DNA of 64,000 bases from Chloracidobacterium thermophilum B (lineage in GTDB: Bacteria > Acidobacteriota > Blastocatellia > Chloracidobacteriales > Chloracidobacteriaceae), in the NCBI RefSeq assembly GCF_000226295.1, contig NC_016025.1, positions 558,001-622,000 of the forward strand, written 5' to 3'. The position numbers and the translations under genes were made by a program. The notes under the pieces are model-generated. The model saw only the letters and a program-made list of their open reading frames with translations, did no database searches and was not told the DNA's origin. Shown piece after piece: positions 1 through 64,000 of this stretch; within the stretch, counting starts at the first letter, position 1, and each line of letters opens with the position of its first letter.

Positions 1-786
1 ATTTCTCGGTTCTATACCAACTGCAGAAACAAGGCGGTCAAGAAAGGGTATCCCAAGTTCAAGAAGCATTGCCGTTCTGTGGAATACAAGGTATCTGGCT
101 GGAAGCTGTCAGGAGATGGAATGTCTATCACCTTCACTGATGGCTTCAATGCTGGTGCTTTTGCTCTGTACTGCAATGGTGAGGCAAGACACCATATCCT
201 AAACTCCAAAATCAATCGGGTGCGGGTGATACGCAGGGCAGATGGGTACTATGCTCAGTTCTGCTTGGATGTGGAGCGCAAAGAGCAGGGAGCATACACA
301 GGCAATGTTATTGGCATTGACTTGGGCTTAAAGGCTTTCTACACCGACCAGAACGGCAACCCTGTAGAGTATCCTAAGTTTTTGAGGCGTAGTGAAAGGA
401 GGTTAAAGCAACACCAGCGCAGATTAAGTCGGAAGTTCAAGAAGGGGGCAAAATCCCAATCCAAGAACTACCACAAGCAAAGAAAGCGACTGGGCAAAGT
501 GCATCTGAAAGTCCAACGCCAGCGTAAGGACTGGGCAATTAAGCAGGCACGGTGCGTGGTGGCATCTCACGATGTCGTGGCGTATGAAGACTTGCAGGTG
601 AAGAACCTGGTCAAAAATCATCATCTTGCCAAATCCATTCATGATGCTGGCTGGTCTCAATTCACTGCGTGGCTGGACTACTACGGCAAGGTGTGGGACA
701 AGGCAGTAGTCAGCGTACCGCCGCAGTACACCACACAGGACTGTAGTCACTGTGGGCATTATGGTAGTAAAAACCCTATCCACTAG
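1..786 (+). pseudogene. tnpB: TnpB (OrfB) RNA-guided nuclease family, 5' and 3' incomplete
   Basis: Reading is open in frame 1 from the first base, so the N-terminus lies outside the window. The product matches the copy at 26955-28218 almost residue for residue. It keeps the first RuvC aspartate (GIDLGLK) and the glutamate segment (YEDLQVKN). After CSHCGH a small indel relative to the other copy shifts the frame and it stops at PIH. The second zinc-finger pair and the last RuvC aspartate (DRDQNAALN in the other copy) are gone, replaced by the repeat at 812-945. A nuclease-active product is therefore unlikely. Family members cut DNA next to a transposon-associated motif using a guide from the element's right end. 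Confidence 0.85.
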
Positions 787-811
787 AACCCATAGTTGTC
801 CTCAATAAGGA

Positions 812-945
812 AGCAAGTGGCGAGTGGCGAGTGGTTCAGAGGCGAGTGGTGAGTGGCGAGTGGCGAGTGGTTCGGAAGGTAATTCGCTACTCGCTACTCG
901 CTGCTCGCTACTCGCTCCCTGTTCGCTATTCGCTACTTGCCACTA
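812..945. repeat. Heptamer repeat with inverted arms (GAGTGGC / TCGCTAC type)
   Basis: The left half repeats GCGAGTG/GAGTGGC units and the right half repeats the complementary CTACTCG units, so the ~130 bp can fold into one long imperfect hairpin. Short tandem heptamer repeats of this kind are known from cyanobacterial genomes. It sits exactly where tnpB sequence is missing: tnpB-like sequence resumes at about 947 (STFGQKGT). Confidence 0.8.
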
Positions 946-1102
946 CAGTACCTTTGGGCAAAAGGGAACTGGGGAGAAATCCCGAACGACTGGGGAGATA
1001 AGCACCGCTGTCGCAGTAGGGCAACCTTCTGCGATAAGTGCTGTCGCTGAACCAGTAATCAGAATCCCCTGCCTTTAGGCAGGGGAGTATGTCAACTAGC
1101 TT

Positions 1103-3202
1103 ATGCCGAAAACTATGTCATGGATTGCGATCGCTAGCGTTAGTTTGCTCGGTAGTGTGTTTGCCAGCGCCCAACTCCACCGCCCCATAGATAACCCTGC
1201 TGTTGTCAGTCTGAATTCGAGAGCGATCGCTGTTTTTGATCCTTTGACCTACCGCCCCATCGACCAGCGCATCGCCCAACTGAGGAGTAATGGCACTGAT
1301 CCGCGTCAGCGATTGTTGTTGGCTGACCTGTACCTGCAAAGCAATGACCCCCGCTCTGCCCTGAATGTCTTGGACAACCTAGAGCGAGATTATACCCTGC
1401 TGGCAGATTATGTATTGGTCAAACGGGCGCAGGCTTACCAGCTTGCCCAAGACAACCAGAATGCTAACCTAGTGTGGCAAGAAGTTTTAAGCAAGTATCC
1501 TAATAACCCCAGTTCGGCGATCGCCCTTGCCGCTTTGGGACGAGAAGCAGAACTGATCAGCCGCTTTCCCAAGCATCCCCTTACCCGCACTGCTCTGCTG
1601 AGGGCGATTAACCGCCAACCGCAACAGCGGCAGTCAGCCCTACAGCTAGTTACCTATTTCCCTGACACGCCGAACATTGTGCCGATTCTCAATCGCTTGG
1701 TGGCTGGGGGCAGTAATTTGACACCAGACCAGTGGTGGGCGATCGCCACTGCCTACTACGATAACTTTGAGTTTAGCCGTGCCGCCAATGCTTACGCCAA
1801 TGCCACCCCCAATAGTTTTACCGCCTATCGCATGGGCAGAAGTTGGCAGAGAGCAAGACAACCCCAACGGGCGATCGCCGCCTACCAAAGAGTAGTCCAG
1901 CAGTATCCCAATAGTCCCGAAGCTCCCAGAGCTTTGCTCCGTATTATGCAGATCGGGGATCAAAATCAAGCGAAACAAGCGAGCGATCGCATTGCCCGCA
2001 ATTATGCCAACACCCACGCCGAAGCCCTGCTGTTGCTATGGGAACTTTCCCAAGAGAAGTTTGGCGATCCCGCCACAGCGCGTCAAGCCGAGCAGACCCT
2101 TTTAGGGCAGTATCCCAGTTCTCCTAGTTCAGCCCAACTGCGCTGGCGCAATGCCCGTACCCAAGCCCGCAATGGCAACCTGCAAGGGGCGATCGCCACA
2201 GTGCAAACCATCATCAGCCAGAATCCTAGTAGTGAAATCTTGGCAGAGTCAGCTTTTTGGGCAGGTCGCTGGTCTCAGCGGCTAGGAGATACCGTAACAG
2301 CCAATCGCTTTTTTACTACTGCGCTCAAACTGCAACCCGATTCTTATTTTGCGTGGCGATAGGCAGTGTTCTTAGGCTGGCAAGAGGTGGGAGACTTCGG
2401 CACGGCGCGTAATGTCAATTTAGCCTTGCAACCCGATAGTAAACGCAGTCCCCTGCCCGCTGTCTCCGATGTGGTCAATGAACTCTATTTGATAGGGTTG
2501 GATCGTGAGGCACACGACCACTGGCAAAACGCAATTAGGGGCAAACGCCGCCTCAGTCCCCAAGAGATATTTAGCGATGGCATCTTGCGGCTGGGGGTGA
2601 ACGACAACTTGAATGGTATAAGAGCGTTGGAAAGCTTGACATGGATTGATGTCGATGCTCAACAGCAAGCAGAAATTAAACAACTGATGGCTCTGCCCCA
2701 ATACAAACAAGCCATCTATCCGTTTCCCTACTTGCCGCAGATTGATCGCTGGTCGCGGCAGTTTCGCCTGCCCCCCGCCTTGGTGATTGCCTTAATCCGC
2801 CAAGAATCTCGGTTTGAGCCAGAAATCCTCTCCCGTTCTGGGGCAGTGGGTTTGATGCAGGTAATGCCCGATACAGGAGCATGGATCGCCAGTAAGCGCG
2901 GCATTCGCAGTTATTCTCTGACCAATCCCGAAGACAATATCAACTTCGGCACTTGGTATTTAGACTATACTCACAACAGTTTCCAAAATAATTCCCTGCT
3001 GGCTGTGGCGAGCTATAATGCAGGTCCTGGGGCGATCGGGCGATGGGTGAGAGAAAAAGGTCTTGGCGATCCCGATGAATTCATCGAGAACATTCCCTAT
3101 GCCGAAACCAGAGATTATGTTCCCAAAGTCTTCGGCAACTATTGGAACTATTTGCGCCTCTATTCCCCAGTGATTCGCCAGAAAATGGCAACTTTGAAGT
3201 AA
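1103..3202 (+). pseudogene. Soluble lytic murein transglycosylase, interrupted by an in-frame TAG
   Basis: Periplasmic enzyme that cleaves peptidoglycan glycan strands with formation of 1,6-anhydromuramic acid. The ATG at 1103 gives a hydrophobic signal segment (IAIASVSLLGSVFA). About 350 residues of helical repeats follow. After a TAG at 2360-2362 in the same frame, reading continues into the catalytic SLT domain: ALIRQESRFEPE with the catalytic Glu, then GLMQVMPDT and SYNAGPGAIG. Read through, the product is about 699 residues, normal for the cyanobacterial family. The stop falls between FAWR and AVFLGW, which are contiguous in homologues as I recall them. It is either a nonsense mutation or a base error. 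The gene is rich in HIP1 sites. Confidence 0.8.
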
Positions 3203-3454
3203 TGCACTCCCTTCACCCTATGGAAGGAAGTCTATGTGCATGCATTCCCACACTCCCCTCGCCCTGTGGGAGAGGGCAAATGTTCCCAAATCATCAGATA
3301 AAAGAATACTTCCCTCGCCTTACAGAACAGTGGTGAGGAGTGAGGGAAAACTGCCAATTTGAGGGTGAGAAAGGAGTATCTGAACCACTGTGCATAATAA
3401 TTGGCTAGTTATGCTATACTAGATAAGCACTAATTTTAGTAAAGAAATTGAGCC

Positions 3455-3691
3455 ATGAGCCGCCGCTGTCAATTAACGGGTAAAACAGCCAACAATGCTG
3501 TAACTATCTCTTTTTCCCACAAGCGCAACAAGCGGTTGCAAGAAGTCAACTTGCAACAAAAACGCATTTGGTGGGCAGAGGGCAAGCGTTTTGTTACTCT
3601 CAAGCTCTCGACCAAAGCAATCAAAACCCTACAGTACAAAAGCCTCGACACCTTTGCCAGGGAGGCGGGCATCGATCTCCGCAAACTTTAG
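3455..3691 (+). CDS. rpmB: 50S ribosomal protein L28
   Basis: 78 residues, the usual length for L28, starting [10 protein letters not shown] with the typical basic core ([11 protein letters not shown]) and a C-terminal helix. A component of the large ribosomal subunit. It stands alone rather than with rpmG, a common cyanobacterial arrangement. An AT-rich stretch with a good -10 candidate (TATACT at 3415-3420) lies 35 bp upstream, but no convincing -35 is seen. The regulator gene follows 5 bp downstream, so the genes may be co-transcribed. Confidence 0.93.
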
Positions 3692-3696
3692 TTAGC

Positions 3697-4284
3697 ATGA
3701 ATGGCGGTTCTCTGGAGCGGTATGTCGGCAATACCCTTAAAGAACTCCGACAACGGCAGGGGCTAACTATTGCTGATGTGGCGGATCATGCAGGTATTTC
3801 GCGGGGCATGATCTCCAAAATTGAAAATGCCCAAACTGCCACTAGCCTAGAAACGCTGGAAAAGCTGGCGAAGGCGTTGGGGGTGTCTTTGGCGACTCTG
3901 TTCCGCGATTACGATGTGCCAGAGGGCGGGGCGCAGTTGGTGAAGCGTAATTGCGGTATGGAAGTGGTACGGCGGGGGACTAAGCGAGGTCATACCTACC
4001 ATTTGTTAGCTTACGATCAAGGACCCGTCAAGCAGTTCGAGCCGTTTCTGATTACGATGGATGATGCTTCAGAAGTTTTTCCTATTTTTGAGCATGTGGG
4101 CACCGAATTTATTTATATGCTGTCAGGCAAAATGGAATATCGTCATGGGCAAAATAGCTACACTTTGTGTGAGGGAGATGCTCTAACTTTTAAGGGGCAT
4201 ATTCCCCATGGACCAAAAGCCCTGATTGAATTGCCGATTCGCTTTTTGGCGATTATTTTTTATCCGCAAAACACAGCAGAATGA
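3697..4284 (+). CDS. XRE-family regulator with C-terminal cupin domain
   Basis: 195 residues from the ATG at 3697. Residues ~10-65 form a lambda-repressor-type helix-turn-helix (LKELRQRQGLTIADVADHAG...ISKIENAQT). Residues ~110-190 form a cupin sensor domain (FEHVGTEFIYMLSGKMEYRH...GDALTFKGHIPHGP). Members of this class bind DNA as dimers and sense small ligands through the cupin barrel; the ligand here cannot be told. The start was chosen because it begins just before the HTH and 5 bp after rpmB. The stop overlaps the next start (ATGA), so it is probably translationally coupled to the GntR gene. Confidence 0.85.
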   Translation: MNGGSLERYVGNTLKELRQRQGLTIADVADHAGISRGMISKIENAQTATSLETLEKLAKALGVSLATLFRDYDVPEGGAQLVKRNCGMEVVRRGTKRGHTYHLLAYDQGPVKQFEPFLITMDDASEVFPIFEHVGTEFIYMLSGKMEYRHGQNSYTLCEGDALTFKGHIPHGPKALIELPIRFLAIIFYPQNTAE

Positions 4285-4991
4285 GCGATCGCCGTATTCC
4301 TCTGCATTTGCAAATTTCTCAGGTATTGCGTCAGCGGATCGAAACAGGAGTCTATGCCGTAGGCGAACAACTGCCCAGCGAACATCAGTTGATGGAGCAG
4401 TTTCAAGTCAGCCGCATTACTATCAGGCGCGCCATTCATAATCTGGTGCATCAGGGGTTGGCTAGTGCACAGCATGGTAGAGGTGTGTTTGTCAAAAATC
4501 AGTGCAAGTGGGTTTATTCCCTGTCTAGCCTGCTGATATTTTTCGAGGAGGATATGAAGCGCCAAGGGGTGCAGTCTGCCATTTGCCACCTAGAGTTTCA
4601 AGAGGTTAGTCCACCCCCTCGGGTGCAAGAGATTTTGGGCAGTGATTTAGCTTGTTTTCAAAGCAAAATTCTCCTTTTGGATGGAATTCCTGCAATCCTA
4701 GATAAGAGTTACATTCTTTTGGAATTGGGACGGCAGTTTGCTAATGAATTAAAAACTGCCATGACTTTCCCCACCCTAGAGCGCAACGGTATCCATATTT
4801 CCAAGATAGAGGCGAGTCTGGAGTGTACCCGGGCGGATCAGCAATTGAGTGAGCATTTGGCTGTGCCGCTGGGAGAACCTCTCTTAGTCTATTGCTACAC
4901 TGCCTACGATCAGTATCAGCGATCGCTGGTCTATGGCTCTGCTCCATCTCGGGCAGATTTGCTCACCTATGCGGTAACTATTAATCGCTAG
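4281..4991 (+). CDS. GntR-family (HutC/UTRA type) transcriptional regulator
   Basis: 236 residues. The N-terminal winged helix (residues ~5-72: LHLQISQVLRQRIETGVYAV, GEQLPSEHQLMEQFQVSRIT, HGRGVFV) is characteristic of GntR. The C-terminal ~150 residues look like a UTRA effector-binding domain (LEFQEVSPPP..., then SKIEASLECTRADQQLSEHL). It overlaps the preceding cupin regulator by 4 bp, giving two regulators in one unit. The ligand is unknown. It begins with a HIP1 site (GCGATCGC), in line with a cyanobacterial origin. Confidence 0.88.
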   Translation: MSDRRIPLHLQISQVLRQRIETGVYAVGEQLPSEHQLMEQFQVSRITIRRAIHNLVHQGLASAQHGRGVFVKNQCKWVYSLSSLLIFFEEDMKRQGVQSAICHLEFQEVSPPPRVQEILGSDLACFQSKILLLDGIPAILDKSYILLELGRQFANELKTAMTFPTLERNGIHISKIEASLECTRADQQLSEHLAVPLGEPLLVYCYTAYDQYQRSLVYGSAPSRADLLTYAVTINR

Positions 4992-5290
4992 TCTTTCTGA
5001 GTAGCTGAAATCAAAATTAGGTATTGACACAGCGACCAAGATTTGCCAAAATATCAATCGCCATTAACATAGATACCTATCCATTTTAATTAGTAGTCCT
5101 CTACTGATTCTTTATGCGTATTTATGATTACAATTTGTCAGCTAAAGGTTTCGCCCCAGTCAATGTTTGCTGTAATGGCAAGTTTGTCTAACTTAGTTTT
5201 CTGGCGCGGATCAGCAGTTGTTGTGAAGCCACGAACTACCAAAGTTGTAACTGGTGGCAATTATTTAGGCTAAGTCAGAGAGGCTGTTGC
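4992..5290. other. Intergenic region between the GntR gene and ACR3
   Basis: 299 bp, AT-rich, with no recognisable gene, RNA or repeat. It presumably carries the promoter of the arsenite exporter gene, but I see no clear ArsR/SmtB-type inverted repeat. Confidence 0.5.
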
Positions 5291-6427
5291 ATGACTAAGA
5301 CGGAAAAAATTAAGGCTGGCAGTCAATTGAGCTTCTTTGAGCGTTACCTTACGATTTGGGTATTGCTTTGCACTGTTGCTGGTATTGGGTTGGGGCGGTT
5401 GTTTCCCAATGTTGCCGCTACCTTGGATTCGTGGAGTGTTTATCAGGTTTCCATCCCCATCGCCATTTGTCTGTTTTTCATGATGTACCCCATCATGGTC
5501 AAAATTGATTTCACCCAAGCCACTAGAGCGGTACGCGCTCCTAAACCCGTGATTCTAACTTTAGTGGTGAATTGGCTAATCAAACCTTTTACGATGGTGG
5601 TCTTTGCCCAATTTTTCTTGGGGTGGCTATTTAAGCCGTTGATTGAGGGAGAGGAAATAATTAGGGGAGGTGTGATACCTCTGGCAAATTCCTATATTGC
5701 GGGGGCAATTCTCTTGGGGATCGCTCCCTGTACAGCGATGGTGCTGATGTGGGGCTATCTTTCCTATGGCAATCAGGGTCATACATTGGTGATGGTAGCG
5801 GTCAATTCCCTAGCTATGCTGTTTCTCTATGCGCCAATGGGACGCTGGCTGTTAGCGGTGAATAATTTGCCAGTTCCTTGGGAGACCATTGTTCTCTCTG
5901 TACTGGTGTATGTGGGTTTACCGCTGGTGGCGGGGATTTATTCGCGCTGGTGGATTTTGCGCTACAAGGGCAAGGAGTGGTTTGAGCGACAGTTTCTGAA
6001 ATACTTAAGCCCAGTGGCGATCGCCGCATTACTGATCACCCTAATTCTCTTGTTTGCTTTCAAGGGAGAATTGATTGTTAATCGCCCCTTGGATATTTTG
6101 CTGATTGCCGTACCCCTATTTTTGCAAACTAACTTTATCTTTTTGCTGACCTATGTGGCAGGGTTAAAGTTACAGCTTTCCTATGAGGATGCGGCTCCCG
6201 CCGCTCTAATTGGGGCAAGTAATCACTTTGAAGTGGCGATCGCGACAGCGGTAGTGTTATTTGGCTTAAATTCTGGGGCGGCACTGGCAACGGTAGTGGG
6301 GGTGCTAATCGAGGTGCCCGTAATGTTGATGTTGGTGGAGATTTGCAAGCTGACGGCAGGCTGGTTTCCCCGTGAGCCAGAAAAGGCTACCTTGCTTGAT
6401 CCCCGCTGTATCAGCCCGTATGAATAA
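5291..6427 (+). CDS. acr3: ACR3-family arsenite efflux permease
   Basis: 378 residues with about ten hydrophobic helices. It starts [15 protein letters not shown] and carries [15 protein letters not shown], the segment with the conserved cysteine needed for As(III) transport in ACR3 proteins, and NHFEVAIA near the end. It expels arsenite using the proton gradient and would give arsenic tolerance, a common trait in geothermal waters. No arsR or arsC gene is adjacent. The divergent or upstream regulators at 3697-4991 are not known arsenic sensors. Two HIP1 sites lie inside the gene. It ends 10 bp before the palindrome where base composition changes. Confidence 0.9.
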
Positions 6428-6436
6428 TTTACCGAA

Positions 6437-6493
6437 AAAACGCCTTATATCCCTGCCCTAAAGGGCAGGGCTTTACGGCGTTTTTTCGGTAAA
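6437..6493. repeat. Solo IS200/IS605-type left-end palindrome at the composition boundary
   Basis: Arms CCGAAAAAACGCC and GGCGTTTTTTCGG enclose an inner hairpin CCCTGCCCTAAAGGGCAGGG. Read on the minus strand it matches the left end of the element at 28307 for about 50 bases, including the TTAC at the tip, and then diverges. No tnpB adjoins it. It separates HIP1-rich sequence on the left from GC-rich sequence on the right. Confidence 0.75.
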
Positions 6494-6535
6494 AATTCGG
6501 AGTGCAGTTGAGGCCCTTCTGACTGCACCAATAAG

Positions 6536-6760
6536 CTACTTCCTGGGCCAGTTCATAGGTCTCCCAATACTCGTCCTTGTAAGTCCCTCTGTATAGTAGT
6601 CATCCCAGGCAAAGGGATCGTCATCAACCTGAATCAGGTCTTCATGGCTCTTTCCGCTGATCCACCAGCCGACCCGGGCCGGGGTACCGGTTGAAAGCAA
6701 CGCTGTCGTCACAACAAGCCGCCCACCACATTTTTTGCTGCTAATGACTCTGAGCTTCAT
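6536..6760 (-). CDS. Small hypothetical protein
   Basis: 74 residues, starting [13 protein letters not shown] and ending [11 protein letters not shown], with no family I recognise. Support comes from a good ribosome binding site (GGGGAG, 5 bases before the ATG) and from its position opposite the + strand gene at 7012, with a plausible shared promoter region between. It may be the remnant of a longer gene, because it lies right beside the composition boundary. Confidence 0.45.
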
Positions 6761-7011
6761 GCATTCTCTCCCCAGGAAGTGATTGCTGCCTGAGGCAGCG
6801 GGTAATTATACGCTTCCACATCCCGGCAGGTTCCATTTTTTTTCGGGAAGAGCGCCTGTTCAGCCCCCGATTCCCTTCCAGCCCCCGCAACCTCCAACCG
6901 CCCGGAACCGCCCACACTGCTGATTCATTTGCGCTTCCAGCCGGCAGGCCAACTGGCTTACCATGCCCGGCGTACGCCAAACATCTGAAAGGAACAGGTT
7001 GGATTGTTGCC

Positions 7012-8382
7012 ATGAAAACCATTCGTATCGCTTGCGGGCAGGGCTTCTGGGGCGACTGGCTGGAAGCACCGGTGCGGCTCATCGAAGGCGGACCCGTGGA
7101 CTACCTCGTGCTTGACTATCTGGCCGAAGTCACCATGTCCATCATGCAGAAGCAGAAGTCCCGGAATCCAAAGGCCGGCTTCGCCACTGACTTCGTGGCC
7201 CTGATGGACCGCATCCTGCCGCAGGTTCTGGCAAAAAACGTGCGCGTCATTGCCAACGCCGGGGGCGTCAACCCCCAGGCCTGTGCCGAAGCTGTGCGGA
7301 TGGTCGCGGCCAAGCATGGACTGGCCGACCAACTGCGGATTGGCATCGTCGCCGGAGACGACATTTTGGGACGCCTCGACGAACTCATGGCGGCCGGTCA
7401 CACCTTTGAAAATCTCGATACCGGCGAGCCGCTGGCCACCGTCCGCGCACATCTCCAGAGCGCCAACGTCTATTTCGGTGCCCAGCCCATTGCCGAGGCC
7501 CTCCGCCAGGGGGCCCAGGTCATCATCACCGGACGCTGCACTGACACTGGACTGGCGCTTGCCCCCTGCATTCACGAGTTTGGATGGGCAGCCGATGACT
7601 GGCATCGGCTCGCCGCCGGCACGGTCGCCGGACACATCATCGAGTGTGGAGCGCAGTGCACTGGCGGCAACTGCCTTGTGGACTGGGAGACGACCCCGGA
7701 CTACGCCAACATCGGCTTTCCCATCATCGAGATGCACGAAGACGGGACGTTTGTCGTCACCAAACACCCCAACACCGGCGGGCGCGTCACCGTGGCCACG
7801 GTCAAGGAACAGCTTGTCTATGAAATGGGCGATCCGACGACCTACATCACGCCGGATTGCATTGCCGACTTCACGACGATCCAGCTTGCCCAGGAAGACA
7901 CCGATCGCGTCCGGGTCTGGGGCATTCAGGGCCGGCCGGCTACGGAGTTTTACAAGGTCTCGGCCAGTTACTTTGCCGGATACAAGGCCGTGGGCAGCCT
8001 CATCTACGCCTGGCCGGATGCCTACGCCAAAGCCCGCCGGGCCGATGCCATGCTGCGCCAACGGCTGCACGACCTGGGACTGCACTTTGACGAAATCTGG
8101 ACGGAATACGTCGGCGCTGGCGCGTGCCACGGTCTGCAACTGGCCGGAGAACCGTCCCGCGACCTGCCGGAAGTCGTCCTGCGGGTGGCTGTCCGCTCCT
8201 CTGACCAGGCCAGCGTCGAGCGGTTCACCAAAGAGCTGGCCCCACTGGCCCTCAACGGGCCGCCGACCGTCACGGGCTTTGGCTCCGGGCGCCCGAAAGT
8301 CGAGGAAGTCGTCGCCTACTTCCCGACGCTGATTCCCAAAGCCGTCGTCACACCGGATGTTCAGCTTCTGGCCAACGGGTGA
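7012..8382 (+). CDS. AtuA-like acyclic terpene utilisation family protein (DUF1446)
   Basis: 456 residues. The sequence [13 protein letters not shown] at the start, [29 protein letters not shown] and [10 protein letters not shown] are hallmarks of the AtuA/DUF1446 family. AtuA belongs to the citronellol/geraniol catabolic cluster of Pseudomonas, but its catalytic role is unproven and many homologues occur outside such clusters. Here no other atu genes are near, so the substrate cannot be inferred. It is cytoplasmic, with no signal or membrane segment. The ATG at 7012 is preceded by a weak purine stretch (GGAACAGG further up). Confidence 0.8.
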
Positions 8383-8590
8383 TGTTCCCGTGCGGCGCCT
8401 GGCGCCTGATCGTCGGATGCCGCCCCGCCGGTTATCTTGTCCACTTCGGGCATTACGGAAATCTTCGGGAATTTTTCCGAACCTTGGGAACCCGTCTGTC
8501 GTTATAGAAGGCGTCGAAAGACAATGGTATGGAATGAACTGGAAGGTTCGACCATACCGCCACCTTCGGAAAGTTTTTACAGGAGTTCCT

Positions 8591-8959
8591 ATGCGTTTCT
8601 TCGGAAAGACATTCATCCTTGGTCTCACCCTGACGGCCCTGCTTGGCGTTTCCGCTCTGGCAGGCGAAGTGACCAAAACCCTGACGCTCAACCGGGATGT
8701 ATCGGTCAACGGCACCGTCGTGAAAAAGGGCACCTACAAGGTGAAGATCAACAAGGAAACTGGCGAAATGACGATCCTCAACGGCAAGGAAGTCATTGCC
8801 AGGACAACAGTTAGCCTTACCACCGATGAGCGTAAGGCAAACGGTGATGAAATTGCGCTCACCCAGAATGGTGACACCAACGTGCTCAAGAGCATCAAGT
8901 TCGATGGCTCACGTGAGCGCTTCAGCGTGACGAGCGCCCAGGCAGCTCCCAATCAATAA
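8591..8959 (+). CDS. Small secreted protein of unknown function
   Basis: 122 residues with a clear signal peptide (KTFILGLTLTALLGVSALAG, cleavage after A). The mature chain is rich in threonine and lysine and probably all beta: KTLTLNRDVSVNGTVVKKGT, then GEMTILNGKEVIARTTVSLT. The start at 8591 is set by AGGAG five bases upstream and by the signal peptide; upstream in-frame codons have neither. A rho-independent terminator follows at 9003. The repeated 'strand-turn-strand' look resembles small acidobacterial secreted proteins of unknown role. No enzyme motif is seen. Confidence 0.8.
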   Translation: MRFFGKTFILGLTLTALLGVSALAGEVTKTLTLNRDVSVNGTVVKKGTYKVKINKETGEMTILNGKEVIARTTVSLTTDERKANGDEIALTQNGDTNVLKSIKFDGSRERFSVTSAQAAPNQ

Positions 8960-9002
8960 GCCTGGGTACAATACGAAGCCTCTTCTGCTCAACAGAAAGC
9001 GC

Positions 9003-9037
9003 AAACGCCCGGTCTTCCGGGCGTTTTTTTCTTTTTT
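9003..9037 (+). terminator. Rho-independent terminator after the secreted-protein gene
   Basis: Stem CGCCCGG/CCGGGCG with loop TCTT, flanked by AAA and a T7 run followed by CTTTTTT. It lies between the convergent genes ending at 8959 and 9088. Confidence 0.85.
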
Positions 9038-9087
9038 GCAAGTAAAGCTTAGCCAGTTTGTAATGTTTTTCTTACTGGGATATATAC

Positions 9088-10047
9088 TCAGTCTTTCCGT
9101 TTTTTGGACGCGATTGCACAAGCTATTTTGGCAGCAGTTTGGGCATTTCGCTTCAACAGTTTGACATTGGCATCCAGGCTTTTGCCATCCGTCAATGAAC
9201 TCACCTGCGCCAGCAGGTAGGGTGTGACGGACGCCCCCCGGATGCCCAGGGCTTCAGCGCGTGACAGGGCCGCCTCGATGGCGACCTCGACACCGGGGAC
9301 TTCCTCCGGCGGCGGCTGCACCACAACAACGCCCCCTCCCCCCCAGGCACGCTCCACCTGCCACAGACGCGCCAGGTCATCCAGACATTCAAAAGTAAAG
9401 CCCAGCCGCCGCCCGCTGCGCGCCGTGTAGAAGGCCGGAAATTCCGCACACTGCCACCCCACAACCGGCACACCATGGGTTTCCAGCCACTCCAGGGTGG
9501 CCGGTATGTCCAAAATGGCTTTGGCTCCGGCGCAGACCACCAGCACCGGATACCGGGCGAGGGCGGTCAGGTCGCTGCTGATGTCCCAGCTCTGGGCAGC
9601 ACCGCGATGAACCCCGCCAATCCCGCCGGTGGCCATGACCTCGATGCCGGCCAGGGCAGCCACCCGTGCGGTTGCCCCGACGGTCGTAGCCCCGTCCCAG
9701 CCCAAAGCCACGGCCGCCGCCAGATCACGCGCCCCCAGCTTGGCCACCGTTTGTTTATTGGGCGATACATCTCCCTCAGCAGAGGGCGTATCACAACACG
9801 CAGATTCACCAAATTGCATTATCAGACACTTGTCCATCCCCACCACCACCCGCCCCCCGACTACGCCCACTGTCGCCGGGACAGCTCCACCAGCGCGCAC
9901 TTCGGCCTCCATCGCCAAAGCCGTCTCCACATTCACCGGATAGGGCAGCCCGTGGGCAATGACGGTGCTCTCCAACGCCACCACCGGCTGCCCCTGTGCC
10001 AGCGCCGTCGCCACTTCCGCCGAAAGCTCAATCCCTTCCGCGTTCAT
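9088..10047 (-). CDS. psuG: Pseudouridine-5'-phosphate glycosidase
   Basis: 319 residues. Catalyses the reversible split of pseudouridine 5'-phosphate into uracil and ribose 5-phosphate, normally in pseudouridine breakdown with kinase PsuK. Family signatures: VVALESTVIAHGLPYPVNVE, TVGATARVAALAGI, ATGGIGGVHRGA, CAGAKAILDIPATLEWLETH and TPYLLAQV. A short extra loop (FGESACCDTPSAEGDVSPN, about residues 79-97) lies before KLGARDLA, where most homologues are shorter. No psuK is adjacent. The downstream neighbour on the same strand ends the unit at a convergent terminator. Confidence 0.92.
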   Translation of the reverse strand: MNAEGIELSAEVATALAQGQPVVALESTVIAHGLPYPVNVETALAMEAEVRAGGAVPATVGVVGGRVVVGMDKCLIMQFGESACCDTPSAEGDVSPNKQTVAKLGARDLAAAVALGWDGATTVGATARVAALAGIEVMATGGIGGVHRGAAQSWDISSDLTALARYPVLVVCAGAKAILDIPATLEWLETHGVPVVGWQCAEFPAFYTARSGRRLGFTFECLDDLARLWQVERAWGGGGVVVVQPPPEEVPGVEVAIEAALSRAEALGIRGASVTPYLLAQVSSLTDGKSLDANVKLLKRNAQTAAKIACAIASKKRKD

Positions 10048-10062
10048 CCGGCCCCTCCGGGT

Positions 10063-11721
10063 CTATCTGGCTTCCCCGGCGGCCGCCCGCCGGATGGCCT
10101 GTCCCGGACGCGCACCGGTCAGCTTGCCATCCTGCAGAACGGCCACTCCACGAACAAACACCGCCTGAATCCCGGTTGGAAAGTGATGGGGATCGTCATA
10201 AGTGGCGTTATCCTGAATCGTCCGGTCATCAAACAGCACCAAGTCGGCGATGAAACCTTCCTGAACCAGACCCCGCCGCCCCAGCCGGAACGTCTGCGCC
10301 GGCAGGCTCGTCATCTTGCGTACGGCGTCTTCCAGACGGAGTACCCCCAACTCGCGTACAAACCGCCCCAGCACCCGCGCATTGTTGCCATAGCCACGCG
10401 GATGCGGTACGCCAAGGCCCAGTTTGCGCACGCCGGCATCAGACGCCACCATCGTGAACGGCTCGCGCATGATGGTGGCCACATCATCTTCCCGCATGGT
10501 GTGGTAGATCATCCCGGCCCCGCCCTGCTCATACATCACCAGGATTTGCTCGGTCTGGGCATCCAGGTCATCCGTGCCCTGGGCCAGGCGCGTCACTTCC
10601 ACGAGATTTTTGCCGTTGTAGTCCACATTTGCGCCGTAAAACGCCACCACGGCATAGCTGAAATCCTCGCGGGTCTTGGCCTTCAGGTTGGCTTTGAGTT
10701 CCTCTTTGACCTGCGCCCGGAGCGTGGCATCCGCAAGGCGACGGAGCGCCTCTTCGCGCCCACCGGCCAGCACCCAGTCCGGCAGCAGGCTCTCCAGCGA
10801 AGTCGAAGACGCTGTGTAAGCGTACTGATCCACTGTCACTTCCAGCCCCCGGGCGCGTGCTGCCCGGATCAGTTCCAGTGCGCGGTCAGCCTGCCCCCAC
10901 AGCCGGGGCGTGGCCACCTTGAGGTGGGAGATGTCCACCGGCAGACCGGCCCGCTCACCAATGGTGATGGCTTCCGCAATGGCTTCCAGCACACCATTGC
11001 CTTCATTGCGCATGTGGGTTACGTACAACCCGCCAGCCGCCGCGACAACTTCCGCCAGCGCGACGATTTCATCCGTTTTGGCGAAACTCCCCGGAACGTA
11101 GATCAGTCCCGTGGAAAGCCCCACTGCGCCATCGTCCATGGCCTTGGCCACGAGACGTTTCATTGCAGCCAGTTCTTCGGAGGTCGGCTCGCGGTTGGCA
11201 TAGTTCATCACGGCCGCCCGGACTGAACCGTGCGCAATGAGCGTTGCCAGGTTGACCGTCAACGGTGTTTCTTTGTAGCCCCCCAGAAATGCTCCGACAT
11301 CCGTCACCGAACTCCCACAGTTTCCGGTCACAAGCGTCGTCACGCCCATGCGGATGAAGTTTTCGGCTTCCGGGTAGCGGAAGATGTCTTCCACGTGGGC
11401 ATGGACATCAATAAAGCCCGGCGCAAGGATGTGTCCCTTGGCATCCACTACTGTCGTGGCCCGGCCGGGCAACTTGCGCCCCACGCGCACGATGTAACCA
11501 TCTTTGATGGCCACCTCGGCCCGAAACCAGGGATTGCCCGTGCCGTCCACAACGCGGGCGTTCGTGATAAGCACATCGTAGGTTTCAAACGACGTGGGCA
11601 CTGGCGTTTTTTCAGGGGCTTTTTCAGGGGCCGTTTCCGCGGGTTTTTGCGCCACAGCCCAGTGGCTGGCTACAAACCACCAGATAACCAGCCACCACAG
11701 GCGTCGTTGCGACCAGATCAT
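10063..11721 (-). CDS. D-aminoacylase / N-acyl-D-amino-acid deacylase, exported
   Basis: 552 residues with an N-terminal hydrophobic signal ([16 protein letters not shown]) and then a proline/lysine linker. The amidohydrolase fold follows: [13 protein letters not shown] with the metal-binding histidines, [39 protein letters not shown] and a C-terminal [10 protein letters not shown]. It hydrolyses the N-acyl group of D-amino acids or related cyclic amides; the exact substrate is not readable. It overlaps the stop of the IorB-like gene upstream by 4 bp (11718-11721), so the three genes at 10063-14320 probably form one operon. Confidence 0.88.
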
Positions 11722-13850
11722 GTATCCAGCTCAATGGGAAGTTTCCGAATCCGCTTCCCGGTCAGAGCGAACAGGGCATTACAAACGGCTGGGGCCACGG
11801 GCGGCAGCGCCGGTTCGCCGGCACCTGACGGAGACTCGCTGCTGGGAATGAGATGGACTTCGACGCGGGGCATTTCGGCCATCCGCAACAGCGGATAATC
11901 ATTGAAATTGGACTGCACGACCCGTCCCTGCTCGACCGTGATCGCGCCGTACAGCGCCGCACTCAGGGCAAAGGCGATACTACCCTCGATCTGCGCCTCG
12001 ACCTGGCTTGGGTTGACCACCGTACCGACATCCATGGCGCAGACAATCCGGTGAACACGCGGCAGGTCATCCTCAACGGACACTTCCGCAACCTGGGCGC
12101 AAAACGCGCCGAAGGAAAAATGGGACGCCACGCCACGGGCGCGCCCCCTGGGCAAGGGCTGCCCCCACCCGGCTGCTTTTGCCGCAACTTCCAGTACCCG
12201 CTTCAAACGCGGTGCTTTCCCCAGCCGCACCAGCCGGAACTCGACCGGATCGGCTTTGGCCGCATGGGCCAACTCATCCATCCACGATTCCTGCACAAAG
12301 GCATTCTGCGAATCGAACACCGCGCGCCAGAACCCAATCGGCACGGCGGTGTTGGCGCGGACATACTCCGCCCGAAAATTCGGCAGTTCGTAGGCTGTTG
12401 TGGTGATACCAGCCATGGCCCCCGGATCGACGCCTTTGCCCCCGTCCGGCTGGCGTTGCCCCCGAATGGATGGGGCCACCAGCCGATGCAGTACGGCCAC
12501 CGGCTGTCCGTTTTCGGCCAGGCCGGCTTTGACCACGTGCAGGCTGGCCGGGCGATACCAGCCGTGCTGCATGTCTTCCTCGCGCGTCCACGTCACCTGC
12601 ACCGGGACACCATTGAGCCGCCTGGCGACTTCAACGGCATCCGCCGCATAGTCGGCTTCAATCCGCCGCCCGAAACCGCCGCCGAGCAGGGTGACGTGAA
12701 TTTTGATGCGCCCGGCATCCAGCCCGGTAATGCGTCGGGCTTCATCCATAACAAAGTTCGGGAACTGCGTTGGGGCCCAGATTTCACAACCTTCGGCGCT
12801 GACCCGCGCCGTACAGTTTTGCGGCTCAAGGGTGGCATGGTGCAGGTACGGCACTTCATAAACGGCTTCAAGCTGTTTTGCGGCTGAAGCAAATGCCTTG
12901 TCGAAGTCTCCGTCCTGCCGGGCGACATCCCCCGGCGACGTGGATTTCTCAATGAACATGGCGCGAATGTCCGCACTGGACAACTTCGCATGGGGGCCGT
13001 CGTCCCAGGTGATGCGGAGTTTTTTCGCGCCTTCAAAAGCCGCCCAGGTGTTGGTGGCCACAACGGCCACCCCCCGGTCCGTCACAAAGACCTGTTCAAC
13101 GCCCGGCACCCGTTTGGCTTCAGTGTCCTCGACCTGCCTGACCTTGCCGCCAAAAACCGGAGGATGCACCATCGTGGCAAAACGCATCCCCGGCAGGCGC
13201 ACATCCATGCCATAGACGGCCTTGCCGGTGACAATGTCCGGGTTGTCGTAGCGCGGCACACGCCGCCCGATGAGCTTGAAATCCTTGGGGTCTTTGAGTT
13301 TGACCGCCTTGGGATCAGGAACGGGAAGGTTGGCGGCATCAGCGACGAGTTCGCCGTAGCTGAGTTTTTTCGTCGCATCCGAAGGATGCAACACAAAGCC
13401 AGCTTCCGTCCGACAGGCATCGGCCGGGACATTCCAGCGGCGGGCGGCCGCCTCGACCAGCATGGCGCGCGCTGTGGCGCCGGTCCGTCGCAGCGGCTCC
13501 CAGGCTCCCCGCAGGCTGCCGCTCCCGCCGGTGCCCTGAAATCCATAGCGCGACGGATCAAACGATGCCGTCTCCACGGTGACCTGCGACCAGTCAGCGT
13601 CTAGTTCTTCGGCCACCAGCATGGGCAGGCTGGTACGTACGCCCTGCCCCATTTCGGTCTTGTTGACAGTGACGAGAATGCGCCCATCAGGGCGAATGGT
13701 CACGAAGGCATTGGGAGCGAGCACCGGGGCGGTGGAATCCGCCGCCCGCACCCCGTTCGACTCGACGTGGCAGCCAAGTGTCAAAGCCACACCGGTCAGC
13801 GTCGCCCCGGCCAGAAACTCGCGTCGGGAAAGGTTGACAATCAGCGTCAT
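11718..13850 (-). CDS. Molybdenum hydroxylase large subunit, isoquinoline 1-oxidoreductase beta type
   Basis: 710 residues. The start at 13850 is chosen because it gives a twin-arginine signal ([20 protein letters not shown]) and overlaps the upstream gene by ATGA. The rest is an aldehyde oxidase/xanthine dehydrogenase molybdopterin domain: [35 protein letters not shown] and [19 protein letters not shown]. The C-terminal part has [20 protein letters not shown] and ends at GKRIRKLPI. With the small subunit it would hydroxylate an N-heterocycle or aldehyde at a molybdopterin cytosine dinucleotide site, in the periplasm. The electron acceptor gene is not in the window. Confidence 0.88.
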
Positions 13851-14320
13851 GACCGTTTTTCCCCTTTCTGCAACGTGGCGGCGCGCTGTACGGCGGCCCG
13901 GATGCGCTGGTACGTCCCACACCGGCAGAGATTCCCGGCCAGGGCGCTGGCAATGTCTTCTTCGGTAGGCTTGGGCTTGGCCGCCAGCAGGGCCGCCGCA
14001 GCCATCATCTGGCCGGGCTGGCAGTAGCCGCACTGGGCGACATCTTCGAGCTTCCACGCCTGCTGGACGGGATGCGTTCCATCCGGCGACAGCCCCTCGA
14101 TGGTTGTAACGCGCTTGCCTTCAACCCGTGACAGCGGCAGCGTGCACGACCGCACGGCAACACCGTCCAGGTGGACGGTACAGGCTCCGCAGAGACCGGC
14201 ACCGCAGCCGTATTTTGTTCCGGTCAAACCCAGGACATCACGCAGCACCCACAGCAGGGGCATTTCGGGCGGCGCGTCACAGGTTTGTTTCGTACCATTG
14301 ATCGTCACCGTGGTCGGCAT
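13847..14320 (-). CDS. Molybdenum hydroxylase 2Fe-2S subunit, isoquinoline 1-oxidoreductase alpha type
   Basis: 157 residues, the normal length. It has two [2Fe-2S] sites: plant-ferredoxin type [18 protein letters not shown] near residues 37-54, and the helical C-terminal site CGYCQPGQM ... GNLCRCGTY. It passes electrons from the molybdenum centre of the partner encoded by the overlapping downstream gene. No signal peptide; it would be carried out with the Tat-borne large subunit. It heads the operon, with a 233-bp divergent region upstream in which I see no clear operator. Confidence 0.92.
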
Positions 14321-14553
14321 ACCCAGTACCTCAATCTGATGCAGTCAGGTCAGACGCGCGCGCAACGCATCCTAACGTCGGCTTTTACGCTACCGAACCC
14401 GAAAAAACAACGCGAAATGTCACAGGGCAAAGTTCAGGAAAGACAATTCACCGCATCCGAAAAGTGTGCTAAGTAACTAGGCGCACTCTGCGCCTCACGA
14501 CCGTTGTCCTCAAGCCAGCCTCAGCCCTCAACAGTCATTCCTGGAATCTGTCT

Positions 14554-16026
14554 ATGTCAGAGCAATCTGTTCCGCCATCTTCCCGCAGGCCACCGGTTCA
14601 AGTGCCGCCCGGCCGCTCCCAATCGCCCTACTTCCCGGAGTCCGGGCCAGCCGGGGCCAGCTTTGGCGAGCAGTTTTCCGGGCCGGGGGGCGTGGGGCGC
14701 GTCAACTATGCCGCACCTGGTCAGGCAGCCAGTCCCTACGCCGCGGGTTATGCCAGCGCCTCCAAGCCCTGGTGGCAGAAGGTTTCACGCCGGGGCTGGA
14801 TCATTGGCGGGGCAGCCGCCGGGGCTGTGACTATCGGCGGTGTCGCGGCCCTTGTCGCCCTGCTCAGCGAGGAGGAAATTGACACCGATTCGCTTGAACT
14901 CCAGAAAAAAAGTGGCTGGAACATCGGTTCGGAAAACCGTCCGCTGACCTTCAGCGTTCCGACAACGCAACTTGATTCCCGAAACAGCCAGGCCTGGCAG
15001 AAGTATCTCGATTCGAACGCCATGCTGGCAGCGTTTGAGCCGCGCGGCAAATGGCAGCCGTATTTTGTGCCGACCCTGATTCAGTCCCTTCAGGCGGAGT
15101 CACTCAGAAGCCAGCTCAAGCCCATCTTTGGCCCAAGTATGGATGCCAGCTACGGGCGCGGACAGGCGCTGGCCGAAGACATCCTCGCCAATGCTGCCAA
15201 CCCTGGCGAAACGGCGATTATTGTGGACCTCATCGGGCGCGACAGCATTGCCTACGGAGCCGGGTTGGCCTCCCACGGACGCCTGATTACGACGTTTGAT
15301 AACTATCCGCACCCACTTGGGGTTGTCCCGTCGCATGAAACTCTGGCGGCGATGCTCTATTACGCTGACGAAATTGCCGCCAAACAGGCGACCCTCCCGG
15401 AACATGCCCCGCCGGTCTTTCTGCTCGACGCCTACCGGCTCAACGATTACAAGGATGCTGACAACCAGTTTGACAACCGCTATCTGGCCAAGGTCCCGCC
15501 AGCGGCCAAGCTCACTGAAGCCGGAATCAAGCACATCATCTACGTGACGCCGGACAGTTCCCGGAAGGTGGAGATGGACGACCTCAACGAGGATTTCGTG
15601 GACTACAAAAACGCCGGCATCAGTGTGGCCATCCTGCCGGCCAGCGAGTTCATGCCTGCCCCGAACCAAAGCGCGGGTACCAGTCGTCCCCGGTACTACT
15701 ACGGTGGGCACCCGATGGGCAGTGTGTGGTTCTTCTATTCGTACCCCTACTATGTTCCCTCGCCGGTCTATGTCAGCCGTACGCCTTACTACCGCATGGT
15801 CTCTCCGGCGACGAACCCGATGGTCTCGCGTGTGCCAAGCTACACGCCGGCTCCGCGGCAGACCATGTTTTCATCCTCACGGATAGGGGGCGCGCGGGGC
15901 ATTGGACGCAGCAAGCCAAGCGGGTTTGGTCGCAGTACGGTGCGGGTGGGCTCCGGCGGACGGATTACTGGTACCCGCGCCGGCCGCTCCGGCTCGTTTG
16001 GGCGTGGCGGCTTCGGCTTCGGATGA
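14554..16026 (+). CDS. Membrane-anchored hypothetical protein with Gly/Arg-rich tail
   Basis: 490 residues, family not recognised. Residues 1-75 are proline/glycine/serine-rich and probably disordered. One membrane helix follows at ~82-104 (IIGGAAAGAVTIGGVAALVA). A globular domain at ~120-370 contains GRGQALAEDILANAANPGET, IVDLIGRDSIAYGAG and an alternating alpha/beta pattern. The tail (~395-490) is rich in Tyr, Pro and then Gly-Arg-Ser (FGRSTVRVGSGGRITG). The tail resembles low-complexity ends of surface or envelope proteins. The globular part would lie outside the cytoplasm if the positive-inside rule holds. Not obviously part of an operon; the next gene begins 49 bp on. Confidence 0.7.
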   Translation: MSEQSVPPSSRRPPVQVPPGRSQSPYFPESGPAGASFGEQFSGPGGVGRVNYAAPGQAASPYAAGYASASKPWWQKVSRRGWIIGGAAAGAVTIGGVAALVALLSEEEIDTDSLELQKKSGWNIGSENRPLTFSVPTTQLDSRNSQAWQKYLDSNAMLAAFEPRGKWQPYFVPTLIQSLQAESLRSQLKPIFGPSMDASYGRGQALAEDILANAANPGETAIIVDLIGRDSIAYGAGLASHGRLITTFDNYPHPLGVVPSHETLAAMLYYADEIAAKQATLPEHAPPVFLLDAYRLNDYKDADNQFDNRYLAKVPPAAKLTEAGIKHIIYVTPDSSRKVEMDDLNEDFVDYKNAGISVAILPASEFMPAPNQSAGTSRPRYYYGGHPMGSVWFFYSYPYYVPSPVYVSRTPYYRMVSPATNPMVSRVPSYTPAPRQTMFSSSRIGGARGIGRSKPSGFGRSTVRVGSGGRITGTRAGRSGSFGRGGFGFG

Positions 16027-16075
16027 TGACACAGGCTGTCTGTCAGGGATGCTTTGCCTTGGGTAGGTCAACCGG

Positions 16076-16585
16076 ATGAGCACACCAACCGACGGGCTTT
16101 TTCTCCAGAGTGACGGGAAGCACGGCATCTGTGTGGATGCGACCGGTGCGCCGGGTATGCTGGCGCCGGCACTCTCGGACCTGCTGGCCGCGCTGCGCGA
16201 AACGGACGAAGACCTCCCCGATTGCCTGCGCCAGATTGGACAGAACTGGGGCGAACGGATGGTTGCACGCTTTCCGGCACTCCTGGCCGAGCGTACCGGA
16301 CGGACGCTGCCACTGGCGCAAGCCCCCGTTGAACCCTTTCTTGGCTTGTGCTGCGACTACCTGCAGGCGCATGGATTTGGGCGGTGCGACTTCGTCGCGC
16401 AGGAACCGACCCTGACCATCCACATTCAGGATGGGCAACCTGATGCCCTCCCGCTTCTGGCAGGCTTTTTTGAAGCCCTCATTTCCACGGTTGCTGACCT
16501 GCCGGTGCAGTGCCGGCCAGCCGCTGAAAACGGTCATCATCTGTGCCTGGAAGTCTTCCAGCCGGCCGATGCCCTTGAAAACTGA
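16076..16585 (+). CDS. Hypothetical protein, V4R/heme-NO-binding-like shape
   Basis: 169 residues with no signal or membrane segment. Motifs that can be seen: CLRQIGQNWGERMVARFPAL, then LGLCCDYLQAHGFGRCDF, then FFEALISTVADLPVQC. The order helix - Cys-rich strand - helix - 'FFEAL' recalls small-molecule-binding V4R proteins, but this is a weak structural impression rather than a family hit. No partner genes suggest a role. Confidence 0.55.
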   Translation: MSTPTDGLFLQSDGKHGICVDATGAPGMLAPALSDLLAALRETDEDLPDCLRQIGQNWGERMVARFPALLAERTGRTLPLAQAPVEPFLGLCCDYLQAHGFGRCDFVAQEPTLTIHIQDGQPDALPLLAGFFEALISTVADLPVQCRPAAENGHHLCLEVFQPADALEN

Positions 16586-16589
16586 CCTG

Positions 16590-16617
16590 TTGACCGTGGG
16601 CGTTTCTGCCTTATACT
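16590..16617 (+). promoter_or_regulatory. Sigma-70-type promoter for the gene at 16625
   Basis: TTGACC (16590-16595), 16-bp spacer, TATACT (16612-16617). The expected transcription start is at about 16624-16625, which coincides with the ATG of the next gene. Confidence 0.6.
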
Positions 16618-16624
16618 ACCTAGC

Positions 16625-17263
16625 ATGGTGCGTGTGTTCCGTTCCCGTTGGTCAGTTCTGGTAACAATGCTGGCGCTGTCAGCGGTATGCGTGACACCGC
16701 TGGCCTGCGTGCTGAACTGCCTGATGGGTGGCTGCATGCATGCGGCTCAGGCGCAAACCCAACCGGCAACGGCCCACATTGCCCTGTTCGGCGGCGGCGC
16801 TGTTGCCACAGCGATACCAGCCACACCGGACACGCTCCTCCGCACGCCGGCCACACCCCGGTCAAAACACCTCTGCTGCGCAGTCAGGAAGCAGAATCGG
16901 CTCCCGCAGCCGGTGGCTGGAGCATCGGCAATGCCAGCCACACCGGCATCAGGCGCACTGGCAGCGAAAGCCGCTTCCGGGCAGTCAATGCTTCGTCTGG
17001 AAACAAGCGGACTGACGGCCGGAAACACGGCAGCCCTCGTTGGCGCTGATGATGCGTGTTGCGGCTGCCACCATGCCGAAACGCCAGACCGGTTCACGGT
17101 GGCGTCGCTCTTTACTTTTGAGGCACCGCTGGCCGCAACGACCTGCCTGCCGGTTCGCCTTCCCGTTGTCCGGCGTCCCACGGCTTCACAGCCGCCGGTG
17201 GTCGTGGCGTACCAGCCTTCTCGCCGGGACACCTATCTCAGGTGCTGTGTCTTCAGGATTTAG
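16625..17263 (+). CDS. Exported hypothetical protein with paired cysteines
   Basis: 212 residues. The N-terminal hydrophobic stretch (VLVTMLALSAVCVTPLACVL) is a signal peptide or anchor and is followed by MGGCMHAAQAQ. The rest is low-complexity Ala/Pro/Thr with HLCCAVRK, DDACCGCHH and RCCVF. Such Cys/His-rich exported proteins may bind metal, which is an inference only. No known family. The ATG lies at the predicted transcription start, so translation may be leaderless; otherwise the Met at 16664 is the start, but it has no ribosome binding site either. The next gene downstream encodes another CC-rich exported protein. Confidence 0.55.
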   Translation: MVRVFRSRWSVLVTMLALSAVCVTPLACVLNCLMGGCMHAAQAQTQPATAHIALFGGGAVATAIPATPDTLLRTPATPRSKHLCCAVRKQNRLPQPVAGASAMPATPASGALAAKAASGQSMLRLETSGLTAGNTAALVGADDACCGCHHAETPDRFTVASLFTFEAPLAATTCLPVRLPVVRRPTASQPPVVVAYQPSRRDTYLRCCVFRI

Positions 17264-17360
17264 TCTTCGGAAGTGGGTTGACCTTCGCTTTGATGGCTTA
17301 TGCGCTCCACGATGAGCGCTTGGACTTCACACTTTCGTTGACACAAAAAGGAGACACATC

Positions 17361-17630
17361 ATGCTGAAAGTTATCGTTCCAGCCCTGTTCCTCATGACCA
17401 CGTTCTTCGGCGGTGACCTGGCCACGGCCAAGACCCCGAAGGCCACGAAGAAAGCCCCGGCCGCCTGCTGCGCCACAAAGAAGAAAGAAACGGCTTCCTG
17501 CTGTGCCAAGCTCAACTGCTGCGCCGATCGGGACTGCGGCATGGGTGCGGACTGCTGTGCGCCCGGCAGCGACTGCTGCGTGGATGGGCAGTGCACCGCT
17601 GGCAAGAAGGCCAAGAAGACAGCCCGCTGA
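17361..17630 (+). CDS. Small exported protein with many CC pairs
   Basis: 89 residues: a signal peptide (VIVPALFLMTTFFGGDLATA), a lysine/alanine-rich stretch, then five CC pairs within about 45 residues (ACCATK, SCCAK, NCCADRDC, DCCAPGSDCC, DGQC), ending in basic residues. GGAG lies a few bases before the ATG. The pattern suits metal binding or a disulphide-knotted secreted peptide; no family assignment is possible. A strong terminator follows at 17678. Confidence 0.75.
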   Translation: MLKVIVPALFLMTTFFGGDLATAKTPKATKKAPAACCATKKKETASCCAKLNCCADRDCGMGADCCAPGSDCCVDGQCTAGKKAKKTAR

Positions 17631-17677
17631 ACCGGCCGGCATCCGCAACCGAGCCTTTCGTGTTCACCTCTTTTCCA

Positions 17678-17710
17678 CGCGCGGGGGCGCTCCCCGCGCG
17701 TTTTGTCTTG
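17678..17710 (+). terminator. Rho-independent terminator
   Basis: Stem CGCGCGGGG/CCCCGCGCG with a 5-base loop, followed by TTTTGTCTTG. It ends the CC-rich protein transcript; the convergent gene ends at 17752. Confidence 0.75.
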
Positions 17711-17751
17711 TTGCACACCGCCTGTTCGGGCCAACAAGCCGGAAAGCGCCG

Positions 17752-18750
17752 CTAGGCCAAACGGGCTTCCGAGCCGGCAAAGGCCACAAGACAGCCTTGA
17801 AGGTCTGGCGGTAGCGGCGACACAAAACGCATCGGCTGCGCCGATACGGGATGCACAAATGCCAGATGCGCCGCGTGGAGAAACTGCCTTCCCAACCGCT
17901 CGACGGCCTGACGCTGGGACGGATGGCGCAGTTGCCGGTCACACCCTAAACCGTAGAGCGGATCGCCCACGACCGGATGCCGGATGTGGGCGCAGTGAAC
18001 CCGAATCTGGTGTGTCCGCCCGGTCTCAATCCGTACCTCAAGCAGTGTCACCGGCCCAAACCGCTGCCGAACCACGTAGTGGGAACGCGCCGGACGTCCG
18101 CCCGGGTCCACTGTCATCTTCAGGCGGTGTTTGCGGTCACGGGCAATGGGGGCGTCAATTGTGCCGGTCCCGACGACATCGCCGTGAACCAGCGCCAGGT
18201 AGCCCTTTTCAACCGTGCGGGCGCGAAACTGCCCGGCGAGGTGTTCCAACGCCGCGTCAGTTTTGGCGACGACCATCAGACCCGAAGTATCCCGGTCGAG
18301 CCGGTGTACAATTCCCGGACGCAACGGCTCAGCCCCCGGCCGCTGGTGGCCGAAGTGAAACGCCAGCGCATTGGCCAGTGTCCCGTGCATCACGCCTGCC
18401 GCCGGATGGACGACCTGCCCGGCGGGTTTTTCCAGCACCAGGATCGCTTCATCTTCAAATCGAATCGTGAGCGGCAAGTCTTCCGGTACAAGGTCCGTTG
18501 TCACCGGCGCTGGAACATCCGCCTCAATTTCATCGCCCGGCCCCACGCGGTAACTTGCGCGCCGCACCTGTCCGTTGACCCGTACTTCGCCGTCGGCAAT
18601 GGCTCGCTGGATGCGCGCCCGGCTGACGGCCAGAACCTCGGCCAGAAACACATCGAGCCGGAGACCGGCAGATGCCTCCGGCACCCGACACAGCACTGTC
18701 TCGGCTGCCGACAGGTCCAAGGCGCTGACAGTGGAAGGGTCTGCATCCAT
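17752..18750 (-). CDS. rluD: 23S rRNA pseudouridine synthase, RluD type
   Basis: 332 residues from the ATG at 18750, which overlaps the upstream stop (TAATG). The S4 RNA-binding domain covers residues ~20-80 (RLDVFLAEVLAVSRARIQRA, GEVRVNGQVRRAS). The catalytic domain carries GIVHRLDRDTSGLMVVAKT with the catalytic aspartate, then GRTHQIRVH and HAAHLAFVHP. RluD isomerises uridines in helix 69 of 23S rRNA; RluC and RluA relatives cannot be fully excluded. It is the last gene of a minus-strand run (21098 to 17752). Confidence 0.9.
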   Translation of the reverse strand: MDADPSTVSALDLSAAETVLCRVPEASAGLRLDVFLAEVLAVSRARIQRAIADGEVRVNGQVRRASYRVGPGDEIEADVPAPVTTDLVPEDLPLTIRFEDEAILVLEKPAGQVVHPAAGVMHGTLANALAFHFGHQRPGAEPLRPGIVHRLDRDTSGLMVVAKTDAALEHLAGQFRARTVEKGYLALVHGDVVGTGTIDAPIARDRKHRLKMTVDPGGRPARSHYVVRQRFGPVTLLEVRIETGRTHQIRVHCAHIRHPVVGDPLYGLGCDRQLRHPSQRQAVERLGRQFLHAAHLAFVHPVSAQPMRFVSPLPPDLQGCLVAFAGSEARLA

Positions 18751-20000
18751 TACGGGAAGCTCAAACCCGGAAGGAGTTTGGCGATCTCCTGAAATGTTTT
18801 CTGAAGCCAATCGCCGAATTGTTCGGTGGGCAAATCCTCGGCGTAGGAAACATGATAGACCACACCATTTGGCGTTGGTTTGCACTCTCCACCCAGAAGC
18901 TTGGTACGTTCTTCGCGTAGCCGGGGCGATTCGCCAATCTCGTAAAGGTCAACCGATGTCATCAGATCATAGACCGGCTTGCGCTGCAAAATGATAACCA
19001 GCGGAAAGGTGCGCTGTGACACCAGATACCGAAAGGTAAGGTCATAACGGTGCATGAGCAACTCTTCCTGATTGCTGTGCCCCTCGGTGATGTGCACGCG
19101 CCTTGGGTCCAGCCCATGGACAAACTGCTGCATGACTTTTTTGCGCTCATTGAACAGCTTGAAATACTGCACGGCAGTACGCCGCTTGAGGGTTGGAGAA
19201 GGGGGCGTCACCAACGACGGAACAGCCGAAGGCGTCAGACTCCGCCCAACCGGTGACGCCGTTCCGCCCGGCGGCGGCTCCGCTGCCTGGGGCGGAGGTG
19301 GCAGGCGGGTGCTGCTTTTCTCCAGGTCCAGAATGAACCCGACATCGTCACCGGCGGCTGCCGCCGGGGGTGGCACCGAGGCAGGTGACTTTGCCGGTTC
19401 CATCTCCATCAGTCCCAGAAAGTGTGTTGCGGAAGGGTCCACGAGCACTGTGTGTGTAGCCTCCACCTTGATCGTCCCAGAGAGGGATTCCACCTCTGTA
19501 CGGGACGTGGCCGGAGGCGATACACCAGCCTGGGACGGCCGGATAGCCTCCACTTCGGCCGGAGCAACAACGACCGTTGGAGGAATGAAGGTATCCGTCA
19601 CGGAAGGGTTCGGCGCAGCTTCCACTTGCTCAGGCGGAGCGGCTGCTGGCGACACAATGACGGTCGGAGGAATAACCGTGTCAGGTTCCGGCGGCGGCTT
19701 CTGACGCTGCGATTTGAGTGTTGGCGGATCGTCTATCTGGACGGCCGCTTCCGACCACGCCGCGATTTCAGGCGCACCGGCTGGCGCTGAGGCGGACAGC
19801 CTGCCCGATGAAGGGGACTCCGCAACGGGAAACTGTGGCGTAAAAAGCTGCACCCGTTCCTGTTCGCTCATCCGGGCGGTCACTTCCGCATCTGCGGGCA
19901 CAGCCACCGGCTCTGGAAGGGGTACCAGCGGCAACCCGTGATAGGGACAAAACCGCTTGCCGTCATCCCAGGGGTTTTCACACTTTGGACAGGCTTTCAT
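18750..20000 (-). CDS. Zinc-ribbon protein with long Pro-rich linker, unknown function
   Basis: 416 residues from the ATG at 20000, preferred to upstream codons because the conserved part starts there (MKACPKCENPW, then FCPYHG: a four-ligand zinc ribbon). Residues ~45-265 are Pro/Val/Ala-rich with repeated 'PPTVIV' and 'PPTVVV' segments, likely disordered. Residues ~270-416 form a basic helical/beta domain (LKRRTAVQYFKLFNERKKV, DLTFRYLVSQRTFPLVIILQ) of no family I know. Zinc ribbon plus disordered linker is common in signalling adaptors; the function here is not readable. Confidence 0.65.
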   Translation of the reverse strand: MKACPKCENPWDDGKRFCPYHGLPLVPLPEPVAVPADAEVTARMSEQERVQLFTPQFPVAESPSSGRLSASAPAGAPEIAAWSEAAVQIDDPPTLKSQRQKPPPEPDTVIPPTVIVSPAAAPPEQVEAAPNPSVTDTFIPPTVVVAPAEVEAIRPSQAGVSPPATSRTEVESLSGTIKVEATHTVLVDPSATHFLGLMEMEPAKSPASVPPPAAAAGDDVGFILDLEKSSTRLPPPPQAAEPPPGGTASPVGRSLTPSAVPSLVTPPSPTLKRRTAVQYFKLFNERKKVMQQFVHGLDPRRVHITEGHSNQEELLMHRYDLTFRYLVSQRTFPLVIILQRKPVYDLMTSVDLYEIGESPRLREERTKLLGGECKPTPNGVVYHVSYAEDLPTEQFGDWLQKTFQEIAKLLPGLSFP

Positions 20001-20072
20001 GAGGGTATCCACTCTCTTGCCGGTGCCGGCCGTCCAGCATAGACGCGGCCGGCACCAGGCGAGACTAAGCAC

Positions 20073-20597
20073 TCAACGAGTGGGTATCTGTCCCAGAGTT
20101 ACATCCAGCGGCGGGTGATTCGGTACGAGATCACAGAGATAACGTTCAACGACCCGGCCATCGCCGTCAATCAGAAATTGCGCTGGGAGTGGCACACCCA
20201 AAGCGGCTCCCGTGCCATAGCCCTTGAAGACCACCCACTCCGGGTCACTGAGCAACGGGTAGGGCAACGCCAAATCCCCGGCGATGAGCTTGGACGTTGG
20301 CACATCCGTTGTGGTCACAACCACCACTTCGGCTCCCCGTTCCTGAAAAGCTGGGTATTGTTCGCGCAACTCGACCAGTCGCGGATAGCAGAACGGTCAG
20401 ATGAATCCCCGGTCCACGATGCGGGTCAGGTAGAGCAGACACCACCGGGGCGCCACCGCCGACAGCGTAAAGGGCTGCCCGTGAATATCGGGCAATGTAA
20501 AGTCAGGCGCCAGTTGCCCCAGTTCCACAACCGACCGGCTCGGATAGGGAATGAAGTTTCCCTTGAAAGGCAGCTCCAGCAGCTTGGCAAGGTTCAC
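20073..20597 (-). CDS. Peroxiredoxin-like (AhpC/TSA) protein with TGA at the active-site position; candidate selenoprotein
   Basis: Thioredoxin-fold peroxiredoxin-like protein, 174 residues if the TGA at 20397-20399 is read as an amino acid. The GTG start at 20597 follows a GAGGGGGAC ribosome binding site. Residues ~25-45 (LAPDFTLPDIHGQPFTL) are the family's first strand and turn. The reading frame then runs DRGFI-TGA-PFCYPRLVELR, where related proteins have CPFC or CPYC. The TGA therefore replaces exactly the N-terminal cysteine of the CxxC motif, leaving UPFC. Reading resumes in the same frame to the natural C-terminus. A possible stem-loop lies just downstream (closing GTTC...GAAC, inner CGAC/GTCG around a CTGG loop). 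A nonsense mutation or base error cannot be excluded. Confidence 0.6.
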
Positions 20598-20621
20598 AGC
20601 CTGTCCCCCTCGTCAATGTCC

Positions 20622-21098
20622 TTATTCGTCACTGCCACCTTCGGGATGGAAGCCACGGGTTTTCCGGCTCTTGTAGGCTTCGCCGTACAACTTCAGCCGC
20701 GTCCGCAGGCTTGCCAAACGCTCACTGTAGTTCGGATAGCGCCGGATGAGTTTTTCGAGGTTGACCATGTACCACGGTCCGAACATCTCGCGCAGTTCCG
20801 GCAAGAACGGCTCCAGTTTGGTAAACACGGCAAAACATTCCGTGTTGGTGTCAAAAAACAAGGCTTCGTCCAGCGTTCCGTGGTTGACCAGCGCGGCGGC
20901 CATGTCCCAGTACGTCGTCACCTGCCGCCAGTAAGCGCCATACACCGGGTTGCGCTTGTCAAACAGCAGGTCTTTGATGTCTTGGGCCGATTCCGGGAAA
21001 AACTTGAAAGCCACGAAATCCCGCGCCTCGCGCATTACCGGGTCACGGCGCAGTTCGTAGAGTTTCAGAATCAGTTGCGCGTCTTCATGGGTCGCCAT
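20622..21098 (-). CDS. Hypothetical protein, helical
   Basis: 158 residues from the ATG at 21098, the Met that begins the compact helical part (MATHEDAQLILKLYELRRDP). It contains AKQ-free amphipathic helices, VTTYWDMAAALVNHGTL and an aromatic patch (MFGPWYMVNLEKLIRRYP). No signal peptide, membrane segment or catalytic motif is seen. It lies 24 bp upstream of the peroxiredoxin-like gene on the same strand and is probably co-transcribed, which may hint at a redox context. Family not recognised. Confidence 0.65.
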   Translation of the reverse strand: MATHEDAQLILKLYELRRDPVMREARDFVAFKFFPESAQDIKDLLFDKRNPVYGAYWRQVTTYWDMAAALVNHGTLDEALFFDTNTECFAVFTKLEPFLPELREMFGPWYMVNLEKLIRRYPNYSERLASLRTRLKLYGEAYKSRKTRGFHPEGGSDE

Positions 21099-21312
21099 GC
21101 CACAGCCTCGTGGTTGATAGGAAGAAATGTCTGTCGCCGGCACTGTATCACAGCCAGTGCGAAACGGTGGGCGCGAAAGTGCGGCGTCCGGCCCGGTGCG
21201 CTGGCCCCCAACGCCCTGTCAGCCCCGGAAGCACTGCCAAACTTCTGTAGCTTTCATTCAGAACAAGCTTTACACTTTGGCGGTTGTACCTTGTGCCAGC
21301 CCCACCTGCCTG

Positions 21313-24300
21313 ATGTCGGTTTACGACTGCGTACCACCTGGCTATATCGTGGCTGCCGAAGTGTACCGCAGCACCCGGACCCTGGTGCTGCGGGCACAGC
21401 GGGCGGACACGGGCGCGGCTGTCGTTCTCAAAACGACGGCCGAAGCCATGCCGCCGGCCGCCCTGATGCAACGCTACGACCACGAGTGGAACCTGCTTTC
21501 CTCGCTGGCCGCCCAGGCCGGGGAATGTTCCAGCATCATCTGCGCCCATGAACTGACGCGCGTCGGACATCGCCCCGTCCTCATTGTCGAAGACTTCGGC
21601 GGACAAGCGCTGCGCCACCTGGTGGCCTCATACACACATCTGCCGTTGACCGAACGGCTTGTCATTGCCATCGGTATCCTGGACGCACTGGAAGTCATCC
21701 ACGCGCACAACATCCTTCACAAGGATGTGAATCCCTCAAATATCGTCGTCAATCGCACCACCGGGCAGGTCAAACTCATTGACTTCGGCATTGCCGTCCG
21801 CAGCCGTCGCTTCGCAGTCCGGCATACCGCAACAGATATGTTCTAGGGCACGCTCGACTACCTCGCGCCGGAGCAGACCGGCCGCATGAGTTGCCCGATT
21901 GATGCGCGCGCCGACCTGTACGCTTTCGGCGTGCTGCTCTACGAGTTGCTGACCGGCACCCTGCCGTTTCGGGCGCACGACCCACTGGAAATCATCCATG
22001 CGCACCTGGCGCTCGTGCTGCCGCCCGTCCAGCAGCGCACTCCCCAGATACCGGCGCCCCTCTCCGACATCGTGGCCAAGCTTCTGGCCAAATCTCCCGA
22101 CGACCGCTACCAGACGGCTGCCGGCGTCCGGGCCGACCTGCTTGAGTGTCAGCGCCAGCTCACCGGCGACGGTCAGCACCCGCCACCCACCATTGATCCC
22201 TTTCCGCTGGGACGGCATGACGCCCGCACCTTTGTCATCCCCAAACGGCTGTATGGACGCGGGCGCGAAGTTGCCCTCCTGCGGGAAGCCTTCGACCGCA
22301 TCAGCCAGACCGGATGTGAAATGGTTCTCGTCACCGGGCCTTCCGGGATTGGGAAAACCGCCCTCATTGCCGAACTGCACGTGCCCGTCACGGCGCGGCG
22401 CAGTTTTTTCATTACCGGCAAATATGAGCAGTTGCGGGGAAGCACCCCCTATTCGGGGTTGGGACTGGCGCTCCGGCAGCTTGTCCGGCAACTGCTGGCG
22501 CGCAGTGACGCCGAACTCCAAAGCTGGCGGGAAGCCATCCGCACGGCCCTTGGCGCATCCGCCGCCATGCTGTTGCCGATTGTTCCCGATCTGGCACTCA
22601 TCGTGGGCGAGACTATGCCGGTGTATGAAATCTCCGGGATGGAAGCCTGCCACCGCCTGGAGCGCGCCTTTGAAGGGCTGCTGAGTGTTTTTGCCGCCAG
22701 ACATCACCCGCTGGTGCTGTTCCTGGATGATGTCCAGTGGGCCGATGCGGCCTCACTCGAACTTCTTGCCGCGCTGGCCCGCAACCGGCAGCGGGTACAG
22801 GCGCTCATCATTCTGGCCTCCCGTGATCAGGCGGAAAGCACCGGGCATTCACTCACACTGGCCCTGGACACCTTTCGCAGCACGGGCATTCCCCTGACCT
22901 ACATCCCCCTCAAGCCGCTGGGGCCCGACAGCGTGGAACAGCTTACGGCGGCGGCCATGGGTGCCACGGAGGATGTCGCGGCCGTGGCGGCCATCGTCCA
23001 TCGCAAAACCGGTGGCAACCCCTTCTTCGTCCGTGAGCTGCTGGAGCGCCTCGCCGCCGATGGCTGGCTGACCTTTCACCCGGGCCAGGGCTGGCGGGCC
23101 GACCTGGAAGGCATCGCCACGGCTGCGCTGACGGAAAATGCCGTCACCTTTCTCATCGAAAAACTCCACCGCTGCCCGGCTTCCGTCCAGCAGGTCCTGC
23201 ATGCCGCCGCCTGTCTTGGCAGCACCTTTGATGTGGCACAGGCCGCGCTGGCGGCGGAAACCGATGTGTCCACCGCACAGGCTGCCCTGGAAGCGGCGGT
23301 TGCCGCCGACCTCGTGCTGGGCGAAGCCACCGCCGGGCGTCGGACGGACCGTTTTGCCTTCGTTCATGACGGCGTACAGCAGGCGGCTTACGAACTGGCG
23401 CCGGAAGCGGAACGGCGCGCACGCCACTGGCGCATCGGCCGGCGCCTGCTGGCGGCGGCCCACCCCCTCACCCCGGACACTTCGCTGGCCAGCTTCACGA
23501 CCCGCCTCTTTGACATCGTCAACCACCTCAACCGGGGCCGTGAGCAAGCCACTGCAGAAGAACGTGAAGAACTGGCGCACCTCAACCTGCACGCCGGACG
23601 CGCCGCCAAAGCCGCGGCCGCCTTTGCGCCGGCGCTGGAGTATTTGCAGGTTGGGCTGGAACTCCTGCCCCCGGATGCCTGGGAAAACCACTACGAACTC
23701 GCCCTGCATCTGCACCTCGAAGCAGCCGAGACAGCCTTTTTCAGCGCCAACCCGAAGGTTGCCCAGACGCTCACGCAGACCGTTTTCCATCATGCCCGGA
23801 CGCTGCCTGACGCCCTTCTGGCGCATGAAATCGCCATCCTGTCCCACTCGGCCCAGTACCAATTCCACGCGGCGCTGGCCCATGCCCGGACGGTTTTGCA
23901 GCAGCTTGGCATTCCACTGCCCGAACACCCGACGCCAGCCGATATTGGCGCCGTCTGGGGACGCCTCGGCCCCCGTATCGCCTCCCTCGACACGGATGCG
24001 CCGCTGAACCTGCCGGAAATGCAGGACCATCAGGCGCTGGCGGCCTCCCGTCTGCTGTACCGGATGTCGGTGCCGGCGTTTCTCAGCAACAGCCCGTTGT
24101 TTACGCTAGTTGTGTTGTGGCGCGTGGCACTCGTTCTCGAACATGGCCTCAACGACCTGGCGGCCTCGTCCTTTGTGGCACTGGGACTCGTGTTGTGCAG
24201 TGGTTTCAACGACCCGGCGCAGGGGTATGCCACGGGGCGCTTTGCCCGCCGCCTGCTCGATCAGCGGCCCACGAGTGAAGCCCGCGCCCGGGCGCTGATT

Positions 24301-26646
24301 TCCTACTATTTCTTTCTCAGCGTCTGGCGGGAACCGGCCCGGGATTCGATCACGCCGCTCCGCGCGGCCTATCAGGAAGGGGTTGAAACCGGCGACCTGG
24401 AGTTTGCTTCGACGGCGCTGCTGGCTGTCACCTGGCTTGGTATCTTCATCGGCCAACCACTCGACAGCCTGGGACGCGATGCCCAAAAGCATAGCGAAGC
24501 CATCCGCGCCCTGCGCCAGGAACGCAACTACCGGACGAACAACCTCTGCCTGTCCTACGTCCGCAACCTGCGCACCCGGACAGATGACCCGATGCAGATC
24601 ACGTGGGGCGAGGGCGACCAGGCCATGGACGATGCCGCCGTAGCAGCCACCGGCGACCAGGGAACCCTTGGCACCCTGGCCTATCTGCGGATGAAGCTTG
24701 CCTATCTGTTTGGCGACGACCAGCGGGCCTATGAACAGTCCCTGCTGTGCGAAGCCAACATGACCGGTTTGCAGTCATCCTGCCTCCAGCCGAACGTGTA
24801 TCTGTTCGGCGCGCTGATCCGGCTGGCCCGGTTGCGCACCGGCCGTGTGGCGGAGCCGGAGGCCGAGGCCATGTGGAACTGGCTCGACGCCGCCCGCCGC
24901 CGCATGGCCCGGTGGGCCGGGCTGGCGCCGATGAACTATGGCCAGAAACTTCACCTGATAGACGCGGAACTCCACGCGCTGCGGGGTGACATCGGAGCCG
25001 CCCTGGAAGCATACGACCGGGCCATTGCCACGGCGCGTGAAAACGGCTTCATCCACGAGGAAGCCCTGGCCAACGAGTGTGCCGCGCGCTTTTTCCTCGA
25101 CCAGAAACGCACCAAAATCGCGCGCGCCTATGCCCAGGATGCACGCCGCGCCTATGTCCGGTGGGGGGCGACGGAAAAGGTCCGGTATTTCGATGAGCAG
25201 TACGGCGCGCTGCTGACGGAGCCGGACTTCATGCGCTCAACCGGCACCCACGTGGCGCTGACCACCACCAGCATCCCGACCTCCTCGACCAGCGGTGGCG
25301 GCTCACTCGATATGGCCAGCGTCATGAAAGCGGCCCGCGTGCTGGCCGGGGAAATCGTCCAGGAACGCCTCCTCGATGCCCTGCTGAGAATTGCCCTGGA
25401 AAATGCCGGCGCCACCCGTGGCGTCCTGATGCTCCCCCGGGAAGATGGCCGCTGGTACGTCGAAGCGGAGCGGGATGTCCACCGCGCAGCGCCGGCCACG
25501 CCGACGCCGCGCCCGTTGGAAGAAGTTGACGCGCTGCCGTTGAGCATCATCCACGTCGTCCTGCGCACCGGTGAAGGTATTTTCCTCGAAGATGCCACGG
25601 AATCCCCGGATTTCAGCCAGGACCCTTACGTTCAGTCCGTCGGGTTGCGGTCAGCGCTCTGCCTCCCGGCCCGGCATCGGGGGCAGGTACGCGCCCTGCT
25701 CTACCTGGAAAACCGCGCCGTCGCCAATGTCTTTCATGCCCAACGCCGCGAAGCCCTGACGATTCTCACCGCCCAGGCCGCGGTCTCGCTGGAAAATGCC
25801 CGTCTTTATGCCAACCTCGAGGAAAAGGTCCGGCAGCGGACGCAGGAACTGGCTGAAAAAAACCGGCGCCTCGAACAGACCACGACCGAAATCCTGGATG
25901 GAATCCGTTATGCCGAGCGCATTCAGCGCGCCATCCTGCCCACACCCGAAGAACTCACCCGGGCCTTTGCCGAGCATTTCGTTCTCTGGCGACCGCGGGA
26001 CATCGTCTCCGGCGATTTCTACTGGCTGCACTGCTGGTGCACCGCCGGGCGCGAGACACGCTGGCTGGCCGTGGCGGACTGTACAGGCCATGGCGTACCG
26101 GGTGCGCTGATGTCCATGATTGGGAATGAACTGCTCAACCAGATTGTCATTGAACGGGGCATCGAGTCGCCGGCGGCGATTCTGGAAGCCCTTGATACCG
26201 GCATCCGTACGGCATTGCGTCATGACGCGCGTCAGGATGCGCAGCGCGATGGCATGGACGTTGTGCTGTGCCGGCTTGAACCAGACGGCATTGTGACCTT
26301 TGCCGGGGCCGGGCGTCCGCTGTACGTCGTGGAACAGGGGCTTTTGCGCGAGATACGCGGCGACCGGGGCGGTGTCGGGAGCAGCAAACGGCAGCGTCTT
26401 TTCACCGGGCACCGCCTCCACCTGCCTCCCGGCGCGATGTTGTATCTGAGTTCGGATGGTTTTGCCGACCAGAACAATCCCCGGGGACAGCGTTACGGGT
26501 CTTCGGCGCTCAAACAAACGCTTCAGGAAGTGGCTTCCCAGGCGCTTCCTTTGCAGCAGCGGCACCTCGAATGGTGTTTTGACACGCACCGCAGCGGCGA
26601 GCCACAGCGGGATGATGTCACGCTGGTTGGCATCCGCATCTCGTAA
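21313..26646 (+). pseudogene. Giant Ser/Thr kinase - AAA ATPase - GAF - PP2C/SpoIIE signalling protein, one in-frame TAG
   Basis: Read through, 1777 residues. Kinase domain: VVLKTT, catalytic loop HKDVNPSNIVVN and metal-binding IDFG. At codon 178 (21844-21846) a TAG stands just before GTLDYLAPEQTGRM, where a GAG or CAG is expected. After it come the kinase C-lobe, Walker A TGPSGIGKT (~340), Walker B LVLFLDDVQWAD (~466) and a long helical TPR-like region to ~1300. A GAF domain (~1345-1495), a coiled coil and a SpoIIE-type phosphatase domain (RDIVSGDFYWLH, CTGHGVPGALMSMIGNELLN) follow. Such proteins are multi-input signalling hubs in which kinase and phosphatase outputs are joined. The stop would leave a dead N-terminal stub plus a reinitiated product from about 21886. 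Mutation and base error are equally possible. Confidence 0.82.
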
Positions 26647-26695
26647 GAGTTCGGGTCATGGCAGGACTGTGCGCTTTGGGATTGGAAATCGTTGC

Positions 26696-26937
26696 TCAGG
26701 GTTCTTCAGCTTCGAGGCGCTGCAAGAATCGCTCAACTGCTGATTTCAGGGCCGGTATGTCACGCTGCACGGTATGCCAAACAACGTCGGTGTCTATCTC
26801 GAAGTAACCATGCACCAGGACGTTGCGCATACCGATGATTTTGGTCCAGGGAATCTCAGCCGCCAGCATCCGAACCTCTTCTGGCAAGGCGCGGGCTGCC
26901 TCACCAATGATTTGAAGATGCCGAAGAAACCACGTTT
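26696..26937 (-). pseudogene. hepT: HepT (HEPN RNase toxin) 3' fragment
   Basis: C-terminal part of a HEPN toxin: TWFLRHLQIIGEAARALP, then the RX4-6H active-site region MRNVLVHGYFEID. The 5' part is at 28308-28418, separated by the IS element 26938-28307. Joining the two across the element with its TTAC target gives ...DELLQTWFLRH..., matching EELIQTWVLYH in the complete copy at 39715-40071. Confidence 0.85.
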
Positions 26938-28307
26938 TTGACATACTCCCCTGCCTAAAGGCAGGGGATTCTTGTTCTTGGTTCTGCGAGCGCACTTACT
27001 TCATCAGGTTGCCCCTCTAAAGCAGCGGTGCATCTCTCCCCAAGCGTTCCCTCTTTCGAGGCAGTTCCCTTTTGCCCAAAGGTACTGTTTTGCCACTCCA
27101 TTCCCAAGATGCTTAGTCCCTTCTTGAGGATGTTCAAAGCCGCATTCTGGTCTCTGTCTGATTCAAATCCACATTTAGGACAACTATGGGTTCTGGTGGA
27201 TAGGGTTTTTACTACCCTATGCCCACAGTTACTACAGTCCTGTGTGGTGTACTGCGGCGGTACGCTGACTACTGCCTTGTCCCATACCTTACCGTAGTAG
27301 TCTAACCACTGGGTGAACTGCGACCAGCTAGCATCATGAATGGATTTGGCAAGATGATGGTTCTTGACCAGGTTCTTCACCTGCAAGTCTTCGTACACCA
27401 CGACATCGTGAGATGCCACCACGCACCGAGCTAACTTAATCACCCAGTCTTTACGCTGGCGTTGGACTTTCAGATGTGCTTTGCCTAGTCTTTTCTTTTG
27501 CTTGTGGTAGTTCTTAGATTGAGGTTTCGCCCCTTTCTTGAACTTCCTACTCAACCTGCGCTGGTGGCGCTTTAGCCGCTTCTCTGCTTTCCGCAGATAC
27601 TTAGGACACTCTACAGGGTTGCCGTTCTGGTCGGTGTAGAAAGCCCTTTAAGCCCAAGTCAATGCCAATAACATTGCCTGTGTATGCTCCCTGCTCTTTG
27701 CGCTCCACATCCAAGCAGAACTGGGCATAGTACCCATCTGCCCTGCGTATCACCCGCACCCGATTGATTTTGGAGTTTAGGATATGGTGTCTTGCCTCAC
27801 CATTGCAGTACAAGGCGAATGTTCCTGCGTTGAAGCCGTCGGTGAACGTGATGGACATGCCGTCAGGAGACAGCTTCCAGCCGGACAGCTTGTACTCGAC
27901 CGACCGACAGTTCTTCTTGAACTGCGGATAGCCTTTCTTGACCGCCTTGTTTCTGCAGTTGGTATCGAACCGGGAAATGGAAGCCCAAGCTCGCTCTGCA
28001 CTTGCCTGCCTTGCCGCTGAGTTTAACTTCCTGACAAAGTCAAACTCTTTGGCCAGGTCTTTGCAATGGGCATAGAGAACAGCTTTGTTGACGCTCTTGT
28101 TGTCCATCCAGTACCGCACACATTTGTTTCTGACAAACTGTGCGGTACGGATGGCTTCATCCAGAGCCTGATACTGCTCTGCTGTCCCGTTGAGTAGCTT
28201 GGCTTCCATGACTCTCATACTGCTATTTTATCACAGGTTTGGCTTGATAAAACAGCGTGCGCCTTATATCCCTGCCCTAAAGTGCAGGGCTTTACGGCGT
28301 TTTTTCG
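26938..28307 (-). mobile_element. IS200/IS605-type tnpB-only element inserted in hepT
   Basis: 1370 bp. On the minus strand it begins CGAAAAAACGCC right after the target TTAC (28311-28308), has a left-end hairpin (CCCTGCACTTTAGGGCAGGG), then tnpB, and ends with the right-end hairpin and AGTATGTCAA before AAACGTGG of hepT. There is no target duplication, as expected for this family. Ends and target match those at 1066-1097 and 6437-6493. The right-end region overlapping the tnpB 3' end is where the guide (omega/re) RNA of such elements is made. Confidence 0.88.
26955..28218 (-). pseudogene. tnpB: TnpB RNA-guided nuclease family, single-base frameshift
   Basis: Product of about 420 residues if a one-base insertion near 27647 is ignored (GGG here, GG in the copy at position 1). 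N-terminal part 28218-27640 ends GIDLGLKG; the second part resumes with RRLSRKFKKGAK. RuvC residues are in GIDLGLK (D), VYEDLQVKN (E) and DRDQNAALN (D). The zinc finger is CSNCGH...CPKCGF. Except for the frameshift, all catalytic parts are present, so slippage in the G run or a base error would leave a working protein. Confidence 0.88.
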
Positions 28308-28418
28308 GTAAGAGTTCATCTTGCTCAAATGGTTTCCTGTTCGCGATCCGCATAGCGCTCAATGGCAGCAAGGGATGTCAGTATGTCGCGCAGTCGCTCT
28401 CTCTCTGCTATCCCTCAT
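28308..28418 (-). pseudogene. hepT: HepT 5' fragment, with extra frameshifts
   Basis: The ATG at 28418 overlaps the mntA stop (ATGA). The sequence encodes MRDSRE..., RLRDILTSLAAIERYADR and PFEQDEL, but in three frames: one shift in an (AG)5 run near 28400 and another near 28345. The order matches the intact hepT at 39715-40071. It ends at TTAC where the IS element starts. Confidence 0.8.
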
Positions 28419-28565
28419 ACGGGCACGGCCTCCTGAAGGACGCGCTCCCGAATGCGTGACTTCAAGTCTCGTTCCGTCACCACATCCACGCGGCAACCCA
28501 AAAGCTGCTCCAGGTCATACTGGAGCCCTCCGAGATCAAAAAGCGACCGTCCGGTTTCCAACTCC
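28415..28565 (-). pseudogene. mntA: MntA nucleotidyltransferase antitoxin, 3' fragment
   Basis: Encodes [20 protein letters not shown]...[24 protein letters not shown], the C-terminal part of the MNT-domain antitoxin paired with HepT. The N-terminal part is at 56089-56232; both share GGAG at the break and join in frame as [14 protein letters not shown]. This end lies directly against the hsdS fragment. Confidence 0.88.
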
Positions 28566-29127
28566 GGTCCATGTAATCGAGGAAGCGGACGATGGCGGTT
28601 TGTTCGGGGAGGGGGGGAACGGGGACATAGAACGACCCAAGTCGCCCCTCGGCAATTGCCGGGTAAGCTGTGCCAACCGATTCGGCAGTTACACGATCAG
28701 TGAAAGTATTGCTCTGCACCAAGTAGCTCACGTATTTCGGCTGTGTGCTGGGTCCTGGCGTCAAAACAGCAAAGCCGGTCGAACACACTAGAGCCTCTGC
28801 GTCTTTGTCCACATAATAGACCGCCTTCAGGTAAGTTCGAACGGTTGAGATAATGGTAACTCCCATATGGAGAACTCGTCTGGCGCGGGAGGGGGCGTTA
28901 CCAAATCGCAGCCGTTGTGGCTCTCTGGTTAGAAAACCTGTGCCCACCGTACCTATGTCAATGTACCGGAATTCATAGTCAGCAGGAGTAGTGTCTGGCA
29001 GGACACTCGCATTTAACCGTACCAACCGTTTGAGCGGCTTGAGTTCCCAATGCTCCGGCACCTGGCCCAGCCACGGGACGCCGGAGTCTTTGTAGGCGGG
29101 GTAGGGCTTGAGGCCGTCCATCATCAC
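28562..29127 (-). pseudogene. hsdS: Type I specificity subunit HsdS, N-terminal part (part 1 of 3)
   Basis: Starts MMMDGLKPYPAYKDSGVPWL, typical of one HsdS class. It covers the first target-recognition domain and the start of the central conserved helix ([18 protein letters not shown]), then breaks into mntA sequence at GGAG. The rest of the gene is at 55840-56092 and 53519-54189. Joined, the parts give one normal-size HsdS with two recognition domains. It overlaps the DUF262 gene stop by 4 bp, so these were one operon. The C7 run at 28611-28617 keeps the frame here. Confidence 0.85.
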
Positions 29128-30911
29128 AGCACCTCGAACCAGCGTTTGATGCGAAGGGCCATGAGCCGGCGTCGCTCGGCAAGGAACGTTTCATAGTCCG
29201 GCACCTGGCCGTTGAGCAGACTCTCTGGCAGGCAGTTCTCCTCGAAGTTCTGCCGCAGAACCTCCGGGTCGGTGATGCCGCCGTAGCGCTTCGGGCCGCC
29301 GTTCACTTGCTCGGCGATCTCCTTGAAGTAGACTTCCGGTGGCTTGTCGCCAATAGCGATATTGATTTCACTTTGCGCCATGACGAAGTTGGCGATCTGG
29401 TTGTACTGGCCACGGCTCAAGCCCTGCTGCTGAAGGTATCGCCGCGGGAAAATGTGGTGCTTGTCGCCGCGGTTGAGCAAGAGATCGCGCACGGTGATGT
29501 CCTTGGAGAGGAAACCCTTGTCGCCAAGCCGCGCTTGCGCGGCCAGATAGGCGATGAAGTACGGGGGACTGAGCCGTAGAGGTCTCCATGTGCTGAGGCA
29601 ACATTCCCGTCCAAAAGCTGTCCGGCAGTTTGGTTGCGATGACGGCGTCGGCATAGCTTCGCAGTCCTTGCGCCTCGATCTGGCGGATGTCGAGGTCAAA
29701 GGTCGACTCGGGACCGCTGGTATAGCGGCCGGTAAGGATGGACATCGCATACCAGCGGCGCACCAAGCACTCGATTTCGTCAGGTGGGAGCCCCTCGCAC
29801 CGGCCGCGCAGGTAGACAATGTAGGCAAAGTTGACCGCGTTGCGGGAAGTGATCAGGTCACTGGTGACAAAGCCGGCCGATCGCAGAATCATGGTCAGGC
29901 GATCGAAATGGGTTTTGTTCATGAAGGCGAGAATGCCCGACTTGAGTTTAGCGAAGGACTCCTCAGCAATTGATTCTTCATACTGCTTGGTCTCGAAATT
30001 GCGCCCCGATAGTAGCGCCACCAGGTCCTGCAGCTTGCCGCGGCCAAACTCGTAGGTGAACGCCACGCGCAGCATGTCCGTATAGGTGGGGTCGTAGAGG
30101 TCGTCGTTGACGTCCTTGAGCCAGCGCATGGCCGGCCAGAACTCGGACCGTACGAAATCCGGATCACCATTTTCGATCTTCTAGGCGAATTCGGGAGCGA
30201 CTGCGAGGTGGCAGAAATAGTCAATCGCTTTGCGCAGGAGGTTGCCCCCGTATTTTTCGTTCACCGCGATCTTGGACATGGCAAAGTCGGCTTGGGAAAG
30301 CTCCACACCCGCCGAGTTCACACGGATGAAAATCTCAGTGACCGTCTCGATGTCCAAGTCGTCAGCCAGCTCGATCACGCCGACGTGGTTGTGAATGATC
30401 TTCCGCAGTCGCTCGAGGGTGGCGAACACGGCATCTTGTGAGGTACCCGCGTTCCGTTGGCAATAATCTGTCACGATCTGGAAAACGCTTGCGGAGGGCG
30501 AGAACAGCTCGGCGACATCCTCCAACCAGGCAGGATCTTTCGCGATGGCGGGGTTGCTGACCTCAAAGCGCTCTTCTTGCGGGTGGAAGGCAATCCGGAT
30601 CGGACGGTATCGTAGTCCTTGGTGATGACCTTCCTGCCCAGGAGGGCTGCCATCAGCGCCGTGATCCGTTGCTGGCCATCAATCAGAATGCGCTTGCCGG
30701 CGGATAACGTGCCATCCTTGAGCTTGACTGTTGGGTTGCGCCAGGTGATCAAGTAGCCGACGGGATACCCACGGTAAAGGGAATCGAGCAGGTTGCGCAC
30801 CTTGGTGGCATCCCAGACGAAGGGCCGTTGGATTTCGGGTATGGCGATCTCGCCGGATTTCACCCAGGTCAATAGGGTTTCAATGGGATGCGGAGTGACT
30901 GAGTAGCGCAT
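29124..30911 (-). pseudogene. GmrSD-like DUF262/DUF1524 nuclease, three lesions
   Basis: N-terminal DUF262 part: [22 protein letters not shown] and [13 protein letters not shown], a DGQQR motif used for nucleotide hydrolysis. C-terminal HNH-like part: [14 protein letters not shown]...NQIANFV. The family cleaves modified phage DNA (GmrSD) or acts in related defence systems. Lesions: a one-base loss near 30610, an in-frame TAG at 30181-30183 (after APEFA) and another frameshift near 29575. Read through, about 590 residues. It lies between an hsdR remnant and hsdS, a common place for accessory defence genes. Confidence 0.8.
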
Positions 30912-30992
30912 CGCGAATATTCTTTCACAAGAAGGTTTACAGAGAAAAGAGCAATGCTGGAATGAACGTCCAGCTCTCGACCTTCTCCGAAA

Positions 30993-32579
<1,587 letters not shown>

Positions 32580-32644
32580 GAAGCGAGCACGCCCAACAGA
32601 CTCGACCATAGCGCGCCCACTCCCATTCAATCGGCCACCCCTGT

Positions 32645-34252
32645 CTAACGTAGTTCCGGAAGTCCGAGCTCTTTTAGAAACGCATTATGCCGAGCGCGAG
32701 CCTCTTCCATCTTACGGGTCAACTCAGCAAGCTCTTGATGAACTTGCTGTAAATCTATTTCCGGCTCTGCTTTAGCCGTGCTGACATACCGGGTGATGTT
32801 GAGGTTGAACTCGTTCTGCCTGATCTCCTCCAGGCTCACCCGCCGGGAGTAGTGCGGCTCCTCCCTGCGGTACTGGTATGTCTCCACGATCCTGTCCACG
32901 TGTTCGGGCAGCAGCAGGTTCTGCCGTTTGCCCTTCTGGTAGTGTTCCGCCGCGTTGATAAACAGCACGTCGTCGAACTTCTTGCACTTTTTGAGCACCA
33001 GGATGCAGACCGGGATGCCGGTGGAGTAGAACAGGTTCGCCGGCAGGCCGATGACGGCGTCGATGTGGTTGTCCTCCAGCAGTTTCTTTCGGATCTTGGC
33101 TTCGCTGTTGCCGCGGAAGAGCACACCGTGGGGCATGATGATGGCCATGGTCCCCTCACGGTGCAGGAAGTGGAAGCCGTGCAGGAGGAACGCAAAATCC
33201 GCCGCCGATTTGGGGGCCAGCCCGTACCCCTTGAAGCGGAAATCCTCCGCCAGGGCTTCGCTGGGCTCCCAGCGGTAGCTAAAGGGAGGATTGGCCACCA
33301 CCGCGTCAAATTCGATCTTCTTGGCCGGATTCTCTTCGCGCAGGAGCGGCCATTCGTTGGTGAGTGTATCGCCGTGGAAGATCTCGAACTCGGTATCGCG
33401 CAGCCCGTGCAGCAGCATGTTCATGCGGGCCAGGTTGTAGGTGGTGATGTTCTTCTCCTGGCCGTAGAGCTTGCCCACGCCGTCCCGTCCCATCCGCCGG
33501 CGCACGTTGAGGAGCAGCGAGCCGGAGCCGCAGGCGAAATCCAGCACCCTGCCCAGCTTCGCACGCCGACCGCTGGCGGGGTCCTGGGCGTCCAGAACGA
33601 CGATGCCCGAGAGGATGCTCGAGATCTGCTGCGGGGTGTAGAACTCGCCGGCCTTTTTGCCGCTCCCGGCGGCGAACTGCCCGATCAGGTACTCGTAGGC
33701 ATCGCCCAAGAGGTCGCGCTCCTGGGGAAACTCCGCCAGGCCTTCGGCGATCCGCTGAATGATGGCGCAAAGGCGTTCGTTGCGCTGGGCGTAGGTTCTG
33801 CCGAGCTTGTCCGAGTCGAGGTTGATCTCCGAGAACAGCCCCTGGAAACTGCGGCCAAAGGACTCGTTCTCGATGAACTTGAAGCCTTTTTGCAGCGTGT
33901 GCAGCAGCTCGGCGTCCTGGGTGCGGGCCAGCTCGGCGATGCTGCTCCAGAGGTATTCGGGTTTGATGACGTAGTGCACCTTGCGGCGCATCACCTCCTC
34001 GAAGGTCGGGATGTCGTCCGGGTTCTTTTCGTACCACACCGCCAGCAGCGAACGCCGCTCGCCTGGGGCAGGCTCGGGCCAGTCCCTTCCCAGTTCCCGT
34101 TTGGCGGCTTCCTCGTAGTTGTCCGAGAGGTAGCGCAAAAAGAGGAAGGCCAGCATGTAGTCGCGGAAGTCGTCGGCGTTCATCGCGCCGCGCAGCTGGT
34201 CGGCGATGGCCCAGAGCGTCTTGCCCAGGCGGATCTGGTCGTGCTCGCTCAT
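32645..34252 (-). CDS. hsdM: Type I DNA methyltransferase subunit HsdM
   Basis: 535 residues, full length. N-terminal helical domain ([20 protein letters not shown]), then the adenine-methyltransferase core: [29 protein letters not shown] (motif I, SAM binding) and [11 protein letters not shown] (NPPF catalytic motif). It ends in coiled-coil-like helices ([20 protein letters not shown]). It methylates N6-adenine in the hemimethylated target chosen by HsdS. Its start overlaps the end of hsdS by 4 bp. It is the third gene of the only complete type I operon here (hsdR-hsdS-hsdM). Confidence 0.95.
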
Positions 34253-35511
34253 AGGTCAATCTCCTGCGGGAAAAGTTGCTGCATCAGGCCCTTCTTGTGG
34301 GTCTGGAGGGCCTCGAGCTGCTTCGCCTGAAGCTCGATCAGCTCGTCCAGCGACGACAGGCAGTCGGCGATTTTTTGTTGTTCGGGGAGCTTAGGGACAT
34401 GAAAATAGAGTTTCTCAAATGCAGACTTAGGAATTATAGCTGTTGCAGAAGTCCCTGCCTGATTCTGTAGTATTGTTTGATTTTTGCAGAAAAGGTAATA
34501 AATAAAGTCAGAATTGAAGTTACTATTCGGGATAATTGCATTAATCTGTTGATTGCATGACCCAGGAACTTTTAGTATGGCATTTTTTCCAATGCTCGCA
34601 ATACAAGTGATAAGAACAGTATTTTCCGGCAAGACACCTATTAGCTGAACTCCCTCACTGGTCAGCAACCTATCAGTTGTATAAATATACTTTGTATTAG
34701 ATATATCAGTGGGAGTAACCCAAGCAAATCGCCCGTTCCAGTATTTGGGGTTAGATGTGCTTGGAGTCTTCCCGGTGACGATTGTACCAAAGTCTGATAC
34801 TTGAATATTCTCCCACGGCCCGGCGTCGCGGAACTCGGGGAAGCGCAGGCGGGGGGTGGTTTCGCCCTCGCGGGGGAAGAGCTGCTGCATCAGCCCTTTC
34901 TTGTGGGCCTGGAGGGCCTCGAGCTTCTTCGCCTCCAGCTCAATCACCTCATCCAGCGATGACAGGCAGTCGGCAATTTTTTGTTGTTCTAAGAACGGCG
35001 GAAGGGCAATGCGCGATCTGCCAACCTCGGTTTGATTTATACTCGCTTGGTTTACAGCTTGATTTGCCCTTGATCGAATCGAGGATCTGAACGGTTCGCT
35101 ACAAACAACGTAGTAGATAAATTTTGGCACATTATCCCGTTTGTGAACCTGGAAGCGCAGAAGGTTCATGCCGTGATATAGATCAAAAGGCTGATCTACA
35201 AAGGCGCACTTCCCGATATGGTCCAGGCTATTGATATGGCTGAATAGAATGTCGCCTACCTGCAGCTTATACGATTCAATGTCATCTAAACTCTTGATGT
35301 AGCCAACCTTTGTTATGTTAACAAAACCATCTGAAATGGTCTCGATTCGAGTTACCTTTATGCCTGGCGGTTCGTTGTTCTGTACCACAGAGAGGCCATT
35401 AGCAATTAACACGACCTCCCCCAACCGCTTCACCTCCCACGGCCCCGCGTCGCGAAACTCGGGGAAGCGCAGGCGGGGGACGACAGCTTTCTTCTGCTCA
35501 GGCATGGTCAT
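34249..35511 (-). CDS. hsdS: Type I specificity subunit HsdS
   Basis: 420 residues. Two target-recognition domains, each opening with PRLRFPEFRDAGPWE(V/N) at residues ~10 and ~230, each followed by a conserved helix (EQQKIADCLSSLDEVIELEA; EQQKIADCLSSLDELIELQA). The near-identical repeats at the domain ends could allow domain shuffling. Codon use changes inside the recognition domains, which are more AT-rich than the helices, as usual for hsdS. Two Met codons near 35511 and 35505 both follow GGAGG; the first is used here. It overlaps the end of hsdR. Confidence 0.93.
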   Translation of the reverse strand: MTMPEQKKAVVPRLRFPEFRDAGPWEVKRLGEVVLIANGLSVVQNNEPPGIKVTRIETISDGFVNITKVGYIKSLDDIESYKLQVGDILFSHINSLDHIGKCAFVDQPFDLYHGMNLLRFQVHKRDNVPKFIYYVVCSEPFRSSIRSRANQAVNQASINQTEVGRSRIALPPFLEQQKIADCLSSLDEVIELEAKKLEALQAHKKGLMQQLFPREGETTPRLRFPEFRDAGPWENIQVSDFGTIVTGKTPSTSNPKYWNGRFAWVTPTDISNTKYIYTTDRLLTSEGVQLIGVLPENTVLITCIASIGKNAILKVPGSCNQQINAIIPNSNFNSDFIYYLFCKNQTILQNQAGTSATAIIPKSAFEKLYFHVPKLPEQQKIADCLSSLDELIELQAKQLEALQTHKKGLMQQLFPQEIDL

Positions 35512-38473
35512 ACACCTCCAGTCCTGAGATCTCTTTGCCCTGGGCGAGCTTCCTGAGGAGTGGTGCAAGGTCTTCCATCAGCTCCAGCTCTTTTTGCGCC
35601 CGCGCCTTCCAGGAGAGGCCGAGGGGCTGCATCAGCTCGGTGAGGGCGTCGGGGTCGAAGATCATGCGGCGCAGGATGCCGTCGATGAAGCCCTGGAGCG
35701 CCTCGGGTGCCAGGCCGTGCTTGGCGGCGATCTCGGCCACGGCTCGCGCGTATTTTTCGGTCTTGAAGCGCTCGTAGCCCTCGCGGATCTGCTGCTCGCT
35801 GAGGCCCTCGCCCTCCTTCAGGGTGTTCACATACTCGATGATCTCCTCGCGTTCATCGAGGAACTTGGCGTTGCTGCGCAGGAGACCGATGAGCTCGTCG
35901 CGGGTCATCTTCTGCTTCTTGGGTCCCTTGGCGCTGAAGCGCTCGATGAGCTTCATGATGTAGTCGTAGTCGATGAGGGCTGAGTCGAAGAGCACAAACT
36001 CGAAATCGAGCTGCTGAACGGGGTCAGCGGGGTCCGCAGCCTTGCCCTGCTCGGCTTTGAGTCGGGCGGCCACATCCAGGTAAACCCCTTGGAAGGCGCG
36101 CAAGGTATCGGTGGGCAGAACTTCCTCGATCTGGGTATGGGTGGCTTCGTCCAGGTCGGTGTACTGGTCGAGCTGGGTGCGCAGGCGCTGCACCTCCTTG
36201 AAGTGGTTGATGAAGGCCGCGCGGCCCTCGTCGCCCTTGAGGTTGGCCACCTCCTCGGGTTGGCACTCCAGCCCTTGGGATTGCATGAACGCCTGGAGCT
36301 TCTCTACCGCCTCGGCGAGCTTGCCCACCACCACCGGGGCCGGGTCCACGAGCCAGATCTCGCGGGCCCGCTCGCCGGCCTCGCCGGAAAAGAGCGTGAT
36401 GGCCTCGTCCACGGCCTCCTTCTGGGCGCGGAAGTCGAGAATGTTGCCGTAGGGCTTGGAGTCGTTGAGCACCCGGTTGGTGCGCGAAAAGGCCTGAATC
36501 AGGCCGTGGTGCTTGAGGTTCTTATCTACGTACAGCGTGTTCAAATACTGCGAATCGAAGCCGGTCAGCAGCATGTCCACCACGATGGTGAGATCGATCT
36601 TCTGCTCGCGCGGCAGGTCGCGGTTGGGGTACTTCTGGTCTTTGATGCGCTTTTGGATGTCCTGGTAATAGAGGTCGAAGGTATCCAAAGAAAAGTTGGT
36701 GCCGTAGCGGGCGTTGTAGTCGGCGATGATCTCCTTGAGCGCTTCCCGTTTCTTGTCTGGATCTTTGCGGTTGTCGAGCTGCTCCTGGGGCAGGTCCTCT
36801 TGCAGCTGGGCGATGTCGCGGTTGCCATTGGCGGGGGGGGAGAAGACGCAGGCCACGTTCAGGGGCTGGAAGTCGGGGTCTTCCTGCTGCCGGCGGGCCT
36901 GGATCTCCCGAAAGAGCCGGTAGTACTCGATGGCGTCGTCGATGCTGGCGGTGGCAAGCAGCGCATTGAACCGGCGGTGATTCGTCGCGGCGTCGTGCTT
37001 TTCCAGGATGGCCTCGACCACCTTTTGCTTGGCGAGCGTTTCGCCGGGCTTTACGGGCGCGCCCTCGGGTTTGTAGTAGTCCACGTGAAAGCGCAGCACG
37101 TTGCCGTCGTCGATGGCGTGGGTGATGGTGTAGGCGTGGAGCTGTTTGCCGAAGACGTCGGCGGTGGTGACCATGCGGGCTTCCTGGCCTTCGATGGTCT
37201 TGTAGGTGGCGTTGGTCTCGAAGATGGGGGTGCCGGTAAAGCCAAACATCTGGGCTCTCGGGAAGAACTCGCGAATGGCCTGGTGGTATTCGCCGAACTG
37301 GGAGCGGTGGCACTCGTCGAAAATGAACACGATGCGCTTATCCCGTAGGGGCTCGAGGCGCTGACGGTATTCCTTGCGGTGGTCGGCATCCAGCGCCAGG
37401 CCCAGCTTCTGGATGGTAGTCACGATCACCTTGTCGGCGTAGTTGTCCGAGAGGAGGCGCCTCACCAGCGTTTCGGTGTTGGTGTTCTCCTCGACGCAAC
37501 CCGGCTGAAATCGGTTGAATTCATCGCGGGTCTGGCGGTCGAGGTCCTTGCGGTCCACGACAAAGAGCACCTTTTCGACGTCGGGGTTGTCTTTGAGCAG
37601 GGTCGAGGCCTTGAACGAGGTCAGCGTCTTGCCCGAGCCGGTGGTGTGCCAGATGTAGCCGTTGCCGCGGTTTTGCTGGATGCAATCGACGATGGCCTTG
37701 ACCGCATAGATCTGATACGGGCGCATCATCACGAGCCGGCGCTCGGTCTGGATGAGCACCATGTAGCGGCTGATCATCTCGGCGAGGGTGCATTTGGCCA
37801 GCACGGCCTCGGCGAAATCGTCGAGGTGGGTCACTTTTTTGTTGTCCGGCGTAGCCCATTGGTAGATGGGCAGAAAGCGCTCATCGGCGTCGAAGCGGAA
37901 GTGTTCGGCGTTGTTGTTGGCGAAGTACCAGGTAGTCGTGCGGTTGCTGACGATAAAGAGCTGCACAAAGCAAAGCAGGGTGTTGGTATAGCCGTTGCCC
38001 GGGTCCTGCTTGTATTCGACGATCTGCTGCATGGCCCGGCGGGGGCTGACCTGGAGGGTCTTGAGCTCGATCTGCACCAGGGGCAGGCCGTTGATGAGCA
38101 AGATCACGTCGTAGCGGTGAAAGCTCGAGTGGGTGTTGATGCGCAGCTGGCTCACCACCTCGAAGCTGTTCTTGCACCAATCCTTGAGGTTCACCAGCTG
38201 GTAATGCAGCGGGGTGCCGTCCTCGCGCTCGAAGGTGTTGCGTGCACGCAGCCGCTCCGAACAGGCGAAGACGTCGGGGGAGATCATTTCATCCCGCAGG
38301 CGGGCGAACTCGGCATCGGTGAGCTTGACCTGATTGAGCGCCTCGAATTTCTCGCGGAAGTTGCGCTCCAGCGCCTCGCAGTCCCGAATGTCGGGGCGGT
38401 AGGTGTATCCTAGACCCTGGAGCTTTTCGATGAGTATCTCTTCGATTTGTTGTTCTTTGGTCTTGGTCATCAT
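35498..38473 (-). CDS. hsdR: Type I restriction subunit HsdR (EcoR124-like)
   Basis: 991 residues, full length. N-terminal PD-(D/E)XK nuclease (HRYDVILLINGLPLVQIELK). Walker A HTTGSGKT, DEAD-box FIFDECHRSQFG and FGFTGTPIF follow. Helicase motif VI region is IQAFSRTNRVL, and a C-terminal helical assembly domain ends at GLEVYDHA. It translocates DNA with ATP and cuts far from the site when the target is unmethylated. First gene of the operon hsdR-hsdS-hsdM. Upstream lies an hsdS fragment rather than a clean promoter, so transcription may come from further up. Confidence 0.95.
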   Translation of the reverse strand: MMTKTKEQQIEEILIEKLQGLGYTYRPDIRDCEALERNFREKFEALNQVKLTDAEFARLRDEMISPDVFACSERLRARNTFEREDGTPLHYQLVNLKDWCKNSFEVVSQLRINTHSSFHRYDVILLINGLPLVQIELKTLQVSPRRAMQQIVEYKQDPGNGYTNTLLCFVQLFIVSNRTTTWYFANNNAEHFRFDADERFLPIYQWATPDNKKVTHLDDFAEAVLAKCTLAEMISRYMVLIQTERRLVMMRPYQIYAVKAIVDCIQQNRGNGYIWHTTGSGKTLTSFKASTLLKDNPDVEKVLFVVDRKDLDRQTRDEFNRFQPGCVEENTNTETLVRRLLSDNYADKVIVTTIQKLGLALDADHRKEYRQRLEPLRDKRIVFIFDECHRSQFGEYHQAIREFFPRAQMFGFTGTPIFETNATYKTIEGQEARMVTTADVFGKQLHAYTITHAIDDGNVLRFHVDYYKPEGAPVKPGETLAKQKVVEAILEKHDAATNHRRFNALLATASIDDAIEYYRLFREIQARRQQEDPDFQPLNVACVFSPPANGNRDIAQLQEDLPQEQLDNRKDPDKKREALKEIIADYNARYGTNFSLDTFDLYYQDIQKRIKDQKYPNRDLPREQKIDLTIVVDMLLTGFDSQYLNTLYVDKNLKHHGLIQAFSRTNRVLNDSKPYGNILDFRAQKEAVDEAITLFSGEAGERAREIWLVDPAPVVVGKLAEAVEKLQAFMQSQGLECQPEEVANLKGDEGRAAFINHFKEVQRLRTQLDQYTDLDEATHTQIEEVLPTDTLRAFQGVYLDVAARLKAEQGKAADPADPVQQLDFEFVLFDSALIDYDYIMKLIERFSAKGPKKQKMTRDELIGLLRSNAKFLDEREEIIEYVNTLKEGEGLSEQQIREGYERFKTEKYARAVAEIAAKHGLAPEALQGFIDGILRRMIFDPDALTELMQPLGLSWKARAQKELELMEDLAPLLRKLAQGKEISGLEVYDHA

Positions 38474-38482
38474 CCTCCCTCC

Positions 38483-38680
38483 TCAGCCCAAATTTAGGGT
38501 GAGAGACCATGGCTGTCGTTGGGCGCTCAGTACTGCCTCAATCTGGTGCGGATTGAGATCCGCGCACGCGAAGCACGGGAGACCGTCCCCCTGCTCGTTA
38601 TACGTTTTCCTTGGAGGAGAGTGCCCCATCATGATATCAGCAATCTTGGTAAGCTTTACTTCCCGCCACTCACCCGCCAT
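38483..38680 (-). pseudogene. HsdS N-terminal fragment fused to a helicase-like scrap
   Basis: Begins MAGEWREVKLTKIADIMMGH...TYNEQGDGLP, a typical HsdS start. After that the reading frame encodes DLNPHQIEAVLSAQRQP, resembling the Q-motif region of SNF2-type helicases, and ends at LTLNLG. At most 65 residues; a recombination scar. Its start overlaps the end of the DUF1016 gene. Confidence 0.65.
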
Positions 38681-39725
38681 AGCCTTGCTCCTCCAAATTT
38701 CCTTCGTCCAGTTTTGCCAGCTCGGCTTCCAATTCCTCTACCGAAGGCAGGGCACCTCGGAGTTCGGCAGGCAGTGCCTGCGCCAGGCGGTACTCCGCCA
38801 CGCCGAGGGGCTTACTCACATCCCGCAGGGCGTACTCCACCACCACACGGTTTCTCTCCTTGCATAGGAGAATACCCACTGTGGGGTTGTTTTGGGGATG
38901 GCGCAGGAGGTCGTCCACAGCTGACAGGTAAAAGTTGAGTTTGCCTGCGTATTCAGGCTTGAACTCCGTGGTTTTGAGCTCCACGACCACAAAGCAGCGG
39001 AGCTTCAAGTGATAGAAGAGCAGGTCCAGGTAGAAGTCCTCGCCGCCTACTTCCAGATGAACCTGCGATCCCACAAAGGCAAACCCAACGCCTAGCTCCA
39101 CCATGAAGTCGCGCAGGTGTTCTACGAGTTTTTTGTGCAGGTCGCGTTCCAGCAGAGCATCGTGTGTGCTGAGAAAATCGAAGTTGTAAGGGTCCTTGAG
39201 GAGTTGCTGAGCAAGCTCCGATTGCGGCGCGGGCAGGGTGCGGGCAAAGTTGGTGAGAGCCTTTCCCTGGCGATGATAAAGGCCACTTTCGATCTGGTGC
39301 AGGAGGACCGCCCGGCTCCAGCCGTGTTCCACACAAGCCCGCAGGTACCACTTCCGCTCGCTGGGATCTTTGACCTTCGTCAGAACCGTGACATTGTGGA
39401 ACCAGGGCAATTGTCCAGCAACCTGCTGGACAAATTCCCGGTCGGGGTACGCCTCGGCAAACGCCCGCATGTAGAACAGATTCGCCCGGGAAAGCCCTTT
39501 CATATCGGGAAACTCGCGACGCAGGTCATCGGCCAGGCGTTCAATGACCTTGGCGCCCCAGCCCTCCTGCTGCTGCTTCTGGAGAATCTCTTTGCCTATG
39601 TGCCAATAGAGCAGTACCAGTTCGCGGTTGACCGCCAGCGCCGCCTGTACCCTGGCAGTACGGATGCGCGATTTGAGATTCTCTAACAACTCGCCATAGC
39701 CAGTTGGCAATACTTCACCCGCCAT
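38670..39725 (-). CDS. DUF1016/YhcG-type PD-(D/E)XK nuclease
   Basis: 351 residues. N-terminal helical DUF1016 part (VNRELVLLYWHIGKEILQKQ; LSRANLFYMRAFAEAYPD). C-terminal nuclease domain: GVGFAFVGSQVHLEVGGEDF, YLDLLFYHLKLRCFVVVELK (D...ExK core) and YAGKLNFYLSAVDDLLRH. Proteins of this family are often found among type I restriction genes and are presumed nucleases. Its start overlaps the hepT stop and its stop overlaps the hsdS fragment, so it is part of a tight minus-strand run from mntA. Confidence 0.9.
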   Translation of the reverse strand: MAGEVLPTGYGELLENLKSRIRTARVQAALAVNRELVLLYWHIGKEILQKQQQEGWGAKVIERLADDLRREFPDMKGLSRANLFYMRAFAEAYPDREFVQQVAGQLPWFHNVTVLTKVKDPSERKWYLRACVEHGWSRAVLLHQIESGLYHRQGKALTNFARTLPAPQSELAQQLLKDPYNFDFLSTHDALLERDLHKKLVEHLRDFMVELGVGFAFVGSQVHLEVGGEDFYLDLLFYHLKLRCFVVVELKTTEFKPEYAGKLNFYLSAVDDLLRHPQNNPTVGILLCKERNRVVVEYALRDVSKPLGVAEYRLAQALPAELRGALPSVEELEAELAKLDEGNLEEQGYGG

Positions 39726-40071
39726 AGCAGCCTGGCTCCTCCAACTGTTTTACAAGTGCCTCTATCTGGTTTTTTAGAGCGGGAAGGTCTCTTTCCACGG
39801 TTCTCCACACTTCCTGCAAATCCACCCCGAAATACTCGTGAACGAGCACGTTGCGCATGGCGACTATCTGCGCCCAGGGTATCTCAGGGTGGGCCTGATG
39901 AAAGGCTTTGCCAAGTTGCGCCGCCACCTCTCCGATGAGCTGAATGTGGTACAAGACCCAGGTTTGAATCAGTTCTTCCTGTTCAAACGCTTCTCGGCCC
40001 CGAGCGGCGTAACGCTCGATTTTCGCGATGGCATCCAGAATGTCCTTCAATCGCCCCTTCGGGTTCCTCAT
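39715..40071 (-). CDS. hepT: HepT HEPN-domain RNase toxin
   Basis: 118 residues, full length. The active-site motif RX4-6H is in AMRNVLVHEYFGVDLQEVW. HepT cleaves RNA and is silenced by the MNT antitoxin MntA, which adds AMP to a tyrosine near this motif (the Y in HEYF). Overlaps mntA by 4 bp. It is a diverged relative of the split copy at 26696-28418, so a single cell would carry two HepT types. Confidence 0.92.
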   Translation of the reverse strand: MRNPKGRLKDILDAIAKIERYAARGREAFEQEELIQTWVLYHIQLIGEVAAQLGKAFHQAHPEIPWAQIVAMRNVLVHEYFGVDLQEVWRTVERDLPALKNQIEALVKQLEEPGCYGG

Positions 40072-40358
40072 AGTGGAATGCCTTCTCGTAGGACTCGCTC
40101 ACGGATACGGGGCTTGATGCCGCGACTGCTCACCACGTCCACCTTGACTCCCAGCAGCTCCTGAAGCTCAAGCCAAAGCCCGGCATGGTCGAGCAGACTT
40201 CGTCCCGACTCGAAGTCAACAATCAGGTCAATGTCGCTTAGTTCATCGGCCTCGCCACGCGCAACGGAGCCAAAAACCCGTACGTTGCGGGCGCCATACC
40301 TGGCGCACACCTGCAGGATTTCCTCGCGTTTGACGTGCAACAGCTCCTCAAGCGTCAT
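40068..40358 (-). CDS. mntA: MntA minimal nucleotidyltransferase antitoxin
   Basis: 96 residues from the ATG at 40358. The nucleotidyltransferase signature GSVARGEADELSDIDLIVDF gives the GS and DxD active-site residues. It neutralises HepT by AMPylation. The stop overlaps the hepT start (ATGA). The start was chosen by length and because the conserved first helix begins there (LLHVKREEILQVCARYGA). Confidence 0.93.
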   Translation of the reverse strand: MTLEELLHVKREEILQVCARYGARNVRVFGSVARGEADELSDIDLIVDFESGRSLLDHAGLWLELQELLGVKVDVVSSRGIKPRIRERVLREGIPL

Positions 40359-40517
40359 AGCCCAGTTCCTTGAGGTTTTTCCAGATCGCCTCGTCCAGCC
40401 GACGGGCTTCGGCATGCTGCTCGCGCACTATGCCGGGTTGTCTTTTCGGATAACAGCGTGTCGCCGTCAACCTGGCGCTCATATTTATGAGCGCGCTCAT
40501 ATTCCATTTGTGCACGC

Positions 40518-42235
40518 TCATATTTTATTGCCTCCGCTCGTAACGTAGTACGTCCCCTTGCGCGTACCTCGGCGAACCAGGCGCCCATCTTGCACCAACC
40601 GGCCAAGCAGACGCGTCGCCTGATAAGGACCGAGCCGGCATAGTTCCGCTGCTTCCCTACGGGTGATCTGCCCGTGAGTCGCGACGTATTGCAACACCAT
40701 CTGCTCCTGCTGCAAAGGCTCGAAGCCGCGCTGGCGAACGTAGGCGGCAGGTTGGCCCAAACGGCGATAGGTGGCGGCCGAGAGGTGCCAGGTGCGGCCT
40801 TTGCGCTCCCCGCGCGGTTCCACCAGTCCCGCTTCCACCAGGCGGTTGAGCACGACACGAACCTCGGATTCGGGTTTCTGGATGAGGCGGGCTGCCTCTT
40901 CGGTGGTCAAGCGTCGGTCTTGCCAGAGGGCGTTCAGGAGCAGAAGTTCATCCAGACCCAGCTTGCGACCGGCGCGATCTTCTTCGACCACCAAGCGGAC
41001 GAAGTCAAGGTTCGCCTGCCCTCCGGGGAGGACCACTACGACGCTGGACTCGTTGCTGCGGTCGTAGGAGGGGGCGGGCCGGCCGTTATGCAATTGCTCG
41101 TAGAAGATGGTGTCAATACCGCGGGCCGTGCGTTCGACGATGCCCGCGCGTTTGAAGGCGTCGGCCAGGAGAGGGTTACGCGGACGGGGCGCGGTCACCA
41201 GCAGGTTGTCCAGGCGGACACCGTCCGGGAAGCCGCCAGGGTTGGAAATCTCAAGGCGGTCGTCGTGCCTTTGGACATGAACGGCGCCCAAGCGGGTGTA
41301 GTCGCGGTGAATCAGGGCGTTGGCGAGGGCCTCGCGGAACGCGGCGGGTGGGTAGTCCGGAACGGCCACTCGCACCATGCCGACGAGGATCTCTTGCTCG
41401 CGGTTGCGGGCAGCGAACCGCTGCTCGAATTCTTCCATGAGGCGCAACAGCGGCCAGCGGAAGAAGTCGTTGACCTCGACGCTCTGGCCGCGAAGGACTT
41501 GAAAGGCGGCCTCGTGGGTGGGTAGGAAACGCCGCAGCGAATCTTCCTTAGCGAATCTTCCTTGCCAAACAGGAGCAAGCCCAGCACGCGGATGCTGCGG
41601 ACCTGCCCGTTGGCTTCCACGGCACCCAGGGCTTTGGCCAGTTCGAGGTCGGGCAATTTCAGGAGGGACTGGTCGCCAGCGCGGTGCTCGCGGATGCTGC
41701 GGCGGAAACGCTCGAATTCCAGCGGGTCCAGGTCATCCCAGGAGGCCTCGGGGATGACCAGGGCCGAGTAGTCCTGCGCGCCGCGGTCGGCCTGGCGGGC
41801 GTGCATCTCGTGGAAGAACATCGGCAGGCAGCAAGGGCGGCCTTTGCCGTCGAGCGCCCGGCGGAGGTAACGGCCTGAAGTCGTGCCCACGGGAGCGGAT
41901 TGGGGCGGGACTTCAACGACGATGACTTCCTTGCCTTGGCAAGGAACGACCTCAATGCGCGGGGTGAGCGACGGCCGGGTTCGGTTGGCGATGAGGGCCG
42001 TCAGGCGGACTGGGTCGGTTCGCCCGGATTCGTGACGGGGTCGGGCGCCAGTAACGCGGCCGTCATCTTCCACGCCGATGAGTAGCCAAGCGGGTGTGTC
42101 GGCACTGCGATTGGCCAGGCAGACCACCGACTCCACTAAATCGTCGTCGGACAAGGGGCTGCGTTCTTCACCCTTGAACTCGACGTCGATAGATTCGCCA
42201 GCGGCGATCAGTTCCTGGAGCCTCTCAGGTGTCAT
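40518..42235 (-). pseudogene. AlbA_2 / divergent ATP-binding (RecG-like, COG2865) protein, broken by a 14-bp duplication
   Basis: N-terminal AlbA_2 domain: IDVEFKGEERSPLSDDDLVE and LLIGVEDDGRVTG. After LLLFGKEDSL the frame is lost because AGCGAATCTTCCTT occurs twice in tandem (about 41535-41562). Removing one copy restores RRFLPTHEAAFQVLRGQ and runs on into the second part: FREALANALIHRDYTRLGAV and LEISNPGGFPDGV, a GHKL-like fold, then winged helices at the C-terminus. About 567 residues when repaired. Schlafen/AlbA_2 proteins are frequent in defence regions. The start overlaps the stop of hsdM (ATGA). Confidence 0.85.
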
Positions 42236-43845
42236 GGTTTCATCTCCCAGAAGCCCAGCTCCTTGAGGTTGGCGGCGATGGCGGCGTCGAGTTTGGCGGC
42301 TTCGGCCTGTTGCTCGCGCAGTTGCGCCACCAGCCGTTGCATCTTCTGGTCGAACGGTTCGTCGTCTTCTTCCTGTTCGGCGGCGCCGACGTAGCGGCCC
42401 GGCGTGAGCACGTAGCCGTGCTTGCGGACTTCTTCCAGCGTGGCAGATTTGCAAAAACTGGGGATGTCCCGATATTCCGGTAGGGGCGAGTCATGCCTCG
42501 CCCCTACGGTGCGCCAGGCGTGGTAAGTGTTGGCGATACGAGCGATGTCGTCGTCGGTCAGCTCGCGATGGGTGCGGTCCACCATGCGGCCCATCTTGCG
42601 GGCATCAATGAAGAGAATCTCGCCGCGGCGGTCGCGCATCGGGCGGGTCGGTGACCCGCCCCTACGGTCGCGGGCCAGGAACCAGAGGCACGCCGGGATT
42701 TGCGTCGAGTAGAAGAGCTGGCCCGGCAGGGCGACCATGCAGTCCACCAAATCTGCCTCGATGATGTTCTTGCGGATTTCGCCTTCGCCGGACTGGTTGG
42801 AGGACATGGAGCCGTTGGCGAGCACGAAGCCGGCGACGCCTGCGGGCGCGAGGTGGTGGATGATGTGCTGGACCCATGCGAAGTTGGCGTTGCCGGCGGG
42901 AGGCACGCCGTATTTCCAGCGCTTGTCGTCGCGCAGCCGCTCTCCGCCCCAATCGCTCACGTTGAACGGCGGGTTGGCGAGGATATAGTCGGCTTTGAGG
43001 TCTTGGAAGCGGTCGTTGTGGAAGGTGTCGCCGTGGGCGATCTGGCCATCGATGCCGCGGATGGCGAGGTTCATCTTCGCAAGCCGCCAGGTGGTGTAGT
43101 TGGATTCCTGGCCGTAGATGGAGATGTCGGCTTTGGCTTTGCCACCATTGCCGTTCCCGCTGGCGTGTGCGCGGATGAACTCCACCGATTGCACAAACAT
43201 GCCGGCCGAGCCGCAGCAGGGGTCGTACACGCGGCCGCGGTAGGGTTCGAGCATCTCGACAAGGAGCTTCACCACGCAGCGCGGGGTGTAGAACTCGCCG
43301 CCCTTCTTGCCCTCGGCGCTGGCGAACTGCGAGAGAAAGTATTCGTACACACGACCGAGCACGTCCTTGGCGCGGCTTTCCTCATCGCCGACTTTGATGT
43401 TGCTAATGAGGTCGATCAGCTGGCCGAGGCGTTGCTTGTCCAGCGCGGGGCGGGCGTAGTCCTTGGGCAGCACGCCCTTGAGGGCCGGGTTGTCGCGTTC
43501 GATGGCGGCCATGGCGTCGTCCACGAGCTGGCCGATCGTTGGTTGCTTCGCCTGGGCCTTCAGGTGCGCCCAGCGCGCCTCGGGCGGGACCCAGAAGATG
43601 TTCTCGGCGCGGTATTCGTCGGGGTCTTCGGGGTCGGCGCCCTGGTCGCGCTCGGCCTCGAGCCGGGCGTGTTGTTCCTCGAAAGCGTCGGAGATGTACT
43701 TGAGGAAGATGAGGCCGAGGACGACGTGCTTGTATTCGGCGGCGTCCATCGAGCCGCGCAGGGCGTCGGCCATCCGCCAAAGCTGTGCTTCGTAGCCCAA
43801 CGTCGCCGTGCTTGAGGCTCCATCTCGATTGCGTTGCGATGTCAT
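42232..43845 (-). CDS. hsdM: Type I DNA methyltransferase subunit HsdM (second type)
   Basis: 537 residues. [20 protein letters not shown] at the start, [18 protein letters not shown], motif [14 protein letters not shown] and the catalytic [13 protein letters not shown] different HsdM subfamily from 32645-34252. Two short palindromes lie in frame inside the gene (42480-42507 and 42637-42672). The second adds twelve residues flanked by a 7-bp direct repeat without breaking the frame. The partner hsdS is probably the three-part gene (29127, 56092, 54189), and the partner hsdR the scattered fragments; both are inferences. Confidence 0.92.
42480..42507. repeat. Palindrome inside hsdM
   Basis: GTAGGGGCGAG - TCATGC - CTCGCCCCTAC: 11-bp perfect arms. 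It is translated in frame as part of [13 protein letters not shown]. The same arm type (GGGGCG...CGCCCCTAC) occurs in the palindrome at 42641. Confidence 0.85.
42637..42672. repeat. Palindrome inside hsdM with 7-bp flanking duplication
   Basis: GGGCGGGTC - GGT - GACCCGCCC (42641-42661). GGTCGCG stands on both sides (42630-42636 and 42666-42672), like a target duplication. The 36-bp unit encodes [12 protein letters not shown]; leaving it out gives the usual [16 protein letters not shown]. Confidence 0.85.
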
Positions 43846-43986
43846 GGTGTGTTTTCCTCGAAGTGCAAAGCAAATTTCGCCACAAGAGCTATTGCTGTTC
43901 CCACTTCGGGCACAGGACTATGGGGATGCAGCCGAGATGGTGCTGTCCCGCACCACTAAGGTAATGCTGTAGCCCAAGCGCGAGAA

Positions 43987-44328
43987 TTAAAAGTGGGTGT
44001 GCTTATCACTGAAGTGGCTTTGGCTATAAATGTCGTCACCGTGAGGCATTTGTGGATGCTGAATCTCAACATTGAGCGCTCGGCCATCATCTACCGTGGT
44101 GTCGTAGGTTCTCAACCGATTCGTGATCGTTGTCTCGTGCCTTTGGGAGTCACGGGTAGTGAGCGAGAGCTTAAGTTCTCGAATGTAGGCGCCAAAAAAT
44201 TCCATCTCCTCAAACCGCGCGGAAATGGTAATTTCAGCCTTGTGCTTTTTGGGTGGTTGCATGGCTATGCAAATAGATGGTGGAACAACGAGAATGGCAA
44301 TGGTGAAACGAACGGAGTAGGATTCCAT
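43987..44328 (-). CDS. Hypothetical protein, doubtful
   Basis: 113 residues. A hydrophobic N-terminal stretch (FTIAILVVPPSICIA) could be a signal or anchor. The rest (ISARFEEMEFFGAYIRELKL...) is of no known family. Lower GC than neighbours, no clear ribosome binding site. The 285 bp on its upstream side (44329-44613) hold nothing I can recognise. Confidence 0.35.
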   Translation of the reverse strand: MESYSVRFTIAILVVPPSICIAMQPPKKHKAEITISARFEEMEFFGAYIRELKLSLTTRDSQRHETTITNRLRTYDTTVDDGRALNVEIQHPQMPHGDDIYSQSHFSDKHTHF

Positions 44329-44613
44329 TGAGAGAGCGCTTTCGCACCAATTGTCCGATAGGAGCAGCGTGGATATGCCGCTGTAGGTTGTGCTCTGTGT
44401 GTTGGCAAAATGAAAACGCTCACCGGCATTGATGCTGACCGAAAGGGTACTCCACAGGCAAAATTACCCGAACATGAAGAGAATTTCGCAAGTAGGCACG
44501 TGCCAATCCGAATGGAAGGGGATAGTGCACCCGATAACGGGAGGAAATCGCAAGCGGTGGGAGAGTGACGCGACCCTTCCGAACAGGGCGCACTCTACGC
44601 GAGCAGAACACGA

Positions 44614-45046
44614 TTATGCACGATCCCACCAGGCAACGATGTGGGCAGGCTTGGGGAGAATCCTGTTGGCGAGCCAATCGACGAGTCGCCATAGCCAGTG
44701 TGGAACGCGTCCGAGCAGAACATGCGTCCGTGCAATGAGCAAGGCTTTGTTCCCAAACGTTGTATAGCCGAACCGTCCCTGGCGCAGATACGAGGCGAGT
44801 CGGTGTTCGTCGAAACTGTTCAAGTGAGCGTGGATCGGTGTGGGCTGGTTGCAGTGGATGCAGAGGACGTAGCGAATGCGCTCCCGATACGGTGTGGAGA
44901 TGAGCACACGTCCACCCGGCCGGACAACACGCCACATCTCGTCGAGCACTCGCTCCGGTTCTGGGAGATGTTCGATTACTTCGGACGCAACAGCACAGTC
45001 GAACGTAGCGTCGGCAAACGGGAGTCGCTCGCCGTGTGCGACGACT
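44614..45046 (-). pseudogene. Class I SAM-dependent methyltransferase, C-terminal fragment
   Basis: Encodes [20 protein letters not shown], then [32 protein letters not shown] and [10 protein letters not shown], the post-SAM-motif half of a small-molecule methyltransferase. Motif I is absent. It is fused in frame behind an HsdR fragment at about 45046. Confidence 0.75.
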
Positions 45047-45375
45047 GCTTCGAGCTGCGCCCATTTCGTCTTGAGTCCTTCCTTGCGCTCGATTTCCTCG
45101 CCCTCGGTCACCTCCTCAAATTCCGCGTCAAGCCGCGGCTTGAGTTCCTCCGGCAGATCGAGCTTGGCCAAGCGGCTTTCGTAGTAGATGGGCACGGTCG
45201 CGCCGTCCTCGACCGCGCGCTGAATGTCGTAAATGCTGATGTAATCGCCGAACACGGCCCGCGTGTTGGCGTCGGCCAGCTCGATCGGCGTGCCGGTGAA
45301 ACCTATGAACGAGGCGTGCGGCAGGGCGTCCCGCATGTGGCGCGCGAAGCCATGGCTGAAGTCGCACTGGCAATC
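45047..45375 (-). pseudogene. hsdR: HsdR middle fragment
   Basis: Encodes [40 protein letters not shown] and [13 protein letters not shown] up to [12 protein letters not shown]: the helicase core of an HsdR related to, but not identical with, the remnant at 30993. It runs into methyltransferase sequence at its 3' side. Confidence 0.8.
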
Positions 45376-45587
45376 ACACGCTGCGGCCTTCGCCGTACGT
45401 AAGTGCAAATACAGTGTCGGTCAGCCAGCGCCGGAAGCTATCGTTATCGCTGAACTGTTTGAATAGCTCTGTATCGTCCTGAAGCAGCGCTGTCATCACG
45501 CGACCGAGTGCCTTGTCGTGTTCGATGCGGGCGTTTTGTTTGTCCGAGAACTTCCGAGCGTTCTGGTAGGCGGCGTCGGCATTACAT
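45374..45587 (-). pseudogene. HsdR C-terminal tail fragment (copy A)
   Basis: Encodes DAAYQNARKFSDKQNARIEH, then LLQDDTELFKQFSDNDSFRR and VFALTY, the C-terminal end of a third HsdR type. Nearly the same sequence is at 50836-51060. Its 5' side joins the 497-bp repeat inside a broken attC-like end. Confidence 0.75.
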
Positions 45588-46084
45588 GCGCTGGCGGGTG
45601 AATTGTCAACTTCTTTGTTTCCATCATCTTTGCTCTTCAGATGGTTGTTGTGTAATCTGGTTGCCATCTAAAGTCCGCATACGTGACCTACACTTCGGCG
45701 GGTAGGCCCGACTGCCGTCAGGCACGCCTCTAGTTCACCAGGCGGCGATTGGACTTTGAACACCTTTGCCGTCGGGGTCAGGAATGCAGCGCTGACCTTG
45801 GCATGGTTCAATCTTACAAAACGGCTCAGCGACTGTCAGGCAAAAGTCTGGTGTAACTTGCAGGCTTGCCCCCTACGCGGAGTCGAGCTGTAACGTGGGG
45901 AAGAAGAAGGTTCTTCAAGCTGTCTCCTTCCGAGCTTGAGGAGACCGATAAGCTTTATCGTCCTTGCGATTCTGTACAGCCAGATTGAGTTCAGGCGCAG
46001 AACCGAACAAAATGCTTGACAACATGGATCACCTGCGTGATCTGGTTCTGTACTTTTTAACTCCGTAGAAGTATCCGGGGTGGC
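45588..46084. repeat. 497-bp direct repeat, copy A (gene-cassette-like, no clear gene)
   Basis: About 95 percent identical to 49603-50099 in the same orientation. Its high-coordinate end coincides with the attC boundary at 46082-46088, and copy B has the same relation to the attC at 50097. It contains only short frames, such as a minus-strand peptide MATRLHNNHLKSKDDGNKEV. It behaves like a cassette without a long gene, present twice in the array. Confidence 0.85.
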
Positions 46085-46157
46085 GAACGGCATCCGGTTC
46101 AGCCGCTGCGAAGTGAGCGCAGCGAGCGAAGCGGTCGGCTGGAGCGCAGTGTTGGGC
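46082..46157 (-). other. attC site 1
   Basis: On the minus strand: left core GCCCAAC (46157-46151), imperfect inverted arms around GCTTCGCTCGCTGCGCTC, right core CGTTCGCC. About 76 bp, 3' of the nuclease-like gene. Confidence 0.75.
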
Positions 46158-46202
46158 GGCAACCTTGCAATTGATGCTTCACTGGAACTGCAAACTCCCT
46201 AC

Positions 46203-46683
46203 TCAATCAAAAATACCAAGAATATCCCAGCGGTCTTTCCATTGTTCAAGCCTGCTCTCATCAATCGAGTGATGTGTCGAATCTGGATTCCCAGGACGTA
46301 TTCCGCCGTGTTTGTTTAGATAAGCCTGGTGTGTCTTGTAGATGTTGTCTATTATCCACCATTCTGGCACAATCCAGTAGCGTGGGTATGTGTTGGTATC
46401 ACCCAAATCAACAAACACCCAAAAGTTATTTTCATCGGCTTTTGGAGACATTGGCTGACTGCCAACGATACTTGAGTGCCAGTTCTTCCCGCCGCGCTTC
46501 GTCTTAACCTGAATGTAAACCGTGCGACTTTCATCGCTGTTGCATGCAATAATACTTGGGCATATTTCCAGCAAAAGGCACAGCAAACGCCCCGCGTTTG
46601 TTCAATTCAGCGACAACAAAATATTCACCAGCTCGTCCAACCTGTTGATTGCTTGCGCCGCGTGATTTGTACTTTGCCGACAT
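46203..46683 (-). pseudogene. PD-(D/E)XK-like cassette protein, one frameshift
   Basis: The ATG at 46683 gives MSAKYKSRGASNQQVGRAGE, then YFVVAELNKRGAFAVPFAGN. One or two bases are then missing near 46562 and the frame continues IIACNSDESRTVYIQVKTKR, ending WDILGIFD. E...D...QVKTK is the pattern of a PD-(D/E)XK nuclease fold, and such proteins are common as cassette genes. About 160 residues when repaired. It lies between attC sites 2 and 1. Confidence 0.7.
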
Positions 46684-46714
46684 AGAACATTCCCTGCACT
46701 ATTCAGATACAGCC

Positions 46715-46773
46715 GCCTAACGTCTTGGCGGTCAGCGGCGCCGGCACGGCGTCCGCTGCATTGACTTGTTAGG
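46715..46773 (-). other. attC site 2
   Basis: Minus strand: CCTAACAAGTC at the left, arms CAGCGGACGCCG/CGGCGCCGCTG, then CAAGACGTTAGGC. A textbook ~60-bp attC. The stop codon of the PhnB-like gene (TAA) lies inside the left core. Confidence 0.9.
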
Positions 46774-47167
46774 AAGCAAGGTTGATTTGCCACGACACAC
46801 CAAAGCGGTCATTGACCCAGCCAAACTTCTGGCTGAAGCCATAGTTGTCCAGCGGCATAAGAACTTCGCCTCCCTCGGACAGAATGGCAAACACGCGTTC
46901 CAAGTCCTCCGGCGAATCAAACTCCACGAACGTGGAAAATGACGGCGTAAACGAAAACTTGTGCTCGATGGGGCTATCGGAACACATGTACTCACGCCCA
47001 CACAGCGTGAACACCGCGACTTTGATTGTTCCGACCGGACCAGGCTCGCCCTCGGAATAACGTTCGACGCGCAGCATGCGTGAGTCTGGAAAGGTGGCTA
47101 AATACAGATCCAACGCCGCCTGTGCTTTACCGCCTTGGAACATTAGAAAGGGTCTTGCTGTTGTCAT
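46769..47167 (-). CDS. PhnB-like VOC-superfamily protein
   Basis: 132 residues. RPFLMFQGGKAQAALDLYLA, then VGTIKVAVFTLCGREYMCSD, FTPSFSTFVEFDS and LDNYGFSQKFGWVNDRFGVS identify the PhnB/3-demethylubiquinone-methyltransferase-like glyoxalase fold. Such proteins are usually metal-binding enzymes of unknown substrate. The start at 47167 is preferred because GGAGG lies eight bases upstream; an upstream ATG at 47182 overlaps that site. It is a single-gene cassette between attC 3 and attC 2. Confidence 0.88.
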   Translation of the reverse strand: MTTARPFLMFQGGKAQAALDLYLATFPDSRMLRVERYSEGEPGPVGTIKVAVFTLCGREYMCSDSPIEHKFSFTPSFSTFVEFDSPEDLERVFAILSEGGEVLMPLDNYGFSQKFGWVNDRFGVSWQINLAS

Positions 47168-47194
47168 CTTACGTGCCTCCATGTCGAATGTGCT

Positions 47195-47254
47195 GCCTAA
47201 CGCTCCGGTTCAGTGGCGATGCGGAGCGCTGTTTACTGCATGCCGTTGTTATGC
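47195..47254 (-). other. attC site 3
   Basis: Minus strand: GCATAACAACGGCATGCAG ... CCGGAGCGTTAGGCA, ~60 bp with imperfect complementary arms. It closes the lipoprotein cassette. Confidence 0.85.
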
Positions 47255-47257
47255 AGA

Positions 47258-47602
47258 TCATAGTTCTGAGTCAACATCGTTGATTGCCATTTCGAAATTA
47301 TCAAGAGCCGATTCAAGATTGGACGTTGCATCTTCGACATCAGGCACGTTGTCTTGCCAGTTCTCATACCTGAAATCGTCAACTACGCTTTTGAGAGATT
47401 CCAAGGCAGATTGTACGTCGACCAATGCATCTTTTACATCATTAAATTCACTTCGTATGGACTCGAGTCGGATTTCTAGGTCAGCAATTCGCTGCTGATA
47501 CTCGGATTCTAGGTCGGCAATTCGCTGCTGATACTCGGAATCCGCGCACCCAGAAAGTAAAAAGAGAACGCAGACTGTGAGAAATAATACCGATATCTTC
47601 AT
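47258..47602 (-). CDS. Small coiled-coil lipoprotein
   Basis: 114 residues. Lipobox LLSGC after a short signal (MKISVLFLTVCVLF). The sequence SEYQQRIADLE occurs twice in tandem (an exact 33-bp duplication in part), followed by a heptad-rich helix (LRSEF-like stretch, LVDVQSALESLKSVVDDF). It resembles murein-lipoprotein-like or Omp-alpha coiled coils. A single-gene cassette; function unknown. Confidence 0.8.
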   Translation of the reverse strand: MKISVLFLTVCVLFLLSGCADSEYQQRIADLESEYQQRIADLEIRLESIRSEFNDVKDALVDVQSALESLKSVVDDFRYENWQDNVPDVEDATSNLESALDNFEMAINDVDSEL

Positions 47603-47614
47603 TTCAGTTCTCCT

Positions 47615-47681
47615 GCATAACGGTACCGGCATCAGCCGCCTCGAAGCGAGCGAAGCAGTCGGCTGGATGCCGATGTTGGGC
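47615..47681 (-). other. attC site 4
   Basis: Minus strand: GCCCAACATCGGCATCCAG, arms around GCTTCGCTCGCTTCGAG, then GCCGGTACCGTTATGCA. ~67 bp. It closes the restriction-modification cassette, 12 bp after the endonuclease stop. Confidence 0.85.
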
Positions 47682-47693
47682 GGCACATAGGCT

Positions 47694-48416
47694 CTATGAA
47701 TCCCAGAGGAACAGCTTGGGTGGCATCGGGATGGTTTGAACACGCCAAGCCGCTTTGCGCTTTAGTTGTGAAAAGCTCAAACGAACCCTGAACTCTTCAC
47801 CCCGAGAAGGAGCATTGCGCCCAGCAATCCAGATAGTATTACGTGGGTTGGGATTGTATCTATCCTGCAACATTCCGTTGGGTACAGCAGCAACAATTAT
47901 GCTCTTGAGAGTATGGACGCCGCTTTCTTCCTCGTCATAGTTGTACTTCACAAATAGAGTTGTTGTCAGATATGTCTCACCCCTCAATGTAATCACCGTT
48001 GGCATTTTACCCTGAACGTTCACCTTTTGCCCGGAACGAATTTGCTTAACAACCATAGAGAGTTGCGATATCTGTAAAGTTGCTGTACCTTGCCCGATGA
48101 CTTTCTCTGCTTTTGAATCCACAAAAAGGGCTTGTTTGATTGCGTAGTCGGGGTGAAACAGGTAGCAAGCACGTTTATAATCCACCTTACCGAAAAGCCG
48201 CTGGTCTATCCTAGGCATTCCCAAGCGGTCTAAGGCTTCTCTCGTTATGTCTTCACCGATGTCCGAAACCAAATCGCCCTCTTCACGAAAGATTTCAAGC
48301 GCAATTTCTCTGTAATCATAAATCGCCTGAGTCACCAACCGCAGAGTTGTTTTCTCAATTTCCTCAAGGCGATTCAAATCTTGCTGAAGGTCTTCAGGTT
48401 TGAGGAGCATCGTCAT
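47694..48416 (-). CDS. SfiI-like type II restriction endonuclease
   Basis: 240 residues. The middle VDYKRACYLFHPDYAIKQAL-FVDSKAE matches the SfiI catalytic region (DYKR...DAKA). LKSIIVAAVPNGMLQDRYNP followed by RGEEFRVRLSFSQLKRKAAW corresponds to the conserved C-terminal part of R.SfiI as I remember it. SfiI is a tetramer that cuts GGCCNNNNNGGCC; the target here may differ. The ATG overlaps the stop of the methyltransferase gene by 4 bp, so both are made from one message. Both genes sit in one integron-type cassette ahead of attC 4. Confidence 0.78.
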   Translation of the reverse strand: MTMLLKPEDLQQDLNRLEEIEKTTLRLVTQAIYDYREIALEIFREEGDLVSDIGEDITREALDRLGMPRIDQRLFGKVDYKRACYLFHPDYAIKQALFVDSKAEKVIGQGTATLQISQLSMVVKQIRSGQKVNVQGKMPTVITLRGETYLTTTLFVKYNYDEEESGVHTLKSIIVAAVPNGMLQDRYNPNPRNTIWIAGRNAPSRGEEFRVRLSFSQLKRKAAWRVQTIPMPPKLFLWDS

Positions 48417-49453
48417 TTCTCCATAGTAAGATTTTCTGTTGAAACTCTCTGGCGCGCCAAGGTTACATACTTTTCCAAGATTTCTATTCCAATGTATTGG
48501 CGATTTTCACGAATGGCTGCCACCGCCGTTGTTCCGCTTCCCATAAAGCAATCAAGCACGATATCGCCTGGGTCAGTAAGCAACCGAATCACTCTGGCAG
48601 GCAATTCCACAGGAAATTTAGCCTCGTGATCGTTATTCGCTCTCACAGAAGGGATGTACCACACTCCCCTGGAACCCCAATTCTTCCATTCATCAGCGGA
48701 AAGCCTTTTCCTATCAAACTTGGTAATACCTGGTTTCCAGAAAACATACAAATACTCAAATTCGTCTACAGACCGATAGGAAAGGCTTGTCCACCGTGAG
48801 TTCTCCCAAGCAGCATCTTTTACCCAGACGCGACGATCGTACGGGTAAAATCCAGCACTCAACGCCCATTCTTCTACAAGGCCCCCAACAATTTTGACTC
48901 GGGTTTGTGACTCGTATTTCCCGCCTCGTATATTGTTACCGTGAAGCCGGCGGTCTATCGTCTGTTCACTGCATCCAAGGAGCTTGGCTAACTGATAGCG
49001 ATTGTAGTCAGGGTGATCGGCCATAGCTTTCAATACATCATCTCTTGTGATGGGCGATCGTTTCCTGTTTACGGCTTCGGCCTGAATACGAGGCATTGAA
49101 GGATCCCTGAAGACTAGAATATCAGCTATGTTAATAACCAAAAATCCTCCGGGTTTGATTACCGGAAAGTGAAGACTAATAACTGTTTTTAGCAGATCTT
49201 GCCAATTTTGAAACGACAGGTGTGCCTCATACTCTTTCCCAACAAAATAAGGCGGAGACCACACACTTAAAGCAATGCTGTTAGGTTCTATTTGAGGTAA
49301 AAGTTGTCTGGCATCTCCCAAGTAGATTTCGTTGGGATGCAAGTAATGAACGGCCTCATTCCCGTTGCCGTTGGAGTAGAGTTCGCGGAATTTCTCTTGC
49401 AAACCTTTGGGCAAGCGGTCTATCTTGAAATCAATCTCTTCTAGGCTACTCAT
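48413..49453 (-). CDS. Type II DNA methyltransferase (N4-cytosine/N6-adenine, beta class)
   Basis: 346 residues. The catalytic motif WSPPYF comes first (residue ~66) and the SAM-binding motif DCFMGSGTTAVAA last (~310), the beta-class order; SPPY favours N4-cytosine. A helix-turn-helix-like insert (YNRYQLAKLLGCSEQTIDRR, about residues 150-170) lies in the middle, in the target-recognition region. It protects the host against the SfiI-like endonuclease encoded next. Low GC compared with the surroundings, which fits a captured cassette. Confidence 0.9.
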   Translation of the reverse strand: MSSLEEIDFKIDRLPKGLQEKFRELYSNGNGNEAVHYLHPNEIYLGDARQLLPQIEPNSIALSVWSPPYFVGKEYEAHLSFQNWQDLLKTVISLHFPVIKPGGFLVINIADILVFRDPSMPRIQAEAVNRKRSPITRDDVLKAMADHPDYNRYQLAKLLGCSEQTIDRRLHGNNIRGGKYESQTRVKIVGGLVEEWALSAGFYPYDRRVWVKDAAWENSRWTSLSYRSVDEFEYLYVFWKPGITKFDRKRLSADEWKNWGSRGVWYIPSVRANNDHEAKFPVELPARVIRLLTDPGDIVLDCFMGSGTTAVAAIRENRQYIGIEILEKYVTLARQRVSTENLTMEK

Positions 49454-49564
49454 GCTTACATCCGAATCGTTATAGAGAACCTATGTTCTAATTATGCCAT
49501 TTCTCGGAGGAAATTGAAACTATCCTATCGGGAAAGCCGCTCAACTACTGTTTATATGGTTTCC

Positions 49565-49624
49565 ACCTAACGCGCCTCTGCCACTTTCCGCCTGCATATC
49601 ACGCGCTGGCGGGTGAGTAGTCAA
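49565..49624 (-). other. Degenerate attC-like end
   Basis: The right core GCGTTAGGT (49572-49564 on the minus strand) is normal, but I find no matching AAC core on the left. It closes the 497-bp repeat copy B on the side of the methyltransferase gene. Confidence 0.45.
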
Positions 49625-50099
49625 CTTCTTTGTTTCCATCATCTTTGCTCTTCAGATGGTTGTTGTGTAATCTGGTTGCCATCTAAAGTCCGCATACGTG
49701 ACCTACACTTCGGCGGGTAGGCCCGACTGCCGTCAGGCACGCCTCTAGTTCACCAGGCGGCGATTGGACTTTGAACACCTTTGCCGTCGAGGTCAGGAAT
49801 GCACCGCAGAACCCAGCACGGCACGAACTTACAAAACGGCTCCGCGACTGTCAGGAAAAAGTCTGGTGTAACTTGCAGGCTTGCCCCCTACGCGGAGTCG
49901 AGCTGTAACGTGGGGAAGAAGAAGGTTCTTCAAGCTGTCTCCTTCCGAGCTTGAGGAGACCGATAAGCTTTATCGTCCTAGCGATTCTGTGCAGTCAGAT
50001 TGAGTCCAGGCGCTGAACAACAGGCAGTGCTTGACAACATGGATCACCGGCGTGATCTGGTTCTGTACTCTTTAACTCCGTGGAAGTATCCGGGGTGGC
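49603..50099. repeat. 497-bp direct repeat, copy B
   Basis: Partner of 45588-46084. It begins exactly at the attC 5 right core and ends in the degenerate attC-like end, so it looks like a whole cassette. No long reading frame; it could carry a promoter or a small RNA but I cannot show either. Confidence 0.85.
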
Positions 50100-50152
50100 T
50101 AACGCTCCAGTTCAGCGGCGGCGAGACGCCGCCCGCTGCATGCCCTTGTACG
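50097..50152 (-). other. attC site 5
   Basis: Minus strand: CGTACAAGGGCATGCAG, arms CGGGCGGCG/CGCCGCCGC, then CTGGAGCGTTAGCC. The left core (GTACAAG) departs slightly from consensus. It follows the end of the HsdR remnant 50162-50832. Confidence 0.75.
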
Positions 50153-50161
50153 AGGCCCCTC

Positions 50162-50832
50162 TCATGCCATCGCCCATTCTGCCGAAAGCACCTCCGCCTG
50201 CTCGAGCACCTTCTCTGTCGCTTTCTCCTGCTTGTCTGGGGGGTAGCTGTGTTTGCGAAGGATACGTTTGACCAGCACGCGCAACTGTGCGCGCACGGTC
50301 TCGCGCAGCGTCCAGTCGATCATCACGTTTGCGCGGACGGTACGAACCAGTTCCTGGGCAATTCGCCGCAGCGTCGGCTCGCCGAGCACCTTCACCGCGC
50401 TGTCGTTGGTCTCCAGGGCGTCGTAGAAGGCGAGTTCCTCTTCGGAAAGACCGAGCTGTTCCCTCCGCCGGTCCGCCTTTCGCATTTCCTTCGCCAGCGC
50501 GATCAGCTCCTCGATGACCTGCACCGCCTCCACCGCCCGGTTCTGGCGCCGGACGGCCCGCTCCAATAGCTCTGCGAACGAGCGCGCCTGCACCACGTTC
50601 TTCAGGCGGCCCCCCCTGATCTCGCCCTCGAGGAGTTTGCGGAGGAGCTCTACAGCCAGGTTCTTCTGCGGCATGTTTTCGAAGATGTCGTATATGGAGA
50701 TGTAGTCGCCGAAGACAGCCCGAGTGTTCCGGTCGTCCAGTTCGAGGGGGGGTGCCCATGAACCCTATGAAGGATGCATTTGGCAGGGCGTCCCGCATGT
50801 GGCGCGCGAAGCCATGGCTGAAGTAGCACTGG
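50162..50832 (-). pseudogene. hsdR: HsdR with a large internal deletion
   Basis: Begins [20 protein letters not shown], has a frameshift in a C7 run (50746-50752), continues [16 protein letters not shown] and then jumps directly to [20 protein letters not shown] and the normal C-terminus (EWAMA). Compared with 30993-32579 about 400 residues of helicase core are missing. The product cannot restrict. Confidence 0.8.
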
Positions 50833-50835
50833 CAA

Positions 50836-51215
50836 TCACACGCTGCGGCCTTCGCCGTACGTAAGTGCAAATACAGTGTCGGTCAGCCAGCGCCGGAAGC
50901 TATCGTTATCGCTGAACTGTTTGAATAGCTCTGTATCGTCCTGGAGTATCCCAGTCATCACGCGAACGAGCGCCTTGTCGTGTTCGATGCGGGCGTTTTG
51001 TTTGTCAGAGAACTTCCGAGCGTTCTGGTAGGCGGCGTCGGCGGCAACGCGCGCCGGAATTTCCTCGGTAATGAGTTTGCGCACCCGATCGGCATCAGTC
51101 CACGGAATGTTGCCGAACTGATCGTTGAACGCCTTGATGATGTTGGAAAGCCGGTCGAGTTCTGGTTCAGGCTTGTGCCCACCGCCCGCAGTGGGTATCG
51201 GTTCGATCTCGGCAG
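50836..51215 (-). pseudogene. HsdR C-terminal tail fragment (copy B)
   Basis: Encodes AEIEPIPTAGGGHKPEPELD, RLSNIIKAFNDQFGNIPWTD, then VRKLITEEIPARVAADAAYQ and on to VFALTY. It continues without a break from rhuM, in another frame, at about 51215. Copy A is at 45374. Confidence 0.78.
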
Positions 51216-51780
51216 CGGAATCCGGCCATGGTCGTAGTCGTCGAGAAGCTTGAGCGCCACGGCGTAGTCATGCACCACCCGCAACAGACCTGTTGCCTCC
51301 TCGCCGCTCAGTGCTCGCCGGTCCGCCAGCGTGGAGACCAACCGGATCGTCTGTTGCAGTTCCCTGAGGCGGCGCTCATTGACCGTGTAGCCCCGAAGGA
51401 TGTGGTCGCGCAGCACCTGAGTAGCCCAGATACGGAACTGGGTGCCGCGCTTGGAGTTGACCCGGTAACCGACCGAGATGATGGCGTCCAGACTATAGAA
51501 CGCGACAGGCTTGTCCGAACCGGGAATGTGCATTTTTTGCACATTGCTTTTTTCTTCAAGCTCTCCGCTTTGAAAGATGTTGCGCAAATGCTTTGTGATA
51601 ACACTTCGTTCCGTATCGAAAAGGAGAGCCATTTGCTTCTGGCTGAGCCAAATAGTATCCCTTTCCAGGCGGACGTCCAGCTTGACCGAGCCGTCGGGCG
51701 CCTGATAAAGCACAATCTCACCGCCTTGGGCAGCCAGCGGTTCTCGGATCACCTGATGCTTCGATGTTGATTTACTGATA
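51216..51780 (-). pseudogene. rhuM: RhuM-family protein, both ends damaged
   Basis: Encodes IVLYQAPDGSVKLDVRLERD, WLSQKQMALLFDTERSVITK, then LDAIISVGYRVNSKRGTQFR and IWATQVLRDHILRGYTVNER, the conserved RhuM core. RhuM genes are common passengers between hsdS and hsdR; their role is unclear. The start codon has been separated by the IS607-type element, which begins at 51787, and the 3' end runs into an HsdR tail after LLDDYDHGRI. Confidence 0.82.
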
Positions 51781-51783
51781 CAT

Positions 51784-52932
51784 TTACGCTGAACACTGCT
51801 GAACATTACTGCTCAACGGTGAAGCGATAGCATCCTGTCCATTTCTGAACAGAATGGCGGTATCCCGCAAAGCTCTGAGCATAACACCCAGAGCACCTTG
51901 CCAATCTCGTGGTAGCCTATGGTTGCACTTGGGGCATCTAAACACCTTTGCACCACCTGACTTAGTGTGGATGTGCCCGCACTTGGTACAGGTTTGGCTG
52001 GTGTACGCTTCCGATACTTCCACGACAACCACGTTTTTCTTTTTGGCTTGAAACTTCAGGAACTGCTTGAACCGATAGTGCGCCCAAGTGAGCATCGCCC
52101 TCGCCGTCTTGCTACCAAACTTCCTCCCTGCCTTGGCAACCATCCTGGCTGACTCGAAAGTGGGGAGAAATATCAATCGGTAGTTATCCGTTAGGAACGC
52201 CGCTACCTTGCGATGGCACTCGTCCACCAAGTCCCTGATTTTCTCTCGCAGACGAAACGCCGCTTGCCGCATTCGCCTACGCTTAAGTCTCGGTACTTTG
52301 CTCAGCCTGGATTGCAGATCGTCTAGGTGGTAGCACAGCCGAGCGATTCTACCAAAGTCCCCTTTGGCAATATCTACAAAACCTGTCCCATCAAACCCTG
52401 TAAAGAAACTTCTTACTCCAGGGTCAAGCGCAATCCCCCCCTTTGCTAACGAACACTGCTCGCTCACAGGCTCAGGAAAGATGGCATACCATCTGTCTTT
52501 CACCCGCATCAGCTCAGTTCCGCGTGTCCATTCTCCGGGTATCTCCTCGGACGCACGAAACGTCAAGCCTCGGGTGATTTTCGGATACCACGTCCCATTG
52601 CGAAAGTTGCCGGCGTTGAATTGCAGTGTATGCGACCTGTCCCGCACACTACGAAACCTCGCGTCTTTGCTCCGGCGAAACGCCAACCACGCCTCGACGA
52701 CCGCGTTCTGCTTGATATGGCAGGGGGTGTCCTTCACCCACTGGGGCAGGTCGGAGCGCAGAATGATGTCCCGCAGCTTTCTGGCTGTTTTTGGGGCACC
52801 ATACTGACGCTGATAGGCAATCCCTTGGTTGTAGCAGTACCGGCACGCCGCTTGCCACTGCTTCCAAACTTTAGCCAGCGCTGGTTCTGGATAAATCCGT
52901 ATCTTTCTCGATTGCAGTCCGATACTTCCCAA
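51784..52932 (-). CDS. tnpB: IS607-type TnpB
   Basis: 382 residues if the TTG at 52932 is used; the true start is uncertain because the gene overlaps tnpA. RuvC residues: GIALDPGVRSF (D), LPTFESARM (E) and the last D in RDWQGAL, which departs from the usual D-x-N-A-A. Zinc finger CTKCGH...FRCPKCNH. IS607-type TnpB proteins are RNA-guided nucleases that favour retention of the element. The divergent last motif may weaken activity. Only ~30 percent like the IS605-type TnpB at 26955 by eye. Confidence 0.85.
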   Translation of the reverse strand: MGSIGLQSRKIRIYPEPALAKVWKQWQAACRYCYNQGIAYQRQYGAPKTARKLRDIILRSDLPQWVKDTPCHIKQNAVVEAWLAFRRSKDARFRSVRDRSHTLQFNAGNFRNGTWYPKITRGLTFRASEEIPGEWTRGTELMRVKDRWYAIFPEPVSEQCSLAKGGIALDPGVRSFFTGFDGTGFVDIAKGDFGRIARLCYHLDDLQSRLSKVPRLKRRRMRQAAFRLREKIRDLVDECHRKVAAFLTDNYRLIFLPTFESARMVAKAGRKFGSKTARAMLTWAHYRFKQFLKFQAKKKNVVVVEVSEAYTSQTCTKCGHIHTKSGGAKVFRCPKCNHRLPRDWQGALGVMLRALRDTAILFRNGQDAIASPLSSNVQQCSA

Positions 52933-53516
52933 GTCCGTAGAGCCGACTACTGAAGCAGTGCAGGATGGTGAGGATATCCTCAACCAGTTCCTGTTGGGGA
53001 GAAAGGTGATCGTCATCGAGAACCAAGACTTCGCACCCGTATTGATGGCAGTACCACTCAACGAACTCAAATCCAAACCGGCAGAGTCGATCCCGGCGAG
53101 CGACCACAATTGTTCCGACATCTCCTGCACGGACTCGTTCCAATAAGGCAAGGAACTTTGGTCTTTTGAAGTTGAGACCGCCGCCAACCTCTCCGACCAC
53201 TTCGGCTCCAGGATAGAGGTTAACCAGTCTTGCAATTTGTCTCTCCAAGTCTGGTTTCTGTCCTCGACTGCTGACTCGGGCGTACAAAACGACTCGTTTG
53301 ACTTTTCTTGGCGTTTTGATGTAGCTGTCGAGGTCATACCTTCTCGCCCTACCAGATGGTGTACGTGTTGCATTGATCCAACCTTTCTGTTCCCACCGCC
53401 TCAAAGTGTGGAGACACACCCCAAAATAATCCGCCGCTTCTCTCGGTTTTACATACCTAGTCATGCCAAGCAACTATGCTGAGCATATTATACATTATTT
53501 TCAGCATAGTTCAGCG
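51787..53516 (-). mobile_element. IS607-type element (serine recombinase + TnpB) between hsdS and rhuM
   Basis: 1730 bp. Both ends carry the related inverted sequence CGCTGAACNNTGCTGAA (51787 reading right, 53516 reading left). Inside are overlapping tnpA and tnpB on the minus strand. A further pair CTATGCTGA/TCAGCATAG (53474-53509) stands in front of tnpA and could be a recombinase binding site. It separates the hsdS stop (53519) from rhuM. Confidence 0.8.
52871..53464 (-). CDS. tnpA: IS607-type serine recombinase TnpA
   Basis: 197 residues. N-terminal MerR-like helix-turn-helix (TRYVKPREAADYFGVCLHTL-RRWEQKGWI). The catalytic serine is in RVVLYARVSSRGQKPDLERQ; the arm region has GTIVVARRDRLCRFGFEFVE. 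It catalyses excision and insertion of the element through a circular form. A Met three codons upstream (53473) is an alternative start. It looks intact, so the element could still move. Confidence 0.9.
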   Translation of the reverse strand: MTRYVKPREAADYFGVCLHTLRRWEQKGWINATRTPSGRARRYDLDSYIKTPRKVKRVVLYARVSSRGQKPDLERQIARLVNLYPGAEVVGEVGGGLNFKRPKFLALLERVRAGDVGTIVVARRDRLCRFGFEFVEWYCHQYGCEVLVLDDDHLSPQQELVEDILTILHCFSSRLYGLGKYRTAIEKDTDLSRTSAG

Positions 53517-53518
53517 TA

Positions 53519-54189
53519 TCATTGACTAGAATCACGCTCTTCGCCATTCGCCTCTTCCTGCGAAGCTACGGTTGCGAGCTCTTCGGCAACAGGCTCTTCT
53601 TCCTCAGTTCCAGCCTCCTCCTCAGGCGGCTCATAGGGCAACTGTACCGCGACCTCGCGCACATCCACCTTGCCGGTGACAACATCGGCGATGAGCCGCT
53701 CGCGGGATTCGCGCAACAGTTCGATTTCCCGGCGTGCGACGGCGATGGCGGTATCGAGCTTGGCGGTCTCGGCGTCGAGGTATTCGACGATGGCGGTTTG
53801 TTCGGGGAGGGGGGGGAAGAGGCACACAGAATCGGCCAAGCATGCTGCGGCTGACACGGTCTCTAGTACTTCCGCGAACAAGCGAGCCTATCCACTCTAG
53901 GTAGACTGGTGATGACATCGCATACACCAGGAATGCCGCGATTGCACTTTCGTTCGGCTTCAGAATGCACACATCGACCGACGCGATCATGCGTACTCCG
54001 AGGTTGGGCGCCAAACACGCTCGCCCAACCGGATCACCGAGGCGGCAAATTAGAACGTCTCCCGGCATGATCTCAGTGCACCTGAATGCAACAAACGTCT
54101 CTTCGTCGATGAAGCGGAATCCCTTCTCCCTGTAGTGACCGATACCAATGTTTCCTGTCTGAATCAGTCGGATTCCTTCAGCTCTTATA
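53519..54189 (-). pseudogene. hsdS: HsdS, second recognition domain and C-terminus (part 3 of 3)
   Basis: From YIRAEGIRLIQTGNIGIGHY through GDVLICRLGDPVGRACLAPN to RESRERLIADVVTGKVDVRE and an acidic tail. It continues directly from part 2 (55840-56092, ...DGDWIESP), with a 1650-bp insertion between them. A C8 run at 53809-53816 shifts the frame before PEQTAIVEYLD; the equivalent run in part 1 is C7 and in frame. Stop at 53519. Confidence 0.85.
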
Positions 54190-54239
54190 CAGGCAAGGAC
54201 AAAGGACAAAGGTAATTGTACAGTGAACAATTCAATTCA

Positions 54240-54450
54240 TCTTTCTGATCCCCTGTCCCCCTTTCTCCCCTCCAACCTCCCCCTCTCTCTTTCCTCCTTC
54301 CTTCTTCTTCCCCTTCAACCCCCTCTCTCTTCCCTTCTTCTTTCTTGTTCCCCTCCAACCCCTCTCTCTCTTCCCTTCTTCTTTCTTCTTCCCCTTCAAC
54401 CCCTCTCTCTCTTCCCTTCTTCTTTCTTCTTCCCCTTCAACCCCTTCTTG
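54240..54450. repeat. Polypyrimidine tandem repeat
   Basis: The + strand is almost pure C and T for about 210 bp. Units of roughly 45 bp (CCCCTCTCTCTTCCCTTCTT and flanking CTTCCCCTTCAA) are repeated about four times with small changes. Such tracts can form triplex DNA. Confidence 0.85.
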
Positions 54451-54636
54451 CACGTTACCGCAAGTTCAAAAGACTGTCAGTTTTCATGTTATCGGTATTG
54501 ATAATAAGGAGAGAGTACGATGACCTGAAGGAAACAGGACTTGTTGACGGTATGAAGACTATGCTAACAAACGCATGTTAACGGCAATGCGTATAGTTTA
54601 CCCCGGGCAACCGTAACCACAAAAAGGAGCAGGAAC

Positions 54637-55839
54637 ATGATTGTCATGCAAAAGGTCAGAAGCGGAGATTATTACACCAGTAAGGATAAAGATGGATACG
54701 CTTCCATAGAACGGGAGGGGAAGAAGATAGAATTGCGCTTTGAATGGGTGGGCGAGACAAGAGTGAAGGATACCAGGGAAGAGGATGGGAAAGGAAGACG
54801 TGTGTGTTGGGCTTGGGGGGTGTTGATGAAAGGAAGAAGGCGACAGATATGGAGGGATGTGGAGGAGAACTTATGGCGTAAGAAACAAAGAAGATTCAGC
54901 CTGATGATGGGTGACTGCAGAATAGATGAGAAGGTTCGGGAGAGATTGGAGGAGATTATCACCGCAGGGGGAGTGGTGAAAAGGCAGAATGAGGAGTGTC
55001 CTGATGGGGAGGATATAGGGTTCTTTGTTGTAGAACAGGAAGGAGAGGGAAGAATCAACATCAGTACGCATGGAGGAGATGTGGAAGCAGTACTTGGGAC
55101 ACAGGGGTATGAAAAAATAAAAATCGTGATGGAGTTGTTCACCAGTTCCAATAAAAAGATGGAGGCAAGGGCAGAAAGAGAAAACACTCTTACATGGCGT
55201 GGAGATATAAGTTGGGTTGATGGTATCAGGGTGGTTGAAGATTCCAGGTATATTGATCGGAGAGGAACAGATAATGTGTGGTGGGGTGGTTTGGCCGAAA
55301 GGTTGAATATCAAAGGGGCCGTTGTGGGGAAAGATGATTTTAACCGTGTACTGGAAGGGTATGCTCCGGGGCTGGTGGAAGGAAAACGACTGGCAGTTAT
55401 GAGGAACAGTGGTCACCCGCTGCGAAAGAAAGGGACAGATATTGTTTTTTCAGCCCCCAAGGCATACAGTTTGTTATGGGCAAGTGCAGATGAAAAAGTA
55501 CGATATGAACTGGAACGGCTCAATCGGGAGAAGGTTTGTGAAACTCTGGAATGGTGGGTACATAAGGGCTTGGGATATATCAATCAGGAAAGGGAGGGGG
55601 ATCTGCGATTGGAAAAGGATATATTGGTGGGGATGTTTGAACACAGCAGTTCACGGGGAAAGGACCCACATCTGCATACCCACTGTGTGCTCGCCAATCT
55701 CACAACCTGCGGGCGGCGACTGGTGGTCAATAACCGATATACACTGGCGGCAGGATATGTTTACTGGCGTGGTCTATGTGAAGGGTTGCAACAAATGGGA
55801 TATGATGCCCGCCCGGATATGGTGCGCGGGATTTGGATC
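54637..55839 (+). pseudogene. MobF (TrwC/TraI-type) conjugative relaxase, 3'-truncated
   Basis: 401 native residues from the ATG at 54637, which has AAGGAG eight bases upstream. SGDYYTSKDKDGY near the start holds the nicking tyrosines. Conserved core: VEGKRLAV-type loop, TDIVFSAPKAYSLLWASADE, and the histidine triad in SRGKDPHLHTHCVLANLT. A ~150-residue segment between the tyrosines and the core is longer than in most relatives. After IWIY reading passes into hsdS antisense sequence and stops at 55965. The relaxase domain is nearly complete, the helicase domain absent. Confidence 0.83.
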
Positions 55840-56092
55840 TATGGACTCTCGATCCAGTCGCCGTCTACAAAGGTCTTGTATCCCTTTCCCGCAAGGCTCT
55901 TGATTGTGCGTACCTCACAATGCTCCGGCACGTGGCCCAGCCACGGGACGCCGGAGTCCTTGTAGGCCGGGTACGGCTTGCCGGTGCGGACGTCGATCTT
56001 GCCGGTGACGGCCTGGTGGATGAGGGCCTGACGGTATTCTTCGAGCAGCTTGATCAGCTTCTGCTTGGCGCGGGTGTAGCGCCGAATCCTCC
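55840..56092 (-). pseudogene. hsdS: HsdS, central helix and start of second recognition domain (part 2 of 3)
   Basis: Encodes RIRRYTRAKQKLIKLLEEYR, QALIHQAVTGKIDVRTGKPY, PAYKDSGVPWLGHVPEHCEV and GYKTFVDGDWIESP. Its upstream end (56092) follows on from part 1 at 28562 as YMDR-RIRRYTR, in frame across the shared GGAG. Its downstream end is cut by the relaxase segment. Confidence 0.87.
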
Positions 56093-56232
56093 ACGAGAAA
56101 ATCAATATCGCTTCGTTCGTCAGCCTCACCCCGGATAACGGAGCCGAAAACCCGCACATACCGTGCGCCGTGCCTTGCCGCAATACGCAGTATTTCTTCC
56201 CGCTGGGCTTTCAACCGTTCTCCCGGTTTCAT
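56089..56232 (-). pseudogene. mntA: MntA antitoxin, 5' fragment
   Basis: ATG at 56232: MKPGERLKAQREEILRIAAR, then GARYVRVFGSVIRGEADERS-DIDFLVE, the nucleotidyltransferase GS...DxD motif. The rest of the gene is at 28415-28565. It sits 3' of the ABC exporter copy end, the ancestral order. Confidence 0.88.
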
Positions 56233-56386
56233 GGGCAGCTTCCTCATACGGGCGACCGGACGGCCGTGGCCGCGCTGGCGGAGCGTGGCGGCGGCGTGGA
56301 CTCGCGGTACTGCAACTCGTACAACCGGCGGTAAATCCCATCCGCGCGCACCACGAGTTCCTGATGCGTCCCCATGTGACGAAATC
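56222..56386. repeat. Direct repeat: ABC exporter 3' end plus mntA start (copy 1)
   Basis: About 165 bp, some 90 percent identical to 58998-59164. It contains the last ~45 codons of the ABC exporter gene in degraded form and the first codons of mntA. With its partner it brackets the restriction-modification pair. Confidence 0.88.
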
Positions 56387-56422
56387 TCCAAAGACACAAC
56401 ACGGTTCATCCCCATGGATTGA

Positions 56423-57457
56423 CTATGGTTCGCCCGTGGCGGCCTGCTCAAATAACTTAGGCGCACCCGACAGGTCCACCGGGATAGACTTCTGACCTGC
56501 GGACAGCCGGGCAAAATAGTCCCTCACCTCCCGCTCAGAAAGATGGTTCAGGAACCGAAGCGCCGAACTGGCAACATACTGCGGATTGATTTCCATCGCC
56601 ATCCACCTCCGTCCAAACTGCTCGGCCACACTTCCTGTGGTGTTTGATCCGGCAAAGATGTCCAGCACCAGATCATCTTCCGTCGTGAGGAACCGGATGA
56701 AGAATTCAGGCAAGGCAGGTGGGAAACGGGCTGGATGGGTTTCCGCACCTACAAGCTTCGAGAGACGCAGGTAAGAAGAGTTGCTCTCGGTATTGGGAAT
56801 CTGGAGCAGATTCGAGGGGATGGCGCCACCATTGTCCACGGCAAACCCCTGGCTGATGTCGTGACCGGATGGCCGCTCCCTGGGCTGGTAAAACGCCTGC
56901 GGATTCTTCAACAGTGTTTTCATACGCCCGGAGTAGGGAACCAGAACCTGTCGGGCGTCCGCCTTCGGCCACTCGGATTTTGAGAACCACCACACGGTAT
57001 TGACCGCGTCCTTCACGCGGAGTTTGCGCTTGTTCACCCACTCAATAGGCGAGGGCAGTTTGGACGGGTTGTACCAGAAGAATTCTTCTGCAAGAAAGAA
57101 ACCAACCTCATCACACATCTTCAGGAGAATGCGGTACGGATACAACGAACGCACTGGAACGCCGCGCTGATAGGCCCCACCCAGGTCAAGTACAAAGCTG
57201 CCGGTTTCACGCAGCACCCGCCGCACTTCAGCACCATACCGACACAGCCACCCGACATATTCGGATTGTTCCTTGTTGCCATAAGCTTTCTGGCGCAGGA
57301 GGGCAAATGGCGGAGAAGTCACCACAAGGTCTATGCAGTCGTTTGGGAGAAGCCGAAGAAGGTCCATGGCGTCACCAAGATAGCAGGCACCCTGCCGTGT
57401 GGTATAAACCGGCGTCGGCAGTAGCCGGAAAGGTGTCGTGGCGGCAATTCCGGTCAT
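56423..57457 (-). CDS. DNA methyltransferase (beta class)
   Basis: 344 residues from the ATG at 57457. The catalytic motif VVTSPPFALL is at residue ~45 and the SAM motif LVLDIFAGSNTTGSVAEQFG near 280: beta-class order, N4-cytosine or N6-adenine. A target-recognition region lies between (YNPSKLPSPIEWVNKRKLRV, VNTVWWFSKSEWPKADARQV). It overlaps the upstream gene's stop by ATGA, so the pair is translationally coupled. It probably protects against the partner endonuclease encoded at 57454-58962. Confidence 0.9.
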   Translation of the reverse strand: MTGIAATTPFRLLPTPVYTTRQGACYLGDAMDLLRLLPNDCIDLVVTSPPFALLRQKAYGNKEQSEYVGWLCRYGAEVRRVLRETGSFVLDLGGAYQRGVPVRSLYPYRILLKMCDEVGFFLAEEFFWYNPSKLPSPIEWVNKRKLRVKDAVNTVWWFSKSEWPKADARQVLVPYSGRMKTLLKNPQAFYQPRERPSGHDISQGFAVDNGGAIPSNLLQIPNTESNSSYLRLSKLVGAETHPARFPPALPEFFIRFLTTEDDLVLDIFAGSNTTGSVAEQFGRRWMAMEINPQYVASSALRFLNHLSEREVRDYFARLSAGQKSIPVDLSGAPKLFEQAATGEP

Positions 57458-58962
57458 GGCATGGCTCCCGGCGTCCAGTCGGCAGCAATCCAGCTTTCCA
57501 GGAAATTCCAGAGCACGGAGACTGCGTAGTGAACATCCGGCCGCCTGCTTTGCAAGGCGGCGACGTAGGGTGTGACGGCTTCCTTCGGAAGATGTGCCAG
57601 CGTCCAGGCGGGCCAAGTCGAGCTGGTTTGCTCTGCGAGTTCCGCAATCCTCCCTACTGGTACATTGGGAATCCGGCGCAATGCTTCGGCAACTCCCGCA
57701 GCGATGTCGGCAGAGGGATTCTCCAACCCTTTCACGAGCGGGTCCAATCCGATAGCTCCAAGGTCCTGCAGTGCGTGGAGTGCTTCCTGACGAATTTCAG
57801 GAGCCACATCTGCAAACGCCTGGACGAGAACCTCTGCGGCTTCTTTGGTTCCGTGACATCCGATGCCCCACGCGCAGGCACTCCGCAAAAAAAGCGGCTG
57901 TGCAGTGTCTTGAAGGACGGTGCGCAGAAGCTGAAAAGCTTCTGGCGTGCGTGTCTCAGCTAAGGTTACGACGGCCTCCAGACGCATTTGCTCGTCAGGA
58001 CATTGAAACAAGATGTCGTGGAACTGAGTAGCGGCAGAGTCTCGGACCACTTCACAGAGGTACGCTTTCGCCTCCATGCGAACATAGGGGTCTTCCTCGC
58101 CGTCTTCTGCCAAAGCCCTGACAACGCCCTCAAGCTCGGTGGTTTTTGCCAGCCTGGCGAGTTTGCAACCGGTGAAACGAACGGTGCGCTCGCGTGAAGC
58201 AAGCAGCTTTGCCATGTCACATCTGCCCGCACAGCGGGATTCGTCAGATGTCAGGGGTTTGACCTGACCGGCAAGTACCTGGTGACGCTGAAAGCAGTCT
58301 CCGGCCGCCAGGAATGGGCGTACGTCTTCGGCAAGCCTGAAATGCCGGCGCCTGCCTGGGTTGTCGTCCAACAGATATTCAAGGTGTTCCTTATTTACCT
58401 TAACGACGTGGCCGCTGCCGGATGCGAAGCGGGCTTTCCACTTCACCTGAACCTCTGCCCCTTCGCTAATTCCCTTCGGCTTGAGCTGTTCCGGTGTGAC
58501 CTGCTTGAAAGACTGTACTGTGAACAGGTTTATCCAGTCTTCGACCTGCCAGGCCGTCAAGTGACGTTCTCTCCAGAGGGAACGCTGTTTATGCAGACGG
58601 CCTGCGCTCCAAACGCTTTCGTCCGCTGACAGAATGGGAAAGGCAACCCAGTCCGAGTCAAGCATCCCATAGTGCCAGGCCCGCTCCGCCTCACCAGGTG
58701 AGTGCGACCTACTCAACTCTGTCTTTGTCTTTGCTCGCGATTCGATACGAACGCCACATCGTGTGCAACACAGGTCCGGGATGCGGACCCGTTTCCGCTT
58801 CACACTGCGCCAAATCCGGGTTGAGAGCGCTCCCCGCTCCAGTTCAACAACGTTATGTCCAAGGGAATTCAAATGTTGTTGCACTGCACGGGCACCAACA
58901 ACACCGGCGGCAAGCATCCGAAAAAAGCTGGAATCCGTCTTGAATACCTGACGCCGTGACAC
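57454..58962 (-). CDS. Putative restriction endonuclease: PD-(D/E)XK domain plus HEAT repeats
   Basis: 502 residues from a GTG at 58962 (an ATG at 58917 is the alternative). N-terminal part: VGARAVQQHLNSLGHNVVEL, then RVRIPDLCCTRCGVRIESRA-KTK, giving PD...E-x-(R)AK with a C-x2-C pair, a nuclease-like core. Middle: EAERAWHYGMLDSDWVAFPI. From ~270 onward there are at least five helical HEAT/armadillo-like repeats (VVRALAEDGEEDPYVRMEAK, VVTLAETRTPEAFQLLRTVL, LVKGLENPSADIAAGVAEAL). HEAT arrays are unusual in restriction enzymes. The role rests on the coupled methyltransferase gene and the insertion pattern, so it is inferred. Confidence 0.7.
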   Translation of the reverse strand: MSRRQVFKTDSSFFRMLAAGVVGARAVQQHLNSLGHNVVELERGALSTRIWRSVKRKRVRIPDLCCTRCGVRIESRAKTKTELSRSHSPGEAERAWHYGMLDSDWVAFPILSADESVWSAGRLHKQRSLWRERHLTAWQVEDWINLFTVQSFKQVTPEQLKPKGISEGAEVQVKWKARFASGSGHVVKVNKEHLEYLLDDNPGRRRHFRLAEDVRPFLAAGDCFQRHQVLAGQVKPLTSDESRCAGRCDMAKLLASRERTVRFTGCKLARLAKTTELEGVVRALAEDGEEDPYVRMEAKAYLCEVVRDSAATQFHDILFQCPDEQMRLEAVVTLAETRTPEAFQLLRTVLQDTAQPLFLRSACAWGIGCHGTKEAAEVLVQAFADVAPEIRQEALHALQDLGAIGLDPLVKGLENPSADIAAGVAEALRRIPNVPVGRIAELAEQTSSTWPAWTLAHLPKEAVTPYVAALQSRRPDVHYAVSVLWNFLESWIAADWTPGAMP

Positions 58963-58997
58963 TGGCTCTTCGCGCTGGGTTCAAACAGAGTATCCTG

Positions 58998-59164
58998 CCG
59001 GGTTTCATGGACAGGCTCCTCATACAGGCGACCGGACGACCGTGGCCGCGCTGGCGGCGCGTGGCGGCGGCGTGGCCTCGCGGTACTGCAACTCGTACAA
59101 CCGGCGGTAAATCCCATCCGCGCGCGCCACGAGTTCCTGATGCGTCCCCATTTCACGAATCTCA
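58998..59164. repeat. Direct repeat: ABC exporter 3' end plus mntA start (copy 2)
   Basis: Partner of 56222-56386. Here the ABC exporter reading frame is intact and only the first codons of mntA (ATGAAACCCGG) are kept before the inserted pair begins. Confidence 0.88.
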
Positions 59165-60912
59165 CCCCGGTGCAGCACAATGATGTTATCCGCCCGGCGC
59201 ACCGTGGAAAGCCGATGGGCAATGACCACACAGGTGCGCCCCACCAGCAGACGCTCAATGGCTGACTGGATGAGCGCCTCGGTTTCACTGTCAATGCTCG
59301 CCGTGGCTTCGTCGAGAATCAGAATCCGGGGATCGAACGCCAGCGCCCGCGCCAGCGCCAGAAGCTGCTTCTGCCCCACCGACAGCGTTGCGCCCCGTTC
59401 TTTGACTTCCGCCTGATACCCACCCGGCAGACGCCGGATGAACGCATCCGCCTGCACCTCCTGCGCCGCCGCAATCAACCGGTCTTCGGAAATATCCTTC
59501 GCGCCCAGCCGGAGGTTGTCCGCAATCGTGCCGGCAAACAGCGTCGGGTCCTGCAATACCACTCCAAAGTAACGGCGGAGTTCTGTCAGGTCGAACTCCC
59601 GTACGTCCACGCCGTCAACCAGAATCTGCCCACGTTGCACATCGTAAAAACGCATCAGCAGACTCGTGATGGAGGTCTTTCCGGCACCCGTCGCCCCAAC
59701 GAGCGCCACGGTCTGTCCCGGTGCAACCCGAAACGACACGTCCCGCAACACCCAGTTTTCCCCCTTGTAGGCAAACCACACATTCCGAAACTCGATTTCG
59801 CCACGCATAACGGCCGGCCGTTTGGGCGCCGACGGAGAAGTTATCACCAGCGGCTCATCGAGCACCTTGAACACCCGCTCCGCCGCAGCCATCGCCGCCT
59901 GAAGGATGTTGTACTTCTCGCTGATGTCCTGAATCGGCTCGTAAAAACGCTGCATCGCCTGAATGAAAAAAAAAAGCGCGCCCAGCGAAAGCGTCCCGGT
60001 CAGAACCTGCCCGCCGCCGTACCAGATGACAAGCGCCACGCCCAGATTGCTGACAAAACCAATCGCCGGATAAAACACCGCGTAGTAAAAAATCGTCTCG
60101 ATGTTGATCCGCCGGTGGGCATCGTTGATGGCTTCAAACGCCTGCTCTTCGCGGGCTTCACGGTTGAACAACTGTACCGTTGCCATGCCCGAAAGATGTT
60201 CCTGCAGAAAGGCGTTGATGCGGGCCAGACGGATGCGCACTTCACGGTAGGTACGACTGGCGTGGTGACGAAACCAGGCCGTGATCGCCGTCAGCAGCGG
60301 CACAACGACCAGACTCACCAGAGCCAGCTTCCAGTTGACCAGAAAGAGAAAGGTCAGCAGCCCGACCAGCACCACAACATCGCTCAACAGGGTGACGAAA
60401 CCCGAAGTGAACAGCTCGTTGAGGGCGTCCACATCCGAGGTCAGGCGGGTCGTCATGCGCCCAATCGGCGTGCGGTCGTAGTAACTCAGCGGCAGCCGCT
60501 GAAATTTGGCAAACAGCTCCCGGCGCAGGTCATACATCACAAACTGCCCCGTGCCGTTCAACAGCAACGTCTGCCAGTAGGTCAGCCCAAAAACGACGAG
60601 CATCAGGCCCAGATACAGGCTGCCGATGACGGCCACGCCGTCCATCGGTGCCGGACGCCCGCCCAACGCCTCGAACCCCGCCGCCAACAGGCGGGAAAAC
60701 AACCCCAGCCGCTCCGGGGCCGGCGGCAGCAAAAACAGGTCAATCGCCGCCATGGTCAGGTTGAGCGCCAGCAACTCGAAACCGGCCGTGAGCGCAATGA
60801 GCGGAATGGCCAGCGCCACCCGCCCCCGGTAGGGCTTCAAATAGGTCAGAAGCCGCCGTGCCAGGCGGTGATCGTAGGCTTTTCCAAGAACCTCGTCGTC
60901 GGGCTGACTCAT
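59020..60912 (-). CDS. ABC-type exporter, fused permease and ATPase (MsbA-like)
   Basis: 630 residues. Six membrane helices in residues ~30-330, with the coupling region VMYDLRRELFAKFQRLPLSY. The ATPase domain carries Walker A VGATGAGKTS, signature TLSVGQKQ, Walker B ILILDEATAS and the H-loop IAHRLST. Homodimeric exporters of this kind move lipids, drugs or peptides outward; the substrate is unknown. The C-terminal ~45 codons are duplicated at 56222-56386. The run of eleven A on the + strand at ~59967 falls in the FFFI stretch of a membrane helix. Confidence 0.92.
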   Translation of the reverse strand: MSQPDDEVLGKAYDHRLARRLLTYLKPYRGRVALAIPLIALTAGFELLALNLTMAAIDLFLLPPAPERLGLFSRLLAAGFEALGGRPAPMDGVAVIGSLYLGLMLVVFGLTYWQTLLLNGTGQFVMYDLRRELFAKFQRLPLSYYDRTPIGRMTTRLTSDVDALNELFTSGFVTLLSDVVVLVGLLTFLFLVNWKLALVSLVVVPLLTAITAWFRHHASRTYREVRIRLARINAFLQEHLSGMATVQLFNREAREEQAFEAINDAHRRINIETIFYYAVFYPAIGFVSNLGVALVIWYGGGQVLTGTLSLGALFFFIQAMQRFYEPIQDISEKYNILQAAMAAAERVFKVLDEPLVITSPSAPKRPAVMRGEIEFRNVWFAYKGENWVLRDVSFRVAPGQTVALVGATGAGKTSITSLLMRFYDVQRGQILVDGVDVREFDLTELRRYFGVVLQDPTLFAGTIADNLRLGAKDISEDRLIAAAQEVQADAFIRRLPGGYQAEVKERGATLSVGQKQLLALARALAFDPRILILDEATASIDSETEALIQSAIERLLVGRTCVVIAHRLSTVRRADNIIVLHRGEIREMGTHQELVARADGIYRRLYELQYREATPPPRAASAATVVRSPV

Positions 60913-61200
60913 CAAACAGACAAACTTTGCACAAGGACTGGGAAAGATTAGGGCCGGCGTTTCCTACCCTTTCGCTGGAACCAGACGCGGCGCTGCGCTA
61001 AGGTAGCGAATCAACATTCCTCTGAACAGGCAAATCGCCAGCCCCGGCGTTCCGGGTGATACATGGTTCCACGAAACGTTGAAAAGTTCGGTTTTCCGTG
61101 TATTTTCACGGTTTTTTCCAAGCCCTGTGCGGTTTTCAGCAGCAGCGGTTTGGTTTAGCCTCGATTTACACGGACGCCACAGAAAGGTTACGCAACACCT

Positions 61201-62335
61201 ATGCCCGACACCCTGGAACTTCGTCACACCTACGACGCGCTGCTTGAACGCATCACCCACCTGCGGAGGTTTCTTTGACCCGGAAAGCAAGCGTCCACGG
61301 TTGGAAACGCTAGAAGCGCGCATCGCCCAGCCGGACTTCTGGAACGACCAGGAGCAGGCCCAGAAAATCCTCAAGGAACGTCGCCGACTGGCCCAGGCCA
61401 TCGAAACCGCAGCCTTTTACGACCGGGAAACGGCCGACCTGGAGGTGCTCTTTGAGTTTGCCGAAGCCGACCCGGCCTCGCTGACAGAACTGGAACAACG
61501 CCTGCGGGTGCTCCAGCAGAAAGTTGAAGCGGACGAAACCCAGATGCTGCTGTCGGGGCCGAATGACGCCAACAACGCCATCGTCCGCATTCAGTCGGGC
61601 GCAGGCGGCACCGATGCCCAGGACTGGGCCGAAATGCTGCTGCGCATGTACCTGCGGTGGTGCGAACGCCGTGGCTTCAAAACCAGCCTGCTCGATGTCC
61701 AGCCGGGCAAGGAAGCCGGCATCACTTCGGCGGAGTTTACAGTGGAAGGCGACTATGCCTACGGCCTGCTTTCGTGTGAAAGCGGCGTGCACCGGCTGGT
61801 GCGGATTTCACCCTTTTCTTCCTCCGGGACGCGCGAAACGAGCTTTGCTTCCATTTTCGTCACCCCGGAGGTCGAGGACGACATCGAGATTGAAATCAAC
61901 GAAAAAGACCTGCGGATCGACACCTACCGTTCCTCCGGGGCCGGCGGCCAGCACGTCAACGTCACCGATTCCGCCATCCGCATCACCCACCTGCCGACCG
62001 GCATCGTCGTGTCGTGCCAGAACCAGCGGTCACAGCATCAGAACCGTGAAGTGGCCATGAAAGTGCTCAAATCACGGCTCTATGAACTCGAACTCGAACG
62101 CCGGCGGGCCGAGAGCGCCAAGCTGGAGGCCGCCAAGCGGGACATTTCCTTTGGTTCCCAAATCCGCAATTACGTGCTACACCCCTACCGCCTGGTCAAA
62201 GACACCCGCACCAAGCTGGAGCGCAGCGATGTGGAGAGTGTACTCGACGGCGATCTGGATGATTTCATCAAGGAATACCTCGTGGCCAGGAGCCGCCAAC
62301 CCGATGGCATCCTCGTGGCTGGCGATGACGAATGA
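61201..62335 (+). CDS. prfB: Peptide chain release factor 2, with programmed +1 frameshift
   Basis: The ATG at 61201 opens MPDTLELRHTYDALLERITH and reaches CTT TGA C at 61273-61279, preceded by a GCGGAGG Shine-Dalgarno-like element: the classic RF2 autoregulatory frameshift site. After a +1 shift it continues DPESKRPRLETLEARIAQPD to the end, about 377 residues. SPF tripeptide (RISPFSSSG) and GGQ motif (SSGAGGQHVN) are present. RF2 ends translation at UGA and UAA. Low RF2 lets ribosomes stall and shift, so the gene regulates itself. Confidence 0.97.
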
Positions 62336-62371
62336 GCCTCAATCGTGGTTGGGGTCCCCTTTGGCGGTCGT

Positions 62372-64000
62372 ATGACGATGATGAGTGCAACGACGACGGA
62401 CAGCTTTTCACCTCCTGTAGCGCACAAAGGGCCGACCGGTTTCTTCTCCTCACGCTTTGGAGAAGCCCTTGGCATCGTCCTTGGACTGTGCGCCCTGACC
62501 CTGGCCATTGCCCTGCTGTCCTTTCATCCCGATGACGTGTCCTGGAGCGTCAGCGCCCGGACTGACCAGCGGCACAATGCCGTCGGCGTTGTTGGCGCCA
62601 ATCTTGCCGACGTGCTCTTTCAGGGGTTGGGGCTGTTAGCCTACGGCTTGCCTGTGCTGCTCGGCTGGCATGCCGTGCAGGTCTTTCGGGGGAAAGCCCT
62701 GCTGGTGTCTGCCGAACAGGCAACCGGAATCTGCGGTGTTCTGCTGTCGCTGGCCGGCTTTTTGTCCCTGTTTCAGGAACTGCCGCTGTTTTACGACCGC
62801 ATCCGTCTGGGGGGCTTCATTGGTTTTGCGATTGAAAAGTGGCTGGAATCCGCACTCAACCCGGTGGGCACGGGCCTGCTTCTGAGTGGGACAGCAGTGC
62901 TGTCGCTGATGCTGGCGACGACCTTCTCACCCCGCCGCTGGTTGCTACGGTGGTGGCAGGAACTCCCGTTGCGCCGGGTCAAGCCTGCCCCGGAGACAAA
63001 CGACCACCCGGCAACCGCCATGACCAACGGCGTTCATCCGCTGTCTTCCACACGCCAACGCGCCAAGCCCAATGCCGCCACCCCTTCCCCGGAAACGACA
63101 GAGGACAAGGGCCGCGATGAGCAGCGGATTGCCGAAGCCCTCTATGGCGATGAAGCGCCCGGTATCGTCTCTCCGGTCAAACGGACGCCACACGGGACAC
63201 CGGCGGTTGATCTGGAAACCCCGGCGACGCCTCCGGCAACGGCTGCGCCAGCGGATGCCCCACCCAGTGAGCCACCCAACCACCCCCTGCCGGACGCGCC
63301 TCCAGCCGCTCCGCCCGTCCCGGCGGCAGTGTCGTCTCAACCTCAGCCGGAACCATCACGCAGCACCGTTTCGGAAGTCCGGCGGCTGGCCCGCGAAGCC
63401 ATCGAACGGCGCAACAGCGGCAACAACCCCCTTGTCCGCGATAAAGACCGTGACAGAAACGGCAGTCCGGCCGAAGTTTCTGCCGCCCGCCGCCGGCTGG
63501 CCGCAGCCGAACAACAGCTTACGGCCAACGCTGAGCAGGAAGTGGCCAAAATGGTACAGGCGGTGCACATCGTCCGCCGCCAACCGACGCCGCCAACATC
63601 AGCACCGGCCGTACCGGCTGGCGTCCCGGCTGCCGGCCAACGCCCGGTGTCCATGGGTGCGGCCGCAGCCGCTCCAGCCAGGTCCAGTGCAGAGCCGGCC
63701 TATGCCCTGCCGACCGTGGAGATGCTGACCCCGGCGCCGCCCCAAACCAGCCAGTCGGATGAAGAACTCCGCGCACGGGCCCGCCTGCTGGCGGAAAAGT
63801 GCCGTGAATTCAATGTCATCGGTGAAATTCTCGAAATCGAACCGGGTCCCGTGGTCACGACCTTCGGTTTCAAACCCGACCCCGGCGTGAAGTACAGCCG
63901 GGTGGCCGGACTGGTGGATGACCTCTGTCTGGGGCTTCAGGCGGAGTCGGTACGCATTGATCGCATCCCCGGCAAGGCCACCATCGGGATTGAAGTCCCC
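62372..64000 (+). CDS. ftsK: DNA translocase FtsK/SpoIIIE, N-terminal part (runs off the window)
   Basis: 543 residues are in the window, open to the last base. About four membrane helices (EALGIVLGLCALTLAIALLS; LADVLFQGLGLLAYGLPVLL; ICGVLLSLAGFLSLF; LLLSGTAVLSLMLATTF) are followed by a long Pro/Ala-rich linker. The alpha domain starts at LAEKCREFNVIGEILEIEPG and PVVTTFGFKPDPGVKYSRVA. FtsK pumps chromosome ends through the division septum and activates dimer resolution. The Walker motifs and gamma domain lie beyond the window. The start at 62372 is the first ATG before the membrane part; the ribosome binding site is weak. Confidence 0.93.
   Translation, partial: MTMMSATTTDSFSPPVAHKGPTGFFSSRFGEALGIVLGLCALTLAIALLSFHPDDVSWSVSARTDQRHNAVGVVGANLADVLFQGLGLLAYGLPVLLGWHAVQVFRGKALLVSAEQATGICGVLLSLAGFLSLFQELPLFYDRIRLGGFIGFAIEKWLESALNPVGTGLLLSGTAVLSLMLATTFSPRRWLLRWWQELPLRRVKPAPETNDHPATAMTNGVHPLSSTRQRAKPNAATPSPETTEDKGRDEQRIAEALYGDEAPGIVSPVKRTPHGTPAVDLETPATPPATAAPADAPPSEPPNHPLPDAPPAAPPVPAAVSSQPQPEPSRSTVSEVRRLAREAIERRNSGNNPLVRDKDRDRNGSPAEVSAARRRLAAAEQQLTANAEQEVAKMVQAVHIVRRQPTPPTSAPAVPAGVPAAGQRPVSMGAAAAAPARSSAEPAYALPTVEMLTPAPPQTSQSDEELRARARLLAEKCREFNVIGEILEIEPGPVVTTFGFKPDPGVKYSRVAGLVDDLCLGLQAESVRIDRIPGKATIGIEVP

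Follow-up and report, generated by a model that had tools for sequence, protein, structure and literature searches.

A conserved in-frame UGA in a peroxiredoxin-like gene of Chloracidobacterium most likely encodes selenocysteine

Results

A peroxiredoxin-like reading frame contains one in-frame TGA

Chloracidobacterium thermophilum is a hot-spring photosynthetic bacterium belonging to a genus of chlorophototrophic Acidobacteriota. The genome of strain B comprises 3,695,372 bases on two contigs, from which we analyzed a stretch of 64,000 nucleotides (the window; positions 558,001 to 622,000 of contig NC_016025.1, numbered here from 1). A preliminary description of this DNA had reported a minus-strand gene in which a TGA was the only interruption and in which homology continued on both sides, and both statements held. 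The frame running from 20597 to 20073 has a single internal stop, the TGA at 20397–20399, and is otherwise open. When the TGA is read as a residue, the product is a protein of 174 amino acids (...DRGFI-U-PFCYPRLVEL..., motif IUPFC) that is terminated by its own TGA. The read-through protein matched the Pfam family AhpC-TSA over residues 27–151 (E value 1.6e-22, 80.2 bits against a cut-off of 26) and also Redoxin PF08534 (E value 1.1e-13, 51.7 bits against a cut-off of 26.6), each match spanning the TGA. The features of the locus are as follows.

18750..20072, minus strand: downstream neighbor, no Pfam family, N-terminus zinc-ribbon-like by eye; same neighbor in the other six genomes of the genus (context only)
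20073..20597, minus strand: very probable selenoprotein gene; GTG start, TGA stop, 174 amino acids with Sec at codon 67, AhpC/TSA (peroxiredoxin) fold
20365..20383, minus strand: putative hairpin of the bacterial SECIS type, CGCGACU-GGUCG-AGUUGCG; stem of 7 bp, loop of 5 nt, 20 nt downstream of the UGA, −8.6 kcal/mol
20367..20384, minus strand: codons 72–77, invariant at 18/18 nucleotides in seven genomes; synonymous constraint over the putative SECIS
20388..20390, minus strand: TGC codon for Cys70, the probable partner of Sec67; Cys in 22/22 alignment rows (rows picked for the U/CxxC motif)
20397..20399, minus strand: in-frame TGA, most likely Sec67, opening the UxxC motif U67-P-F-C70; TGA in 7/7 genomes of the genus and 11 relatives, Cys in 4 relatives
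20622..21143, minus strand: upstream neighbor, DUF4760 protein; same neighbor in the other six genomes of the genus (context only)

Among the 17 places in the C. thermophilum B genome that matched AhpC-TSA at an E value of 0.001, this gene was the only one with an internal stop. The bare pattern of a TGA within an otherwise open frame is common, and, with this one counted, the window holds 53 TGA codons that are preceded by at least 60 and followed by at least 90 open codons; the case for the gene therefore rests on homology and conservation.

The TGA is shared by seven genomes of the genus

At the family level, 10 genomes were searched, and 7 of these belong to the genus (C. thermophilum B included). 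Codon 67 was TGA in all seven, and in each the gene measured 525 nt, with exactly one TGA inside it and no frameshift; the six other proteins are 82 to 99% identical to the window protein. Both a sequencing error and a recent mutation are therefore excluded, and the TGA is ancestral in the genus. Both before and after the TGA, dN/dS did not exceed 0.162 in the pairs where it was defined (dS was saturated in 3 of the 21 upstream pairs), which points to purifying selection on either side. A scan of genome contigs returned five loci, three with the same TGA, from genomes already counted, and two of PrxQ type without a TGA. The remaining three genomes of the family yielded only distant redoxins (best match at most 32% identical), and one locus from the family but outside the genus (L047 in G009) carries a TGA at the same motif.

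The genus proteins share further features. An N-terminal segment, K-x-LELPFKGNFIPYPSRS (20532–20585, minus strand; residues 5–22), is unchanged in the seven genomes except at residue 6, and despite this conservation the predicted model has a pLDDT below 50 for residues 4–14. The segment is absent from the 11 TGA-bearing relatives in the alignment described below, in which the Cys rows end short of that region. All seven proteins have Cys53 and Cys155, which are replaced by other residues in the aligned relatives that cover these positions; Cys155 may serve as an additional redox partner.

The genome encodes the selenocysteine machinery

Lack of the selenocysteine machinery would have spoken against the candidate selenoprotein that the preliminary description proposed; all components sought were present in C. 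thermophilum B. We found selA (502 bits against a cut-off of 268), selB (358 against 242), and selD (384 against 125), together with a tRNA-Sec (62 bits against an Rfam gathering score of 47) to which ARAGORN assigned the anticodon tca. The second Rfam tRNA-Sec hit above the gathering score was a tRNA-Leu according to ARAGORN. Judged by its gene content, the genome can make selenocysteine. Elsewhere in the genus, selA was found in 6/6 other genomes and selB in both of those checked (G001 and G006). Read in frame, SelD of C. thermophilum B (L018) is the Cys form (...RAGCAAKQ...) and is not itself a selenoprotein. A search of this genome for the formate dehydrogenase alpha subunit (TIGR01553) gave three matches, none above the cut-off and none with an internal stop.

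TGA and cysteine codons alternate in relatives

Our search of 396 Acidobacteriota genomes found 84 with a match at an E value of 1e-12 or better. The motif was read in loci L066–L092 (the short L081 left out) and in L046 and L047, and the numbers that follow are counts and not rates. W-U-P-[FYW]-C with a TGA at the U was present in 11 relatives from outside the genus (L047 and ten of L066–L092), and W-C-P-[FYW]-C in four (L046, L068, L076, and L090); the other loci read among L066–L092 have TPGC, TPVC, or SPVC at the motif. Two stops lying upstream of the domain, in L083 (TGA) and L088 (TAG), were left out of these counts. The resulting alignment has 22 rows, in which the 15 relatives from outside the genus were chosen for the U/CxxC motif. 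Pairing of TGA with Cys at this column, together with the TGA in 7/7 genomes of the genus and the machinery, thus upholds the selenoprotein candidacy first raised from the window.

Scoring three candidates per genome, we detected selB in 254 of the 396 genomes. Among the 11 genomes with the TGA motif, selA was found in 10 and selB in 9. G322 (93% complete, 310 contigs) gave no hit to selA or selB, and G282 (97%, 40 contigs) gave none to selB; incomplete assemblies, missed hits, and loss of the pathway are possible readings of these absences. The loci concerned, L075 in G322 and L074 in G282, have a TGA in UxxC followed by a SECIS-type hairpin despite the absent hits. Among the four genomes with Cys at the motif, G273 lacks both selA and selB, and G008, G122, and G399 have both.

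A constrained SECIS-type hairpin follows the TGA

According to the legend of Fig. 2 in PMC13188914, a bacterial SECIS has a loop of 3 to 9 nt with a G in the first two places and a stem of 4 to 16 bp, lies 16 to 37 nt from the UGA, and has a minimum free energy of at most −7.5 kcal/mol. We applied these rules with a custom script that considers uninterrupted stems only, so that the energies given here are those of the apical hairpin alone. The hairpin at 20365–20383 fell within every one of the published limits. The preliminary description had also placed a possible stem-loop just downstream of the TGA, but its stem was wrong. The inner helix proposed there (CGAC/GTCG) would enclose a loop of 2 nt, and the outer helix (GTTC...GAAC) is paired in 21 of the 24 cells and broken in 3, with no compensatory change, across the seven genus sequences (six distinct). 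The loop of the hairpin identified here, GGUCG, resembles the GGUC loop of the Escherichia coli fdhF SECIS.

Across the seven genomes, 118 degenerate codons are invariant in amino acid. The nucleotides vary in 102 of these and are unchanged in 16, 6 of which are consecutive and correspond to codons 72–77. This block, five codons past the TGA, is the longest run of unchanged codons in the gene. Together with the two bases that follow, it contains the hairpin. Only 51 of 200,000 shuffles reached a run of six, in a comparison that ignores kinship (two of the genomes are 99% identical in protein). Four-fold degenerate codons were unchanged in 2/2 cases within the block versus 0/44 elsewhere, and six-fold degenerate codons in 3/3 versus 3/28.

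On its own, the hairpin is slight evidence, because the 58-nt region past the TGA does not exceed its shuffles in stability (z score of −0.52), 5 to 8% of synonymous recodings yield a hairpin of equal or greater stability, and 7 of the window's 52 other TGAs with an ORF-like setting pass this rule as well. Its weight lies in the frozen nucleotides and in its counterparts in relatives. Nine of the 11 TGA-bearing relatives from outside the genus passed all SECIS criteria, and the other two, L079 (−6.4 kcal/mol) and L084 (−5.8 kcal/mol), have the stem and loop and miss the energy limit. None of the four Cys relatives passed: two lack a hairpin of this kind, L076 reaches −1.7 kcal/mol, and the 7-bp hairpin of L090, at −5.4 kcal/mol, comes near that of L084. 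When 12 sequences (6 from the genus and 6 others) were compared in the same register, a 6-bp core was paired in 72/72 cells. One core pair is altered on both sides in six sequences (A-U/G-C), a difference that divides the sequences into two groups and may be a single event; two of the five measures computed (changed pairs and pair types) were no higher than in shuffles. When a covariance model of the element was used to score 150 of 6,128 first-look candidates in the C. thermophilum B genome, the locus itself scored 1.7e-11 and the next candidate 0.52, so that no second convincing SECIS element was found among those scored. An Rfam scan of positions 20000–20700 gave no match at E values up to 1.

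Fold and active site of the predicted product

The structure predicted with Cys at position 67 (pLDDT of 86.1, pTM of 0.83) has a peroxiredoxin fold. The 50 matches listed by a fold search had Z scores of 19.8 to 22.7 and were nearly all titled peroxiredoxins or relatives; closest among the matches listed were Bcp4 (Z score of 22.7; 1.8 Å over 148 residues) and AhpE (Z score of 21.8; 1.9 Å over 148). In the model, residue 67 lies in the loop preceding helix 70–86, which Cys70 starts. Profile alignments with 2cx3 and 2ywn set position 67 against Ser or Thr (TxxC) and Cys70 against a conserved Cys, which we take to be the peroxidatic cysteine of these proteins. Sec67 would therefore stand at the place of the first Cys of the thioredoxin CxxC, and Cys70 at the place of its second Cys or of the peroxidatic Cys of peroxiredoxins. 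The preliminary proposal that the TGA replaces the active-site cysteine thus stands for the first Cys of a thioredoxin-type CxxC and fails for the peroxidatic Cys of classical peroxiredoxins. By eye, no signal peptide was evident in the genus proteins, unlike in some relatives, and no membrane anchor was seen in the Chloracidobacterium protein; the product is most likely cytosolic. We think it reasonably probable that its enzymatic class is that of a thiol:disulfide oxidoreductase or a thiol-dependent peroxidase.

The protein resembles known UxxC redoxins

Table 1 of PMC13188914, like PMC9312934, contains a Prx-like thiol:disulfide oxidoreductase of PF00578 with UxxC or UxxU (listed as predicted; representative WP_010940744), and the same table includes a UxxC "Redoxin family protein" of PF08534. 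A Sargasso Sea set described in PMC1088965 also contained Prx-like proteins with UXXC in place of TXXU. The existence of bacterial Prx-like UxxC selenoproteins, stated in the preliminary description, is thus confirmed by these sources as a known kind within PF00578. The window protein is like the Prx-like oxidoreductases in Pfam family, in having a probable Sec in UxxC at a thioredoxin-like active site, and in the putative SECIS just downstream; it scores above the AhpC-TSA cut-off and has UxxC in its active site. It is 27 to 39% identical to the 15 aligned UxxC/CxxC relatives; it also differs in having IUPFC instead of W-U-P-x-C and in its conserved N-terminal segment. The likeness to WP_010940744 and to the PF08534 representative is one of description only. 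With the PF08534 selenoprotein the window protein shares UxxC and a score above the family cut-off, but its score for AhpC-TSA is the higher (80.2 bits).

Other redoxin groups fit less well. Sec-containing peroxiredoxin, which has Sec in TxxU according to the table in PMC13188914, shares the AhpC/TSA fold, but in the window protein the Sec would lie three residues earlier with a Cys after it, and the score for PrxU (NF040737) was 30.2 bits against a cut-off of 270. Proteins of the ResA/TlpA type resemble it in having CxxC where the active-site helix begins, and ResA was the best NCBIfam hit, at 43 bits against a cut-off of 170. The SelL-related model NF040769, which describes redoxin relatives, was matched at an E value of 0.001 by 22/22 alignment members, but the window protein scored 34.9 bits against its cut-off of 120. 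No NCBIfam model reached its own cut-off for the window protein, and automatic annotation may therefore miss the gene.

Discussion

The apparent broken gene is almost certainly intact, with a stop codon that most likely inserts selenocysteine where the peroxiredoxin-like redox protein has its active site. The conserved TGA, the machinery, the Sec/Cys pairs, the constrained hairpin, and the fold, all of them computed, are the reasons for this reading. We hold with high confidence that selenocysteine would be inserted at the UGA at 20397–20399, and only a shade less firmly that the reading as a whole is correct. The UGA would be decoded by tRNA-Sec delivered by SelB, with SelB bound to the hairpin in the coding sequence 20 nt downstream. 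The predicted product, 174 amino acids with a peroxiredoxin/thioredoxin fold, would carry the active site Sec67-Pro-Phe-Cys70 at the start of a helix. The selenolate of Sec67 would attack a disulfide or a peroxide, Cys70 would resolve the intermediate by forming a selenenylsulfide, and the enzyme would presumably be reset by a reductant of the thioredoxin type.

Two alternatives deny the insertion of selenocysteine. The locus might be a pseudogene, or a nonsense mutation might have split the gene and left a downstream part that persists by chance or as a small ORF, and a list of ORFs of at least 80 amino acids does yield nothing there but a 98-residue ORF from a TTG at 20369, which is without the active site. 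This is very hard to reconcile with an identical TGA in seven genomes whose dS often exceeds 1, with low dN/dS on both sides of the codon in a gene that is 525 nt long and free of frameshifts in each genome, and with a complete Sec machinery, and we regard it as highly improbable. Programmed readthrough might instead place a standard amino acid (Trp, Cys, or Arg) at the UGA, and sequence alone does not decide the inserted residue; yet the position is paired with Cys in four relatives, the genome has the Sec genes, and a constrained SECIS-type hairpin follows the TGA, so that such readthrough seems just as improbable.

A further alternative shares the coding answer and differs in chemistry: the selenoprotein could act as a classical peroxiredoxin, with a peroxidatic Cys70 and a resolving Sec67. 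The 2cx3 and 2ywn profile alignments, in which 67 faces Ser or Thr and Cys70 the conserved Cys, the closeness of Bcp and AhpE among the fold matches listed, and AhpC-TSA as the best Pfam match all point that way. Against it stand the motif, which is a thioredoxin-type CxxC (in alignment rows chosen for it), and the order of the NCBIfam scores, ResA at 43 bits ahead of PrxQ at 33 and PrxU at 30, each below its own cut-off. We consider this arrangement unlikely, although it is the main rival, and favor a selenolate nucleophile at position 67 that is resolved by Cys70.

UxxC proteins of PF00578 are already a known kind, of which the divergent Chloracidobacterium lineage is a further member. Earlier surveys touch the phylum: the count for Acidobacteria given in PMC1794560 (2006) is four selenoproteins in three families, and the deep-Sep results in PMC12013277 include three known selenoprotein genes in one Acidobacteriota genome. 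Within the searchable part of the open-licence literature, no report of a Chloracidobacterium selenoprotein was found, and the genus occurred together with "selenoprotein" or "selenocysteine" only in papers with ergothioneine in the title; two papers on genomes of the genus (PMC8245765 and PMC12816986) have no word starting with "selen" in their main texts. An apparent pseudogene thus becomes a probable working redox enzyme, and selenium would gain a specific function in this chlorophototrophic genus of Acidobacteriota. As a tentative suggestion, to which we give limited credence, the genus-specific UxxC redoxin branch, with its IUPFC motif, invariant N-terminal segment, Cys53, and Cys155, may be a main reason that a chlorophyll-based phototroph keeps the Sec pathway, in a phylum where UxxC redoxins would be widespread and under-annotated.

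Other Acidobacteriota also have UxxC redoxins with an in-frame TGA (11 were read), and some of these proteins are longer. L072 (positions 970–2157) and the similar L074, L075, L082, and L091 have the motif SADW-U-P-[WY]-C and about 270 residues past the TGA; beyond the redoxin domain, L072 matches DsbD_N over residues 261–379 (E value of 3.4e-7).
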